Shown here: piece after piece, positions 1 through 55,595 of the stretch
Layout: every line of letters begins with the position of its first letter
Numbering within the stretch: position 1 is the stretch's first letter
DNA from: a virus
Virus record (IMG/VR): IMGVR_UViG_3300032246_001883
Coordinates: 1 to 55,595 of that record
Direction: 5' to 3' (one strand)
DNA length: 55,595 bases
The notes under the pieces: generated by a model
Databases searched by the model: none
Told to the model about the DNA's origin: nothing
The model's input: only the letters and a program-made list of their open reading frames with translations
Made by a program: the position numbers and the translations under genes

Positions 1-3
1 CAT
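1..3 (-). CDS. start codon of a gene leaving the window
   Basis: The minus strand reads ATG at the first three bases, 24 nt downstream of a T4-type late promoter box (27-34). Only the start codon is inside the window, so nothing can be said about the product. Its position after the fibre block suggests another late structural gene. There is no strong Shine-Dalgarno, only an A-rich leader. Confidence 0.45.
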
Positions 4-26
4 TTTTTTATTTTAAAGTTATTAAG

Positions 27-34
27 TATTTATA
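27..34 (-). promoter_or_regulatory. T4-type late promoter -10 box TATAAATA
   Basis: The minus strand carries the exact T4 late promoter octamer TATAAATA, recognised in T4 by gp55-RNA polymerase with gp33 and the sliding clamp. It lies in the gap after the 1072-residue adhesin gene and 24 nt before an ATG. Two other boxes in this window (18280 and 32068) sit at almost the same distance from their genes, which supports a functional reading. Confidence 0.7.
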
Positions 35-43
35 ACTGTTCAA

Positions 44-3000
44 TTATGAAGAACTTGTTGAGATATTTGTGTTAGGGAATGCTCTGCCAGCACCCCAAAC
101 AATTCGAATACCACCCGATCCAGGTTGGACTTTGATAGTTGTATCATAATCATATGCATATGATCCGTTCCACCAACCTCCTCCTCCAGATCCATAATAT
201 TTACGGCTATCATCTGGACCATAAAGGCTAGATCCGGTACCTCTTCCACCGGCGCCCGTGAAGTTTTCTTGACCAGCGATTACGAATGAAGCACCAGTTC
301 CTCCTGTACTATTATTAGCGCCGGTAGTACCAGCAATGCCAGCACCAGAAACAACACCATCGCCGCCGGAACCGCCGGTGCCATAATATGTACCCGCAGC
401 ACCACCGCCGGATCCTCCGGTATTTAATCTATTAGTCATGTTGCCACCAGAACCGCCATCGCCACCAGCATAAATAAACCTATCAATGGCACCGCCGGAT
501 CCACCAATACCTATTGTATCTGAAGTAAACGTTGAATATCTGCCAGAATATGCCTCTAATAGTGGTGTACCGTATACACCGTTACGGTATATACCACAGA
601 CGCTTCCGTAGTAATCCATTCTCAAAGTTAGAACTTCTCCTGGTGTAACAGAAATATTATTTCTGTAAGCGAGGCCGCCGCCGCCACCGCCAGGTGCACC
701 ATATTTGTTAATATACACACCATAATCTGGGTCATCAGAATATGTCTGGCTGTTCGTACCACTACTTGCACCTCCATGAGCTATTACAACAGCACTTATG
801 CTAGTAATAAATCCTGGCACTTTAAATGTTGTAGTATAATAACCGACGCTAGGAGTATACAAATAATCACCTGGTGAAGCACTTGCAGTTGTAAAGCTAA
901 AACTATATGCACTGCTATCAACAAATAATCTATCAGTATATGCTCCAGCAGGAATTGAAAGATAATAAGTTGTATTTTCAGACATTGCAGGATAATTACT
1001 AATACTTACGTTCCTATTAGTAGATGGAACACTGCCAGTTGCAAATACAGTTCCTCCTAAACTACCAGTATATAAAACCCATTTCACAGAAGTATTTGTG
1101 GAATAAGCATCTCTGTTTAAAGAGAGAGTAATTACATCAACACCATTAAATCCAGTTCCGCCATCCAATGGAGATACAGCCGTAAGTGTAAGTGGTCCTT
1201 GATCTATTGTTGTAAAGCTAGAATTAAATGTATCGTTTTTAACATGAAGAATATCAGAGTATGCACCAGGAGGAATTGAAAGATAATATTTTGTGTTTGC
1301 AACCAATCGAGGATAATTATCAATAATTACGGCTCTATCAGTATTTGGATTGCTTGAGTTTTCTGGATCAACATATTTATTATAAACTGAAACATTACCG
1401 GTTGCAAATACAGTTCCTCCTAAACTACCAGTATATAAAACCCATTTCACAGAAGTATTTGTGGAATAAGCATCTTGGCTTAAATTAATTCTAAATGGTA
1501 ATGTAGCACCAAAATCTGTTGAACCATTCGTTGGTCTGGAAGATACAAGAGTTAATGCTCCAAAATATCCCATTGTAAAACTATAATTATAAGCTAAACT
1601 ATTATTACCATAATCATCATAATATTGATTTGCCGGAATTGAAACATAATATTTTGTATTTGAGGTAAATACAGATCCGTTGCTGAGTAAATTTATGGGA
1701 AAGTTTAAATTTAAACCTGTACCGTCCTGTCGTGTTGGTGTAGTATTAGCATATATTAAATTCCCGCCATTTGCTGCGGTGTTACCTGTGTATATACGAA
1801 TTCCAGTTACAGAAGTATTTGTAAAAAAAGTTCCTCGATTCGGAAGACTAATAGATAAATTAACTCCACTAGTTGCAGTTCCTCCGTCTACTGGATCTAC
1901 CGCTGTGAGTGACACAGGTGAACGAAAAACATTATTATTAATAGATGTTCCACTACTAGTAATCGCCGAGTAATAAATAGGTTGTGCACCGAGCACACCG
2001 CCTGCAGAAATTGGATCTACTGTATAAGGAATGCCGTTTATAGTAGAACTACTTAAATTTGCAGGAGGTATTGTAAAAAGGTTGGATCCTATGGTAATAG
2101 TTTCTGTATAATCTGTACTACCTGCAGGAACAGTATAGTCAGCAACAAATAAATTACCAAACATAGCGTTAGCGTCAATTTTTGTGTTAGATGTAAGAGT
2201 TAAAGTACCTAATGTTCCGCCCGAATTTAATGTAATCACACTTTGATTTACGTTGGAAACTAATGATCCAAATTTATCTATGTATATTTTAAGTACACCG
2301 TTATTTGTTCCTGATTTTCTAGCCATTAAAGCATAAATGCCGATGTTGTTAACGTACCAAATGCGATTAAAATAAATTGGCGAAACAGGAACATTAAATA
2401 TGGTACTACTAATGTCTTGATAAGCTCTTGCAGGAATTGATAATTGAAAAAGATAATCTAGATAATAATATGTATTATTAATAAACATATCTGCATAACG
2501 TACACTAGAAGTAGCAGATGCGATTGTTGTATTATTATTTGTAGTGTATAAGGATGTACTAACCAGCAGTTGCGTAATACCAGGAGAAGGAAAAACAGAT
2601 GAAGTTCTTACAATATCACTTCCAATAAGACCTGCCGTCCCGGTGATGGCAACACCGTTTGCTCCCATATTAATAAGAGAAATTTTAATTCTTCGGTTAC
2701 TTACATTATTGAAAGATGTACCACTCATATTATTTGTAAATTGTCTAACTGAATTACTAAAATTTGGATCAAAAAATGTATAAACAGGATTTGCTTGACT
2801 TGAATAAGACTCAACTCTTAAAGTTGCATAAGGTAAATAAGCACCGGCGAGTGCTTCGGAATAGATAACCGAATTTTTTAGATTGTTAACAACTACTGAA
2901 TTTGCTGGAATATATACTTGTCCTAAGGCACCAGTAAAAGAAAAGTTAGCTTTGTAAAGTGAAGGATCAGTAGTATCTTGTGCAAATGATGAAAGTGCTG

Positions 3001-3262
3001 CTGTATTACCAGTTAAACTTAACATATTGGCTGTGAATTGACTCGTATTAACAGGCTGATTCCATTGTATTAACAACTGTACTTGTTGTCCGGCTACTAT
3101 CTGAGCTCCATCAGCCTTACCGTCATAGTTAGATGTAATCACGGCAGTAGGTGGCACAGCAATTACACGTTCCCATCGAGTTGCTGCTGAATTGTAAATA
3201 TATTGTTTATTACCAAGTAACCTAAGTGTACTATTAGCGGCCGGCGATAAATCATATGACAT
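44..3262 (-). CDS. giant tail fibre/adhesin with Ig-like repeats and Gly-rich C-terminus
   Basis: A 1072-residue virion protein, probably a distal tail fibre or adhesin. The middle (about 460-830) holds repeated Big/Ig-like units with the recurring pattern P-x-D/N-G-G/S-T and S-x-P-x-x-x-Y-x-D-x-x-x-N. The C-terminal about 220 residues are packed with GGxGG and GGSGG runs separated by Tyr/Thr, like the Gly-rich receptor-binding domains of T4-like gp38 adhesins. Two units share a 75-bp identical stretch. The gene starts on the stop of the upstream fibre gene (TAATG), so translation is coupled. It is last in the late minus-strand block. The fibre role is inferred from composition, size and place; the receptor is unknown. 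Confidence 0.75.
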   Translation of the reverse strand: MSYDLSPAANSTLRLLGNKQYIYNSAATRWERVIAVPPTAVITSNYDGKADGAQIVAGQQVQLLIQWNQPVNTSQFTANMLSLTGNTAALSSFAQDTTDPSLYKANFSFTGALGQVYIPANSVVVNNLKNSVIYSEALAGAYLPYATLRVESYSSQANPVYTFFDPNFSNSVRQFTNNMSGTSFNNVSNRRIKISLINMGANGVAITGTAGLIGSDIVRTSSVFPSPGITQLLVSTSLYTTNNNTTIASATSSVRYADMFINNTYYYLDYLFQLSIPARAYQDISSTIFNVPVSPIYFNRIWYVNNIGIYALMARKSGTNNGVLKIYIDKFGSLVSNVNQSVITLNSGGTLGTLTLTSNTKIDANAMFGNLFVADYTVPAGSTDYTETITIGSNLFTIPPANLSSSTINGIPYTVDPISAGGVLGAQPIYYSAITSSGTSINNNVFRSPVSLTAVDPVDGGTATSGVNLSISLPNRGTFFTNTSVTGIRIYTGNTAANGGNLIYANTTPTRQDGTGLNLNFPINLLSNGSVFTSNTKYYVSIPANQYYDDYGNNSLAYNYSFTMGYFGALTLVSSRPTNGSTDFGATLPFRINLSQDAYSTNTSVKWVLYTGSLGGTVFATGNVSVYNKYVDPENSSNPNTDRAVIIDNYPRLVANTKYYLSIPPGAYSDILHVKNDTFNSSFTTIDQGPLTLTAVSPLDGGTGFNGVDVITLSLNRDAYSTNTSVKWVLYTGSLGGTVFATGSVPSTNRNVSISNYPAMSENTTYYLSIPAGAYTDRLFVDSSAYSFSFTTASASPGDYLYTPSVGYYTTTFKVPGFITSISAVVIAHGGASSGTNSQTYSDDPDYGVYINKYGAPGGGGGGLAYRNNISVTPGEVLTLRMDYYGSVCGIYRNGVYGTPLLEAYSGRYSTFTSDTIGIGGSGGAIDRFIYAGGDGGSGGNMTNRLNTGGSGGGAAGTYYGTGGSGGDGVVSGAGIAGTTGANNSTGGTGASFVIAGQENFTGAGGRGTGSSLYGPDDSRKYYGSGGGGWWNGSYAYDYDTTIKVQPGSGGIRIVWGAGRAFPNTNISTSSS
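1038..1475 (-). repeat. 75-bp identical direct repeat (1038-1112 and 1401-1475)
   Basis: By eye, bases 1038-1112 and 1401-1475 are identical over 75 bp, encoding the same 25 residues (AYSTNTSVKWVLYTGSLGG core) in two neighbouring Ig-like units of the adhesin. The flanking codons have diverged. Exact DNA identity inside otherwise diverged repeats points to recent intragenic duplication or gene conversion. Confidence 0.85.
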
Positions 3263-6039
3263 TATGGTCTCCCAAATTCAACCCAGCCAGTATTTGCTAC
3301 ACCATTACCAGCTACAAGATACATTGACCAAATTCCTGTTGACGTATCCAACCACGTATCTCCTTCTATTGCATTTTCTGGTGGTGTTGAAGTTAAAGTC
3401 TTAGTAATCCTAAAAACAGTTCCTGAAGTTAAACTTTTTGATAATAAACAAACAACATCAACAATCTCTCCTCCAAAAATTAGAGTTGATGTATTTAGTG
3501 TAACAGTAGTACCATCATTAGCAATATAATTTAATGGGTTTATCAAAAAACCGTTTACGTAAACAGAAACAAGACCTGGAGTATATGTATTTGCTCCAGG
3601 TAAAGTAAATACGTTTTGGTTTGTTGTTGCTATAAATGAAAAAACATTTTGTGATGAGTTTGAAGAAGCTACGGCTGTTGTTTGTGTTGTTCCGTCTGGA
3701 AATACAAAACCAGTACCAGATGCTTTTACGTTAGAAGATATTAAAGTATTATTAGAACTTACATATTGCAAGTTTGGTGTATTTGATAAGTATCCTGTTG
3801 CATCAGCAAATATGATAGAGTTTGCTTGATAACCAAATGAAGAAGCTATTCCAACGCTTGGTGTTAAAGAAACAACATCAACAACTTCTCCTCCAAAAAA
3901 TTGAGTTGATGTTGTATCAAATACAACAGTATTGCCTGTATTAGCGGTATAAGTTTTTGGATTTGAATAAAATCCATTTATATAAACAGAAATAAGATTT
4001 TGTGTATATGTATTTGAACCTGGTAAAGTAAATGTATTTTGACTTGGTGTTGCTATAAATGAAAAAACATTTTGTAACGTATTTAAACCAACAGATAAGT
4101 TAGATATTCCAGATGAACCGCCTGATATAGCAGTGTTAACAACGCTAGTAACTCTACCATAAGTGTCAACAGTAATTACTGGAACATAACTAGTATTACC
4201 ATAAGTTCCTGCTGTCACTATACCTGGTGATAATCCGGCACCACCAGCTGTTGTTTGTACTGTTCCATCTGGAAATATAAATCCAGTAGTTGATTTTATG
4301 TTAGAAGATATTAAAGTATTATTAGAACTTATAAATTGTAAGTTTGAAGTATTTGATAGGTACCCTGTTGTATTAGCAAATATAATAGAATTAGATAAGT
4401 AACCAGATGCAGATACTCCTCCGCCACCGCCACCACTAACTGTTATAGCAGTATTAACAATATTAGTGATTCTACCATTAGCAGCTACAGTAACTACTGG
4501 AACGTATGTAGAGTTACCATAAGTACCGGATGTTATTATTATATTGGTAACATCATTATTGGCTTGATTATATGCTGATTGTGCTAAGTTGTTTGCTATA
4601 TTTGCTTGATTGAATCCAGCTTGTGCTAAAGTATTGGCTGTATTAGCTTGGTTATATGCTGATTGCGCTAAATTGTTTGCTGTATTGGCTTGGTTAAATG
4701 CACCATTAGCCTGATTAAAACTGGCTTGCGCTAAAGTATTAGCCGTATTTGCTTGGTTAAATCCAGCCTGTGCTAAAGTATTAGCCGTATTGGCTTGAGT
4801 AAATCCAGCTTGTGCTAAAGTATTGGCTGTATTTGCTTGATTGTATGAACCATTGGCTTGATTGTATGCAGCTTGCGCTAAGTTGTTTGCTATATTTGCT
4901 TGATTGAATCCAGCTTGTGCTAAAGTATTAGCCGTATTTGCTTGAATAAATGCACCATTAGCTTGGTTATATGCTGATTGTGCTAAAGTATTAGCCGTAT
5001 TGGCTTGAGTAAATCCAGCTTGTGCTAAAGTATTGGCTGTATTTGCTTGGTTGTATGAACCATTAGCCTGATTAAATCCAGCCTGTGCTAATGTTCTTGC
5101 TATTTGGTCTAAAGATCCTTGTGATGCGGATTGTGCTAAATCATATGCAGCCTGTGCTAAAGTATTAGCCGTATTAGCTTGAATAAATGCAGCAGTACCA
5201 ATTGGTTCGTTATTGGCTTGATTGTATGCTGATTGCGCTAAAGTGTTTGCTGTATTAGCTTGAATAAATGCACTATTAGCCTGATTAAATCCAACCTGTG
5301 CTAGAGTGTTGGCTGTATTAGCTTGGTTATATGCACCATTGGCTTGATTGAATCCAGCCTGTGCTAAAGTATTGGCTGTATTGGCTTGATTGTATGAACC
5401 ATTGGCTTGATTAAAACTGGCTTGTGCTAAAGTGTTTGCTGTATTGGCTTTAGTAAATGCAGCAGTACCAATTGGTTCGTTATTGGCTTGATTGTATGCT
5501 GATTGCGCTAGAGTGTTGACTGCATTAGCTTTATCGTATGCTGATTGTGACAATAATCTTGCATATGGATCTAATGATCCTTGTGTTGCAGAAAGCGCTA
5601 AATCATATGCTGTGTTGGCTTTATCAAAAGCTGAATTTACTTTTGCAGCTGTTGATACAGCCAAATTTGCTGAGTTAGCCGCTAATGATGCAGATGTATT
5701 TGCTGATGCTGCCGAATTTGCAGAATTATTTGCAGCTGTATAAGAGTTTGTTGCTATTATTAATGCACTATTGGCTGTATTTAATGCATTTTGAGCAACA
5801 TCGAGACCAGGACTTGAACCAGGAATATACTGTATACTTTGAACTTGTTGTGGTGTTTGTTGATTTACACCTACACCAACTGTTCCAATAGTAACATTAG
5901 GACTTAAACCTGTGTTGTATTGTATTTTTTGAACTTGTTGGGATGTTTGTTGATTTACGCCTATACTAACCGATCCAACAGTTACATTTGTTGTCGGTGT
6001 TTGATTTACGGTTACAACTATATTTCCAACATCGGCCAT
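3262..6039 (-). CDS. tail fibre with long NQAN/NTLAQ repeat rod
   Basis: A 925-residue fibre-like virion protein. The N-terminus (about 1-70) has two near-copies of a unit built around VNQQT-QQVQ-IQY. Residues about 90-500 are an Ala/Asn/Gln-rich rod of tandem units such as GFNQANTANTLAQ, likely a trimeric fibrous shaft. The C-terminal half holds two duplicated modules: a short segment containing FPDGTxQTTA, and a module with YVNGF, GGEIVDVVxL and FxLPGxNTYT. The final about 40 residues (EGDTWLDTSTGIWSMY) look like a globular cap found on marine phage fibres. It abuts the 119-residue gene upstream and the adhesin downstream. The exact fibre position is unknown. Confidence 0.7.
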   Translation of the reverse strand: MADVGNIVVTVNQTPTTNVTVGSVSIGVNQQTSQQVQKIQYNTGLSPNVTIGTVGVGVNQQTPQQVQSIQYIPGSSPGLDVAQNALNTANSALIIATNSYTAANNSANSAASANTSASLAANSANLAVSTAAKVNSAFDKANTAYDLALSATQGSLDPYARLLSQSAYDKANAVNTLAQSAYNQANNEPIGTAAFTKANTANTLAQASFNQANGSYNQANTANTLAQAGFNQANGAYNQANTANTLAQVGFNQANSAFIQANTANTLAQSAYNQANNEPIGTAAFIQANTANTLAQAAYDLAQSASQGSLDQIARTLAQAGFNQANGSYNQANTANTLAQAGFTQANTANTLAQSAYNQANGAFIQANTANTLAQAGFNQANIANNLAQAAYNQANGSYNQANTANTLAQAGFTQANTANTLAQAGFNQANTANTLAQASFNQANGAFNQANTANNLAQSAYNQANTANTLAQAGFNQANIANNLAQSAYNQANNDVTNIIITSGTYGNSTYVPVVTVAANGRITNIVNTAITVSGGGGGGVSASGYLSNSIIFANTTGYLSNTSNLQFISSNNTLISSNIKSTTGFIFPDGTVQTTAGGAGLSPGIVTAGTYGNTSYVPVITVDTYGRVTSVVNTAISGGSSGISNLSVGLNTLQNVFSFIATPSQNTFTLPGSNTYTQNLISVYINGFYSNPKTYTANTGNTVVFDTTSTQFFGGEVVDVVSLTPSVGIASSFGYQANSIIFADATGYLSNTPNLQYVSSNNTLISSNVKASGTGFVFPDGTTQTTAVASSNSSQNVFSFIATTNQNVFTLPGANTYTPGLVSVYVNGFLINPLNYIANDGTTVTLNTSTLIFGGEIVDVVCLLSKSLTSGTVFRITKTLTSTPPENAIEGDTWLDTSTGIWSMYLVAGNGVANTGWVEFGRP
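4551..5530 (-). repeat. degenerate tandem repeats coding the NQAN-NTLAQ rod
   Basis: About 1 kb of tandem, imperfect units of roughly 39-42 bp with recurring words such as TTGGCTTGATT and GCTAAAGTATT on the plus strand. They encode 13-14-residue units. Copies are close enough at DNA level to recombine, so rod length may vary between relatives. They are protein-coding, with no spacers. Confidence 0.8.
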
Positions 6040-6398
6040 TACAACATTCCGGCTGTTTTGGTCACCTGAGGAGTTACAGTTACGATGCCTTCTAATACTC
6101 TTATTCTATTATCAGAATTGTTATCTTTAATATAAACATCATAAAGGTATCTTCCAGGAATAATATTTGCTGTATTAGAAGAAGTCATTGACATTGTAAT
6201 CACACCATTAGAAGGATACGTACCAGTTGAAACAGAAAATGTTGCGGCTGCATTAGAAGAATAATAAGATTTTCTCATTTGAGAAGAAGCAGTATATCCA
6301 GTTAAATTCAATAATCCACCACTCACATCATTGAGTGTTAGTGAAGTATTGAAGGTAGCACCTTGCTCTAAAAATAATTCGGTATAACCTGCGGCCAT
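6039..6398 (-). CDS. small tail/fibre-associated protein (BppU-like fold suspected)
   Basis: A 119-residue protein. The pattern F-x-x-G-x-x-F-x-x-x-L-x-x-x-D followed by LTGYTASSQMRKSY and a late YLYDVYIKDNN segment resembles N-terminal domains of phage baseplate-upper or neck proteins that describe an all-beta sandwich. It sits between two fibre genes and overlaps the downstream one by one base at the stop/start. Upstream of it is a 29-nt gap. The role as an adaptor is inference. Confidence 0.55.
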   Translation of the reverse strand: MAAGYTELFLEQGATFNTSLTLNDVSGGLLNLTGYTASSQMRKSYYSSNAAATFSVSTGTYPSNGVITMSMTSSNTANIIPGRYLYDVYIKDNNSDNRIRVLEGIVTVTPQVTKTAGML

Positions 6399-6427
6399 GA
6401 TTTTTTCTAAGTTGTTTTATTATTTAG

Positions 6428-7621
6428 TTAACTGTATGCTATGATAGCAGAACCACCATTGAAGTTTGGTGTTCCGTCACCAGTTAATAATTTTATACGA
6501 TCTAAAGTGCCTGATAATGTTATGGATCCTGATGTATGTTTGATGTAAGCACTAGGAGACGCACTGTATGCAAGAGTATTATAAAGAGTTGAAGTAATAA
6601 CCCAAAGATTACCAGTTAAATTTGAAATAGTTACTATTCCACCAAGTTTTGACGTAGCTAATGCTGCACCATATGAAAGTACGAATGCATTTACTCCTGA
6701 AAATAAGTAAACACTTGATCCAGTATTATTATTAATTCCATGAACTCCTGTGTAACTTCCAGCGGCTGGATATGTCGCACTTGATGATAGTTGAAGGTGT
6801 AGATTTGATCCACTAACCATTGTCAATTCCGATATAATTATTTGAATATTTTTAGCAGTCGATGGTATTCCTGTCCATTCAAAATTATTAACAGTGCCGT
6901 TTGCAGGATTAGCTGAACCTCCATTGACACTTGCGTAAGTTCTATTCAAAACACCACTAGGTAAAATAGCTGAACTTAATGTGCCAGAAATAATATTTGT
7001 TGCATTAGTTGTATCAGTAGTTGCTGAAGTAGCAAGACCAGATACGTTTGCAGTAGTGATTGCTATGCTAGCTTTTCCTAATGAGGTTATTCTACCATAC
7101 TGATCAACTGTAATTGTTGGTATTGTATTTGAACTGCCTGATGATCCGGCTGTTACACCAGAAGTTGGCAATCTCAATGAATTTAATGTACCTGTTAAAA
7201 TATTATTTGCATTGGTAGTATCAGTAGTTGCTGAGGATACTAAGCCAGATACATTTGCAGTAGAAATTGCTATTACAGTATTAGTTAATGACGTTATTCT
7301 GCCATAAGTATCAACAGTAATTGCTGGTACCACAGTTGCGTTACCTGATGATCCGGCTGTTACACCAGAAGTTGGCAACCTTAATACACTTAATGTTCCA
7401 GCAGAAATATTAGCTGCATTAGTTGTATCAGTAGTTGCTGAAGTAGCAAGGCCTGTTATCTGACCAGAACTTAAAGTGATTGTAGAAACTGATACGTTTG
7501 CTGCAGATGTTAATCTTCCTTGACCATCAACAGTAAAGGTGCTTAATGTGTTTGAAGCTCCATAAATTCCTGGTGTTACTGCTGTGTTTGCTAATACTGA
7601 TGGCGTGACTTTTGTTGTCAT
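6428..7621 (-). CDS. tail fibre protein with three ~50-residue repeats
   Basis: A 397-residue virion protein. Residues about 1-215 are built of repeated units of the form TPxITVDxYGRITSL...ATSATTDTTNANNI..GTLxSxRLPxSGV, a common fibre-shaft repeat in T4-like marine phages. The C-terminal about 180 residues form a distinct domain starting near NNFEWTGIPSTAKNIQ, a jelly-roll-like receptor-binding head seen in many marine phage fibres. It overlaps the upstream S74 fibre gene by 4 nt (ATGA), so the two are probably co-translated. Receptor specificity is unknown. Confidence 0.65.
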   Translation of the reverse strand: MTTKVTPSVLANTAVTPGIYGASNTLSTFTVDGQGRLTSAANVSVSTITLSSGQITGLATSATTDTTNAANISAGTLSVLRLPTSGVTAGSSGNATVVPAITVDTYGRITSLTNTVIAISTANVSGLVSSATTDTTNANNILTGTLNSLRLPTSGVTAGSSGSSNTIPTITVDQYGRITSLGKASIAITTANVSGLATSATTDTTNATNIISGTLSSAILPSGVLNRTYASVNGGSANPANGTVNNFEWTGIPSTAKNIQIIISELTMVSGSNLHLQLSSSATYPAAGSYTGVHGINNNTGSSVYLFSGVNAFVLSYGAALATSKLGGIVTISNLTGNLWVITSTLYNTLAYSASPSAYIKHTSGSITLSGTLDRIKLLTGDGTPNFNGGSAIIAYS

Positions 7622-10413
7622 TTAATTTGTCCTTTTAATATTTCAACTTCTTCTTTAAGTTCTTTAATAGCAGCAAATGCCAAAGCACAAAGTTTTTCAT
7701 AATCAACTACTAATGTACCATCATCTTTAATTCTTGTTGCAACAGGAAATACTTGTTTTACATCTTGAGCAATAACACCAAAGTCGGATTTTTGTACAAA
7801 ATATCCATCTTCACCACCATGTTCTTGTATGTATTCATCAGTCCAATCAAATAATTTACCACCAATTGATTCAACTTTATTCAAAGCATTTGGTATATCT
7901 TGAATATTTTCTTTGAATTTTTTATCTGAAGTATAATAAGCAGTAATATTATTAGCAGCACGAATTTCACCAGCTACAGTTGAAGCAGCTGTACCAACAC
8001 CAAGCGCATTCATCTGGAAATTAGCAGATGTAAGTGTTGAATTTGCAGTAGTTGCAAACGCTGCGGTTCCATCAATACTCACACCAGCTAATGAAAGAAC
8101 TCCACTTGATCGGTTAAATAAAACTTGTGTAGTACCAATATAAGCACTTGAATATACAGTAGTCGAAGATGACAGATATGGTAAAGATGGAATATCACCA
8201 GCGACTAACCGACGGAATGATACGCCTGATGTCATGGTGCCGTTACCATCATCACTATCCACAGATGGTGATGCCCAAACATAACCCACTGTACCTGTGC
8301 CAAAAGGACCAGTCAAGTCAACTGGCAGATCAGCTTTTATCATTGGACGGAATAATTGACTGTGTACTTGACCTGAAGTTTGAGTAGCGTAAACTAGATT
8401 TGGTTGAGAAGTCTGTGGATTGATAGAACCGGCTTTTCCTGTGATATTCGTGGTCAAAGTACCTGAATTATTTGCCAAATTTTGAACGTAAGCTGTTGTT
8501 GCAAAAGAAGTATTGGATGTTCCTGCTGCCATCGTTATACCACGAACATCAGCCGAAAATGTAGATACATTTGCGAGGGATGCTTTACGTGATTCTACCG
8601 ATTCTATTGCCAGTTGAATTGTATTTGCTGTTGATGGTATTCCACCAACTGGTGCAGTAAATGGTATATTATTAGCGAAATATGTTTGGCTTAACAAATA
8701 CCCATCAACTTCAATTAAAATTGAATCGCCAATCTGTGGTGCGCTTGAAAAAATAATTGTTGAGTTTGATGTATTTGCTTGATATTGATTTTCAAACTGT
8801 CTTACACCGTTGATGTAGGCTCTTAATTGGTTGTTTTGATTGAATGTAGGTGTAGTAAATTTTGTAGTACTATTATCACCACTATAAGATAATCTTGATG
8901 AAACAATTGTGCTTCCTGGTGTTGCACCACCACCTCCACCGCTGCCACCAGCGGCCCAAGAATAGTTTCCATCGCCACCACTTGACAAGACATATCCAGC
9001 TGCTGGAGTGATACCAGCAGCGGCTTTAATCAAGTTATTGAAAGCTCCTTGAAATGTTTGGCTACCTGTTCCTCCAGAAAACTCTCCTAGTGCCGTACCT
9101 GATAATGTTAATGTACTAAAATTCGGAGTAGCGCTAGTTCTCAAATCTTGTTGTGTGCTTATTGCAAATGTATTTGAACCTGTAGCAACAATCGTTACAC
9201 CGTTATTACTTGAAAGTGTTATACTATTTGATGTATAAAAACCTGATGTTCCAGTAAGTGTTAGACCACCCGCATTTGCTTTATTATAAGCAGCTTGTGC
9301 AAATCTGTTTACTGTATTAACAGAACCTATTGATGCTGCATTTGATGTGCTTGTTGAAGTTGTGTCATTTGATAAAATATCAGATGTTATAAATCTATAA
9401 TAATTATTGTTTGCTACATTTCTGTATTCAAACCAAGCACTAGATTCATTCCAACGAATCTCTGCATTTGTGCCTGATGTTCCTCTATTAACAACTATAC
9501 TAGAATTTAGACCTACAGCTGATCCTGAGTTTAACGTAAATGTTGGTGAATTATAAACTGTAGCTCCATTTAATACAAAATTTCCTTGAACAGTAAATTG
9601 TCCATTTGCATAAAGATTATTAAACTTAGCATCAGCATTTGCTGCCTCTATATTATTAGATACATACAAAATTGCAGTATTGATTGAATTATTAGATTTT
9701 AAGTTATTTGTTATTGTGTTACCACTTAAAGTAATACCATTTGCATCGATAGTTGTGTTAGATTTTAATATGTTTGTAGTTGTTGTTCCGGTAATATTAA
9801 TGTCTGGGCTTATAATATTTACATTTGCTTGTAAATTTTCTGTATATGTTTTACCGTTTACAACAAGGTCTGGTGTTGTAACATTTGTATTAGCTATCAA
9901 TTTATCAGTATATGTGTTTGCACTAACGCTAATTGTTGGAGTATAAATTGAAGTTACAGCTTGCAAAGTTGCTGTGTTAACAGATGTATTTGCTTGTAAT
10001 TTATCTGTAGTGGTGTTAAGTCTAACTGTAAGATTTGAATTGACTGTTGCGCTATTTGCAACATATAAACTAGTGTTTGGTCCTTGTGCAACTAAAAGAC
10101 CATTTATATTTGCTTGACCTGAATTTGTTAGACCTAAAGTTGTATTTGAAAAATAAACTTGCTTTTCAACAGTTAAATTATTTTGTATTGTTGCAGAAGA
10201 ACCAACACCTTGTACCAAAAGTTGTGCAGTAGCAAGAATATCTCCGTTAGCTATTAAAGACTTTTGTGTAGTTTCATTTAAATATAATGTACCAGAATCT
10301 TTTGTATAGTTGGATTTACCTAGTGTATTAACTTCAGTTACAACACCTTGAGTTGAAACAACCCATTCACCAAAAGTGTTTGCGTATGTGATAGTTGAAA
10401 CTGTATTAGCCAT
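7618..10413 (-). CDS. tail fibre/spike with C-terminal S74 intramolecular chaperone
   Basis: A 931-residue fibre. Residues about 80-280 are beta-repeat units rich in NLxANxSINT, followed by a long shaft. The last about 103 residues form a Peptidase_S74 chaperone: SDKKFKENI, then DFGVIAQDVKQVFP and a final coiled coil (ALAFAAIKELKEEVEILK). In this family a Ser and a Lys five residues on form the self-cleavage dyad; here these are S829 and K834, both present. The domain trimerises the fibre and then cleaves itself off. It overlaps the next fibre by 4 nt. Confidence 0.85.
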   Translation of the reverse strand: MANTVSTITYANTFGEWVVSTQGVVTEVNTLGKSNYTKDSGTLYLNETTQKSLIANGDILATAQLLVQGVGSSATIQNNLTVEKQVYFSNTTLGLTNSGQANINGLLVAQGPNTSLYVANSATVNSNLTVRLNTTTDKLQANTSVNTATLQAVTSIYTPTISVSANTYTDKLIANTNVTTPDLVVNGKTYTENLQANVNIISPDINITGTTTTNILKSNTTIDANGITLSGNTITNNLKSNNSINTAILYVSNNIEAANADAKFNNLYANGQFTVQGNFVLNGATVYNSPTFTLNSGSAVGLNSSIVVNRGTSGTNAEIRWNESSAWFEYRNVANNNYYRFITSDILSNDTTSTSTSNAASIGSVNTVNRFAQAAYNKANAGGLTLTGTSGFYTSNSITLSSNNGVTIVATGSNTFAISTQQDLRTSATPNFSTLTLSGTALGEFSGGTGSQTFQGAFNNLIKAAAGITPAAGYVLSSGGDGNYSWAAGGSGGGGGATPGSTIVSSRLSYSGDNSTTKFTTPTFNQNNQLRAYINGVRQFENQYQANTSNSTIIFSSAPQIGDSILIEVDGYLLSQTYFANNIPFTAPVGGIPSTANTIQLAIESVESRKASLANVSTFSADVRGITMAAGTSNTSFATTAYVQNLANNSGTLTTNITGKAGSINPQTSQPNLVYATQTSGQVHSQLFRPMIKADLPVDLTGPFGTGTVGYVWASPSVDSDDGNGTMTSGVSFRRLVAGDIPSLPYLSSSTTVYSSAYIGTTQVLFNRSSGVLSLAGVSIDGTAAFATTANSTLTSANFQMNALGVGTAASTVAGEIRAANNITAYYTSDKKFKENIQDIPNALNKVESIGGKLFDWTDEYIQEHGGEDGYFVQKSDFGVIAQDVKQVFPVATRIKDDGTLVVDYEKLCALAFAAIKELKEEVEILKGQIK

Positions 10414-10416
10414 TTT

Positions 10417-10635
10417 TTATTTTTTATCCATTAGTTTTAATAACATTTGTTTGATTTCTGATACATCGGATTTTATATCATTTATTTCAGACTTAACTTT
10501 ATTTATTTCATTTTTTTGATTGTTTAATAATTTTACTTTAGAAATATATTCATTTCTTTCCGCTTCATTTGTATTTGTAAGAGCCATACTTTCTGTGTCT
10601 CTTACAAAATTTGTTCCACTTACTTTTACAAACAT
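10417..10635 (-). CDS. small coiled-coil structural protein
   Basis: A 72-residue protein. The first 20 residues (FVKVSGTNFVRDTESMAL) form a short beta-like head, and residues 30-70 are a charged coiled coil. The pattern, including an N-terminal 'V-x-G-x-x-x-x-R-D' head and an internal NTN motif, recalls small proteins encoded next to tail fibre genes in T4-like cyanophages. It sits between the 726-residue tail protein and the S74 fibre with gaps of 1-3 nt, so it is probably a fibre connector or chaperone. Function not established. Confidence 0.6.
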   Translation of the reverse strand: MFVKVSGTNFVRDTESMALTNTNEAERNEYISKVKLLNNQKNEINKVKSEINDIKSDVSEIKQMLLKLMDKK

Positions 10636-10636
10636 A

Positions 10637-12817
10637 TTACAATCCTGTTCCTGATGGTAGTGCTAAGGCACGAATATCAGTTATTATAGGAACAATTGTA
10701 CTATCAGAAGATGACATTACAACCTTGATTGCAAATTGACTAAACGAACTATATTTTTGTCCATTGGTACTAGTATAAGAAATAAAATTATCAGCTTTAT
10801 TTAATGTACCTGGAGCCCATTCAAATTCAATTAAATTTGTTTTTGATTGTGAATATACATTTCCATTCGAAACTTGTGTCATTAATTGCCAAGACATATC
10901 TTCAAAATTATTAGTATCATTACGATTTAATATTTTATAATATACATCTATTCTTGTTCCGAGTGGTTTGTATGCAGTATAGTATACTCTTAAATCTGCA
11001 GAATCATTTTCTGGTGTCAATACTACTTTTTTGGTAAAATATTTTGCAAATGAATTTCCACCTTTTGGTGATGTTTCACCATAAACTACAGCTGTAGCTT
11101 GTGTTGTATTAGCACCAGAAATAGTAATTTTTGGTGATGTAATATATCCTGAACCTGGATATGTTACATAAACAGAAGAAACAACATTAGATGTTCCATT
11201 GTTTGCAATAGTTAATCCAAGTATGGCATTATCAGATCCAACATCTGGTGAAGAAATTGATATACTTGTATTTGTTGGATCATTATAACCAGCACCAATA
11301 TTTGTTAAAGAAACAACATTGTTTTGTATTCCCATATTATTAACAACATTACGAATACTATACATTGTTATACCATCATCTGAAATCATTGGACTTACAT
11401 ATTTATTAGTTGAACTTAGAGAAGCAAACATTGATACTGAATTGTTTATATTTTTTAATAATGCCCTTTGTCCTAGTCCATCACCGAATTCAATATTATC
11501 CGGTGTTGGAGAACCAAATTTACCAGGAAATACTTGGTATGGACCAACCGGAACATTTCCAGCGGCTAGTATGTTTGAATAAGTATAATCAATTTTAGTT
11601 TCGGTCGGTGTAAAATCTGTTGTTGTTAAATTAATCGCATCAGACCAAGTATCACTAATAGTGAAATTACCATATAAATTTGGCATATTGTTTGCGTTCA
11701 ATGAGTATTGAATATCATTTACACCAATTTTTCTGTATGGTAATCCTTTTGGCAAAGAAAATTCAATAGAAGGAGTTTTTGTTATATCAAATATACAGTT
11801 GTCAATCACAAACATTAGATTTTTTGTTTGATCTGCTGTCCAAGTAATTGAATTTTGTGATTCGAATAACGCACCAACATATGGTGAAGCACCAATTTTT
11901 GTTGTGTTTGTTGGATTTGCATCGGTTTTATTAGCTTTTGCCGTTGATGGAACAGCTATCGAATTTTGTTGTGCGTAATAAACTTGATAATCTGGTGTAC
12001 TTGTTTCTAACATAAAAGCATAAAGTACACCAGGTTGAATATAAACGGGTGCATCAAATACAAATTCTGTATAAGTTGAAGAATCTAGATAATGTGGTGC
12101 ACTCGAAGTTATAACTTGACTAGAAGACAAAATGACAGTTGAATTATCCAATTTCACTCCATTTGGATAACCATTTAATGTATTGACAATCGATAATTTA
12201 ACAGGAACTTCTGTTGTTGGTTTGGAATAGAAAAAGACTTTAATTGATTTTAAAAACATTCCATTTGGATAATTATCTTTTTCTATAATAAATGTTTGTG
12301 CAATTGGATCCCTTCTGGTTGTTACTGAGATCGTACTTGATGAAATTAATTGATTTTGTTTTTGATTAACTTGTATAAATGAAGTTGCACTAGAATCAAT
12401 TGATGCTCCAAAATCTAATCTTTGTGAAGTAGTAGATAATCCAGAAGCAGTAAATGTAGCTTGTGCATAAGTTGTGGCTGATGTTGGATCGGTTTCAACA
12501 CTTCTATTATCTACACGAAATACTCTTTGTCCTGTTTGAAAAATACCTGGAGGAACATTAAAAATACCAACAAAATTCCCGCCTTCATCTGTGGATAATC
12601 TTGGTAATGCACTACCACTTTTTATAGAAGCTTGTGTGCCAATAAAGCTATATTGTGAAGTGATAGAACCAACAGCTTCGTTATGCCCCAACGAAATGTC
12701 TACACCGGTGTTGAGTGTAACAATTTTGTTTACTGCATCATAAGCCGTTACAGTTGCTGTATAATTATATAATGATTCAATGAATTCTGACGGTTGTATC
12801 GTATATGTATATGACAT
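10637..12817 (-). CDS. large tail/baseplate-associated structural protein
   Basis: A 726-residue protein following the DUF4815-Hint gene. Features: a region around RRDPIAQTFxIEKDNYPNGMFLKSIKVFFYSK (about 167-200), which in T4-like marine phages marks a conserved fibre-attachment module; a middle region with paired glycine-rich GAGYNDPTN and GSGYITSP motifs (also found in gp8 and the gp7-like protein here); and a C-terminal module ending in IVPIITDIRALALPSGTGL. It is likely a short-fibre or baseplate-periphery protein. It is transcribed with its neighbours in the late block. Precise T4 equivalent unclear. Confidence 0.65.
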   Translation of the reverse strand: MSYTYTIQPSEFIESLYNYTATVTAYDAVNKIVTLNTGVDISLGHNEAVGSITSQYSFIGTQASIKSGSALPRLSTDEGGNFVGIFNVPPGIFQTGQRVFRVDNRSVETDPTSATTYAQATFTASGLSTTSQRLDFGASIDSSATSFIQVNQKQNQLISSSTISVTTRRDPIAQTFIIEKDNYPNGMFLKSIKVFFYSKPTTEVPVKLSIVNTLNGYPNGVKLDNSTVILSSSQVITSSAPHYLDSSTYTEFVFDAPVYIQPGVLYAFMLETSTPDYQVYYAQQNSIAVPSTAKANKTDANPTNTTKIGASPYVGALFESQNSITWTADQTKNLMFVIDNCIFDITKTPSIEFSLPKGLPYRKIGVNDIQYSLNANNMPNLYGNFTISDTWSDAINLTTTDFTPTETKIDYTYSNILAAGNVPVGPYQVFPGKFGSPTPDNIEFGDGLGQRALLKNINNSVSMFASLSSTNKYVSPMISDDGITMYSIRNVVNNMGIQNNVVSLTNIGAGYNDPTNTSISISSPDVGSDNAILGLTIANNGTSNVVSSVYVTYPGSGYITSPKITISGANTTQATAVVYGETSPKGGNSFAKYFTKKVVLTPENDSADLRVYYTAYKPLGTRIDVYYKILNRNDTNNFEDMSWQLMTQVSNGNVYSQSKTNLIEFEWAPGTLNKADNFISYTSTNGQKYSSFSQFAIKVVMSSSDSTIVPIITDIRALALPSGTGL

Positions 12818-12836
12818 TTATTTTCCAATTAATTTA

Positions 12837-15800
12837 TTATTTGTTATTGATAACACAAGCAATTTTTCCGACCACTTTAAATAAACCCACCATAGTTTTT
12901 TGCAATATTGGATTCTTATCGTCTTTAAATGATTTAGCCATCAGCAAGTTAACCAATTTTATATTCGATTTACCAAATAGATTATTTATTAGATAAGCAC
13001 CATAAGTTGTATTTTTACCAGATTTAATAAATTTATCAAATAACTCTGGTATACGATCAGACATTATATAATCTTTTTCTACACACAATCTTAAAAGACC
13101 ACCGTCACCAACAATAGATGTTGTTCCATATCCATTAACTATATATGTTCCATCACCATCGGTCCATAAATTATAAACTAATTTACCTTGTGATGAAATA
13201 ACTTTTATTGGTTCAATTTTTTCCATTTTTCCTAACCAAGGATACCATTCATGAATCATCTCAGGATCAACAGCAGATAATTTATTATCAACATATAACG
13301 GATGATTAATTGTTGCAAATGGTTCAAAATCTTTTGATGGTGTATACAATGAAACAAATTGTTCATCTGAAGTTTTTTCAATAAAAGTAACTATATTTAA
13401 TTTGGTTTTGTTTTTGTTCCACACTTTATCACCAATCTTAATGTCCACAATTTTTTTCTTACCATTTAAAGTGTCAACAATAGTTTCTGAAGTAAAACAG
13501 CTCCTTTTACCGCCTCCTCCACCGCTTGGTGCTGGTGGTGGAGGAACATATGTGGCTGTCTGTGTTATATATTCTTGTATAAATTTGCTGGTGATATTGA
13601 TTTTAGCACCAACATAATAGTTAGCAACAGATGATGCATTTTGATCCAGTTTTAATTTAGTTACGCCAGTAAACCATGCACCACCTTTGGGTAAAATAAT
13701 TTCTTGTGTTATAGAATCATAATTTAAGTTTGGAGGACTTGATGATTGAAATACAATAGTTCCGCTTGGATCTTTAATAACTAAAGCGAAACCACCGCCG
13801 CTTGCTGGTGATCCTGTTACACTCCACGCTAAAGTACCATTATTTAAATTAGTTACATTAAAAGTAGTTGAAGTTACGGTTGTTGGACTTGATGATGTTG
13901 CAATTGTAGTTCCATTGGCTGTTACAGTGGCTGTACCAGTAGAAGAACACTGAACGGTATAAGTTCCTATAGATGGTGGTGAATATATAAAACTTGCCGA
14001 ATAAGTTGCCGTACGATTTAGGTTACCCCAAACACCATATTGATTTAAGAATGAACCCCAATCGTGGCTATTATTTACTTTGTAAATTTGTAGATTAGCA
14101 ACATTATTCGCAGTATAACTTCCTCCAACACCAGAGACAACACCTGAAGTTGCAATGGGTACTGCTGTCAAACTTATTGTACCGGAAGCCGTTGAACCTG
14201 TATAAACACCACTCGAATCAAAAGTAGCATTTTGGAATGTAGTTACTGGTACATAGTTTGATGTACCAAGTAAATTTGCAATATATAATCTAACTGATGT
14301 ACTGTTTGGATATTTGTATAATGTAACGACACGAGCTGTTGGATAAAATTTATTATTAAAATAATAACCAATTACATCATCTTCTTTAAATGTGCCAGAA
14401 ACGTTTGTTAATTCAATTGTATTTGGTGATGTTATGTATTGATCAACTCTTACACCATCAAAAAATGCCAAAATGGGACAATTTGTTAATAATCCTTTTG
14501 TTTTAAAAATAATCTGTTGTGGTCTAATATATGGTAATACAGCAATATTTGTTAAATAACCATTATTAATCCCAATTGTAGAGGATATTTGTGAATAACC
14601 AGTAGCTGTAACATTTTGTAATTGACTACCATAAGTTTGTGTGGTTGTAGATACTGTTGTTTCGTTTCCATTAGTTGTTGTAGCACTACTTGTTTTTGTC
14701 TTAGTTGTTCCTGGAATTGTTTGGAAATCACCAGCATTTAAAAGATTTACGCCTCCGTTTTGTTGATATATTTTTAGTGATGGATCTGTAATAAGAATGT
14801 CTGGAGATTCTGTATTGTCAACCCAATTATCCATTGGTGGATTAAGTCTTGCAATACCTTCATATATTGTAACGGCAAATGGATTCAAACTTACTGTGCT
14901 TGATGCAAGTTGTTGAACAACCGCATTTGCTGTTGTATATGGCAGAGTAAAAATATTTGTATTTGTACCAGCAATACTTGCAACTGCATATGTATTGGTT
15001 TGTTTTAATGTACCAAGAGAATTTAATACCGTTGGATTTTGTAATTGATAATTATCAACTATTGTTAGAGGTGTTAATTCTTTTTTTCTTACATTAATTT
15101 TGGCGGAAAAATCAGAATTATACGTATCAGCGGTAGAGTAAGATGAAAAATCATCAACAAGAATACCATTTTTGAAACGATTTAAACCATTTACATCGGG
15201 TACTTGCAAAGCTTGTGCATTCGCTTCTAACAAACTTAATGCAGAATAATATTCAAGATTATTAAGTCTTGTTTGCAAATCAGTAATATCTTGTTTGATC
15301 CAATTTTTATGTAATATTTTTTCAACTGATAGATTTGTAGCAACACCTTTAGTAGTCTCACTTGGAAGGTATGCAGTATATGGATCGTGAATTAAATTGG
15401 CAATCACCAAAGAACCATCGGGTTCGTCAGGATATGTTGGTTTTGTTGAAGGTGTGCCTTTTACAATTTTAAAAGAACGATCTTTTGTTAAAACTAACTT
15501 ATCTTTTCTACCAAGATAATAACTATAATCACTAACATATTGACTTAAATTTTTTGGTATCATAATACCAGTGTCATCACCGACTGCGCCTGGTGTTCCG
15601 GTGTATTCAAATACAAAACCTGTTTGTGCATTTTTTCTAGATGGTCTAAAATCGATACAATCCGTTAAATTATAAGAAACACCTCTTCTACTTGTATACG
15701 ACTGTATTTCTTTATAATTTTCTGGTGAAGATGAATTTGGAGACAAATATGAATTTATATCAAAATAACCATCTCCACCTAGGTGTGAATAGTAATCGTA

Positions 15801-18254
15801 AATAATTAACAAATTACCTTTTGGAACATTTGCACCAGATACTAATTTAACTGCCGCATGATCATAATAAGTGTCTCTTTGTCCATTGTCCAATGTAAAT
15901 AAACTTGTTACATCATATGATGAATTTAATAACATTGCTGTTGTTGGAACAGTATTTGCACTTTTTGTGTCAATTATTTTAACAATTCTTTTAACATCAG
16001 TCACATATAAATTAATTGACTTACTTACGCTTGCATTTTTAACATATGTTTGTCCATTATTCAAATCGACATAAAAATTAGTATTTACATTTGTTCCTGT
16101 ATAATTAACGCCAGTTGTATTACCTTTAACTAAATTTTTTATTTTCAAGACATTAGTTGTATTATCCGCATTTGAAACAGAAATATTTGTAATAATATCA
16201 ACTGTTGGATTTGCTAATGAAGTTGAAGTAAATGTTACAGTCTTTTTATTTGCACTAAGACTTACTGTATTACCAGAACTAACAAAATCTAAAATGCGTC
16301 CATTGGATCTATCAATAACAATATAGTTTTGTTTTATAACATCCGATGACTGATTATTGGCAGTACCTAAAAAAGTATATGGTGTTGAGGTTGGAATTGA
16401 AATTGATAATTGAGCGCTGCCACTAACATTAGTAAAAGATTTTGCACGAAATACTTTTGTTGAAACATAATTACTATTAGAAATATTAGCCACATAATTA
16501 TATCCAATTGGATAAATTAATTCTGGTGCATTTGGATTCTGTAATAATGTATCGCCCGTGATTATACCATTTTGTTTACCAGAAAGATCAATATTTGTTG
16601 TTGCAGTAACCACATTACTAGAATTTTTATAAGCAATAGATTCAATAGTAGTAACTGGTAATACTAATGTAAAGGTACTTGAACTTGTTGGTGTAATAGT
16701 GAAATTAGAACTAACTGTTGCAACTCTTGTTGCTCCGTTATAAGAAGAAATTTTTCTTGTATCTATTGTACCATTAGTGTTAACAATAATGGTAGCTCCA
16801 TAATACGCATTATCACTAGTTGAATATATTGCATTGACTGGAAATGTAATTGTTGTTGTAGTACCAGAAACAGCAGTATTAGATAGTGTATTTGTATTGA
16901 TATCTGAAACATAAGCTTTATAGATATATGTTAAAGTATTACTAGATGAATTACTCACATATTCTAAATTTCTAATAAATCCTGTTCCAACTAATGTTGA
17001 ATTATATGTTGTTGTATTAGTGGAATTAATATTAGAACTAAGAACACAATGTAAATCAATTGATGGCATTGTGGTAACATCAAATGTTCCGTTTGAACTA
17101 CTTACAAGGAAATAACTGCCATAATCAATGAATACGGAATTGTTTAATATTGAATCAGTTGTTCTTGCTCTATCATTTGTCAACATTAAGTCTGACTGGT
17201 TTTCAATTCTATATCCGTGAACATAAGCCAAACCTTTACCAATTTTCAAATCATATGTTGAAGAATTGGTTGTGTTGGTAGATGGCGTAAGTTTAAATTC
17301 GTTGACAACATAATCGCCATTGCTTTCATAGTCACGTTTTGCTATATAATCATCAAGCACTGAATATACTGTGTTATCAACCTGTTTAATAATATTACCT
17401 GAATTAACACGAACCAATTCAATAAATTGATCGTCATTACCAACCTCTATTGGTAATCTTGTTAGTGTCAATAATACTTGATATCTGTCGGCGCCTGGCG
17501 CCTGAAAATTTGATGCACCAACAGCAGTATCTAATAAAGAACCATCATTAATATAATCAACTATTGTTTCTGTGATTTGAAGACCAATACGATAAGATGG
17601 TGTGTTGCTGTACTTATCTAAAATTGTAGTTTGTGGTTGAACGGAAACAAAGTTTCCTATTGAATATTTGGTATAAGTTCCATCGTCATTTTGTGTTGGA
17701 GATGTATAAAATCCATTTTTAACATAAAAAACACCTTCTGAAATTGAAGCCAAAGAAGAATATCCTGTACAAGTTGTACCACCTGTTGCACCAATTGTTG
17801 TGGCTGTAGCAGAATTATCTGATGTAGAAACAGTCATGTTATCAGTAAACCTAACACCTGAATAATAATTAACAATTAGTGTTGGTGGATCACCAGCGGC
17901 ATTATCCGTACCAGTTGCTTCTGCAATTGCAATAACTTTTGCAACAATTGTACCAGTTGGATCTGTAATAATTTTGTTCTTAAAAGCAGATGCTACAATA
18001 TTATTATTGTCTTGTTGAGCATTTAACTTAATATAGTAACAAGTAAGATTTGTTGTAACTTTACCTCCAGTTACAGGAGTATTTTGAGAAAAAATATTAT
18101 CAGCAAATTTACTAATCTGACTTTGTAATATAGATTGAGATTGTGTTAATTCCCTAGCTTGTACTGCAAATCCAGGTTTAAATAGAATTCTGTGAAAATT
18201 CTTTGACGGATCAAAATCATCATAATAGGGATCAACGTTAAAATTAAGAGCCAT
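12837..18254 (-). CDS. DUF4815-type giant tail protein ending in a Hint domain
   Basis: An 1805-residue protein, the largest in the window. The N-terminus (YYDDFDPSKNFHRILFKP...ARELTQSQSILQSQ) matches my memory of DUF4815, a baseplate/fibre family of T4-like marine phages. After about 1500 residues of beta-rich sequence and a Pro/Gly linker (PPPPAPSGGGGGK) a Hint fold begins at C1586: CFTSETIVDTLNG, then GDKVW, then a TINHPLY block near H1650, then TYIVNGYGTTS. About 80 further residues follow. Hint domains self-cleave at the N-terminal Cys, so the C-terminus may be released or lipid/ester-linked. A CATAAATA late box lies 26 nt before the ATG, with AAAGGAT as ribosome-binding site. Structural call strong, Hint activity inferred. 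Confidence 0.8.
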   Translation of the reverse strand: MALNFNVDPYYDDFDPSKNFHRILFKPGFAVQARELTQSQSILQSQISKFADNIFSQNTPVTGGKVTTNLTCYYIKLNAQQDNNNIVASAFKNKIITDPTGTIVAKVIAIAEATGTDNAAGDPPTLIVNYYSGVRFTDNMTVSTSDNSATATTIGATGGTTCTGYSSLASISEGVFYVKNGFYTSPTQNDDGTYTKYSIGNFVSVQPQTTILDKYSNTPSYRIGLQITETIVDYINDGSLLDTAVGASNFQAPGADRYQVLLTLTRLPIEVGNDDQFIELVRVNSGNIIKQVDNTVYSVLDDYIAKRDYESNGDYVVNEFKLTPSTNTTNSSTYDLKIGKGLAYVHGYRIENQSDLMLTNDRARTTDSILNNSVFIDYGSYFLVSSSNGTFDVTTMPSIDLHCVLSSNINSTNTTTYNSTLVGTGFIRNLEYVSNSSSNTLTYIYKAYVSDINTNTLSNTAVSGTTTTITFPVNAIYSTSDNAYYGATIIVNTNGTIDTRKISSYNGATRVATVSSNFTITPTSSSTFTLVLPVTTIESIAYKNSSNVVTATTNIDLSGKQNGIITGDTLLQNPNAPELIYPIGYNYVANISNSNYVSTKVFRAKSFTNVSGSAQLSISIPTSTPYTFLGTANNQSSDVIKQNYIVIDRSNGRILDFVSSGNTVSLSANKKTVTFTSTSLANPTVDIITNISVSNADNTTNVLKIKNLVKGNTTGVNYTGTNVNTNFYVDLNNGQTYVKNASVSKSINLYVTDVKRIVKIIDTKSANTVPTTAMLLNSSYDVTSLFTLDNGQRDTYYDHAAVKLVSGANVPKGNLLIIYDYYSHLGGDGYFDINSYLSPNSSSPENYKEIQSYTSRRGVSYNLTDCIDFRPSRKNAQTGFVFEYTGTPGAVGDDTGIMIPKNLSQYVSDYSYYLGRKDKLVLTKDRSFKIVKGTPSTKPTYPDEPDGSLVIANLIHDPYTAYLPSETTKGVATNLSVEKILHKNWIKQDITDLQTRLNNLEYYSALSLLEANAQALQVPDVNGLNRFKNGILVDDFSSYSTADTYNSDFSAKINVRKKELTPLTIVDNYQLQNPTVLNSLGTLKQTNTYAVASIAGTNTNIFTLPYTTANAVVQQLASSTVSLNPFAVTIYEGIARLNPPMDNWVDNTESPDILITDPSLKIYQQNGGVNLLNAGDFQTIPGTTKTKTSSATTTNGNETTVSTTTQTYGSQLQNVTATGYSQISSTIGINNGYLTNIAVLPYIRPQQIIFKTKGLLTNCPILAFFDGVRVDQYITSPNTIELTNVSGTFKEDDVIGYYFNNKFYPTARVVTLYKYPNSTSVRLYIANLLGTSNYVPVTTFQNATFDSSGVYTGSTASGTISLTAVPIATSGVVSGVGGSYTANNVANLQIYKVNNSHDWGSFLNQYGVWGNLNRTATYSASFIYSPPSIGTYTVQCSSTGTATVTANGTTIATSSSPTTVTSTTFNVTNLNNGTLAWSVTGSPASGGGFALVIKDPSGTIVFQSSSPPNLNYDSITQEIILPKGGAWFTGVTKLKLDQNASSVANYYVGAKINITSKFIQEYITQTATYVPPPPAPSGGGGGKRSCFTSETIVDTLNGKKKIVDIKIGDKVWNKNKTKLNIVTFIEKTSDEQFVSLYTPSKDFEPFATINHPLYVDNKLSAVDPEMIHEWYPWLGKMEKIEPIKVISSQGKLVYNLWTDGDGTYIVNGYGTTSIVGDGGLLRLCVEKDYIMSDRIPELFDKFIKSGKNTTYGAYLINNLFGKSNIKLVNLLMAKSFKDDKNPILQKTMVGLFKVVGKIACVINNK

Positions 18255-18279
18255 TTTTATCCTTTTAAATCCAATAATA

Positions 18280-18287
18280 TATTTATG
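18280..18287 (-). promoter_or_regulatory. probable late promoter box CATAAATA
   Basis: CATAAATA on the minus strand, one mismatch from the T4 late octamer, in the only sizeable gap of this part of the late block and 26 nt before the ATG of the DUF4815-Hint gene. The same variant occurs at 32068 at the same distance. Confidence 0.6.
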
Positions 18288-18315
18288 TTACAAACCGTAA
18301 TAATATCTAAATTTT

Positions 18316-19050
18316 TCATAGTTCTTTAATTTTTATTCTTACGGGGTGGTTGATATCTCTTGGAACACTCTTTAAAGTAAACAATGTTCCTGTTAAATTT
18401 ATGTCTTCAATATTCATTTTTATTACAGTAACATTACGACCAATGCGTTTTGCGTATTTCATTGCAATTGTTGGTATAATAACTTCTTCAACAGGAGTAT
18501 AATTAAAGAAATTATTTACTTCTTCAATACTGATTGGGAATTTATTACAATCTTCTACAATATATTCAAAAATTTCTTTACTAAAAAATCCAAGTTCAAC
18601 GCCTTGATAGTATATTGTTTCTTCTTTTGTAAATAACCCCATATCAAATATTGGAAAGTATCTTTCTGGCAACTGATCTGTACGTGTGTCAAATGATGTA
18701 TCAAAGTTTTTTATATAGTCATAAAATCCATGACGAACAAACAATTCAGAGGTATGAAATATTTTTACATATTCAAAATCTTCACTAAATTGTTTTTTGG
18801 CATATTGATATGTTCGCAAAATAGGTAACAATTGACTTTCCCATTTAGAATCAAATGTCTTGGCTTGATTTCTAATAAAAATTACATTTTGTAAATTTGA
18901 AAATCTTTGTTCATCAAAAGTAGTAAATTTTTCACTTATATGAATTGCAATTAATGGTTCAATATCAACATTGAACTTTTTGATATTATTAATTGTATCT
19001 TCAACGCAATCGTTGTTTTCGTGTGCAGTAATGATGAATAGTAATTTCAT
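18316..19050 (-). CDS. putative glycosyltransferase-like protein inside the tail operon
   Basis: A 244-residue protein not built like a virion protein: no repeats, ordinary enzyme composition. It opens with MKLLFIITAHENND, resembling the N-terminal beta strand of core-2/I-branching-type glycosyltransferases (AYLIxxH), with a possible acceptor/metal region around HTSELFVRHGFYDYI and FPIFDMG. It lies between gp8 and the DUF4815-Hint gene in the same direction, so it would be made late with tail parts. It could modify fibre proteins or host surface glycans. The family call is tentative; it may be an unrelated moron. Confidence 0.45.
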   Translation of the reverse strand: MKLLFIITAHENNDCVEDTINNIKKFNVDIEPLIAIHISEKFTTFDEQRFSNLQNVIFIRNQAKTFDSKWESQLLPILRTYQYAKKQFSEDFEYVKIFHTSELFVRHGFYDYIKNFDTSFDTRTDQLPERYFPIFDMGLFTKEETIYYQGVELGFFSKEIFEYIVEDCNKFPISIEEVNNFFNYTPVEEVIIPTIAMKYAKRIGRNVTVIKMNIEDINLTGTLFTLKSVPRDINHPVRIKIKEL

Positions 19051-19059
19051 TTTATTTTT

Positions 19060-20409
19060 TTAAAATCCAACAACATATTTAAATTGCTCAACACCGTCAG
19101 AACTTCTTTGTATAGGTGATCTATTAACTATAGCAATAACATATCCAGAAAGTGTTTGAAAACTCGGTGAAGTATAAGATAAGAAAGTTCTTTGTGATGT
19201 TGAAGAATATCCGTAAATTGTTTGGTTTGTTATCGGTGTACCTTTTATATTTAGTACCTTAATTGTATTGGTTGATGTATTGAAACTTAAAACTCTGCCA
19301 GAAAAATATGCAGAATCTAAAGTTGGTGTAGCACCCGTACCTTGAAAAACTATCTCGTCTGGTATGTAAATTCCTCTACCTGGGGAAACAACAATATCTG
19401 TCGTTGTGCTATAGATCGATCCATTTGCATAATTTGGAGCATCAGCCAGTGTTGTTGGTGAAAATACTAATCCAAGTTGGTGATAGTCAATATCTGTTGG
19501 TATCACGCCGCCTTCGTTTCCATTAAATTCAGAAGTAAACATAACGTGTGAACATCCTAATTCTGATACTGGATCAAATCCATGGCCACCTATTGGAGAA
19601 GTTGGTGAAATTGCAATAGCCAGATTAGTTGTATTTGCAGATGTTATAGTAACATTTGCGTAAGTATAATTTTTTCCAGGATTTGTTATTGTTACATCAG
19701 TTATTTTACCATCTGTAACTTTTGCTGAAGCAACTAATCCAGTTCCGTCTCCATCAACCTTTACTACAATTGGAGCGGAATAATTTGAGCCACCGCTTAT
19801 TATATTTATAGCATCAATACTTCCTTTTCCGTAAACAGAAGTTACAGGATTTGGCACATTTGTTCCAATTGGTACCGGCATCCAGTCTGTATCCATAAAT
19901 TTTACTTTGTTTCCAATGTCAATTGTGTACATATATTTCCATTTGTAACCATCAGAACCAGTATAAATATTATATGTATTGTATGATCCAGGTTCAAAGA
20001 AAGGTTCCACTGTACTTGGTTGACCGTTATTGTTCCAAAGACATTTGAAAACTTGGTCGTACTGGTTTTTTATATAAAAATTATAAGTATTACTTCCGTT
20101 ATCATTTTGTATAAACAAATTATAATTATCGTTGTAGTAATCATAAGTTGTTCCTGAAGTCCAATCAACTCTTTGCAAAACTGGACTTATATCATTTGCG
20201 TTTAATTTTTTAACAACAAATACATTATTAAGTAAATATTTAATACTTGCAGTATCTTCAGTGGGCATTGGAGGATAATCTTCAGATGGCCAAGGTTCTG
20301 CTCTAGCTAAAAAACAATAAACTGTTCCTAAAATTAAAGGAGAATAAAACATACTTAATGCTAAGTTTGTTTTAAAATTATGTGTGATTATATTTGGATT
20401 TAAATTCAT
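19060..20409 (-). CDS. 8: baseplate wedge protein gp8
   Basis: A 449-residue T4 gp8-like wedge subunit. Marker segments: FLARAEPWPSEDYPP near residue 33, YDQVFKCLWNNNGQPS near 115, YTGSDGYKWKYMYTIDIG near 150 and FMDTDWMPVP near 172, all conserved in T4-like marine phages. Residues about 195-265 contain paired GGSNYSAP and GKNYTYAN units, a glycine-containing beta repeat also seen in the gp7-like protein. In T4, gp8 dimers bridge gp10, gp7 and gp6 in the wedge. It follows the fibre 20427-22340 and precedes the glycosyltransferase-like gene, 9 nt away. Confidence 0.85.
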   Translation of the reverse strand: MNLNPNIITHNFKTNLALSMFYSPLILGTVYCFLARAEPWPSEDYPPMPTEDTASIKYLLNNVFVVKKLNANDISPVLQRVDWTSGTTYDYYNDNYNLFIQNDNGSNTYNFYIKNQYDQVFKCLWNNNGQPSTVEPFFEPGSYNTYNIYTGSDGYKWKYMYTIDIGNKVKFMDTDWMPVPIGTNVPNPVTSVYGKGSIDAINIISGGSNYSAPIVVKVDGDGTGLVASAKVTDGKITDVTITNPGKNYTYANVTITSANTTNLAIAISPTSPIGGHGFDPVSELGCSHVMFTSEFNGNEGGVIPTDIDYHQLGLVFSPTTLADAPNYANGSIYSTTTDIVVSPGRGIYIPDEIVFQGTGATPTLDSAYFSGRVLSFNTSTNTIKVLNIKGTPITNQTIYGYSSTSQRTFLSYTSPSFQTLSGYVIAIVNRSPIQRSSDGVEQFKYVVGF

Positions 20410-20426
20410 AGTGTTTTATTTATTCG

Positions 20427-22340
20427 TTAGTTTCCAACTCTGATTAATCCCCAATTCAAAACAATTGCATCAGAGTGTGATGAACCGCCGCCTGAATCAG
20501 AATTATATACAGAAATATTAAAACTACCAACAGCAACTCCACCAACACAAACTTGATATGGATTTGGTGTTGTTACTCCGTTTTGTATTGCAACAAAAGG
20601 TATATCATTAACGTGTTTAACATAACTGTTATTGACTGTGAAAGTTACATATCCTTGACCAGCCAATGCAGCGTTGTGCATTGTAATCTGACCAGAGATA
20701 CCGTTTGCTGTAACTGCCGTAGATTTACTAGTCAACTGAGTAACCATTGCATTGGCAGTAGCAGAACCATATACAAACGTGTTAGCAATAATAGTATTTG
20801 CATTTACAGTACCAGTTGCATCATTAATACTCAATGTATTACTTGCAACAATATTATTTGCAAATGCATACAATACAGAACCGTTTGTTCTACCATATGC
20901 TTGACGAAATTGGTTTTGAACAAACAATTTACCTTGTGATGCATCGCTGTTGATAACTCTACCTAATTGCACAACAGTATTTGAATTGCTAGATAGTGGT
21001 GCCACATTAGAAGAAAGACCAGGTGTTGTTGACAAGAAAAGAATATCACCTGTTACACCAAGGCCTGTAGTATTCAAATCTTCAACAATACCCTGTGAGT
21101 ATGCAAAACCATATGCACCATTTGTGATTGCATTCTTAACAAATCCAGCAACTGTAGCATTAGCTGCCGATGTTGCATCTGCCAATGCAATATAAGGAAT
21201 TTGATTAGCTGTAACACCTGGAATCAAACGAACAAATGAATTGGCAGGAATCGTTGCACCAGTATTATTATAACCACGGAAGAAAAGAACTTTAGAGATA
21301 GACAGTCTATCGCCAGCAATATCTGTATCCAATATTAATGACTGTGTATTGGAATAATACCATAGTTGTGCAGTCTGTTGTGTTACTGCACCTGATTGTG
21401 GGAACCAAAGAATAGAATTTGACTGTGTAGTAGTTGTGGTTACATTAGAAAAGAATATATTTCCTAGTAATGTGTTTGCAGTAAGGCTACCCAAAACAAT
21501 TAAATTTTTACTAAATGTTGCACTGTTTGATGTGAATGTATCAACAGAAATACCTTGACCTACTGAGTTAGCAATTAAATTACCAGTTAATGTTAATGTT
21601 TGTAACTGTATGCTAGCTGTATTTTGTACTGCAGTATTTACTTTGTTATAAGCTGATTGAGCTAATGTATTTGCTGTATTTGCTTGGTTATATGCGGAGT
21701 TACTAAATGCAAAAGGTGCTGCTGCTGTATTTTGTGTTGTACCATCTGTAAAAAATATTGGATGGCCGTTAACCATTTTGAAACCATCAGCAGTAATTAC
21801 AGAAACAACATTACCAAAATTGTATCCACCAGCAATAAGTTTAATTTGAGTATTTGTTGTTGTTGTACCAAGAATTAAATTTCCGCCAGGAGCAGTTGAT
21901 GGAACACCAACAGATGCACCTTGTACATATAGATAACCATCCAATGGACTTAGTGCGCTGCCTAAGTTATTAAATTCAAGACCTGGTTGAACATTTTTAT
22001 TTGCAAATCCTAAATCTGTAAAATAAGCCGCATCTGTACCACCAGAACCAGTGTTTGCAGTTACAACAATATCAGCAGTGCCACCATCATCTGTGTTGAC
22101 CAAATTTGTTTGTATATAAGATGCTCCACTCAAAGAAAATTGAGCAATAGTGTTTGGTAAATTTTGCTGATTTGTTCCTACATTTAATATTTCATTTGAA
22201 TAAAGACCTTGAGCTAATGTTTTTCCTGTAAATTTACCTGTTATGCCAGAAGGTATATCAACAGCAAGAAACAAGGTGTTACTTGTATTTGCGTTTAATT
22301 TAGTTATTGTAGATAATTGTGAAATTTTTGCGGTTGTCAT
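20427..22340 (-). CDS. tail fibre/baseplate-attached structural protein
   Basis: A 637-residue protein between the gp7-like gene and gp8. It starts MTTAKISQLSTITKLNANT, a segment found in fibre proteins that sit on baseplates. A short QANTANTLAQSAYN shaft (about 210-225) matches the rod of the 925-residue fibre. Residues about 345-490 form a decoration-like module (GYNNTGATIPANSFVRLIPG...TGDILFLSTTPGLSSN...VVQLGRVINSDASQGKLFVQ). The C-terminus (about 545-637) is a beta-sandwich head ending DAIVLNWGLIRVGN. It could replace T4 gp9/gp10 as fibre attachment protein; that is inference from gene order. Confidence 0.65.
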   Translation of the reverse strand: MTTAKISQLSTITKLNANTSNTLFLAVDIPSGITGKFTGKTLAQGLYSNEILNVGTNQQNLPNTIAQFSLSGASYIQTNLVNTDDGGTADIVVTANTGSGGTDAAYFTDLGFANKNVQPGLEFNNLGSALSPLDGYLYVQGASVGVPSTAPGGNLILGTTTTNTQIKLIAGGYNFGNVVSVITADGFKMVNGHPIFFTDGTTQNTAAAPFAFSNSAYNQANTANTLAQSAYNKVNTAVQNTASIQLQTLTLTGNLIANSVGQGISVDTFTSNSATFSKNLIVLGSLTANTLLGNIFFSNVTTTTTQSNSILWFPQSGAVTQQTAQLWYYSNTQSLILDTDIAGDRLSISKVLFFRGYNNTGATIPANSFVRLIPGVTANQIPYIALADATSAANATVAGFVKNAITNGAYGFAYSQGIVEDLNTTGLGVTGDILFLSTTPGLSSNVAPLSSNSNTVVQLGRVINSDASQGKLFVQNQFRQAYGRTNGSVLYAFANNIVASNTLSINDATGTVNANTIIANTFVYGSATANAMVTQLTSKSTAVTANGISGQITMHNAALAGQGYVTFTVNNSYVKHVNDIPFVAIQNGVTTPNPYQVCVGGVAVGSFNISVYNSDSGGGSSHSDAIVLNWGLIRVGN

Positions 22341-22344
22341 TTAG

Positions 22345-25284
22345 TTACCCCAGTATTATTATTGCACCGTCTTCGGTTGTTATTATTGTACCATCTTCAG
22401 CAGTTAATTGTGGTATATACTCTCTGCCAATTTCTCCGTATATTTTTACGCTTGTTGAATTAAAATCTCTATTTACCGACAATAAAGTATTCGCCGTTGT
22501 TATATTTGCATTAGAATTTAGATAAATTAATCCGTTAACATAATCAACAGAATTTATTAATTTGTTATTAGATACATTACTTTCAATGAGTATACTATCT
22601 CCAGCGTATACAATATCTTTTAAAGGATATGATGTATTACTGTAATTTTTGTTGTTAATATAATCGTATGAACCAGTCAATGATAGTATATTTATTACGT
22701 TTGAGTTTGCATTTGCTGAAACATAAGCTACATTTGCATATGTTAACCAAACATTATTTTTTAATGTAATTGTGCTCGATGTAACATTTGCAATTTCTGA
22801 TGTAATTGAGAATCCATTTTGGTTAACCATATTGATGGTACCACCAACAAAAGCAAAATTATTTACTTGAGCGCCAAGTAAATTATAAAAATTAATAATG
22901 TTATTACTTTTCTTTGTGAAATCAGTAGTTATACGAACATTTGATGCCGGATATCCAGTATAGGCCGCAAGTGTTTTGTATGTTAATAAAGCTTGTTGTG
23001 AATGTGTATTTACTACATTGTTATGTCTCAGTGCATAACGACCAATAACTTTCATTCCTGCTGGATGTAAAAGATTATATAAAACTTCCCTATATTTTTC
23101 TATTTCTTTTTCTACAGTAATTTGATATGTAAAATTATTGTATATGTCACTTTGTAAAACATCATAAGAACTTGCTTGTCCTTTTGTATTTAAATATTGA
23201 CCTTGACTAACCACCAAACCATTTAAGAATGTAGCCGTAGCTTTTGCGGTACCATCACCATATTCTATGGTACCTTTATCTCCATAGTTTCTATGGTATG
23301 TAACTGCTGGTGATGAAGCTGTAGCGGGTAAAGTATAAGTGATAATGTCTTGTGTATAAGCAGTTCCGGAATTAACTGGAATCATTCTTATATTGCCTGA
23401 ACTCTTATCGATATTTAATTTAATTGATGTGTTTACTTTATTTGTATAATCAAAAATTCTTAAATTATATTTATTTAAAAGTTCATTATTGTCTGTCGTT
23501 AAACTTGTAATTGAATCAACGGTAGCAAGAACTGATGCTGATTCTTTAGATGATCCTTGATAAACTAAATCTCCTTTTTGTGGCAAATTCATTAAATATA
23601 CATTTGATACTAAAATATCTTGTATTTTTAAAGAAACATTTGGTTTTGCAATATAATCTTCTCCAGCGTCTAAAACACTGATTGTGGTTATTGATCCTGT
23701 TCTGTCTAATGTCAAAGAAAATGATGCTGTTGTTCCTAATATAGAAGGAACATATAAAGAAGCATTTGAAGCTTGTGCATTTGCAGAATTTACAGATAAT
23801 GTTGGTAAAGAATCGTTTCTATAACCAGAACCACCCAAAGGACCTTCAGTTTTTGATCCAAAAACATATGATACACTTGTAATAGCACCAGTACTATTAA
23901 CACTTAAAACGTTTGCTCTTGCTCCTCTTCCTGAACCTCCAGAGAAAACAATTTGGTCATTTGCACGATATCCATTTCCGCCATTTATAATCAATATTGG
24001 ACCTAATATACCCAAATTTTCTAAAGGTGTTTTTACGTAATAATCTGTAGTATAAGTTGAATTTGCTGTAACTGTTGGTATTTTTGATATTCCACCGCCA
24101 CCATTATCTACATAAACTGAAGAAATTGGATAACCTGTGTAAGAAACAAAAGTAAATGCGTTTGCTAAAGTTGTATTAGAATTTGCAGTTCTATTTGATT
24201 CAAAAAAAGAAAATGTTGTGTTATTAATTCTAACATTTTTGGCTAAAAATATACTGTTTATTGGAACATTTGCAATATTTGATATTGGGCCGTTTGAATT
24301 AATAAAAGCAACATGAGCTGCAGCTTTTGAATTTTCTGAATCAGATATATTTACAAAAGATAATGGATCTCTAGCATTTGAACCAGTGTATACTGCCGGA
24401 TCTGGAAAACCATAACCACCATTAACAACTTTAATTGATGTTATAGCACCTTTCGTAATTGTTGATACTTCCGCCTTTGCACTGGCTGACGTATTAGAAC
24501 TTAATCCTCCATAAACAACAACTGGATCACCTGGTTGATATAATAACCCTCTTTTATCTGCGCTTGCATCTATATTTATTTGATTAATTTGACCAACAAT
24601 TTTTGCACGTAGAATACTTCCATTAATATAAACATCCTGATTTAGATTATTAACAATTCTTGCAAATTCACCTGATTGAAATAATCTTTCAATATTTGAT
24701 ATAAAAACTTCTATTTTATTTCCAGCCAATACCGAAGTTTCTATTGTTGCAATTGATTTTGTTGTTTCTCCAATAATTCTATAATTTGATATATTTAAAA
24801 ATCTTGAATCTGTTGTAGAAAGCTTTAAACTTTTTGCAATATACCATTCGCCAGCGGATGCTCTAAGAACCGCATCTCTAGTAAAAAATACATCAAAGTC
24901 TGAATTATATAATATTTTAAATAAAAATTTGTAAGAAGAAATTGTTCCTTTAGATTGATATAATTCTCTTGCAAACTTTATGGCTTTTTGTTTACTTATT
25001 AAAATGTCTTTAGGAAAATATTGTAAAAAATCATTTGTATAATAGTCAATAAAATCATCAATTGTTGAATCAATATCATTATAATTTAATAAATTTTTTG
25101 AAGCGTATGTAACACCTTGGTTGTTTGCAGCAGGACTTTTGTTGAATTTGTCCGTTATATTAATTGTTTCTAACCATTCATAATAAGCATTTAAAAACAA
25201 ATTAAAATTTTTGTACTCGTCACTATCCCGAACAAACTCAGGAAGTTGTGACGGTATTAATAATGATGTTTTATTGTCAATCAT
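22345..25284 (-). CDS. gp7-like large baseplate wedge protein
   Basis: A 979-residue protein immediately after gp6. The N-terminus LLIPSQLPEFVRDSDEYKNFNLFLNAYYEWLE plus YFPKDILISKQKAIKFARELYQSKGT is the marker of the large wedge protein of T4-like cyanophages. The body contains at least five GxGY-type beta units (GGYGFPDP, GGNGYRAND, GSGYRNDSL, AGEDYIAKP), like those in gp8 and gp6. In T4 the gene at this position is gp7, which with gp10 starts wedge assembly; sequence similarity to T4 gp7 itself cannot be judged here. It overlaps gp6 by 4 nt (ATGA). Confidence 0.7.
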   Translation of the reverse strand: MIDNKTSLLIPSQLPEFVRDSDEYKNFNLFLNAYYEWLETINITDKFNKSPAANNQGVTYASKNLLNYNDIDSTIDDFIDYYTNDFLQYFPKDILISKQKAIKFARELYQSKGTISSYKFLFKILYNSDFDVFFTRDAVLRASAGEWYIAKSLKLSTTDSRFLNISNYRIIGETTKSIATIETSVLAGNKIEVFISNIERLFQSGEFARIVNNLNQDVYINGSILRAKIVGQINQINIDASADKRGLLYQPGDPVVVYGGLSSNTSASAKAEVSTITKGAITSIKVVNGGYGFPDPAVYTGSNARDPLSFVNISDSENSKAAAHVAFINSNGPISNIANVPINSIFLAKNVRINNTTFSFFESNRTANSNTTLANAFTFVSYTGYPISSVYVDNGGGGISKIPTVTANSTYTTDYYVKTPLENLGILGPILIINGGNGYRANDQIVFSGGSGRGARANVLSVNSTGAITSVSYVFGSKTEGPLGGSGYRNDSLPTLSVNSANAQASNASLYVPSILGTTASFSLTLDRTGSITTISVLDAGEDYIAKPNVSLKIQDILVSNVYLMNLPQKGDLVYQGSSKESASVLATVDSITSLTTDNNELLNKYNLRIFDYTNKVNTSIKLNIDKSSGNIRMIPVNSGTAYTQDIITYTLPATASSPAVTYHRNYGDKGTIEYGDGTAKATATFLNGLVVSQGQYLNTKGQASSYDVLQSDIYNNFTYQITVEKEIEKYREVLYNLLHPAGMKVIGRYALRHNNVVNTHSQQALLTYKTLAAYTGYPASNVRITTDFTKKSNNIINFYNLLGAQVNNFAFVGGTINMVNQNGFSITSEIANVTSSTITLKNNVWLTYANVAYVSANANSNVINILSLTGSYDYINNKNYSNTSYPLKDIVYAGDSILIESNVSNNKLINSVDYVNGLIYLNSNANITTANTLLSVNRDFNSTSVKIYGEIGREYIPQLTAEDGTIITTEDGAIIILG

Positions 25285-27356
25285 GTTGTTTTAGCTATCA
25301 TATTTACAACAATTGAACTTGGATCATAAGGATCGATAGAAATAATTCTATTGTAACTTGATGAAATGATTGTTGAAGTGGGCTTACATGTTATAGTTAA
25401 TTGTCCTAAATCATTATCCACAGAAGTTGGCGAAAAATTAGTTAAAGATACAATACCATTTTGATAATCAATTGTACCAACATTTGAATTCAATATTTTT
25501 TTTCCGTTTTTATTATCATAGTAATAACTTCTTAATGTTCCGTAACGGCCTGACAAATTAACTATTGCAGATCCTAAATTTCCTGTTTTGTCTTCTGGCG
25601 CATTTGTAATTTTCGCCACAGCTGTTGAATAACCACTTCCTGGTGAATTTACAATAATATTTTTAATTGAATTGTCGGAATTTAAGATAGCATAAGCTGT
25701 TGCACCCGAACCGTCTCCAACGATTGTTACAGTAGGTACGTATTGGTAACCATAACCATGATTTAAAATAGAAATAGATTCAACATAATTTGTTTCTGAA
25801 GCAACTTCTTCTATATAAACACCAGATACAAGTAAGTCTGGATTAACTATATCACGTACTGTAAATTTTGGATAACTTGAAACACCACTTAAAAAACTAC
25901 TTTTTTCTAATACCGCTCCAAAATTTAAATTATATGTTGATGAAGAGGTTAAAAAAGGAAAAAATTTCTTTTGTAATGTAAGATCGATTTCGTTTGTTAG
26001 AATTGATTTATTTGTTGATGTTACAATATTTGTAAAATCGGTTATAGAAAAGGTAGAATTAAAAGTATTTAAAGCTTGTACAGCATAATTGGATAAATTT
26101 ATTTTAATTTGTTGAGATAATTGAGAAGAAGTTAAAGAAGTTTTATTTGGATCATAATAAACATTCACAGTAAGTTGAATGTAAGTATAATCAGGATCAA
26201 CAATTGAAGGTTCAACTGTCATTATAGAAATCGGCCTAATAACTTCTTTTAGTATTCTTTGTTTTTGTGTTGCTGTTAAAACATAAGAACCAGCAGGTTT
26301 TAAAGAAACAAATATTTGTCCATATACTGGAGGATTATTTTCTTGGCCACCCCAAACACTAACTGAATCAAATGCAAAACCTAATTTATTTTGTTGTATT
26401 GCTGTAATATAATCATTTTTTGTAACTGCTCTGTTTTGTGCAGCATATGATTTTGGTGCTTGAAATTTTATAGAATCAATTGTTTCTTTATCGCTTGCAT
26501 TACTTGCAACATAATTAAGTGTAACAAAAGCGTTAGAATAACCAGAAACTGGATCCATCAAAGTAAAGCTCGATGCACCGGTTGCGGTTGTTCCTTCTGT
26601 TGTTAAATACGAAACATTTACTATATTACCATCAGTCAATTGTTGTCCAAGTATTCCATCACCAAAATATATTTCATAATAGTCGTCTAATCCTTCTTGT
26701 AAAAAATATACAGTTGAATTTGAATCTAAATTTAAATAATCGGTAGAATTTTTAAATATTTGATAAGAACTATCATAACTTGAAACTACAACGGATACAG
26801 ATAGTGTTGTTGTATCAATTTTTTTACTTGGTAGTCTAAACAAATATTTTGGATTTTGTATAGAATCTACAACATAACTAAAACTTGTAGGAATTCCCTG
26901 TTTTATAGAAATATTGCTAAATGTAGCGATTCCATTAACAACATTTACTGTTGTTGAATCAGTAGTTACAAAAGTATAGCTAACACCATTTATTTTTTCA
27001 GATAAAAATCTTGTAAATTTTGGTAATGTTAATGAAGAATCGGTAACATTATTTATGGTTAGTGTAATTGTTGCTGTTGGCGCAATTGCAGATTTTGGTG
27101 TATAGTTAAGTAATTTTGCTTGTGAGATTACAGAATTTCTTTGTAATGCCGTATCTAAAAACATTTCATTTGCAACCATGTTTAGATAATAAGCATTGTA
27201 TTGTGTATTATAAGCTAAAATATCTAATAATGTAGATAACGCAGATCCTTCATAATTATAATCCTTCAAAACACTTTGTTGTTGTAGGTATTTTTTTAGA
27301 TTAGATTTTATATTATTAAAATCCAATTCTGTTAAATTAAGACTATTCGTAGCCAT
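25281..27356 (-). CDS. 6: baseplate wedge protein gp6
   Basis: A 691-residue T4 gp6/baseplate J-type protein, which forms the inner baseplate ring. Residues 1-100 contain LDFNNIKSNLKKYLQQQSVLKDYNYEGSA and DILAYNTQYNAYYLNMVANEMFLDTAL, highly typical of gp6. Residues about 300-330 (QAPKSYAAQNRAVTKNDY) and VWGGQENNPPVYGQIFVSLKP are the conserved J-like core. A GYGYQYVP/GSGYSTAV pair lies near 550-585. The place just downstream of gp25 is the same as in T4-like relatives. High confidence. Confidence 0.92.
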   Translation of the reverse strand: MATNSLNLTELDFNNIKSNLKKYLQQQSVLKDYNYEGSALSTLLDILAYNTQYNAYYLNMVANEMFLDTALQRNSVISQAKLLNYTPKSAIAPTATITLTINNVTDSSLTLPKFTRFLSEKINGVSYTFVTTDSTTVNVVNGIATFSNISIKQGIPTSFSYVVDSIQNPKYLFRLPSKKIDTTTLSVSVVVSSYDSSYQIFKNSTDYLNLDSNSTVYFLQEGLDDYYEIYFGDGILGQQLTDGNIVNVSYLTTEGTTATGASSFTLMDPVSGYSNAFVTLNYVASNASDKETIDSIKFQAPKSYAAQNRAVTKNDYITAIQQNKLGFAFDSVSVWGGQENNPPVYGQIFVSLKPAGSYVLTATQKQRILKEVIRPISIMTVEPSIVDPDYTYIQLTVNVYYDPNKTSLTSSQLSQQIKINLSNYAVQALNTFNSTFSITDFTNIVTSTNKSILTNEIDLTLQKKFFPFLTSSSTYNLNFGAVLEKSSFLSGVSSYPKFTVRDIVNPDLLVSGVYIEEVASETNYVESISILNHGYGYQYVPTVTIVGDGSGATAYAILNSDNSIKNIIVNSPGSGYSTAVAKITNAPEDKTGNLGSAIVNLSGRYGTLRSYYYDNKNGKKILNSNVGTIDYQNGIVSLTNFSPTSVDNDLGQLTITCKPTSTIISSSYNRIISIDPYDPSSIVVNMIAKTT

Positions 27357-27357
27357 T

Positions 27358-27750
27358 TTATCTATTTCTTTCCAATATAATAGTTATTGTACTAGGCATT
27401 GTTGCGTTACCAATATAAAAAACCAATGTTACACTATAAGAATTTTGATCTGGTTTTGGTGTTACCTTTATCTCACTTATACTAACTCTTGGTTCATAAT
27501 TATTAATAACATTTGTTATTTCTTTTTCTAAAATATTCGATGTAACGGGAGAAATATTTTCAAATAATAAAGAATCGATTCTTGATCCTAATTCTGGATT
27601 AAATGGTCTCTCGTACAATTTTGTTGATAAAAGATTACGAACAGAACGAATAACTGCTTTTTCATCGTAACTTAGAGCAACGTCAGCACCCACAGGTTTC
27701 TTTGTGAACGCAAAATCTATATCTGAATATAATTTGTTTAAGGTTGCCAT
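27358..27750 (-). CDS. 25: baseplate wedge protein gp25
   Basis: A 130-residue gp25-type wedge protein, also the TssE family of contractile systems. The pattern fits: an N-terminal 'DIDFAFTKKP' segment, a central RSVRNLLSTKLYERPFNPELGS and the NNYEPRVSI signature (EPR motif near residue 90) that contacts the sheath initiator and gp6. The length matches the family. It lies 1 nt from gp6 and 93 nt from gp5; the 93-nt gap holds no gene I can support. Confidence 0.92.
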   Translation of the reverse strand: MATLNKLYSDIDFAFTKKPVGADVALSYDEKAVIRSVRNLLSTKLYERPFNPELGSRIDSLLFENISPVTSNILEKEITNVINNYEPRVSISEIKVTPKPDQNSYSVTLVFYIGNATMPSTITIILERNR

Positions 27751-27843
27751 TGTTTATTTATTACACTTAAAAGTAAAAGTCATGTTAGGAATCTTGGAAG
27801 TCGTCAAAAATATTTTGAGGCCGGAACGAAAAATTTCGAATTT

Positions 27844-29058
27844 TTAATCTCCAATGAATACTGTACCGGAACCAGTTTCGATAGTGTTTGTGCCGGCAGA
27901 GTTATTGTCAAGTTCACCGCCAGTGCCTGCATCACCAGTATCAGCAGTATCACCAATCCGTGCTGCACCTTTAGTTCCATGATTGATATTAACGGTTTTT
28001 CCATTAACGATAACATCTTTTTTTCCATTAATGATAACATCTTTACCTACATTTAGTATGTAATTTCCACCTACGTTCTCTGTCACATTTCCGTGTACTC
28101 TTATAATCATGTTTCCATATACATCTTCATCACCACGTACTGTTAAGTCAACATTTCCATATTCTACTATTTGTGTTACATGGCCATGAACCGTTTCGTT
28201 TACATCACCATCGATCTTTTGTGTTACGTTGCCATGAATTAATTCATCAACATTTCCATCAATTGTTTGATTTACATTGCCATGAATTGTTGATTTTACA
28301 TCACCATCAATTAATTCGGTCACGTTACCTTTGACATATAAATTTGTATCTCCATCAACAGTTATATTACAAACACCTTTAACGTGTATATTATGGTCAT
28401 CTAAGAAAATTTCATAATTTTTACCTGACACTTTGGTGACTTTTGTACCATCCGGTGATATCTCAAAGAATGTTCCAGCAGGATGACTGAGTTGTATTCT
28501 CTCAAAACCTTTAGTGTCATCTAATTCGAATACATGGCCACCTTCTGTTTCAGTCACTCTGTTGTATGGTATTTTTGCATTATATAATGATGGTGGTTCA
28601 TCCCATGTGTTTTCATCGGCTGTTTCAACTCCAATATCTAAATTTAAATTGTGTTTTCCAATAATAGTTTCATCTATTTTTTCATTTCTGTGAAGTCTAC
28701 TAGTAGTTGGTTCATCTTTTTTGTAAAAATCACCTTCTGAAAATCCTGTTGAATCATTTGGAGAATTACTTACTATTCCTGGAAATACACCAATTATAAC
28801 TGGTGCTTGTGCTGATAATCCGTCTGTAAAGAAACCAAAAACATAGTCACCTATAAGTGGTGTTCCGTCTGTCATTGAAGTATTTGGTGAATGGCATGCA
28901 TGCGCCCATGACAAATCGGCTGTTGGTATATCTTGCTTATTCTCTGTGTGGTGACCAAATATACGAACACGCACACGATTTAAGCCCAAAGGATCATCTC
29001 TGTCCTCTACTACACCAAGCCACCAAATAAATCCGTCTTTACCTATAAAATTTTGCAT
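27844..29058 (-). CDS. 5: central spike protein gp5, without lysozyme domain
   Basis: A 404-residue gp5-like spike. Residues about 1-100 form the OB-fold (FIWWLGVVEDRDDPLGLNRVRVRIFGHH..., PLIGDYVFGFF, PVIIGVFPG). Residues about 215-340 are a run of octad repeats of the type V-x-G-N/D-V-x-x-x-I-x-G (THGNV/DGNV/HGHV), which build the triple beta-helix needle. The T4 lysozyme domain that sits between these two parts is absent. The end, GDTADTGDAGTGG followed by SGTVFIGD, may seat a tip protein. It overlaps the hub gene by one base. A lysozyme-like domain is found instead in the 525-residue plus-strand protein. Confidence 0.88.
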   Translation of the reverse strand: MQNFIGKDGFIWWLGVVEDRDDPLGLNRVRVRIFGHHTENKQDIPTADLSWAHACHSPNTSMTDGTPLIGDYVFGFFTDGLSAQAPVIIGVFPGIVSNSPNDSTGFSEGDFYKKDEPTTSRLHRNEKIDETIIGKHNLNLDIGVETADENTWDEPPSLYNAKIPYNRVTETEGGHVFELDDTKGFERIQLSHPAGTFFEISPDGTKVTKVSGKNYEIFLDDHNIHVKGVCNITVDGDTNLYVKGNVTELIDGDVKSTIHGNVNQTIDGNVDELIHGNVTQKIDGDVNETVHGHVTQIVEYGNVDLTVRGDEDVYGNMIIRVHGNVTENVGGNYILNVGKDVIINGKKDVIVNGKTVNINHGTKGAARIGDTADTGDAGTGGELDNNSAGTNTIETGSGTVFIGD

Positions 29059-30422
29059 TATGATTGTACTGCCTCTGCGATATTTGGATCTGAATTATTA
29101 ACATCTTGATAAGACTTTGTTGTGCTTTCTTTTGCTATTTCAAGTACTGTTACATATCTATTCGATTGAATAATATGTCTTACCGCTGTCACAAGATATT
29201 TGCCGGAATAAAATTTATTCAATTCTTTCTTATTGTTTGATGGCTTTAATGACAACAGATTAAAATTTATTGTTCTTCCTGCTGTTATTCCTGGATCACC
29301 AGGTATAGATAATTTTGCAACTGTATAACTTGCCAAAGATAATGCAGCAGTTCTTTGTGGCAAATAAGTTTCAATGTCAATGTCTTTTGCAAAACCGTCT
29401 TGTTTTTCACTTATATAAGCATTGTTTATTTGACCTTTATTTGATGTTGCTACCTTTAAAACACCTTCATATTCTTGATTTTGATAATTTCCCAATCTGT
29501 TTTTTAATATATTTGTTGGTTCACCTGGATTTAATTTTTCTAAGGCGGTTTGTTTATAATCAAATGTAGTTGTATAATAAGACCTAGTCAAAGGATCAAT
29601 ACTTATTAGTTTGTTTGCCAGAGTACCAGAGTTTACTTCATGTAATGAATCGTATGTTTTAACAAATTCATAATCTAATATTTGTATAAATTTTTCTTGA
29701 TTATTCTGAATATCTTTGCTAATGTTTTTTGCTTCATACTTGTAAGTCGCATACACATCATCTTTATATAGGGATTGTAAAGACCTGAAATTAAAACCAT
29801 CTTTTGTTTCAAAAAACAACATATCTGCTGTAGTGTTGTTTTCTACCGACTTGGCGTAAGTTGAGACCCAGCTAATTGCTTCCAATGGTTTCATTTTTGG
29901 TATAACAAAGTCATACATTCCGTCAGTTTCTTGAATATTTAAAGATGATGTTATCTTTAATTTATTTGTAAGCACATCGTAAACAATATCTGAAATTTTT
30001 GCACCAATATAAGATTTACTTATTTTAGTTTGTTCGGAAAGCATCATTTCTTCTGAACAAAAATATAATGTATATCCTTCGGCATTTTGATTACCAGTAG
30101 GTTTTCTATTTCCCAATTTGTATACTCTAAAAATTTTTGTGATATCATTTGGAGCATCTTTAACTTTAGAAAAGCTTAATTCCAAAAATTCGTTACCTGT
30201 TAATTGCAATAATTCAATAAAACTCTGAGCATCTAATATTGAAACATATCCTGATGAAACAAATGAATAAATGTCTTCATGATATGAAAATTCAATTAAT
30301 AAATTTTTTAATTCTATCGTACTGCCATTACTTAACACAAGGTTTATTTTTTGTAAATAATAATCCTGTGGAAAAAAGTTACCAGGAGAATCTGAAGGAG
30401 ATGATTGATATTGTTCGTCCAT
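29058..30422 (-). CDS. baseplate hub protein (gp27-like)
   Basis: A 454-residue protein with the layout of hub subunits that carry the spike: DYYLQKINLVLSNGSTIELKNLLIEFSYHEDIYSFVSSGYVSILD at the start, FRVYKLGNRKP and YTLYFCSEEMMLSEQTKISKSY near 100-140, and a C-terminal TVAKLSIPGDPGITAGRTINF module (about 355-385) like tail-protein D folds. Gene order gp53, hub, gp5 supports a gp27 equivalent. No hydrolase motif is visible. Confidence 0.75.
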   Translation of the reverse strand: MDEQYQSSPSDSPGNFFPQDYYLQKINLVLSNGSTIELKNLLIEFSYHEDIYSFVSSGYVSILDAQSFIELLQLTGNEFLELSFSKVKDAPNDITKIFRVYKLGNRKPTGNQNAEGYTLYFCSEEMMLSEQTKISKSYIGAKISDIVYDVLTNKLKITSSLNIQETDGMYDFVIPKMKPLEAISWVSTYAKSVENNTTADMLFFETKDGFNFRSLQSLYKDDVYATYKYEAKNISKDIQNNQEKFIQILDYEFVKTYDSLHEVNSGTLANKLISIDPLTRSYYTTTFDYKQTALEKLNPGEPTNILKNRLGNYQNQEYEGVLKVATSNKGQINNAYISEKQDGFAKDIDIETYLPQRTAALSLASYTVAKLSIPGDPGITAGRTINFNLLSLKPSNNKKELNKFYSGKYLVTAVRHIIQSNRYVTVLEIAKESTTKSYQDVNNSDPNIAEAVQS

Positions 30423-30424
30423 AA

Positions 30425-31030
30425 TTATTTAAGTAAATTCTTCATTTCATTTTCAAGTTGTTCAACATAAATGGCATTTAAAAGTTTAATGCTTCTTTTT
30501 GATTCATTTAATCTCATTTCATAATCATAATAAGAAACAGCATTTAATTGTGTTGTAATTGATGTTGTATCACCGTTTTGTAAATTATAAGAAGTTGTTT
30601 TTCCTGATTCATTATACAAAAAATTATATTCATCAAAACTAATTTCAATTGTTTGTGATTCAGGTAAAAGTGTTTCTGAATTTGTTTGTGTCAATACTTT
30701 CTCATAATGATGAACTGTTGCGGTTGTGTTATAATTATATTTTTTAGCCAAATAATTATTAAAGACGGATTGTGACATTGGCCAATCCCATTGTGGATCT
30801 AAAAGCTGATTTGAAAACATGACAATCCAATAACGATAAATGTCGTTATAATATTTGTAAGCAATAATTTCTGGAGTGTCACCTTCTTGTATGTCATATT
30901 GGTAATATGCCATAGGATTATTTAAAACACTTGGTATTATATTAACTCTTGTTAAGAGGTTTTTGTATGTGATTGTTCTACCATTTTTATCGGTATAATA
31001 AATCCTAGGTAAAGCTTTGAAATATTGCAT
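30425..31030 (-). CDS. 53: baseplate wedge protein gp53
   Basis: A 201-residue gp53-type wedge protein, which in T4 helps join wedges around the hub. It begins MQYFKALPRIYYTDKNG, and residues about 42-95 form a LysM-like stretch (YDIQEGDTPEIIAYKYYNDIYRYWIVMFSN followed by DPQWDWPMSQSVFNNYLAKKY), conserved in this family. It is adjacent to gp48/54 (no gap) and to the hub gene (2 nt). Confidence 0.88.
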   Translation of the reverse strand: MQYFKALPRIYYTDKNGRTITYKNLLTRVNIIPSVLNNPMAYYQYDIQEGDTPEIIAYKYYNDIYRYWIVMFSNQLLDPQWDWPMSQSVFNNYLAKKYNYNTTATVHHYEKVLTQTNSETLLPESQTIEISFDEYNFLYNESGKTTSYNLQNGDTTSITTQLNAVSYYDYEMRLNESKRSIKLLNAIYVEQLENEMKNLLK

Positions 31031-32041
31031 TTAATAACCTTCAGATTCTATTTTATCACGGTCAATCAATTCTATTTCTTTAAAGTTTATTGTCATGACT
31101 GTTTGTATAGGAGAACCATCTGTGTGTGCTGACCAGCCATTAGGCGCATAATTTACATCAATATTCTCTATGACACATTCTGCTACTCTACTAATTTTTG
31201 TATTGATAGCGCCTTTAAAGAAGAAATCTAAATTAAAAGTTGAAGGAGGTACCCAAAACATACCACCAACTTCTTCTACAAGTTTTGGTGCAGCGTGTTT
31301 TTTAAATGTTTTAATTATATCTTTAACCATATCAGCTTCTTGTTTTGAAGATGGCGTAAAAACAAAAGTCATTTGAAACGTTCTGAAATCAATACCATCA
31401 AATAATATTTGTTGTTGAGGATTTATTGCCAATCCTTGTGTTGATAACAATAACTTTGCTGTTGACGATTTAGCTGCGGCCAGTGTTGCTGTAGCAACTT
31501 TTCCAATAAGTGGCAAACCACTTACTAAGTTAACTATTTCATCAGCAATATCAAACATATTTAAGCTTCCGTAAGCAGCATTATTTGTAAAATTCAATGT
31601 TTCTGGTAAATATAAAGCAATAGCCGCAACTTGTGTTTGTTTTTTTGGTGTTAAACTAAAATTAATTCTATCTTTTATTTCACTTGCAGCTTTACTTACA
31701 GTATTTGTAATAGGAGTTACAGCATTTTTTGCTGCGGTTACTGCAGACTTTGTTTTGTCAAGTACACTACCAGAAGAATCAACTTCATTGTATGCTTGAG
31801 CAGCAGTTCCAGCTAATTGAGACACTGGGTTTCCGCTTTCCAATGGTTCAAAAGAAATAGGTTGTATTTCATTTATTGTAAATTGCACCCAATGACCTTT
31901 TGTTTTTGATCCCAAATCTTGTGGATAAGTATAGGTCGCTATCGAAGATTTATTACCAAATAGTTTACCCAGAGGACCTTTAAGAGCGGCTCCCGGTATT
32001 TGAATTCCAGCGACTGATGATGGTATTGATATGATGGCCAT
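31031..32041 (-). CDS. baseplate tail-tube cap protein, gp48/gp54 family
   Basis: A 336-residue protein. Residues about 35-55 read YTYPQDLGSKTKGHWVQFTI and the C-terminal half holds a tube-like fold: DFRTFQMTFVFTPSSKQEADMVKDIIKTFKKH, FWVPPSTFNLDFFF, NYAPNGWSAHTDGSPIQTVMTINFKEIELIDR. These are hallmarks of gp48/gp54, which cap the hub and start the tail tube in T4. Which of the two it is cannot be decided from one sequence. It is first in the minus late block and has a CATAAATA box 27 nt upstream. Confidence 0.8.
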   Translation of the reverse strand: MAIISIPSSVAGIQIPGAALKGPLGKLFGNKSSIATYTYPQDLGSKTKGHWVQFTINEIQPISFEPLESGNPVSQLAGTAAQAYNEVDSSGSVLDKTKSAVTAAKNAVTPITNTVSKAASEIKDRINFSLTPKKQTQVAAIALYLPETLNFTNNAAYGSLNMFDIADEIVNLVSGLPLIGKVATATLAAAKSSTAKLLLSTQGLAINPQQQILFDGIDFRTFQMTFVFTPSSKQEADMVKDIIKTFKKHAAPKLVEEVGGMFWVPPSTFNLDFFFKGAINTKISRVAECVIENIDVNYAPNGWSAHTDGSPIQTVMTINFKEIELIDRDKIESEGY

Positions 32042-32067
32042 ATTTTTTTATAGAAAGGTGTAGGAAG

Positions 32068-32075
32068 TATTTATG
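32068..32075 (-). promoter_or_regulatory. late promoter box CATAAATA for the tail block
   Basis: CATAAATA on the minus strand, 27 nt before the gp48/54 start codon. It lies inside the divergent gap of only 31 nt and overlaps the ATG of the oppositely oriented gp4 gene, so start codon and promoter share bases. Confidence 0.65.
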
Positions 32076-32507
32076 GCATATTCAGGAACATTTAAACCAA
32101 TTAATCCACAAAAATATGTTGGTGACCATAAAAACATTATTTATCGTTCTTCTTGGGAATGTCGTGTTATGGACTGGTTTGACCGAAATCCAAACATTAT
32201 TTCGTGGGCTTCAGAAGAACTGATTGTACCTTATATATCTCCAATTGATGGTAAAAAACATAGATATTTTCCCGATTTTCTTGTTAAAGTACTTACAAAA
32301 GATGGAAAAACAAAAACTTTGATGGTTGAAGTCAAACCTAAGAAACAAACAAAAGAACCTGAAAAAAAACAAAGAATCACTAAACAATACATTAATGAGG
32401 TTGCCACTTGGGGTGTCAATCAAGCAAAATGGAAAGCTGCAACAGAATATTGTTTAGATAGAAATTGGGAATTTAAAATCATAACAGAAGATGATTTAGG
32501 ACTGTAA
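32073..32507 (+). CDS. 4: head completion protein gp4 (nuclease fold)
   Basis: A 144-residue T4 gp4 homologue, needed for finishing heads before tail joining and related to TnsA-type endonucleases. Signature: F-x-P-x-N-P-x-K-Y-x-G, then IIYRSSWECRVMDWFDRNPNIISWASEE, then YFPDFLVKV and TLMVEVKPKKQ, giving a PD-(D/E)XK-like set E (SSWE), D (PDF), E-V-K. It ends with FKIITEDDL. Ribosome-binding site AGGAAG lies a few bases upstream. It heads the plus-strand cluster. Confidence 0.9.
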   Translation: MAYSGTFKPINPQKYVGDHKNIIYRSSWECRVMDWFDRNPNIISWASEELIVPYISPIDGKKHRYFPDFLVKVLTKDGKTKTLMVEVKPKKQTKEPEKKQRITKQYINEVATWGVNQAKWKAATEYCLDRNWEFKIITEDDLGL

Positions 32508-32518
32508 CTAAATACAAT

Positions 32519-33139
32519 ATGACTTCAAAATTAACTGAATTAACTGTAGCAAAAACTCTACTTGGTTATCCAACTATGGGTAATGACGCCTTAAAGTGGT
32601 TAAGGCAAAAAGTATCACAACTAAAAAATGTAAGGTCGATACCAGGTTCTATCAGTAGAGAGACTATAAGACATACCAACGAATTTTATCGTGGTGGTCT
32701 ATATTTTTTCTTTTATGATCCAAAAACAAAAGATGAATTACCATATTATGACACTTTTCCTTTGGTTTTAGTTTTAGAGAAATATCCAGATGGATTTTTA
32801 GGCTTAAACCTACACTACTTGCCTACCAAATACAGAGTGGCATTCCTACAAAAATTAATAGCCTATGGAGGCCTCCGTGATTCACAAAATGAGGTTAGTC
32901 GTGTTCGTATCACCTATGATATCCTGAAGACCACAAGTCAATTTAAAGAGTTTGGACCATGTCTAAAGAGATATTTGTTGACACAGGTAAGATCAAGAAT
33001 ACTTGCCATTGAACCAGAAGAATGGGATGTAGCAATAAGTTTACCAGTACAACAGTTCAAAAAGGCTTCAGCAAAAGATGTTTGGAAAGAATCCATAGAA
33101 GAAATAAAGGCAGAAACACAAAATGGCACGATCAATTAA
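32519..33139 (+). CDS. T4-like virion protein, possibly DNA end protector gp2
   Basis: A 206-residue protein next to gp4. The central FYDPKTKDELPYYDTFPLVLVLE and DGFLGLNLHYLPTKYR stretches are very conserved in T4-like marine phages. The C-terminus (EPEEWDVAISLPVQQFKKASAKDVWKES) is also typical. Because gp2 is next to gp4 in T4, a gp2 (DNA end protector) role is plausible, but I cannot verify the match to T4 gp2. It overlaps the next gene by 17 nt. Confidence 0.65.
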   Translation: MTSKLTELTVAKTLLGYPTMGNDALKWLRQKVSQLKNVRSIPGSISRETIRHTNEFYRGGLYFFFYDPKTKDELPYYDTFPLVLVLEKYPDGFLGLNLHYLPTKYRVAFLQKLIAYGGLRDSQNEVSRVRITYDILKTTSQFKEFGPCLKRYLLTQVRSRILAIEPEEWDVAISLPVQQFKKASAKDVWKESIEEIKAETQNGTIN

Positions 33140-33821
33140 CGATTTTAAATCAAGTTTTAAAGGTGATATTGCAAGACCAAGTAGATTTGATGTTTCTATT
33201 CCGGTTCCTGTTACATTATTGCCTTACTTAAAAACTTCTAGAAGTTTAGAGTATCGTTGCGAAAATGCAAATTTACCAGGCAGAACATTAGGAACAGTCA
33301 ATTCAAATACATATGGACCTGCTGAAAAGTTTCCATATATGAATTCATATAATGATATTGATTTGACATTTATTGTTGATGATTCTATGAACCAAAAAGT
33401 ATTTTTTGACGGATGGTTGAACTTCATCAATCCTTTATACAATAATAATTATAGATATAAAAGTGACTATTGTACAGATTTACAAATAACACAATATGAT
33501 GTGTCAAATAAGCCAAGTTATTCTGTTACATTATATGAAGCTTTTCCTGTTTCTATAAATCAAATGGACTTAGATTGGTCTAACGAAGGATACCACAAAG
33601 TAACCGTGACATTTGCTTATACATACTGGAAAAACAATTCATTGGAAGCTTTTGCGATGGAGCTTTTGGACGCTGCAATTGGAGATATTACAGATCGAGT
33701 TGGCGGACTTGGTGGTACAACAAGTGGTGCAGTTGGTGCCATTACTGGTGCTGCCACTGGTGCTGTCAGTCAAGGAGTTTCGTCAGCTGCAAACTATGCT
33801 TCAAGCATATTTAAAAAATAA
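33123..33821 (+). CDS. tail-tube-fold protein (gp19/gp54-like)
   Basis: A 232-residue protein with the tube-protein layout: ARPSRFDVSIPVP, LEYRCENANLPGRTLGTVN, DIDLTFIVDDSMNQKVFFDGWLNFI, YSVTLYEAFPVSINQMDLDWSNEGYHKVTVTFAYTYW. In T4 gp19 and gp54 share this fold. Its position, away from the sheath/tube genes and just before gp26, favours a tube-initiator role. The C-terminal about 40 residues are Gly/Ala-rich and low-complexity. Confidence 0.75.
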   Translation: MARSINDFKSSFKGDIARPSRFDVSIPVPVTLLPYLKTSRSLEYRCENANLPGRTLGTVNSNTYGPAEKFPYMNSYNDIDLTFIVDDSMNQKVFFDGWLNFINPLYNNNYRYKSDYCTDLQITQYDVSNKPSYSVTLYEAFPVSINQMDLDWSNEGYHKVTVTFAYTYWKNNSLEAFAMELLDAAIGDITDRVGGLGGTTSGAVGAITGAATGAVSQGVSSAANYASSIFKK

Positions 33822-33839
33822 TCATAAGGAGTGATAATT

Positions 33840-34562
33840 ATGTTACCTAAACTAGATGTACCAACATATGAGATTGAATTACCAATTTCTAAAAAGAAAA
33901 TTAAATATAGACCATTTCTCGTCAAAGAACAAAAGAATTTGTTAATGGCGGTAGAATCTGATGATGCAAGCACTATACAACAAAATGTATATGATGTATT
34001 GAATAATTGTACACTTTCAGAAAATATTGACATTAATAAGTTACCAATTATTGATGTTGAATATTACTTTATTAACCTCAGAGCCAAATCTGTTGGTGAA
34101 ATTATTGAGTCAAAATACAAATGTAACAATGAAGTTAATGATGTTGTTTGTGGCAATAGTCTACAATCAAAAATTAATCTTTTAAATATTAAACCACATT
34201 TTGAAGAAGAAGTTGATCCTGTCATAAATCTTAACGAAAAAATTTCAATTAAATTAAAATATCCAGAGTTTTCAATTATAAAAAATTCTGTTGATATTGA
34301 AGACGTTACAGAAATAACTTTCAATATGATTGCTGATAGTGTTGAGTATGTGTATGACGGAGAACAATTTTATTATGCACATGAATCTCAACCTGGCGAA
34401 ATGTTAGCTTTTGTTGAATCTTTAAACCAACAACAATTTGAAAAAATAGAACACTTTTTTAATAACTTACCAAGGTTAAAAGAAACTGTAGAGATGACTT
34501 GTGGTAAATGTGGTTTTCATCACAAAATTGATGTAGAGGGACTAGAAAATTTTTTCGGATAA
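33840..34562 (+). CDS. 26: gp26, baseplate hub/tail assembly protein
   Basis: A 240-residue T4 gp26-type protein (T4_baseplate family). The start is the ATG at 33840: AAGGAG lies 8 nt upstream, while a GTG 9 nt earlier overlaps that site. Segments: YEIELPISKKKIKYRPFLVKEQKNLL at the start, and two cysteine pairs (CNNEVNDVVCGN near 99 and CGKCGFHH near 222) that probably bind zinc. It ends in NFFG at a TTTTTTC run that looks like a -1 frameshift site into the downstream ORF. gp26 and gp51 act before the tape measure in hub assembly. Confidence 0.85.
   Translation: MLPKLDVPTYEIELPISKKKIKYRPFLVKEQKNLLMAVESDDASTIQQNVYDVLNNCTLSENIDINKLPIIDVEYYFINLRAKSVGEIIESKYKCNNEVNDVVCGNSLQSKINLLNIKPHFEEEVDPVINLNEKISIKLKYPEFSIIKNSVDIEDVTEITFNMIADSVEYVYDGEQFYYAHESQPGEMLAFVESLNQQQFEKIEHFFNNLPRLKETVEMTCGKCGFHHKIDVEGLENFFG
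34550..34556 (+). other. -1 programmed frameshift slippery site T TTT TTC
   Basis: The last sense codons of gp26 are AAT TTT TTC GGA TAA. T TTT TTC is an X-XXY-YYZ heptamer in the correct phase; slipping back one base re-pairs both tRNAs on TTT TTT and avoids the TAA. The -1 frame then runs open for 62 codons to 34744 and encodes a tail-assembly-like sequence. Such frameshifts between two tail chaperone genes just before the tape measure are a known conserved feature of tailed phages; use here is inferred. Confidence 0.75.
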
Positions 34563-34744
34563 CGCTGTGTCATGATAGTCTCATGAATTATTATCGAACA
34601 AATTTTTCCTTGATACAGCACCACAAATATAGTTTGACTGAACTTGAAGGTATGATTCCTTGGGAACGTGATATTTACATTACCATGTTAATTCAGTATA
34701 TCGAAGAAGAAAACAATAAAATTAAGGAACGCCAAAGAAAATAA
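34556..34744 (+). CDS. gp51-like tail assembly extension (frameshift product; own ATG at 34583)
   Basis: In the -1 frame relative to gp26, 62 codons are open: RITLCHDSLMNYYRTNFSL, then IQHHKYSLTELEGMIPWERD, then IYITMLIQYIEEENNK. The motif H-x-Y-S-L-T-E-L-E-x-M-x-P-W-E-R-x-I-Y is what I recall from the second tail-assembly protein of T4-like marine phages. Reading can also start at ATG 34583 (53 residues), but no good Shine-Dalgarno precedes it and seven plausible codons upstream of the ATG (ITLCHDSL) look coding, favouring frameshifting. The fused product would be 301 residues. The stop abuts the ATG of the next gene (TAAATG). Confidence 0.75.
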   Translation, partial: RITLCHDSLMNYYRTNFSLIQHHKYSLTELEGMIPWERDIYITMLIQYIEEENNKIKERQRK

Positions 34745-36322
34745 ATGGCTAGAGCAGAACCTTCAGATAAAATGAAAAACAATGCGGCTTCAATGGTAGA
34801 CATGAAGCCTATTCGTCCTTCCGTTAACGATAAGAATTTACGTTCCTCTGCTGATTTGCTTGGTGACATTTATAAATTGATGGTTAAAGCTCGAAAGAGT
34901 CAAGTTACAGATATGGAACTTGAAAGAAACCACAAAAAAGAAGAAGAATATAAAGACCAAAAAAGACACAAAGAAATATTAAAAGCTTTGACAGTCAGAA
35001 GAAAACCAAAAGCAAAAAAGAAAAAAGAAGTAAAAGAAGTAAAAAAAGATGAAAATAAATCAACTTCAAATTCTTCTGTGGTTGGTGATTTAGTCACATC
35101 TAAAGCAGTTACCGAAGCTGAAAAAACAGTTGCCAAAGCAGCAGTCAAAGAAACTGCTAAGACAGCTGAAAAAGCAGCAGTCAAAGAAACTGCTAAGACA
35201 GCTGAAAAAGCAGCAGTCAAAGAAACTGTTAAACAAGCTGAAGGTACAGCTGTTAAAGAAACTGCCAAACAAGCTGAAGGTACAGCTGTTAAAGAAACTG
35301 CCAAACAAGCTGAAGGTACAGCTGTTAAAGAAATTGCTAAACCAACAAACATACCAAAAAAAATGGAAGTGTTTCCATCTGCAACAAAAATTGGAAAAGT
35401 AACACCAAATATAGCAAAAATTGGATCTTTGTCTTTATCAACAGCAGCAATTGCAACTATTGCTGGAGAAACTGGTGCTGGAAAAGAAAAACCAGAAGTT
35501 ACTGAAAAACAAATTTTAAATAAAGCTGGCCAAATTAATCGAAATGATCCCGAAAAAGGATTTCATTCATATGGTGTATTTGGTATAAATTCAGGAACTC
35601 CAAAAAAAGGAAAACGTAATATTGTCAATAAAGGTACTTCACTTGATAATTTTATTAAAGATAATCCACAATTTGGTATGAGTTCTTCTATGACACTAGA
35701 TCAAATTGATGAATTGTGGGAAAAAAATGCAAGCAAAGATCCAAAAGGATTTCTTGAGGCTCAAAATAAATGGTATGAAAAATATGTTTTGAGTGAAGTC
35801 GCAAAAGACATGCAAAAATTTAAAGGAGATCAAACAGTAATAAATGATCCTAGAGTTTTTGATTTTCTTGCGGATAGACGCAATCAACAAGGTTCATATG
35901 GATTAACACAATCATTTGAATATGCAAAAGATTCGAAATCACCAGAAGAATTAATTACAAAAATGGCTTCTTTTGATATTGCAAATTTAGAAAATGTTTT
36001 TTCAACGGCAATAAAAAAAGCAGATAAACCTGAAAATTTTAAAAAAGGTCTAGCAGATAGGTCTAGATTAAGAGCGGAACGAGCATTAGGTAAAAAATTA
36101 AATTTAGAAATACCTAAATTAGAAATGAATAATCAAGATGATAAATCAAAATTAGATTCAATTTCAAAAGAAAATAAAGACCTTAAAGACCAATCTAATA
36201 AAAACAAACCATCAGGTTCAGGTAATGTGACAAATCAAACAACGGTTGTAAATCAAACAACAGAGCAAAGGCCACAAAGACCGGACGTTGATGATAGACC
36301 AGCACATCAAAGGATAAAATAA
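34745..36322 (+). CDS. tail/hub protein with lysozyme-like domain
   Basis: A 525-residue protein between gp51-like and the tape measure. Residues 1-115 are helical and highly charged (Lys/Glu). Residues about 132-201 are 12-residue tandem repeats (AAVKETAKTAEK type). Residues about 237-445 look like a peptidoglycan hydrolase: AGETGAGK with E242 as candidate catalytic acid, FHSYGVFGINSGTPKKG, FLEAQNKWYEKYV and the C-terminal QQGSYGLTQSFEYA. That layout recalls tail-associated lysozyme/transglycosylase domains. The tail end is Asn/Gln-rich. Since gp5 here lacks lysozyme, this may supply the cell-wall cutting activity. The domain call is from pattern only. Confidence 0.55.
   Translation: MARAEPSDKMKNNAASMVDMKPIRPSVNDKNLRSSADLLGDIYKLMVKARKSQVTDMELERNHKKEEEYKDQKRHKEILKALTVRRKPKAKKKKEVKEVKKDENKSTSNSSVVGDLVTSKAVTEAEKTVAKAAVKETAKTAEKAAVKETAKTAEKAAVKETVKQAEGTAVKETAKQAEGTAVKETAKQAEGTAVKEIAKPTNIPKKMEVFPSATKIGKVTPNIAKIGSLSLSTAAIATIAGETGAGKEKPEVTEKQILNKAGQINRNDPEKGFHSYGVFGINSGTPKKGKRNIVNKGTSLDNFIKDNPQFGMSSSMTLDQIDELWEKNASKDPKGFLEAQNKWYEKYVLSEVAKDMQKFKGDQTVINDPRVFDFLADRRNQQGSYGLTQSFEYAKDSKSPEELITKMASFDIANLENVFSTAIKKADKPENFKKGLADRSRLRAERALGKKLNLEIPKLEMNNQDDKSKLDSISKENKDLKDQSNKNKPSGSGNVTNQTTVVNQTTEQRPQRPDVDDRPAHQRIK
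35138..35347 (+). repeat. 36-bp tandem repeats (about 6 copies)
   Basis: Five full units and one partial unit with a 36-bp period. Copies at 35138 and 35174 are identical, as are those at 35246 and 35282; the unit at 35210 is a hybrid of both types. They encode the 12-residue motif AAVKETAKTAEK or TAVKETAKQAEG, a predicted helical Lys/Glu/Ala linker. Period 36 keeps the frame, so copy number can vary without damage. Confidence 0.95.
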
Positions 36323-38016
36323 TGGCTAAAATGTCCAGAGAAGAAGCAAGATATATTCGCAATAAAAATTATAATTTATCTAGTTTAATTGAAGAAAACC
36401 TATTGCGACAAGAGGCCGGCCCGCTTGTCGCTGTTGGCCGAGCATTAAAAGAAAAATTTAATGTTTCCAAAAGATTAAGTGCAAAGGCTCAAGGCATCAA
36501 AGAAAAATTTAATCCATTGAATATTATTAAATTTATGACAGGATTCATGGGACAAAAAGCAAGTAATATTGCGACTGCTGGTTTTGGCAGAATGTTTGGA
36601 TTTTCAACTGGAGACATTCAATATTTTACTAAAAGCAGAAGTAGAATGATGGGTAGACAACAATATGAAAGACTTGGAAGATTACCAAGTGAAGGTGATA
36701 GCGAAACATTAAAACCAATTCTTAATAAAATGTATAAATTCATAAAGAAAAATTATGAAGAAGATACTAGAAGAAAAGAATTAGAAAAAAACCATCTTGA
36801 AGAAAAATCAGATAAGGATGAAAGAAGGCACAAAGAGTTATTAAAAGCTCTTGGAAAATTTACTGGAAAAGACACAGGCACAAGCACACAAACAGTCATA
36901 AAAGAAAAAGGGTCAACAGCTGAAGAACTTTTTAACTCAATGAAAATGCTTATTAAAGGCTTGGTGGTAACATTAATAGGAGCCGCTTTAAAAAGATTTA
37001 CTGGAATAATAAAAGGTGTGATTAAGCTTGTAAAGTCCTTAAGCTGGTTATCTCCATTAAAATGGTTGAAAAACCTAAAATGGTTAAAAAATATATTTAA
37101 TATGACTAGATTTATTAGATTTATGGGATTTATTCTCAGAGCTTCTCCATGGATAGCAGCTGCACTTGGTGTTGCTTGGTTGGGTATGAAAATATGGGAT
37201 TTTTTACAAGAACGTAAAGAAACAGTTCCTGAGAGAGCTGCCGAAATGTTAAAAAATCCAAATTTATTATTGAATGAAGAACAAAGAAAAGAATATGAAA
37301 ATAGTGTTAGAGAAGGAGGTAGAAGTGCAAAAGAATTGTTAGAATCAGGAGATGAAGAATCTATAAAAAATGCTGGAGGATACGATAAGTTAGTCAATCG
37401 AGTGAGATTATCTGAAGACCTTGAAGATGGCCTTCTTAAATCACAATCTGTAGAAAATTATGCAAAAGTAAAACCTAGACCAAAAGGAAAATTGCAAGCA
37501 GATTCTTGGGATTCAAAATATGGTCAACAGTATGATCCAATAACAGGCGAATTAAAGCCGGAATTAAGGAAGAAAATTGGATTAGATGCTAAACCAAGAG
37601 ATGAAAGTAAAAGATATATCCCTCCACCACGTCCGGTTGAGGAATCAGAAGATGATGATACAGCAACTTCAATTAAGAATATAGAAAAGATGCTAGAAGA
37701 CGATGATAGCTGGAAAAGTGCTGTACCTGATAATGAGCCACCAAAGCCACCACCAACAGAACCTACACAACCACCTCTTGAAATTCCACCTGAACTTTTA
37801 GAGAGTATAAGGAAAGATGAAGATAGGTTAAATAATTTAGTTAATGAAAACAATAATTTGAAATTGCCTGAAAAAGAAGAAGATAATCAATCAGTGATTA
37901 ATCAACAATCTTCAGTAATTAATAATTCAAAACCACAAAGAGATAGTATACCATCAGTGAGACCCACTGAAGATACGATTTCACGATTAATAGCTGATTC
38001 TACAAAAGTTGTTTAA
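36322..38016 (+). CDS. probable tail tape measure protein (gp29-like)
   Basis: A 564-residue protein; T4 gp29, the tape measure, is about the same size. N-terminal SREEARYIRNKNYNLSSLIEENLLRQEAGPL, then long charged helices to about 200. Two hydrophobic segments follow: about 208-225 (LIKGLVVTLIGAALKRF) and about 270-295 (SPWIAAALGVAWLGMKIWDF), which could enter the host membrane on ejection. The last 200 residues are polar and Pro/Glu-rich. It follows the lysozyme-like gene (stop TAA overlapping start, TAATG), as expected downstream of the frameshifted assembly genes. Confidence 0.7.
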   Translation: MAKMSREEARYIRNKNYNLSSLIEENLLRQEAGPLVAVGRALKEKFNVSKRLSAKAQGIKEKFNPLNIIKFMTGFMGQKASNIATAGFGRMFGFSTGDIQYFTKSRSRMMGRQQYERLGRLPSEGDSETLKPILNKMYKFIKKNYEEDTRRKELEKNHLEEKSDKDERRHKELLKALGKFTGKDTGTSTQTVIKEKGSTAEELFNSMKMLIKGLVVTLIGAALKRFTGIIKGVIKLVKSLSWLSPLKWLKNLKWLKNIFNMTRFIRFMGFILRASPWIAAALGVAWLGMKIWDFLQERKETVPERAAEMLKNPNLLLNEEQRKEYENSVREGGRSAKELLESGDEESIKNAGGYDKLVNRVRLSEDLEDGLLKSQSVENYAKVKPRPKGKLQADSWDSKYGQQYDPITGELKPELRKKIGLDAKPRDESKRYIPPPRPVEESEDDDTATSIKNIEKMLEDDDSWKSAVPDNEPPKPPPTEPTQPPLEIPPELLESIRKDEDRLNNLVNENNNLKLPEKEEDNQSVINQQSSVINNSKPQRDSIPSVRPTEDTISRLIADSTKVV

Positions 38017-38021
38017 TCAAT

Positions 38022-38044
38022 AAAAAACCCCGCACTAGGCGGGG
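38022..38044 (-). terminator. rho-independent terminator for gp32
   Basis: The minus strand forms a 6-bp GC stem CCCCGC/GCGGGG with a 5-nt loop (38028-38044) followed directly by six T (38027-38022). It lies 33 nt after the gp32 stop and between convergent gp32 and tape-measure genes. On the plus strand there is no T-run after the stem, so it acts for the minus strand only. Confidence 0.92.
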
Positions 38045-38076
38045 TCCAAACTAAGTTCTGAGAAAGGAGCTTTAGT

Positions 38077-38952
38077 TTATTCGTCAGCTAACTTGGCAAA
38101 ATATGCCATGTCATCGTCATCTTCTGTAACATCAACCTCGTCAACTACTGGCTTTTTAGGAGCAGACTTAATTTGCTCAACAGTAGTACGAACAGCAGGT
38201 GCATCACCATTAATTCCCAATACTTTTTCTAGGCGGTGCAATAAATCACCATATGCCTTGAATTCTGTATCAACAACTAATGCCGAAAGAGAATGTTCGG
38301 ATTTCCAAATCTTTTCAAGTTCTTCATCATCATCTAACAATGCTGAAGCTGACATGAATTCTGATTTGTCGTAGTTTTGATAACCAGCAACCTTAGTGAT
38401 TTTCAATTTAAAGTTAGCACCTTTCCACAAATCAAATGGATTGATAGGTGTTTCATCTTCAAATTGAGGATTCATTGCTTCTGTGATTTTCTCAAAAATC
38501 TTGGCACCAAATTTAAACAATTTGACTTTGCCTTCATTTTCTGGATGTTTCGGATCAGAAACAATATAGACATTACAAATATAGCTGAGTTTGCGCTTTT
38601 GTTTACGCACAATCTCTTTGTTAGCTTCAATGCCAGAGTTCCACAACTTACTGTTATGTTCACAAACTGGACAGTTTTGATTTTTTGTCGTCAAACATTT
38701 ATCAATAAGCCAACCACCAGGTCCTTGAAAACCATGTTCAAAGAGTTTAACCCAAGGCAAACCATCTTCACCATCAATTGGTGCTGCTGGTAAGAATCGG
38801 ATTGTTGCCATACCATTGCCTGCTTTGTCTACCTCAGGCTTCCAATAATTTTCTTTATCAGATTTACCTTCGTTAGAGCTGAGTGCTTCTACGGCGGATT
38901 TGAGTTTGGCCATATTGCCTGAACTCTTTTTCAAGTTTGAGAAGTCTACCAT
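38077..38952 (-). CDS. 32: single-stranded DNA-binding protein gp32
   Basis: A 291-residue T4 gp32 homologue that coats ssDNA and organises replication, recombination and repair. N-terminal cooperativity region (SNLKKSSGNMAKL), then the OB-fold core with WKPEVDKAGNGMATIRFLP, and the zinc site H73, C86, C94, C97 (CPVCEHN). The C-terminus is acidic (VDVTEDDDDMAYF), the part that binds partners such as gp59. AAAGGTAAATT precedes the ATG. It has its own perfect promoter and terminator, fitting the very high need for this protein. Confidence 0.96.
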   Translation of the reverse strand: MVDFSNLKKSSGNMAKLKSAVEALSSNEGKSDKENYWKPEVDKAGNGMATIRFLPAAPIDGEDGLPWVKLFEHGFQGPGGWLIDKCLTTKNQNCPVCEHNSKLWNSGIEANKEIVRKQKRKLSYICNVYIVSDPKHPENEGKVKLFKFGAKIFEKITEAMNPQFEDETPINPFDLWKGANFKLKITKVAGYQNYDKSEFMSASALLDDDEELEKIWKSEHSLSALVVDTEFKAYGDLLHRLEKVLGINGDAPAVRTTVEQIKSAPKKPVVDEVDVTEDDDDMAYFAKLADE

Positions 38953-38967
38953 AATTTACCTTTCTAG

Positions 38968-38988
38968 TATAAACGGAATATAAACGGA
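38968..38988 (-). promoter_or_regulatory. direct repeat CCGTTTATA in gp32 leader
   Basis: Two identical 10-mers (TATAAACGGA on the plus strand at 38968 and 38979) stand 11 bp apart between the gp32 promoter and its ribosome-binding site. T4 gp32 represses its own translation by binding the leader. This repeat, one helical turn apart, could be a binding site for gp32 on the mRNA or for another protein on DNA; function inferred. Confidence 0.45.
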
Positions 38989-39003
38989 TTATCCACATGA
39001 TGC

Positions 39004-39032
39004 ATTATATAATAATATTTAGGCGTTGTCAA
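39004..39032 (-). promoter_or_regulatory. perfect sigma70 promoter for gp32 (TTGACA-17-TATAAT)
   Basis: The minus strand has TTGACA (39032-39027), exactly 17 nt, then TATAAT (39009-39004): both hexamers are perfect consensus. It lies partly in the 3' end of the nucleotidase gene, 52 nt before the gp32 ATG. Confidence 0.92.
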
Positions 39033-39528
39033 TATGATGAATTAACATTGCCAAGGTGGTTTCCACATCTTTATGATGTATTGGAATTCCACCTGCCTTC
39101 TTCCAATCACTGATAACAACATCTGTATCATCAATAATTATTGAAGTTGGTGTAGCAAACTTATATTTCAATTCTTTACCTGGAACAAAGTTTTGCTTGA
39201 ATAGAATACCATGGTCTTTTAACCATTTGGATTTTTGTGTGCTTAATTCATCATGTCTTTTTATATTTGCTGTTGATGAAAGAATTTCAGTTGGAATACC
39301 TTTTTCTAAAAAGATATTTTCAAGAGTGTTAATAAGTGTATGAGCATTAGGCATTAAATCCAAAGTTGCAAATTGTTGTGTCTGTATAAAATCATCAAAA
39401 TAACCATTGAACTTTTTTTGTGATTCTGCTTCACTTGGATGAATACCGTATCTTTCTTTATATCGCTTTTCAAAGTCAGCAATTACACCATCCATATCAA
39501 GATAAATTTTTTCTATTTTTGTGGACAT
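39019..39528 (-). CDS. 5'(3')-deoxyribonucleotidase-like HAD phosphatase
   Basis: A 169-residue HAD-fold enzyme. Motif I is IYLDMDGVIADF with D11 (nucleophile) and D13, followed by a cap region; ILSSTANIKR supplies the motif II Ser, and SIIIDDTDVVISDWKKAGG the motif III/IV acidic pair. The layout matches the NT5C deoxyribonucleotidase family, which removes phosphate from dNMPs and could tune nucleotide pools during infection. It overlaps gp59 by 16 nt, so it is probably co-translated. The 3' end carries the gp32 promoter. Confidence 0.85.
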   Translation of the reverse strand: MSTKIEKIYLDMDGVIADFEKRYKERYGIHPSEAESQKKFNGYFDDFIQTQQFATLDLMPNAHTLINTLENIFLEKGIPTEILSSTANIKRHDELSTQKSKWLKDHGILFKQNFVPGKELKYKFATPTSIIIDDTDVVISDWKKAGGIPIHHKDVETTLAMLIHHIDNA

Positions 39529-40142
39529 AATTCTCTCATACTTTCTTTAAGGATGGTTTTAAACTTTTCTTTATCGTATTGAATAAAAGGCTTATATCTC
39601 AAACATTTTCTTTGATATGCGGGCCATATAATATCATCAGATATCTTTTTGTTCCACATAGGAAAGAAATTCATAATGTCATCGAGTATCACCAGTGTTT
39701 CAATACAAATCTTGTGTTGATTTGCACCTAATAACAAAGCAGGATAACCAGCAGATGGCACTTCAATCAGTTCATCAGGATTATTTGCCTGTTCTAAGAT
39801 ACTGATTATATCTTGTTCAAACTGATATGTCAAGCGCTGGTTTCTTTTTTGCCATTCTTTGTAGGTTTCTTCACCTTCGGCATTAGAAATATCACCAACC
39901 CAATTTACATTATTGCTTAAAAAGTTGGAAACATAAAAATATTTTAATTCTTCCAGTTTGTATTTCCTGGAAAGTCGATAAAATGTATACTTGTCTTTTC
40001 GGTTGGCAAAAGTATCTTTTGAGACACTGGTTTTACCGCCATACTTAAAATAATCATAACTATCAGAGGTAAAATGTAATTTGATTGCATTGAATAAAGC
40101 AAAGGCTGAAAAGCCCGACCCTTCCTCAAAAGTAAAACTCAT
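39513..40142 (-). CDS. 59: helicase loader gp59
   Basis: A 209-residue T4 gp59 homologue, which loads the gp41 helicase onto gp32-coated ssDNA. N-terminal GFSAFALFNAIKLHFTSDSYDYFKYGGKT is the family hallmark, followed by KYTFYRLSRKYKLEELKYFYVSNFL. Length agrees with the family (217 in T4). It overlaps gp33 by 4 nt (ATGA), reproducing the T4 59-33-32 order with the nucleotidase inserted. Confidence 0.9.
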   Translation of the reverse strand: MSFTFEEGSGFSAFALFNAIKLHFTSDSYDYFKYGGKTSVSKDTFANRKDKYTFYRLSRKYKLEELKYFYVSNFLSNNVNWVGDISNAEGEETYKEWQKRNQRLTYQFEQDIISILEQANNPDELIEVPSAGYPALLLGANQHKICIETLVILDDIMNFFPMWNKKISDDIIWPAYQRKCLRYKPFIQYDKEKFKTILKESMRELCPQK

Positions 40143-40360
40143 AGTGGCAATTTAGACGATTTTTTCATTAAATTTAAATCTTCAGCTTCTTCTCTAATTT
40201 TAGCCTTCAACGCTGGAGATATAAGAGATGCTGCTAAATCTACTTCTAGTCCTATAGTTTCACAATGATATACAATTGCATCCATTCTTGTTAGTCCCGT
40301 ATCTTGAGACAATATCTCTATCATTTCACTAAATTCTGCAATTTCTGATTTTGTTGGCAT
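40139..40360 (-). CDS. 33: late transcription coactivator gp33
   Basis: A 73-residue protein: TGLTRMDAIVYHCETIGLEVD, then ISPALKAKIREEAEDLNLMKK, ending in SKLPL. This agrees with gp33 of T4-like marine phages, which binds the RNA polymerase flap and the sliding clamp through its C-terminal tail to activate late promoters. Its presence explains the TATAAATA-type boxes in the structural region. It overlaps gp59 by 4 nt and the upstream small ORF by 40 nt. Confidence 0.8.
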   Translation of the reverse strand: MPTKSEIAEFSEMIEILSQDTGLTRMDAIVYHCETIGLEVDLAASLISPALKAKIREEAEDLNLMKKSSKLPL

Positions 40361-40515
40361 GATTGTAAAAATTCAATTAGTTGTGGAATTTCTTCCGATT
40401 CCATAATTATACATGATGATGATGTTGGAGGCAAGCCTTTGATTTTAGGAATTCTTTCTTCTTCCCTAACCAATATAATATTATTGCCTATTTTGTTGAT
40501 TTTATATTTTACCAT
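40321..40515 (-). CDS. small protein of unknown function upstream of gp33
   Basis: A 64-residue ORF starting ATG, with IPKIKGLPPTSSSCIIMESEEIPQLIEFLQS. The composition looks like a real globular protein, and it fills an otherwise empty stretch before gp33. But it has no clear Shine-Dalgarno, a GC hairpin (40523-40543) stands just 8 nt before the start, and it overlaps gp33 by 40 nt. I do not recognise a family. Confidence 0.5.
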   Translation of the reverse strand: MVKYKINKIGNNIILVREEERIPKIKGLPPTSSSCIIMESEEIPQLIEFLQSCQQNQKLQNLVK

Positions 40516-40522
40516 TTGAATT

Positions 40523-40543
40523 GGGGGTTTTTATAGAACCCCC
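40523..40543 (-). terminator. GC-rich hairpin between barrel gene and gp33 operon
   Basis: On the minus strand GGGGGTT pairs with AACCCCC, 7 bp with a 7-nt loop, 9 nt after the stop of the barrel gene. The 3' side is followed by AATTC, not a T-run, so intrinsic termination would be weak. It could stabilise the 3' end of the tmRNA/barrel transcript or block translation of the next ORF. Confidence 0.55.
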
Positions 40544-40552
40544 ATAACTATA

Positions 40553-40996
40553 TTAGAATGAGTACTTCAAACCACCAGTAATCACGTTACCGTTAAATGA
40601 ATCAACTTTCTTTTGACCGTATTGATGATCAAATACAAGAACAGCCGACAAGTTTTTCATCACTGGAACTGAAACACCAGCACCAACAGTCATGGCAAAA
40701 CCATTATCGCCTGTTCGGTTGTCCAAGTAGGATACACCAGTACGAACATCAACAGATGCAAAGCTTGTTTTAAAAATATCATATGATGCGGTAACACCAT
40801 ACTTATTTTGGTCATTATCTCCTTTTGTAAAGCGAGTAAAACCTGCTTCTAGTCCTACTGGACCAAACTTATCACCAGCTACAATATTGAAACCTGTACG
40901 GTCAGTAGCTTTATCTTGTACTGCATTTACACCAACTTCAACAGCAGATGCGGAAAGTGCCAAAGCGGCCAATGTCGAAAAAATAACTTTTTTCAT
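40553..40996 (-). CDS. outer-membrane beta-barrel protein with signal peptide
   Basis: A 147-residue protein. It begins with a signal peptide (MKKVIFSTLAALALSASAVE, cleavage probably after SASA). The rest alternates hydrophobic/polar strands (GLEAGFTRF, YGVTASYDIF, VDVRTGVSYLD, MTVGAGVSVPV, SAVLVFDHQYG, ITGGLKYSF) and ends in an aromatic-rich strand with terminal Phe, the signature of outer-membrane proteins recognised by BamA. The size suits an 8-strand OmpX/OmpA-type barrel. Start supported by AAGGAG 6 nt upstream. It lies right behind the tmRNA locus. It could alter the host surface, e.g. to exclude other phages; that is inference. Confidence 0.8.
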   Translation of the reverse strand: MKKVIFSTLAALALSASAVEVGVNAVQDKATDRTGFNIVAGDKFGPVGLEAGFTRFTKGDNDQNKYGVTASYDIFKTSFASVDVRTGVSYLDNRTGDNGFAMTVGAGVSVPVMKNLSAVLVFDHQYGQKKVDSFNGNVITGGLKYSF

Positions 40997-41020
40997 AATA
41001 ACTCCTTATAATTAATAAAA

Positions 41021-41055
41021 TGGTAGTTTAATTCTGTTACGAGGATAAACTACCA
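41021..41055 (-). terminator. 10-bp hairpin at the end of the tmRNA coding piece
   Basis: TGGTAGTTTA and TAAACTACCA form a perfect 10-bp stem with a 15-nt loop on the minus strand, followed by ATTTTATT. It could be a weak terminator for the tmRNA or the 3' structure of its coding piece. It stands just before the AAGGAG of the barrel gene, so read-through would express that gene. Confidence 0.6.
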
Positions 41056-41072
41056 AAAACCCTAGTCTGCGT

Positions 41073-41105
41073 TTAGGCAGCCAATGCGAAACGTGAGTCG
41101 TTTGC
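41073..41105 (-). CDS. tmRNA tag reading frame (ANDSRFALAA)
   Basis: From resume codon GCA at 41105 the frame reads ANDSRFALAA followed by TAA. Together with the Ala carried by the RNA the added tag is A-ANDSRFALAA. It keeps the AND start and the ALAA end recognised by ClpXP and other proteases; E. coli has ANDENYALAA. This confirms identity and direction of the RNA. Confidence 0.92.
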   Translation of the reverse strand, partial: ANDSRFALAA

Positions 41106-41188
41106 GGTTACTTTGTTTTAGTTTTTACACCTACTCTGGTGAGTTGTCCACTTCTGTACTATTTGCCCTGTCGAAACTATGCACCCCC

Positions 41189-41283
41189 ATCAAAAACACA
41201 CCGAGCACGGCTTTGCCACCCATATGTTTTCAGCACCACATAATCAGGTATCCGTGTACCGAGTTGCGTTAAGGATGTGCTTT
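41189..41283 (-). other. tmRNA intervening segment between acceptor and coding pieces
   Basis: 95 nt between the acceptor CCA end (41284) and the coding 5' end (41188). In permuted tmRNAs this segment is transcribed and cut out, the coding 5' end being made by RNase P. It contains small potential hairpins (GGTA...TACC, GGC-AAA-GCC). No gene is visible and I see no known aptamer core. Confidence 0.75.
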
Positions 41284-41349
41284 TGGTGGAGGTGGGGGGA
41301 TTTGCACCCCCGTCCAGAACACATTTCAAGTTGCTTCATACAACCATAA
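41284..41349 (-). ncRNA. ssrA: two-piece tmRNA, acceptor piece
   Basis: RNA runs from about 41349 (7 nt after the -10 box; exact 5' end unknown) to 41284. The 3' part is UUCUGGAC, T-arm GGGGG-UGCAAAU-CCCCC (41311-41295), acceptor strand CACCUCC (41294-41288), A, and a gene-encoded CCA (41286-41284). T-loop carries G where most have the second U. The UUCUGGACG lead-in is standard for tmRNA, not tRNA. It stands upstream of the coding piece, as in alphaproteobacterial, cyanobacterial and some betaproteobacterial ssrA. Confidence 0.92.
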
Positions 41350-41355
41350 CTTCAC

Positions 41356-41384
41356 ATTATACATTAAATTATTTAGTCTGTCAA
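41356..41384 (-). promoter_or_regulatory. perfect sigma70 promoter for the tmRNA (TTGACA-17-TATAAT)
   Basis: The minus strand has TTGACA (41384-41379), 17 nt, TATAAT (41361-41356), perfect consensus at both boxes. The -35 box overlaps the stop codon of the nuclease gene. Predicted start near 41349, a few bases before the acceptor-piece stem. Confidence 0.93.
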
Positions 41385-42034
41385 GTATTCTTTTTGTAGA
41401 ATTCAATGGCTTTTACCAAACCCTCAATATGGTCTTCCGTTTTCTCAATGAATAGTCCAGGTGGTTCATTGTCAATCGCCATAATAGTCACCAGCTGATT
41501 GATAGGTTCACCAACTAATTCTTCATACATTAAAGCATATGCTGTTTCTTGCCAAAAATAATCTAAAATATCATCACGTTGTTTGATTCGTTTGGATGTT
41601 TTAAAGTCAATGACTGAAAGCACACCATCAAACTCACCAATGCAGTCAACACGACCAGCAAGTCCTAATTGTTCAGACCATAGTGCCTGTTCTTGGTAAT
41701 GTATATTGTCAATTCTGTCCAACAATGGAACCAAAGCAATAAACATCTCTTTAGCATCCGGCATGATATCGCCAAGTTTATCATTGTTTAGATATCGTTC
41801 ACATAATGTATGTACATTAGTACCACGTGAACTTGCCTGTCTTGATATCTTATTAGCAGCTTCTTCACCAACACGCTTACGCCATGCCATAATAGATGCT
41901 TTCTTTTGAGCACCGATGACTGTGGTTACAGATGGAAGTTTGTTTCCTGCTGGTGTAACGTAGTATCGTTTGCCATCAGGAAATGTTTGTGATTTTAGGT
42001 CTGGTAATACTTTAGGTGGACAATAATTAAACAT
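41381..42034 (-). CDS. PD-(D/E)XK exonuclease (RecB/Cas4-type)
   Basis: A 217-residue nuclease. N-terminal SVTTVIGAQKKASIMAWRKRVGEEAAN and SSRGTNVHTLCERYL (His near 75), then the core LAGRVDCIGEFDGVLSVIDFKTSKR with D (RVD), D and K (DFKTSK), followed by QETAYALMYEEL (Q and Y of motif III). This matches the exonuclease found in many T4-like marine phages, probably for host DNA degradation or recombination ends. Ribosome-binding site AAGAAAG. Downstream is the tmRNA promoter. Confidence 0.88.
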   Translation of the reverse strand: MFNYCPPKVLPDLKSQTFPDGKRYYVTPAGNKLPSVTTVIGAQKKASIMAWRKRVGEEAANKISRQASSRGTNVHTLCERYLNNDKLGDIMPDAKEMFIALVPLLDRIDNIHYQEQALWSEQLGLAGRVDCIGEFDGVLSVIDFKTSKRIKQRDDILDYFWQETAYALMYEELVGEPINQLVTIMAIDNEPPGLFIEKTEDHIEGLVKAIEFYKKNT

Positions 42035-42049
42035 AATATACTTTCTTTT

Positions 42050-42274
42050 TTAATTTTCTATTTCAGCCAATACAATTTTATCATTTTTATAACTAACATA
42101 TTCATCTGGTAAGTGAGCGATTGAAAAAGAATCACCTCTATCTAAACCCAACATAATTTGATGTTTTAAATATTTGTTATTATTTTTGTTGACAAAATCT
42201 TCAGCTTCTTTTGCTGAATAAAATTTTTCATATTGTCCAGAAATTATGTTGAAAATACAATAAAATAACTTCAT
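42050..42274 (-). CDS. hypothetical small protein
   Basis: A 74-residue ORF, MKLFYCIFNIISGQYEKFYSAKEAEDFVNKNN..., with an aromatic N-terminal strand and a charged helix. I do not recognise it. It sits 2 nt after the Gly-rich adhesin gene and before the nuclease, in the same direction. Confidence 0.65.
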   Translation of the reverse strand: MKLFYCIFNIISGQYEKFYSAKEAEDFVNKNNNKYLKHQIMLGLDRGDSFSIAHLPDEYVSYKNDKIVLAEIEN

Positions 42275-42276
42275 AA

Positions 42277-43773
42277 TTACCTGTTGTAATATGTTCCGAT
42301 GTTGCTATAAATTCCTGCAGGTACAGAAGAACCATAATAACCACGGTTTCTAAAATACGTATAACCACCAGCTCCGGCCCGTTGGTAACCAACTTCACCA
42401 AATACTACTGCAGTATTTTCAATAGTTACAGTTATACCGAAAAGATACTCAAAATCTTCAAGATATACTGCAAATCCAGCTCCACCACCAAGTGACTCTC
42501 CGGCACCACCAGTATTTGGATAAAGATATTCTGATGCTGTTGATCCTCCTGAGCCACCCCAACCGCCTCCACCGCCGCCACCGGTTACGCCGTATGTGCC
42601 GTCACCATAGTAAATTTGATTGCTGCCATACATACTCGCATAGGAGCCGGCAGTTGGCCAGGATCCATCGATTCTTTCATTACTTCCTCTACCATCTCTT
42701 ACTGCGTAATTGGGTGTTGCGCCTGTATATTGAGGATTTGCTTGCAGAGCCGGAGCGCCTGCACCATAGTTTGTGTTGGTCTTGAATGTGCCAATTGTGG
42801 TTATACCTGCGCTACCACCTCCACCACCACCAAGGCTATAAGTAGCGCTACCGGTACTTGAATTAGCTACTGCTGCTGATCGAGTTGGCAATATAAACCC
42901 TCCTCCACTGCCGCCGGATATATAGCGGTCGTATCTAGTTGGGAAACTAGAACCTCCATCATTTGAATTGAAATAAGTACTGGTACTTGCATCAGTACCT
43001 TTTGAGCCAAAAGTAGTAGCTCCTTTGCCAGCTCCACTAGGCGCATAACTAGTACCGTACAAGCCGCCCATACCGCCGCCAGCTCCACCACCACCACAAC
43101 TAAAGTATATGCCTTTAGTTCCAGTTCCACCTGAAATATTGTATAAATATTGGTTTTGATATGTTGATCCACCGCCGCCGCCGCCATAAAATCCAACATT
43201 AGCTGTTGTACCAATTGAACTTGGACCTTTGAGTGTAAGCGCTGAAGGTGTTCCTTTTATCCGAACAGCTGGTCTACCCCACATTCTAGCTGAATCTTGA
43301 GCAGACATGATGCTGTAAGTGCCGCCATCGCCGCCCCTGCCCATAACGCAACCATTCATAACAATAGTTATAGTGTCGTTGGAAGATAAACCTAATATAT
43401 TCAAAGATGATCCAGTTGCTGCACTTGTGTTAGCTGCAAGATTACCTAAATCTCCAGATGGTGGCATAATTATAGCGCCAGTATTGGCTTGTATTGTAAC
43501 ATCATAAGTCCCAGCATTTGTAGCACTATATCCTGATAATGTTGCTACATTAATAGTATAACCATAATACGTTCCAGAAGAAATATAACTTACAAGATTA
43601 ATACGGCTAGATTTACCATAACCATCTGAAAATCTAATTGTAGATTTATCTGTAGGCAATTTAAAAAGTGATCGTACATTGGTATCGTTGAGAGTTAACG
43701 TACTTCTCGCAGTAACTTTTAATTCAGTTTCAATATTATCAACTGAGATTGGTCCTGAAGTCTGTAACGCCAT
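42277..43773 (-). CDS. Gly-rich structural protein/adhesin
   Basis: A 498-residue virion-type protein. It starts MALQTSGPISVDNIETELK and RFSDGYGKSSR, an N-terminus common in phage tail and adhesin proteins. The rest is dominated by glycine runs (YGGGGGGS, GGGGAGGGMGG, GGGGGGGWGGSGG), the same style as the C-terminus of the 1072-residue adhesin. It lies far from the tail block, among nucleic-acid genes. It may be a second receptor-binding tip or a capsid decoration. No late -10 octamer is visible before it. Confidence 0.7.
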   Translation of the reverse strand: MALQTSGPISVDNIETELKVTARSTLTLNDTNVRSLFKLPTDKSTIRFSDGYGKSSRINLVSYISSGTYYGYTINVATLSGYSATNAGTYDVTIQANTGAIIMPPSGDLGNLAANTSAATGSSLNILGLSSNDTITIVMNGCVMGRGGDGGTYSIMSAQDSARMWGRPAVRIKGTPSALTLKGPSSIGTTANVGFYGGGGGGSTYQNQYLYNISGGTGTKGIYFSCGGGGAGGGMGGLYGTSYAPSGAGKGATTFGSKGTDASTSTYFNSNDGGSSFPTRYDRYISGGSGGGFILPTRSAAVANSSTGSATYSLGGGGGGSAGITTIGTFKTNTNYGAGAPALQANPQYTGATPNYAVRDGRGSNERIDGSWPTAGSYASMYGSNQIYYGDGTYGVTGGGGGGGWGGSGGSTASEYLYPNTGGAGESLGGGAGFAVYLEDFEYLFGITVTIENTAVVFGEVGYQRAGAGGYTYFRNRGYYGSSVPAGIYSNIGTYYNR

Positions 43774-43777
43774 TTAA

Positions 43778-44479
43778 TTATAGTCCTTGCCTTTCTTTTT
43801 CTATTAGATACGAACGGACAAAACCAGATCGAACAACATCATCAATCGTAAACCTAATTTGTTTAACATCTTGAATGTTGGATAGTATTTTTACCGCATC
43901 TTGAAAACCAGATTTCTCTTTTTTGTTATTTAGGTCGTTTTGTGCAAAGTCTCCACACAGAACAAACCTACAATTTTCACCTATACGTGTTAGTACCGAA
44001 TCAATTTCGTGGAATGTTGCAGACTGAAATTCATCAAAAACTATAATACAATCTCTAAATGTAAGTCCACGTAAAAAAGATGTGGTCTGAAATTCAATAA
44101 TCTGTTTATTTATTAAAAAGTGCCAAGCATCACCACGTTGTACCAATTCATTGACAATATTCATATAAGGTTCTTGATATATTTTTGATTTTTCTTCCAA
44201 AGTGCCTGGAACAAAACCAATTTCTCTTGATGGTACCGCTGATCGAATAATTATGATTTTTTTATAATATGATCCAGATTCTAATATTTCTTTGAGAGAG
44301 AGATACAAGGCTAGAAAAGATTTACCTGAACCTGCTGATCCAGATAGAACTAAATTTTGTCCATCAAAAAACTCATCAAATGTTTTTTGTTGATTCTCCG
44401 TTAATGGCTTTATTGTTTTTAAGGAGAAATGCTGTTTGTTTGCTTCTTCCGCTGGCGATTTTTTCTGTCTTGATGCCAT
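43778..44479 (-). CDS. phoH: PhoH-like ATPase
   Basis: A 233-residue PhoH-type P-loop NTPase. Walker A GSAGSGKS (about 47-54), KKIIIIRSAVPSREIGFVPGTLEEK, Walker B IIVFDEFQSAT, and CGDFAQND. Start: the ATG at 44479 is preferred, with AAGG 9 nt upstream; a GTG three codons earlier sits too close to that site. PhoH genes are common in marine phages; the role, RNA metabolism or phosphate stress, is unsettled. Confidence 0.9.
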   Translation of the reverse strand: MASRQKKSPAEEANKQHFSLKTIKPLTENQQKTFDEFFDGQNLVLSGSAGSGKSFLALYLSLKEILESGSYYKKIIIIRSAVPSREIGFVPGTLEEKSKIYQEPYMNIVNELVQRGDAWHFLINKQIIEFQTTSFLRGLTFRDCIIVFDEFQSATFHEIDSVLTRIGENCRFVLCGDFAQNDLNNKKEKSGFQDAVKILSNIQDVKQIRFTIDDVVRSGFVRSYLIEKERQGL

Positions 44480-44566
44480 TGTCTCCACCCTTTCTTTGTT
44501 GTGTATTCTTTTGCGTGTTTTTATTCAAAGATGGACGCATTAATGCCGAGATAGGACGAATTTTCA

Positions 44567-44845
44567 TTACCACTCTCTTGGCATTTTAGTCTTATGACGA
44601 GATGCAATATTGTTTCCTGGAATTGTTTCCTTCATTCGATTGATGACATACTTTTCAAATGTTGAGTCGGCCTTACCAGTTCCTGGTGTATCCATGCGCA
44701 TACCATCGCCTAGTCCAGGTATGCTTTCTGGACCAAAATATCTTTGTAAGTGGGGATTGTTTTCTTTGAACTCATCATATTCTGCGAGACGCATTGTATG
44801 TTCTTCAATTTCATTTGTATTTTTGTTCAAGAATGTATAAATCAT
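44567..44845 (-). CDS. conserved small phage protein
   Basis: A 92-residue protein: YTFLNKNTNEIEEHTMRLAEYDEFKENNPHLQRYFGPES and a C-terminal EKYVINRMKETIPGNN. The YxFLNxxTGEIEE start is that of an FmdB-like regulator with the zinc ribbon cysteines missing, a family I recall as common in T4-like marine phages. It overlaps the upstream gene by 4 nt. Confidence 0.75.
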   Translation of the reverse strand: MIYTFLNKNTNEIEEHTMRLAEYDEFKENNPHLQRYFGPESIPGLGDGMRMDTPGTGKADSTFEKYVINRMKETIPGNNIASRHKTKMPREW

Positions 44846-45402
44846 GCGGTTTGAAACCAGTTTGGAACTGGTCGTGAGTTAATCTTTCCTTGCCAAGAAG
44901 CAAGGTGCTGTTTATTATTTATATAGTAATTGTGATATGATGCCATAGAATCGCCTGCCACTTTTACTTCATCAGGCATGGCTGGTGTTGGTTCAGACCA
45001 GAATACATCGGTATGTATATTTTTTGGTGGTCGTTCTAATGTCCAGAGTAGACCATCACGTTCTACTTTGTGTACCTTGCCGTAACGATAGGTATATTCT
45101 TTACATAACTCAATCAAAAGATTGTGTAACCAACGGTATTGCATTATACCTTTGCGACACCAAATAGCTGAAGGATGGTTGATATGAGTAGCAACATAGA
45201 GCTTAGACTCACGGCCGTCAGGAAGAACATATCTTTTTTGTTTACGACCAGTTTCACTGAGGCCAACAGACAGAGTGCCATCAAGCACCCGATGAGCAGT
45301 AGAAAGAAGTTGAGCATATTCAAGGATCATTTTAATGCAGTGTTTATCAACGTGCATTTCTGCACAGACTTTTGGATCATTATCAAGGTAAAAAATGTTC
45401 AT
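44842..45402 (-). CDS. conserved phage protein of unknown function (His-rich motifs)
   Basis: A 186-residue protein. Segments MNIFYLDNDPKVCAEMHVDKHCIKMILEYAQLLSTAHRV, YVATHINHPSAIWCRKG, LCKEYTYRYGKVHKVE and TPAMPDEVKVAGDSMASYHNYYINNK. I recall this family in many T4-like marine phages without assigned function. Conserved His (HVDKH, HRV, HINHP) and Tyr suggest an enzyme. It overlaps its neighbours by 4 nt on both sides. Confidence 0.75.
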   Translation of the reverse strand: MNIFYLDNDPKVCAEMHVDKHCIKMILEYAQLLSTAHRVLDGTLSVGLSETGRKQKRYVLPDGRESKLYVATHINHPSAIWCRKGIMQYRWLHNLLIELCKEYTYRYGKVHKVERDGLLWTLERPPKNIHTDVFWSEPTPAMPDEVKVAGDSMASYHNYYINNKQHLASWQGKINSRPVPNWFQTA

Positions 45403-45692
45403 GTGTTCAAATACCGAATAAAACCCACAGTGTCAATGCAGGTAAGCAACAAATAATTAGCGACCATACCAAAACTTCTCCGAGTATAAGCAGCCCAGCA
45501 GTATATAATGCAACCGCTGATCCATACGGGATAGAGAATGTGAAAAGGAACATTTGGTACAGAGATGGCAAAAACAACAGCACAAAAAATAGAAGCAGCC
45601 CAAGTAAAAACTTCCAAGACAAAACGAATCTTGTTACTCTTCCAGTCATTTTTTATCCAATCAAAAATACCATAAACAATATCATTCATCAT
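45399..45692 (-). CDS. small membrane protein, three or four TM segments
   Basis: A 97-residue membrane protein: charged N-terminus (NDIVYGIFDWIKNDWKSNKIR), then hydrophobic stretches FVLEVFTWAASIFCAVVFAI, ILYPVWISGCIIYCWAAYT and MVANYLLLTCIDTVGFIRYL. The start at 45692 overlaps the upstream gene's stop in ATGATGAATGA; ATG 45689 is an alternative. Similar small proteins occur in T4-like marine phages. Function unknown; transport or membrane modification is possible. Confidence 0.65.
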   Translation of the reverse strand: MMNDIVYGIFDWIKNDWKSNKIRFVLEVFTWAASIFCAVVFAISVPNVPFHILYPVWISGCIIYCWAAYTRRSFGMVANYLLLTCIDTVGFIRYLNT

Positions 45693-45870
45693 GTGGCACC
45701 ACATCCAATCTGCCATCAATAATATAACCACAACCACGCAGGAACATGGCAAATTCATCTAGAACATTATCAATATGTTCTGCTTCAAATTCCATATTGA
45801 TTTTTGTTCCTGGGTGTTTGTCGGTCAACGACAAGTAATTGTAATGTTGACCTGTCAATTCAAACTTCAT
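45682..45870 (-). CDS. hypothetical small protein heading an operon
   Basis: A 62-residue protein, MKFELTGQHYNYLSLTDKHPG... with a C-terminal DEFAMFLRGCGYIIDG segment. The ATG at 45870 has GGAG 6 nt upstream; a TTG four codons earlier is not a better start. It is first after a near-perfect promoter. Family not recognised, though the FELTG...LDEFxxFLRGxGY pattern looks conserved. Confidence 0.7.
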   Translation of the reverse strand: MKFELTGQHYNYLSLTDKHPGTKINMEFEAEHIDNVLDEFAMFLRGCGYIIDGRLDVVPHDE

Positions 45871-45894
45871 GATATACTCCAAAAATTATACACA

Positions 45895-45923
45895 ATTATA
45901 ACATAACAAAAAAAGTTTGGCAA
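45895..45923 (-). promoter_or_regulatory. sigma70 promoter TTGCCA-17-TATAAT
   Basis: Minus strand TTGCCA (45923-45918), 17 nt, TATAAT (45900-45895), 25 nt before the ATG at 45870. A second TATAAT lies at 45890-45885 without a good -35. The same TTGCCA variant occurs at 54202. Confidence 0.85.
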
Positions 45924-45925
45924 GA

Positions 45926-47236
45926 TTAATATTTCCATCCTTCACAGAAACCAAATCTTCTTAATTTGACAAGAGCTTTTTCACATTTTTCACCAATATC
46001 TGTACGGTATTGTGGATCATTACCAAGTTTAACTTTATCTACTTGTTTGTATGCTTTATCTTTTGCTTCTGATATTGTATCACCAACACCTGTACATACA
46101 ACAATATAAGAACCTGCGGTACCCCATTCAGGCACATCTTCAACTAGTTCATCACCTATTTTACGAATTGCTTTGGTTAGTTTTACTTCACATGGATGTA
46201 TATGATCAACATCGGCATCATCAGTGATTACTGGAAAATCCAAATATTCTTCTTCATCTTTTTTGTTGAATGGAAAATCTGAGTTAGCCATTACGACACC
46301 AACACAAGTTTTTTCTTCAACCTCTAGTGAATTTTTACCATTGAGACAATCATAAATCCATTCGGCTGGATCACCTTTATGCAAAGGTTGCATGATGTTC
46401 CACATTGGATAACCAGGTCTAGCAGTCCATTCCATTGGCCATGGTGTACCATCTTTTTCATCAACAATACAATTCATGTCCAACATACCAGTGTAACCAA
46501 TAGCCATTAGTTCTTTCTCCATTGGCTTCATTAACATATCTGCCAACAAAGATTCTCTAGTATAACGAATAACTGTTCCCATCTCACCTGTGTTAACACC
46601 AAGGTCTTTGTTCATTTGTTTTTTGAATTCAAAACCTTCTGCCCAAAAATCATGCCAACCAGCAGGACCAAAAATGCCTGTGACAGCAATTTCAACACCA
46701 GGCTTGAATTCTTGTAGAATGAATTTTGTTGCTGGTTTGCCTTTTTCTTTTCGTTTAGTCAAGAATCCAATTAAATCTGCTTCATCTTTTGAAACATATG
46801 AAAGTGTTTTATCTTCTTCTTCACCACATGGTTTACACACATATCGGTTTGGATTATCACGTATGAATTTAATTGCTGCATCATAGTTAGAGAATTCGGT
46901 TGAAGGAATAATTGCACCACCGAATTTCTTAATGACATTTTGGCCATACATTCTATCTAATTCAAGTTTAGCTGCTGCTTTTCCTGGACCAAATATTGGA
47001 TAACCTTTTTTTCGGTAAACATCAAGTTCTTGCATAAATTCAAGGTTGTCTGCTGAAAATATAATATCAGCAACATCCATGTATTTTTTCCAATTATCAA
47101 CTTTATCAATAAGTCCTTGACCTATATGACTAGCTCTGGAACCTTTGGTGTACATTTTGACAGTGTGACCTGCTGCTACACAACGTAGGCACCAGTCTAG
47201 ATTTAGACCACTGGGATCTATTGATAGTATGAACAT
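45926..47236 (-). CDS. purD: PurD-like ATP-grasp enzyme (phosphoribosylamine-glycine ligase family)
   Basis: A 436-residue protein of PurD length. N-terminal DWCLRCVAAGHTVKMYTKG, ATP-grasp A-loop region FGPGKAAAKLELDR, then YVCKPCGEE (ATP-binding Lys), FILQEFKPGVEIAVTGIFG, GEMGTVIRYT and PWPMEWTARPGYP, the counterpart of E-x-N-A-R-x-G-D in PurD. PurD joins glycine to phosphoribosylamine in purine synthesis. The core motif is altered (EWTARPGYP), so substrate may differ. A phage-borne purine gene would be an auxiliary metabolic gene. Confidence 0.75.
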   Translation of the reverse strand: MFILSIDPSGLNLDWCLRCVAAGHTVKMYTKGSRASHIGQGLIDKVDNWKKYMDVADIIFSADNLEFMQELDVYRKKGYPIFGPGKAAAKLELDRMYGQNVIKKFGGAIIPSTEFSNYDAAIKFIRDNPNRYVCKPCGEEEDKTLSYVSKDEADLIGFLTKRKEKGKPATKFILQEFKPGVEIAVTGIFGPAGWHDFWAEGFEFKKQMNKDLGVNTGEMGTVIRYTRESLLADMLMKPMEKELMAIGYTGMLDMNCIVDEKDGTPWPMEWTARPGYPMWNIMQPLHKGDPAEWIYDCLNGKNSLEVEEKTCVGVVMANSDFPFNKKDEEEYLDFPVITDDADVDHIHPCEVKLTKAIRKIGDELVEDVPEWGTAGSYIVVCTGVGDTISEAKDKAYKQVDKVKLGNDPQYRTDIGEKCEKALVKLRRFGFCEGWKY

Positions 47237-47281
47237 GAGAAAATCCTAAAGTAAGTAGATTACCTTATTATTTATTCTATG

Positions 47282-47581
47282 TTATTCTCCAAACTTTGGA
47301 ATTTCTAGTGCACCTGTTTTTTTCTTAGGTGTAACTACTGGTTCAGGTTTTGGAAAACGTTTTGCTATGTCATCAGCGGATACTGTGTGCATTACAAATT
47401 GCTGAAATAGAGTATACTCATCAGAAACACGAATTGCAATTCTAGAATTCATTCCTGCACCATCGAGCATTGATAATTCACATCCACCAGCGGCAAGAGG
47501 AGCAATTTCAACAATATGATCCAAATTTATAATAACTGGACACTTTTTTTCAACCGAATTAACTTCAATAAACATTGACAT
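47282..47581 (-). CDS. small conserved phage protein
   Basis: A 99-residue ORF. FIEVNSVEKKCPVIINLDHIVEIAPLAAGGCELSMLDG resembles the strand-rich FlbD/DUF-type fold that many phages carry; the C-terminal third is polar with PKPEPVVTPKKK. AAAGGA with good spacing supports the start. Function unknown. Confidence 0.7.
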   Translation of the reverse strand: MSMFIEVNSVEKKCPVIINLDHIVEIAPLAAGGCELSMLDGAGMNSRIAIRVSDEYTLFQQFVMHTVSADDIAKRFPKPEPVVTPKKKTGALEIPKFGE

Positions 47582-47582
47582 T

Positions 47583-47810
47583 TTAATTTCCTTTATAAAT
47601 GTAAAAAATAATTAATATGATAACGAAAAAAATGAAATATTTAATAAATTTAAAAGATTCATCACGATAATAATCAACTTCAAGTTTAATCATATCACGC
47701 TGAGCCAATATCATTTCTTGACATTCACTTTCGCCGCCTAACATATAAACAGTCTTTTCAGACTCTTTTAATCTGCGTACAGCACTTATATAGTGCAATA
47801 TAGATATCAT
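47583..47810 (-). CDS. small membrane protein
   Basis: A 75-residue protein with a charged helical N-terminus and one C-terminal transmembrane segment (FIKYFIFFVIILIIFYIYKG). Start ATG overlaps the stop of a 35-residue ORF (ATGA). Function unknown. Confidence 0.65.
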   Translation of the reverse strand: MISILHYISAVRRLKESEKTVYMLGGESECQEMILAQRDMIKLEVDYYRDESFKFIKYFIFFVIILIIFYIYKGN

Positions 47811-47914
47811 TCTTCTTCCGTATCTAAAAATTCAACGGAAGAATTATCAGGATCCCATTGCACTGTTTCATCTAAGTCCCAGTATGTTGTATCTATTCTT
47901 TGATTTTCTGGCAT
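47807..47914 (-). CDS. 35-residue acidic micro-protein
   Basis: A short ORF, MPENQRIDTTYWDLDETVQ..., rich in Asp/Glu, ending in EEE. It fills the gap between the 49-residue ORF and the membrane protein and overlaps the latter in ATGA, the coupling pattern seen throughout this cluster. No strong ribosome-binding site. Function unknown. Confidence 0.55.
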   Translation of the reverse strand: MPENQRIDTTYWDLDETVQWDPDNSSVEFLDTEEE

Positions 47915-47919
47915 ATACA

Positions 47920-48069
47920 CTATTGACCCAAATCAAAATCTGGGTGGCCAGTTTGTGGGTATTTTTTGAATTGTCGTGTACGTTCATCAATTTCATTGAC
48001 ACGCTCTTTTAATTCTTTCATCATTTGCTCAAGTCTCTCAATAACTTTCAATGCTTCTTCATTAGTCAT
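47920..48069 (-). CDS. 49-residue helical micro-protein
   Basis: A short ORF, MTNEEALKVIERLEQMMKEL..., predicted coiled coil to about residue 35, then a conserved-looking end YPQTGHPDFDLGQ. The start is 2 nt after the upstream stop. Real-gene support: amphipathic helix composition, tight packing and absence of any other frame. Function unknown. Confidence 0.65.
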   Translation of the reverse strand: MTNEEALKVIERLEQMMKELKERVNEIDERTRQFKKYPQTGHPDFDLGQ

Positions 48070-48071
48070 AA

Positions 48072-48743
48072 TCAATCCCACAAATTTTGATAATATTTTC
48101 CAAACAAACGAAAGCCATTTTGAATTCGTTCTTCAACAACTTTCATTCCCTCATAGTCACACTTGTATGTATTATTCGGTCCTTCAACCCATTGATACAT
48201 AGTGGCTTTGCCATTTTCATCCCATTCAACAGCAACAGTTTTCATATCGTGGTCACCTGAGGAAAATGCATCTCGCCATGATTCATCTTGTTTAGATTCA
48301 AAGGCGAAAATCATTTCACTCAGCACCCAATCCCAACGCTTGAAATGGTTTTCATCAACATCATATTCATTTACTTTTGGTGGTGCATTGGTTGATTTCA
48401 ATTCATCTGGTACATCTTCATCATCAACAAAGCCTGCACCATGTGTGGTTACTCTTAACTGTTTCAACATAGGCAAAGCAATCATACCTAGTGTGGCGTC
48501 CATCGACCATGTATCCCATCGGTCAATCTTTACATAATCAATTTTGGGATGTACAAAGTCGAGGAACTTTCTGATGGCACCACAAATAGGGGTCAATCGT
48601 TTCACCCACTTTTCATACTTGTGGTCAGGCTCATCTTCATGGTTGTAGAATACATCTTTGTCTTTCTCCCAAAAGCAAACCTTTTCCAAAATTTCGTAGG
48701 GAGAAATCCAATGACTGCGATAACTGTTAATATAAACCTTCAT
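48072..48743 (-). CDS. conserved phage hypothetical protein
   Basis: A 223-residue protein: VYINSYRSHWISPYEILEKVCFW, then VKIDRWDTWSMDATLGMIALPMLKQLR, then GAGFVDDEDVPDELKS and FSSGDHDMKTVAVEWDENG. I recall this family across phages of several hosts, always unassigned; the conserved D-R-x-D-T-W-S-M-D and VDDEDVP suggest metal binding. The ATG shares its A with the stop of the epimerase gene (TGATG). Confidence 0.75.
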   Translation of the reverse strand: MKVYINSYRSHWISPYEILEKVCFWEKDKDVFYNHEDEPDHKYEKWVKRLTPICGAIRKFLDFVHPKIDYVKIDRWDTWSMDATLGMIALPMLKQLRVTTHGAGFVDDEDVPDELKSTNAPPKVNEYDVDENHFKRWDWVLSEMIFAFESKQDESWRDAFSSGDHDMKTVAVEWDENGKATMYQWVEGPNNTYKCDYEGMKVVEERIQNGFRLFGKYYQNLWD

Positions 48744-49573
48744 CAAATCACCTTTAGTTTTTCTTGAATTGTAAACAACTCTTTCATGTAAGGCGAAACT
48801 TCACCTAACACACTTCTAGCCAAATCACCTGACCGTCTTGGTAATACGTTTACCTCAAACCGCATATTATTAACTTCTTTGAAATAATCAATCATCTGCA
48901 ACACTGAATATCCAGAACCTGTGGCCAAGTTTTGTATTGTACCATCAGATGGCAATTCAATGGCAGTTTTAATTGCTTGGCAAACTTCTAATACATGGAT
49001 ATAGTCACGCAATGCGGTACCATCATATGTATCATAGTCATTACCATACAAATTAAACACACCTGTTTCCATACCTGCTTTAATCAGGTTGTACATCAGG
49101 CCATCCATGTTTGTTGGATCATAACCAGCAGAACCAATTACATTGTAGAATCTGAATATTGTAAAATCTTTATTGTTCAGTTGGCAATACTGACGTACCA
49201 TATCTTCGGTTACTCGTTTAGATAAGGCATATGGACTGTTAGAATTCTCAGCAGCACCAGTAGAGGCAAGAATAAAATGTTTGTAGTCAACGTGCTCAAG
49301 CATTTTCAATGTACCAGCCACATTGGTTTCATAATAACGCATTGGATTCTTTACAGAATCACCAACATTAACTAGGCCAGCCAAATGAACCACAGCATCA
49401 AATTCACCCTCAACCATCTTATCTTCTAAGATATTTTGTAGGATGAATTTGTCTGCTGATTGTGATTTGAATACACGATCCAAACCTACAGTATAAAAAT
49501 TAGGCAATACATCAAGTAAATGCCTGCCGATATAACCAGAACTACCCGTTACTAGGATCTTTTTCATCTTCAT
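48743..49573 (-). CDS. NAD-dependent sugar epimerase (GalE-like)
   Basis: A 276-residue extended short-chain dehydrogenase. N-terminal ILVTGSSGYIGRHLL carries the GxxGxxG NAD-binding loop; AVVHLAGLVNVGDSVKNP and the catalytic Y-x-x-x-K in SPYALSKR are present, with STGAAE supplying the Ser region. C-terminal GNDYDTYDGTALRDYIHVLE matches UDP-glucose 4-epimerase (GalE: DGTxVRDYIHV). It would supply a sugar nucleotide for glycosylation. Start ATG 49573 or 49567 inside the previous gene's end. Confidence 0.85.
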   Translation of the reverse strand: MKMKKILVTGSSGYIGRHLLDVLPNFYTVGLDRVFKSQSADKFILQNILEDKMVEGEFDAVVHLAGLVNVGDSVKNPMRYYETNVAGTLKMLEHVDYKHFILASTGAAENSNSPYALSKRVTEDMVRQYCQLNNKDFTIFRFYNVIGSAGYDPTNMDGLMYNLIKAGMETGVFNLYGNDYDTYDGTALRDYIHVLEVCQAIKTAIELPSDGTIQNLATGSGYSVLQMIDYFKEVNNMRFEVNVLPRRSGDLARSVLGEVSPYMKELFTIQEKLKVI

Positions 49574-49847
49574 ACTCAATTGTGTTAATTATTGACATTC
49601 TTTGTTCATTAGGCCAAGATTTCAAATAATCATTATCTGAATCAAACAAATTCATGTAATCTGTTGCAGATAATTCCCGTGTAGAAACAATCACTTCATC
49701 AATGTGTTTCTGTGAGAATTCTTTGAAAGAATCTTTGCCAATTTCCATAACGAATTCATCTTCCGCATGAGAAGCTTCACGAGCCTCTACAACATACCGC
49801 ATACGAAACATTGAGACTGTTTCAACCAAATACAACTTCTTTTCCAT
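49542..49847 (-). CDS. small conserved protein
   Basis: A 101-residue protein, MEKKLYLVETVSMFRMRYVVEAREASHAEDE..., a ferredoxin-like or PcfA-like pattern seen in phages, with a central SQKHIDEVIVSTRELS. GGAGG 7 nt before ATG 49847 supports this start. It overlaps the metallophosphatase's stop and the epimerase start. Function unknown. Confidence 0.7.
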   Translation of the reverse strand: MEKKLYLVETVSMFRMRYVVEAREASHAEDEFVMEIGKDSFKEFSQKHIDEVIVSTRELSATDYMNLFDSDNDYLKSWPNEQRMSIINTIEYEDEKDPSNG

Positions 49848-49848
49848 A

Positions 49849-50703
49849 TCAAACCTCCACAAATTTCAATACAAATCTATCAGCACGATCCTCATAAGCA
49901 TCATAACCACGTGGATTACAAACGATGCGAGTAGAACCAATCATATAGTCAAAATCTTCATGTGTATGACCATGAGTCCACAATTTAATTTGTGGATGAT
50001 CCATGATAAACTCACTCAAATCTGAACTATAACCACCATTCATAACCTGTTCATCCGCATATCGTGGATGTGTTGACAATTTACTTGGTGCATGGTGACC
50101 AACAACAACAAACTTCTGGTCAAACTTACCTTCAATCATCAATCGTATATATTCAACCATTTTTTTGTGGTCATCAACCGCATCTTCTGGTGAAAATTTA
50201 GCAGGTCGAGTATGAAACTTACCTTCAGTGTCTTTGAAATTCACCACACGATCACTGTTAAGAACACAACGGAAATCATTCATCATGCTGGTCATATGCA
50301 TCAATGTAATTGGATCTTCTTTGTTCATGTCAGTCCACAATGTACCACCAATGAATGATACATCACCAAACTGAACAATTTGTTTATCTAAGATATGTAA
50401 ATTGGCCAGATAACCAAGCTTATCACGAAGCCTTGGAATAGTGTCACTAAAATCACCGTGATAATGTTCATGGTTTCCAGCGATGTAGATAACATGAGGG
50501 AATCTAGCACAGCATTCTTGAAAGAATTGATGCCATTTACCAGACCGACTAAACTGATCCATAAGTGCATATTCATCTCTATAAGTCAAATCATGAGCAA
50601 CACAAATATCACCACCAAGAATAAGCACATCAGCACCTTCGGTATTTTCGAGGCTGATAGTACCAAATTCAAGGTGAATGTCTGAACAAATTGCAATCTT
50701 CAT
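49849..50703 (-). CDS. calcineurin-like metallophosphatase
   Basis: A 284-residue metallophosphoesterase: D8 and H10 (SDIHLEF), GGDICV, GNHEHYHGDF, VGHHAPS and THGHTHED, all metal ligands of the family. Substrate is unknown; phage members act on nucleotides or RNA ends. It overlaps the lipoprotein gene by 4 nt. Confidence 0.88.
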   Translation of the reverse strand: MKIAICSDIHLEFGTISLENTEGADVLILGGDICVAHDLTYRDEYALMDQFSRSGKWHQFFQECCARFPHVIYIAGNHEHYHGDFSDTIPRLRDKLGYLANLHILDKQIVQFGDVSFIGGTLWTDMNKEDPITLMHMTSMMNDFRCVLNSDRVVNFKDTEGKFHTRPAKFSPEDAVDDHKKMVEYIRLMIEGKFDQKFVVVGHHAPSKLSTHPRYADEQVMNGGYSSDLSEFIMDHPQIKLWTHGHTHEDFDYMIGSTRIVCNPRGYDAYEDRADRFVLKFVEV

Positions 50704-50903
50704 TTTCTTCTTTCTACGTAAATGCCTTTGTATGGCTTACACACTGTTTGATTTTCAAACACCCTAACAGTTTGGCAATCCAATCCTGTATTGTAACTCA
50801 TTACATGGTCGGTGATTGTTTTATCAGTGGTAACATATACTGCACCATTGACTGCTGTAGAAACAGCACAACCATTGAGAAACAATAACAATATATACCG
50901 CAT
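50700..50903 (-). CDS. small lipoprotein
   Basis: A 67-residue protein with a short signal peptide and lipobox (LLFLNGCAVS, Cys 12), then AVNGAVYVTTDKTITDHVMS and two Cys (LDCQTV, QTVCK) that may form a disulfide. I recall similar lipoproteins next to T4-like genes. Starts on the stop of the next ORF (overlap 1 nt) and could act at the outer membrane. Confidence 0.7.
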   Translation of the reverse strand: MRYILLLFLNGCAVSTAVNGAVYVTTDKTITDHVMSYNTGLDCQTVRVFENQTVCKPYKGIYVERRK

Positions 50904-51121
50904 TACTGAAGTGTGTTATTTGGAGTGTCCATTATACTGGATTGGGCCAAAGAAAGCAACCGTTCTGTGTCGGATACACCTTCAAGTTGTCGTGAAAGAG
51001 CAACAATCCTGGCCAATACTACGGCTGTTATAACATTGAAATCAATTTCATATTTTAGGCAACTATCCATTAATAGGTCATCTATTTTTTCGGATAATTC
51101 TAATAATTTTTCATCAATCAT
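50903..51121 (-). CDS. hypothetical small helical protein
   Basis: A 72-residue all-helical ORF (IDEKLLELSEKIDDLLMDS... VITAVVLARIVALSRQ). Function not recognised. It overlaps the upstream gene by 4 nt (ATGA). Could be a partner of nearby envelope proteins. Confidence 0.65.
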   Translation of the reverse strand: MIDEKLLELSEKIDDLLMDSCLKYEIDFNVITAVVLARIVALSRQLEGVSDTERLLSLAQSSIMDTPNNTLQ

Positions 51122-51519
51122 TCTTTATCTCTTTCAATTAAGGCTCTTTCTTCATGTACACGGTCATCCCAGATTTCTTCACATTGTGTACGGGTGTAGT
51201 CAGCCAAGTTGATACATTTGTCCATGAATTCTTTACGAACATCTTTTGGTTCAGACAAATCAATTGGTTTTTCTGGTGATATCTTTACCTGATTAATAAC
51301 TTCTTCTTTTTTCTCAATAACAGGAAGTACAACATCTTTGACACTAGGTTTATGGTTTGCCAACACAGCAACACAACCTAATGCCAAAGCACCCATAACG
51401 ATATATTTCCAATACAGAATCAGAATTACACCAATTACAGCAATAAAAATACCTATGAAAACCATGGTTTCCATAGTGTTTTGTGAAAGTCCTAGTCTAT
51501 CAACAACTTCGGAATACAT
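51118..51519 (-). CDS. bitopic membrane protein with charged C-terminal domain
   Basis: A 133-residue protein. After a short polar start, two hydrophobic stretches at about 17-35 (TMVFIGIFIAVIGVILILYW) and 40-55, then a periplasmic or cytoplasmic domain rich in charge with two Cys (DKCINLADYTRTQCEEIW). It follows a lipoprotein gene after 9 nt. Together they recall inner/outer membrane partner pairs such as spanins, but the coiled coil is short. Confidence 0.65.
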   Translation of the reverse strand: MYSEVVDRLGLSQNTMETMVFIGIFIAVIGVILILYWKYIVMGALALGCVAVLANHKPSVKDVVLPVIEKKEEVINQVKISPEKPIDLSEPKDVRKEFMDKCINLADYTRTQCEEIWDDRVHEERALIERDKE

Positions 51520-51528
51520 GACAACACC

Positions 51529-51834
51529 TTATTTGAATGGATCACAATGCACGTTTACGGGAATCATAATAACACCTTTAGCAGTTTGCTGTGAAAGGTA
51601 TTCGACAGTAGGTTTCATTTTTGCATTGATACAATCACGGGAACCTTCAATAACATCAATACGCTTCAAAGCGACAGGACCTGTATAGTTAGCAATCTTT
51701 GCTTCTTCAACAGGAACTGGTTTCACTGCTTGAACTGGTTCTGGTTGAACTGGTTTTTCAATCTCAACAATCTGTGGTTTGCTAGCACAACCCACAACCA
51801 AAACTAATGGTAACAACCAAAGTTTATTCATCAT
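51529..51834 (-). CDS. Pro-rich lipoprotein
   Basis: A 101-residue protein with signal peptide and lipobox LVLVVGCAS (Cys 16), then a Pro/Val/Glu-rich spacer (PVQPEPVQAVKPVPVEE) that could span the periplasm or peptidoglycan, and a compact end with two Cys (SRDCIN, NVHCDP). An outer-membrane lipoprotein; possibly a spanin or envelope modifier, by inference. Confidence 0.72.
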   Translation of the reverse strand: MMNKLWLLPLVLVVGCASKPQIVEIEKPVQPEPVQAVKPVPVEEAKIANYTGPVALKRIDVIEGSRDCINAKMKPTVEYLSQQTAKGVIMIPVNVHCDPFK

Positions 51835-52006
51835 AATTCTCCTTCACACTCCATGCCATAAACAAAATAACAATAAAATCAAAAATCACACCAGAAAAAT
51901 TGTCAGCATAAGCCTCAGCCAACAAACAACTGAACATGAAACCCATGGTGAACCATGCAATCTCAAAACCATACTCATTCAAAAATTCAACTATTTTTTC
52001 CAACAT
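51824..52006 (-). CDS. small membrane protein
   Basis: A 60-residue protein with two hydrophobic segments (IAWFTMGFMFSCLLAEAYA and GVIFDFIVILFMAWSV). ATG 52006 with AGGA upstream is preferred to a TTG five codons earlier. Overlaps both neighbours. Function unknown. Confidence 0.65.
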   Translation of the reverse strand: MLEKIVEFLNEYGFEIAWFTMGFMFSCLLAEAYADNFSGVIFDFIVILFMAWSVKENYDE

Positions 52007-52220
52007 TACGAATCCTATCAATTAACAAATTAGCTTCGGCTGTGTCACTAACATTATCAAGCATTTCATGCTCTTGTGTCAATAATTCAGCCTTGGCGGT
52101 ACGAATCAAGTTCAAAGCATAATCAATGTCATCATTGTCTGCTTGGTCTAACCATTCTTCAAACGATTCATCGGTTGTATTGAGGATGAAATGGAGATTA
52201 TCACGGTCCCAATCATTCAT
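51987..52220 (-). CDS. hypothetical small acidic protein
   Basis: A 77-residue acidic, helical ORF, MNDWDRDNLHFILNTTDESFEEWLDQAD... I recall the FILNxTDExFxxWxxQxxxDDxxYAL pattern in phages. No assigned function. Overlaps by 4 nt with the upstream gene and 20 nt with the downstream one. Confidence 0.68.
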   Translation of the reverse strand: MNDWDRDNLHFILNTTDESFEEWLDQADNDDIDYALNLIRTAKAELLTQEHEMLDNVSDTAEANLLIDRIRNVGKNS

Positions 52221-52435
52221 ACCATCTTACCCAACACAGTATAAATCAATTGATCCAATTCATGTGAAAAGTCTTTGCCATTTCTACGATTTTGGTAAAT
52301 GGCTTCTACGATTTCTTTTGAACTGGTGTCAGTCATATAACCACGATTTTCCAATTCATCAATCAAATCATCGGTTTCAAAATAAGTAAGGTCAACATCA
52401 ACCTCAACTTCTGTATAAACTGTGCGGGATACCAT
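52217..52435 (-). CDS. conserved small protein
   Basis: A 72-residue ORF with VEVDVDLTYFETDDLIDELENRGY, a conserved phage pattern of alternating acidic residues. Function unknown. 1-nt gap from the upstream membrane protein, 4-nt overlap downstream. Confidence 0.7.
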   Translation of the reverse strand: MVSRTVYTEVEVDVDLTYFETDDLIDELENRGYMTDTSSKEIVEAIYQNRRNGKDFSHELDQLIYTVLGKMV

Positions 52436-52436
52436 A

Positions 52437-52649
52437 TCATCCTTTCACGGTTGTGGTTCTATTAAACAAAAAGCCGGATAACGCACTCAAACCCCAAGCC
52501 TGTAACCAAGTTACCTCATTGATACCTTGAGCAGCAGGTACAAGGCATTCATTCCATAATACCATAACAGGCCAACTAAGCAAGAAGCTTAGAACAACGG
52601 CAAATAAAATTGCGCCGATTGTAACACCTAGGATTTTTTGTACGGTCAT
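52437..52649 (-). CDS. small membrane protein
   Basis: A 70-residue protein with a hydrophobic N-terminal helix (ILGVTIGAILFAVVLSFLLSWPVMVLW) and a weaker second one (LQAWGLSALSGFLF). Location suggests co-expression with the wHTH protein upstream. Function unknown. Confidence 0.65.
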   Translation of the reverse strand: MTVQKILGVTIGAILFAVVLSFLLSWPVMVLWNECLVPAAQGINEVTWLQAWGLSALSGFLFNRTTTVKG

Positions 52650-52650
52650 A

Positions 52651-52989
52651 TCAAGCCTCGGCAGTTTCAGTTTCTTGGACTTCTGTTACTTCAGCAACAG
52701 CAGGTGCTGCAGCAGGTACAATCTTACCAACATAACGACCATTGAGGTTAAACTCAGTATAATTTACCAACTGATATGCCTTGACGTTACGACCTTCTTT
52801 GATAACTTTCACAATACCACCATCTTTGCGGATATTGTAAATGTTGGTTGACAAGCGATACAACACCGCTTCTTGGTCTGTACCTTCAAAGACTTTAGCA
52901 ATCTCAGCAGGTGTTACGGGTTTGCCAGACAGGAGAACCTGTGTGATTTTTTCATGGCGATTAATCTTACCTTTACGAACTGTATTCAT
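52651..52989 (-). CDS. winged-helix-like small protein
   Basis: A 112-residue protein; ATG 52989 has AAGGAAATATATT upstream and is preferred to a TTG six codons earlier. Residues about 12-75 look like a winged helix (ITQVLLSGKPVTPAEIAKVF...YRLSTNIYNIRKDGGIVKVIKEGRNVKAYQL). The end is Ala/Glu/Val-rich. Possible DNA-binding regulator; identity unknown. Confidence 0.65.
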   Translation of the reverse strand: MNTVRKGKINRHEKITQVLLSGKPVTPAEIAKVFEGTDQEAVLYRLSTNIYNIRKDGGIVKVIKEGRNVKAYQLVNYTEFNLNGRYVGKIVPAAAPAVAEVTEVQETETAEA

Positions 52990-53007
52990 AATATATTTCC
53001 TTATCAA

Positions 53008-54144
53008 TTAAAATGGGATTTCATCATCAATTTTTGTAGTCACGGTTTCTGTTTCAGGTTTTGCCTTAGCATCTACTTTAGAATACAAATCTAAGAAAGC
53101 CGTCTTGGTTTCAGCATCAAAACGGCTGACACACAATTCAATGGCTTTCATCCTATCACCAAACATTTTGAATGCCTTGGCAATATGGACAAGTCGGCGA
53201 GTAGAGATAATTTCATCTACGGCGCCTTGGTCAAAGGACTGACGAACAATGTCAGCCCATTGGACCAAATGGTCTACAAATTCTTTGTCATCAATCAATG
53301 GTAACAAAATTTTCTTTTCTGTTTTTGCATCAGGATATTCCTGTTCAACAGTAATCGGGAAACGTTCCAAGAAAGCATCATCAAGAATCTGTGATAGATA
53401 ACGACCTTCTTCTGAACCACGGCCTTTGGTGTTTGCAGTAGCAACCACATTGAAGCCATTCTTTGGATAAACCATCTCACCGTTTTTCTTGTTGTAGTAT
53501 GGTTTGCCTTCTAAGATACCTTGCAAACACATTAACTTATTTGAACCACGATCTACCTCATCAATCAGTAGAATTGCACCTCGCTTCATTGCTGTAATAA
53601 CTGGACCGTCACGATTAACAACGTTCCCATTAACAAGAGTAGGACCCCCGAGCAAATCCGATTCATCAGTTTCAATACTAATGTTAACTCTAATGCACTC
53701 CCGCCCGAGTTCCGAGCAAACTTGTTCCACCATGAGGGTTTTACCATTACCAGAAAGGCCTGTAATGAACACAGGATAAAACATATCAGAGTTAATGACA
53801 TTACGCAAATCTTTAAAAAATCCAAATGGTACATAATCAGGGTATTTTACAGGGATTGATACATCAGAATCATCAATCAATTTAGGTTGTTTAAATTCTA
53901 AAACTTGTGCAGCCAATGCTACTTCAAATTCAGGTTCTTTAATTTTAGGTTTTGTGCCAATGTCAGGTAGTTGATACTGACCACGTTCAGCACGAAATTC
54001 AGACTTGGTTACAAACCAATAGGGGAATGTGATGCTGTTTTCTTCCACGACACGTTGAATTTGGTCACGGTTAAGAATTGCTTTCTCACCAAAGATTGCT
54101 TCTGCCGCTGTGACAAACGCTTTTTGGTTTCTGTTTAAACTCAT
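53008..54144 (-). CDS. cobS: CobS-like AAA+ ATPase
   Basis: A 378-residue MoxR/CobS-type ATPase. Walker A GLSGNGKT, then INISIETDESDLLGG, Walker B AILLIDEVDRGS, sensor region VVATANTKGRGSEEGRY and LDDAFLERFPI. CobS is the ATPase of cobaltochelatase in B12 synthesis and is common in T4-like cyanophages, but CobT is not seen here, so a different remodelling target is possible. ATG 54144 is chosen with GGAG nearby; an upstream TTG would add 10 residues across the promoter leader. First gene after the 54.2 kb promoter. Confidence 0.85.
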   Translation of the reverse strand: MSLNRNQKAFVTAAEAIFGEKAILNRDQIQRVVEENSITFPYWFVTKSEFRAERGQYQLPDIGTKPKIKEPEFEVALAAQVLEFKQPKLIDDSDVSIPVKYPDYVPFGFFKDLRNVINSDMFYPVFITGLSGNGKTLMVEQVCSELGRECIRVNISIETDESDLLGGPTLVNGNVVNRDGPVITAMKRGAILLIDEVDRGSNKLMCLQGILEGKPYYNKKNGEMVYPKNGFNVVATANTKGRGSEEGRYLSQILDDAFLERFPITVEQEYPDAKTEKKILLPLIDDKEFVDHLVQWADIVRQSFDQGAVDEIISTRRLVHIAKAFKMFGDRMKAIELCVSRFDAETKTAFLDLYSKVDAKAKPETETVTTKIDDEIPF

Positions 54145-54173
54145 TATAAAAACTCCAGTTATTCGGTGAATCA

Positions 54174-54202
54174 ATTATATCATAAATTTAGGCAAGTGGC
54201 AA
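54174..54202 (-). promoter_or_regulatory. sigma70 promoter TTGCCA-17-TATAAT
   Basis: Minus strand TTGCCA (54202-54197), 17 nt, TATAAT (54179-54174), 30 nt before the CobS-like ATG. Same -35 variant as the 45.9 kb promoter. A tandem CTTGCC copy lies inside the spacer. Confidence 0.87.
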
Positions 54203-54205
54203 GCG

Positions 54206-54224
54206 GTTGTATTAGGAATACAAC
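54206..54224 (-). terminator. 8-bp hairpin after the small Cys-rich gene
   Basis: GTTGTATT and AATACAAC pair over 8 bp with a 3-nt loop just after the stop at 54228 and upstream of the next promoter. No T-run follows, so it may be a 3'-end stabiliser or weak terminator rather than an intrinsic terminator. Confidence 0.45.
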
Positions 54225-54227
54225 AGT

Positions 54228-54479
54228 TTATTCGTACATCCACTTGGAAGTCTGCTCAAAGGACTTTTCCTGGATGGTGGACTCGTTCCAGACTTTCCTA
54301 GGACTACTGCATAACATACATCCAGACCGTCCACAATCCATGGCGTGGTGTTTAGCAAACTTGTGTGCCTCCTTAACATCCATACCTTGTGACTTGGCAA
54401 TCTTAACTTGCTTGGCCACGGCACATTCATCTTTTTGCATACGCTTGGTACGCTTGATTTTATCTTCTTCTGTACTCAT
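54228..54479 (-). CDS. Cys-rich small phage protein
   Basis: An 83-residue protein. After a Lys-rich start it reads KIAKSQGMDVKEAHKFAKHHAMDCGRSGCMLCSSPRKV, with C-x4-C-x2-C plus two His as likely zinc ligands. I recall relatives in T4-like phages. Starts inside the stop of a 45-residue ORF (ATGA). Function unknown. Confidence 0.72.
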   Translation of the reverse strand: MSTEEDKIKRTKRMQKDECAVAKQVKIAKSQGMDVKEAHKFAKHHAMDCGRSGCMLCSSPRKVWNESTIQEKSFEQTSKWMYE

Positions 54480-54613
54480 GTTAATAGGTCCTGTATAATG
54501 TCCATTGCTATTCTAACAATTTCAGGATCAATACGGAGTTTTGTTGCTATCTCTAGCAAACTCCAGTCTCGATCCATCATCTCCCTGACTTGCAACAATA
54601 TTGTATGTTTCAT
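54476..54613 (-). CDS. 45-residue helix-turn-helix micro-protein
   Basis: A short ORF with RDWSLLEIATKLRIDPEIVRIAMDI, a helix-turn-helix-like pattern (LLEIATKLRIDPEIVRIAM). It overlaps the genes on both sides by 3-4 nt, the coupling style of this region. A small DNA-binding regulator is possible. Confidence 0.6.
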   Translation of the reverse strand: MKHTILLQVREMMDRDWSLLEIATKLRIDPEIVRIAMDIIQDLLT

Positions 54614-54741
54614 TCTAGGTCCAGTAAAAGTAAAACACCTAAGACTACCAACCAAACAGAATCTTCAATATTGTGTTCATATCCCCAAAAGGCTAACGCA
54701 ATACATCCAAGACCTGCTATTGCTTTACTTAGGTATTTCAT
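54610..54741 (-). CDS. 43-residue membrane micro-protein
   Basis: A short ORF, MKYLSKAIAGLGCIALAFWG..., with two hydrophobic stretches. It starts 2 nt after the stop of the AAA+ gene and overlaps the helix-turn-helix ORF by 4 nt. Function unknown. Confidence 0.6.
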   Translation of the reverse strand: MKYLSKAIAGLGCIALAFWGYEHNIEDSVWLVVLGVLLLLDLE

Positions 54742-54743
54742 AA

Positions 54744-55595
54744 TCAGAACGCATCAAAGTTAAAATATTTTGGACGTTCTTTGGTCAAAATCATAGTCAC
54801 GCCATCTTTTTCAAAGATAAACTGACCAGTTTTGTTGTTGAATTTCACCAAATCTGTTGGTGTGAAATCTTCTTCACCCCAACCACCATCTTCATCTTCA
54901 TCATCAGAACCGAGAACAGCAGTTTCTTCACCTGTTTTCTTTTTAGGATCAAAACGCCAGCTGATACAGATTTCTCTTGCAGACAATGGTGTACCATTCC
55001 AAGTGGAAGGACTGATACGGGTAGCCGTACGGTCACCTTTAAAGATTTCAACAGTGTATGCGGCACCAGCATCAAACTCTGCCTTCACGTTTAGAATACG
55101 CATTGCTTCTTGTGGTGTTTCACCATAACGGTTCATTTCTTCAACCAACGCCTTTAACATATCAAAGTTAAATGCAGAGAATACAGAGCTGATGTTCACA
55201 ACGGTGTCAACTGTTTTCGGTTCTGGATTGGCCAGATTTTCCAAACAATATTCACGAATGAATGCTTCGTCCAAACCTTTGAAGTCAATCATGTAAAAGA
55301 TACGACCTGGTCGGTTACGCATATGACTATCAACACGCCATTTATCATTACTGGTCAACATGAACAGTTTTTTGGATGAATAAATGCCGTCAAGCAATGT
55401 CAACAATTCTTCCTGTTCATCGCTACTGTACACCTTTTCAAATTCATCAAACAACACAATACATGGTTGCTGAATAGATTGAATCAATGTATTGAATTTA
55501 TCACCATGCCAAGGATGGTTGACAACAATGGTCGGCACATTTTGTTTGGCCAATTTAATACAGATATTCTTACTCAACAAGGTTTTGCCTGAACC
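54744..55595 (-). CDS. AAA+ ATPase, 5' end outside the window
   Basis: The C-terminal 283 residues of a P-loop ATPase; the reading frame runs to the last base, where GSGKT (Walker A) is coded. Then CIVLFDEFEKVYSS (Walker B), LLDGIYSSKKLFMLTSND (sensor 1) and MRNRPGRIFYMIDF (arginine finger region), followed by a lid domain and an acidic linker (SDDEDEDGGWGEED). BCS1-like/CDC48-like organisation, common in T4-like marine phages. Substrate unknown. Confidence 0.85.
   Translation of the reverse strand, partial: GSGKTLLSKNICIKLAKQNVPTIVVNHPWHGDKFNTLIQSIQQPCIVLFDEFEKVYSSDEQEELLTLLDGIYSSKKLFMLTSNDKWRVDSHMRNRPGRIFYMIDFKGLDEAFIREYCLENLANPEPKTVDTVVNISSVFSAFNFDMLKALVEEMNRYGETPQEAMRILNVKAEFDAGAAYTVEIFKGDRTATRISPSTWNGTPLSAREICISWRFDPKKKTGEETAVLGSDDEDEDGGWGEEDFTPTDLVKFNNKTGQFIFEKDGVTMILTKERPKYFNFDAF

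Follow-up and report, generated by a model that had tools for sequence, protein, structure and literature searches.

A two-piece tmRNA gene in a T4-like phage, with a tag that differs between close relatives as if it were an exchangeable part

The phage genome and its tmRNA locus

We analyzed a linear IMG/VR record over its whole length of 55,595 bases (here, referred to as the window). The initial annotation had assigned the window to a T4-like phage, and this agrees with the PHROG matches, which cover T4 core replication, baseplate and tail families and comprise baseplate wedge and hub, tail tube, head closure, DNA end protector, gp32, gp33, gp59, and PhoH. A near-identity search of INPHARED with 20 kb of the window returned no match. 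Using cmscan with Rfam models and inspection of the sequence, we found that the minus strand of 41021-41384 is a complete, circularly permuted two-piece tmRNA gene. It is part of the gene order PD-(D/E)XK exonuclease, tmRNA, porin-like gene, gp33, gp59, with the following features.

41381..42034, minus strand: PD-(D/E)XK exonuclease, conserved upstream neighbor (phrog_298, E 9e-72)
41356..41384, minus strand: sigma-70 promoter, TTGACA (41384-41379), 17 nt, TATAAT (41361-41356); 12/12 match
41284..41345, minus strand: acceptor half, with the 5' strand of the long helix, T-arm, CACCUCC, A73, and encoded CCA (RF04321 and RF01850 alignments, T-stem covariation)
within the acceptor half, minus strand: T-arm, GGGGG-UGCAAAU-CCCCC
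41294-41288, minus strand: CACCUCC, acceptor strand of the acceptor half
41286-41284, minus strand: genomically encoded CCA, after A73
41189..41283, minus strand: spacer between the two pieces, 95 nt (sequence, MFE fold)
41022..41188, minus strand: coding (mRNA-like) half (model alignments and sequence)
41182..41188, minus strand: GGGGGUG, 5' acceptor strand of the coding half, pairing with 41294-41288
41177-41170, minus strand: GUUUCGAC, in the coding half, 3' of GGGGGUG
41105-41076, minus strand: tag ANDSRFALAA, with the stop at 41075-41073 (translation and model alignment)
41022..41054, minus strand: 3' hairpin, GGTAGTTT-ATCCTCGTAACAGAATT-AAACTACC (RF01850 alignment, fold)
40553..40996, minus strand: porin-like protein of 147 aa, directly downstream, with a signal-peptide-like start; no family match, so the name is a guess from sequence
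40139..40360, minus strand: gp33 late transcription coactivator, conserved downstream neighbor (phrog_254, E 6e-15)
39513..40142, minus strand: gp59 helicase loader (phrog_269, E 1.5e-60)

All the parts named in the initial annotation (T-arm, CACCUCC, CCA, GGGGGUG, and the tag ANDSRFALAA) are present, and they lie on the minus strand, which the annotation had left unstated. Its 7-bp acceptor stem is likewise found, with seven of seven pairs formed between the halves, G3-U70 included. The tag is encoded by GCA AAC GAC TCA CGT TTC GCA TTG GCT GCC TAA, with resume codon and stop present. The 95-nt spacer is presumably removed from the precursor; its ends are able to pair in the MFE fold, lengthening the acceptor helix, and in relatives it is hypervariable, ranging from 20 to 196 nt. 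The 3' hairpin is like that of beta-type permuted tmRNAs, and its stem covaries among relatives when the alignments are compared by eye. The upstream exonuclease gene has its stop codon (41383-41381) inside the -35 hexamer of the promoter. Counting the window, 36 of the 46 related phage loci have a promoter that matches in at least 11 of 12 letters.

Model matches and pairing between the two pieces

The covariance-model search proposed in the initial annotation bore out its reading of the gene as a two-piece permuted tmRNA. RF04321 (tmRNA_permuted) matched 41345-41073 over the full model, 1-213, with 123.2 bits (E 1.2e-23; gathering score 47 bits). The best match within its clan was RF01850 (beta_tmRNA) at 41398-41016, with 120.3 bits (E 3.9e-36; gathering score 84 bits; one lower-scoring clan member was left out). 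ARAGORN reported no tmRNA in the window; among 52 phage tmRNA stretches, it called a permuted tmRNA in 38, and the window copy is among the misses.

To examine the acceptor and T stems, we joined the letters of the acceptor and the T-arm in each of 33 distinct phage sequences. Standard pairs made up 99.5% of pair cells, and 8 of the 12 pairs change on both sides. Double-change cells numbered 56, compared to a mean of 16.6 in shuffled data, and none of 500 shuffles reached that count. Kinship among sequences can inflate shuffles of this kind; the slide control, in which sliding the partner strand abolished the covariation signal, and the many distinct pair types argue against such inflation here. 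Compensatory variation occurs at positions 4-69, 5-68, and 6-67 of the stem joining the pieces, whose variants include GGGGGUG/CACCUCC, GGGCCUG/CAGGUCC, GGGGAUG/CAUCUCC, and GGGGCUG/CAGCUCC, among others, and G3-U70 is invariant (33/33). By the evidence of these alignments, the pairing between the two pieces is under selection. Every complete relative retains the tag frame with its resume codon and stop. The single-strand MFE fold was no more stable than shuffles (z -1.1); a pseudoknotted RNA can be expected to behave in this way, but the value lends no support.

Relationship to known tmRNAs

The beta model scored best for the window and for most of the relatives tested, and the alpha model for Melnitz, Mosig, HTVC008M, and three IMG/VR loci (L129, L131, and L136); one further locus, L094, has an alpha-like T-loop within a gene scoring as beta. 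In a tree built from 140 columns, the phage tmRNAs fall together, apart from the sampled alpha and beta bacterial genes, although this split is weak (62/72). The tree suggests a tmRNA lineage owned by phages, and simple descent from alpha or beta bacterial genes, which we examined with the same tree, may still apply.

The closest known systems are Methylophilales phage Melnitz (MZ577097) and Pelagibacter phages Mosig and HTVC008M, T4-like phages that, like the window, carry a permuted tmRNA between a PD-(D/E)XK exonuclease and gp33. Their tmRNAs are alpha-type by Rfam (107 bits for Melnitz), whereas that of the window is beta-type, and their tags differ from the window's (the Melnitz frame is ANDNYVPVDYALAA). 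Melnitz also has an adjacent glutamine riboswitch (46398-46446, 52.8 bits), a feature that is not universal in the Melnitz/pelagimyophage group; the Rfam search of window positions 38000-44000, at E up to 5, returned none. The initial annotation had suggested that the phage may belong with Melnitz and related SAR11 phages. The link to the Melnitz/pelagiphage group is supported because the locus between exonuclease and gp33 is the same, but the tmRNA type and the missing riboswitch do not follow the Melnitz pattern. The paper that reports the Melnitz tmRNA also counts 53 phage-genome tmRNAs as probably two-piece and finds permuted ones, 17 in all, among 47 Melnitz-like contigs (PMC9004378), and a separate study lists 79 unique phage tmRNAs (PMC11915505). 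The HTVC008M gene (KC465899.1, 145161-145370; 90.6 bits) is not annotated in its GenBank record.

The permuted tmRNAs of Betaproteobacteria (RF01850) resemble the window's in architecture, 3' hairpin, and AND..ALAA tag style. They differ in their tags, in their spacers (5 to 42 nt in those sampled vs 95 nt in the window), and in the T-loop, which is UGCAAAU with G at position 55 in the window and UUCRAUU in most sampled beta bacterial genes. Stenotrophomonas phages of the Menderavirus group and Xanthomonas phage XacN1 also encode permuted beta-type tmRNAs, but these sit among tRNA genes rather than between exonuclease and gp33, and their tags are (A)ANDDSYTVRIAA and ANANTFDYALAA. The XacN1 record contains two tmRNA copies 319 kb apart, and a GOLLD RNA (227 bits) lies about 1 kb downstream of its permuted tmRNA (L110, 2840-3253).

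We searched for the exact window tag, with serine as TCN, in viruses and in cellular genomes. It was present in 62 viral contigs, including phages whose exonuclease is only 48 to 52% identical to the window's, but the 84,980 species genomes of bacteria and archaea yielded a single match. The idea that the tag was copied from a bacterial host was tested in this survey, and its sole cellular match is Jezberella montanilacus, where the tag sits in a one-piece tmRNA. The approximate pattern ANDxx[FY]ALAA matched 226 of 300 Burkholderiales genomes, with mainly ERF, ETY, ERY, and ENY among the matches listed. Permuted genes occurred in only about 10 of 250 sampled Burkholderiales. A 53-bit "permuted" match in Burkholderiales (L210) proved to be a one-piece gene and was discarded. 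Two Burkholderiales genomes, G312 (L209) and G226 (L207), have an apparent permuted tmRNA plus a second, one-piece-like gene, perhaps on mobile elements; the permuted copy in G312 encodes ANGDQYLNVA.

Distribution among related phages

A scan for relatives of gp59 yielded 80 IMG/VR loci, and a permuted tmRNA scored above the cut-off in 45 of these records, which are mostly fragments, as well as in Mosig, HTVC008M, XacN1, and a Stenotrophomonas phage. Where viral loci span exonuclease to gp33, 34 of 37 carry the tmRNA, and its strand and its place between those two genes never vary; this proportion applies to close kin because the loci were chosen by gp59 similarity. The three loci without it (L079-L081) look like one lineage, in which the tmRNA is evidently dispensable, and L079 retains a TTGACA-containing stretch ahead of the porin gene. 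The cyanophages P-HM2 and S-PM2 gave no RF04321 match, and their exonuclease and gp33 overlap. The likely history is therefore an insertion of the tmRNA in an ancestor of the pelagiphage-like group, or its loss from cyanophages.

Two relatives have irregular genes. Positions 2330-3130 of L019 hold nested partial duplications, namely an intact acceptor half, a second partial one, and a full tmRNA with another acceptor allele, and the acceptor stem of L185 has two mismatched pairs. Both are as expected from recombination within the gene, and both could also arise by assembly error.

Variation of the tag and spacer

Two-piece tmRNAs in marine relatives have been reported before; here, close relatives have different tags, which gives the tag the look of an exchangeable part. 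In the nearest relative (L002/L092), the promoter and the entire acceptor half are identical to the window's and the following 1.37 kb is approximately 99% identical; the spacer is only about half identical, and the tag is ANDESYRIAA vs ANDSRFALAA in the window. The change from YALAA to YRIAA consists of one inserted and one deleted base, with the frame and the AA end kept. Four other loci (L093, L127, L130, and L107) have the acceptor half and spacer in common and carry four different tag alleles. Among L105-L107, the difference starts at the tag and continues to the 3' end, and SRFALAA is encoded by other codons, including AGC instead of TCA for serine. Several relatives have tags that end in RIAA, LMAA, RLAA, or RQVA rather than ALAA.

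Mapped on the gp59 tree (40 rows, 15 states), the tag needs 24 changes, compared to a mean of 29.1 and a minimum of 24 when shuffled, which makes tags nearly uncoupled from the phage carrying them. What is new, as far as genome comparison can tell, is that the tag is uncoupled from its phage background and that spacer and tag differ between near-identical relatives. We found no report of tag exchange between close phages in the open-access literature, subscription papers being outside the search. Overall, the variation of two-piece tmRNA genes is modular (acceptor piece, spacer, and tag plus 3' end), with the stem between the pieces kept by compensatory change. A broader reading, to which we give somewhat less than an even chance, is that of a separate phage tmRNA lineage with a cassette tag. 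Tag-and-3' modules and spacers would recombine independently of their flanks, producing phage-specific tags under peptide-level selection, and the phage would thereby rewrite the degradation tag of the infected cell.

Possible function of the phage tmRNA

Phage tmRNAs are known, but we know of no established purpose for them. We estimate a probability of roughly 85% that the gene is an intact, near-fixed two-piece tmRNA of a T4-like phage, driven by an early-type promoter between exonuclease and gp33 and acting via host factors in rescue and tagging. tmRNA works with SmpB, alanyl-tRNA synthetase, and RNase P. A search of 13 phage records, including four that are 141 to 157 kb long, found no SmpB gene, so that host SmpB is presumably used. 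The initial annotation raised rescue of ribosomes stalled on broken host mRNAs, or retargeted proteolysis, as possible roles. We infer the course of events as follows, from expression, processing, and charging through rescue and tagging to a benefit for the phage. A single transcript would start from the perfect sigma-70 promoter, and host tRNA-processing nucleases would excise the spacer. This would give an acceptor piece with the encoded CCA at its end and a coding piece that begins with GGGGGUG, and the acceptor stem and long helix would keep the two joined. Through G3-U70, the two-piece molecule would be charged by the alanyl-tRNA synthetase of the host, and host SmpB would deliver it to ribosomes stalled on cleaved mRNAs. 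The ribosomes would be freed, and the broken peptide would gain A-ANDSRFALAA and be directed to ClpXP. PMC9004378 cites the Caulobacter precedent.

The main gain could instead be the tag itself. With a phage-specific tag, broken peptides of host and phage would be degraded, or would escape degradation, differently from peptides tagged by the host tmRNA, and tag alleles would be swapped between phages to fit host proteases or adaptors. The phage enrichment of the window tag (62 viral contigs vs 1 of 84,980 genomes), the 24 tag changes where about 29 are expected by shuffling, the endings that depart from ALAA, and the recurrence of SRFALAA in different codons all point in this direction. However, the majority of tags still end in ALAA, as expected for ClpXP, and recombination free of selection could shuffle tags; we regard this account as possible but rather unlikely. 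A near-fixed, strongly promoted tmRNA whose tag is unlike bacterial tags and varies between near-identical phages makes the choice testable, that is, whether the phage needs rescue or its own tag.

We considered two other explanations. The RNA might be a decoy, sequestering SmpB or blocking trans-translation in the host, like the tmRNA of mycobacteriophage DS6A, which comprises only the tRNA-like domain (PMC4131195, PMC11915505). The phage records without SmpB are compatible with such a role, but a decoy needs no tag frame, and the frame, resume codon, and stop preserved in all complete relatives argue against it, making it improbable. Less probable still, to the point of being hardly tenable, is that the gene was captured from a host and has no function, being a remnant or the scar of an integration event. 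Integration at ssrA is common, and the nested partial copies in L019 would suit such an origin; compensatory pairing, a strong promoter, and syntenic presence in 34 of 37 loci are not what a remnant would retain, and no integrase is found among the identified neighbors.

Other features of the window

Two adjacent plus-strand open reading frames, 34745-36322 (525 aa) and 36322-38016 (564 aa), have no PHROG or Pfam match. On the minus strand, the product of 45926-47236 (436 aa) matches phosphoribosylglycinamide synthetase (PurD-like) domains twice and may come from an auxiliary gene of the phage. Two further sigma-70 promoters with 12/12 matches lie on the minus strand, one inside gp59 (39833-39805) and one just upstream of gp32 (39032-39004).
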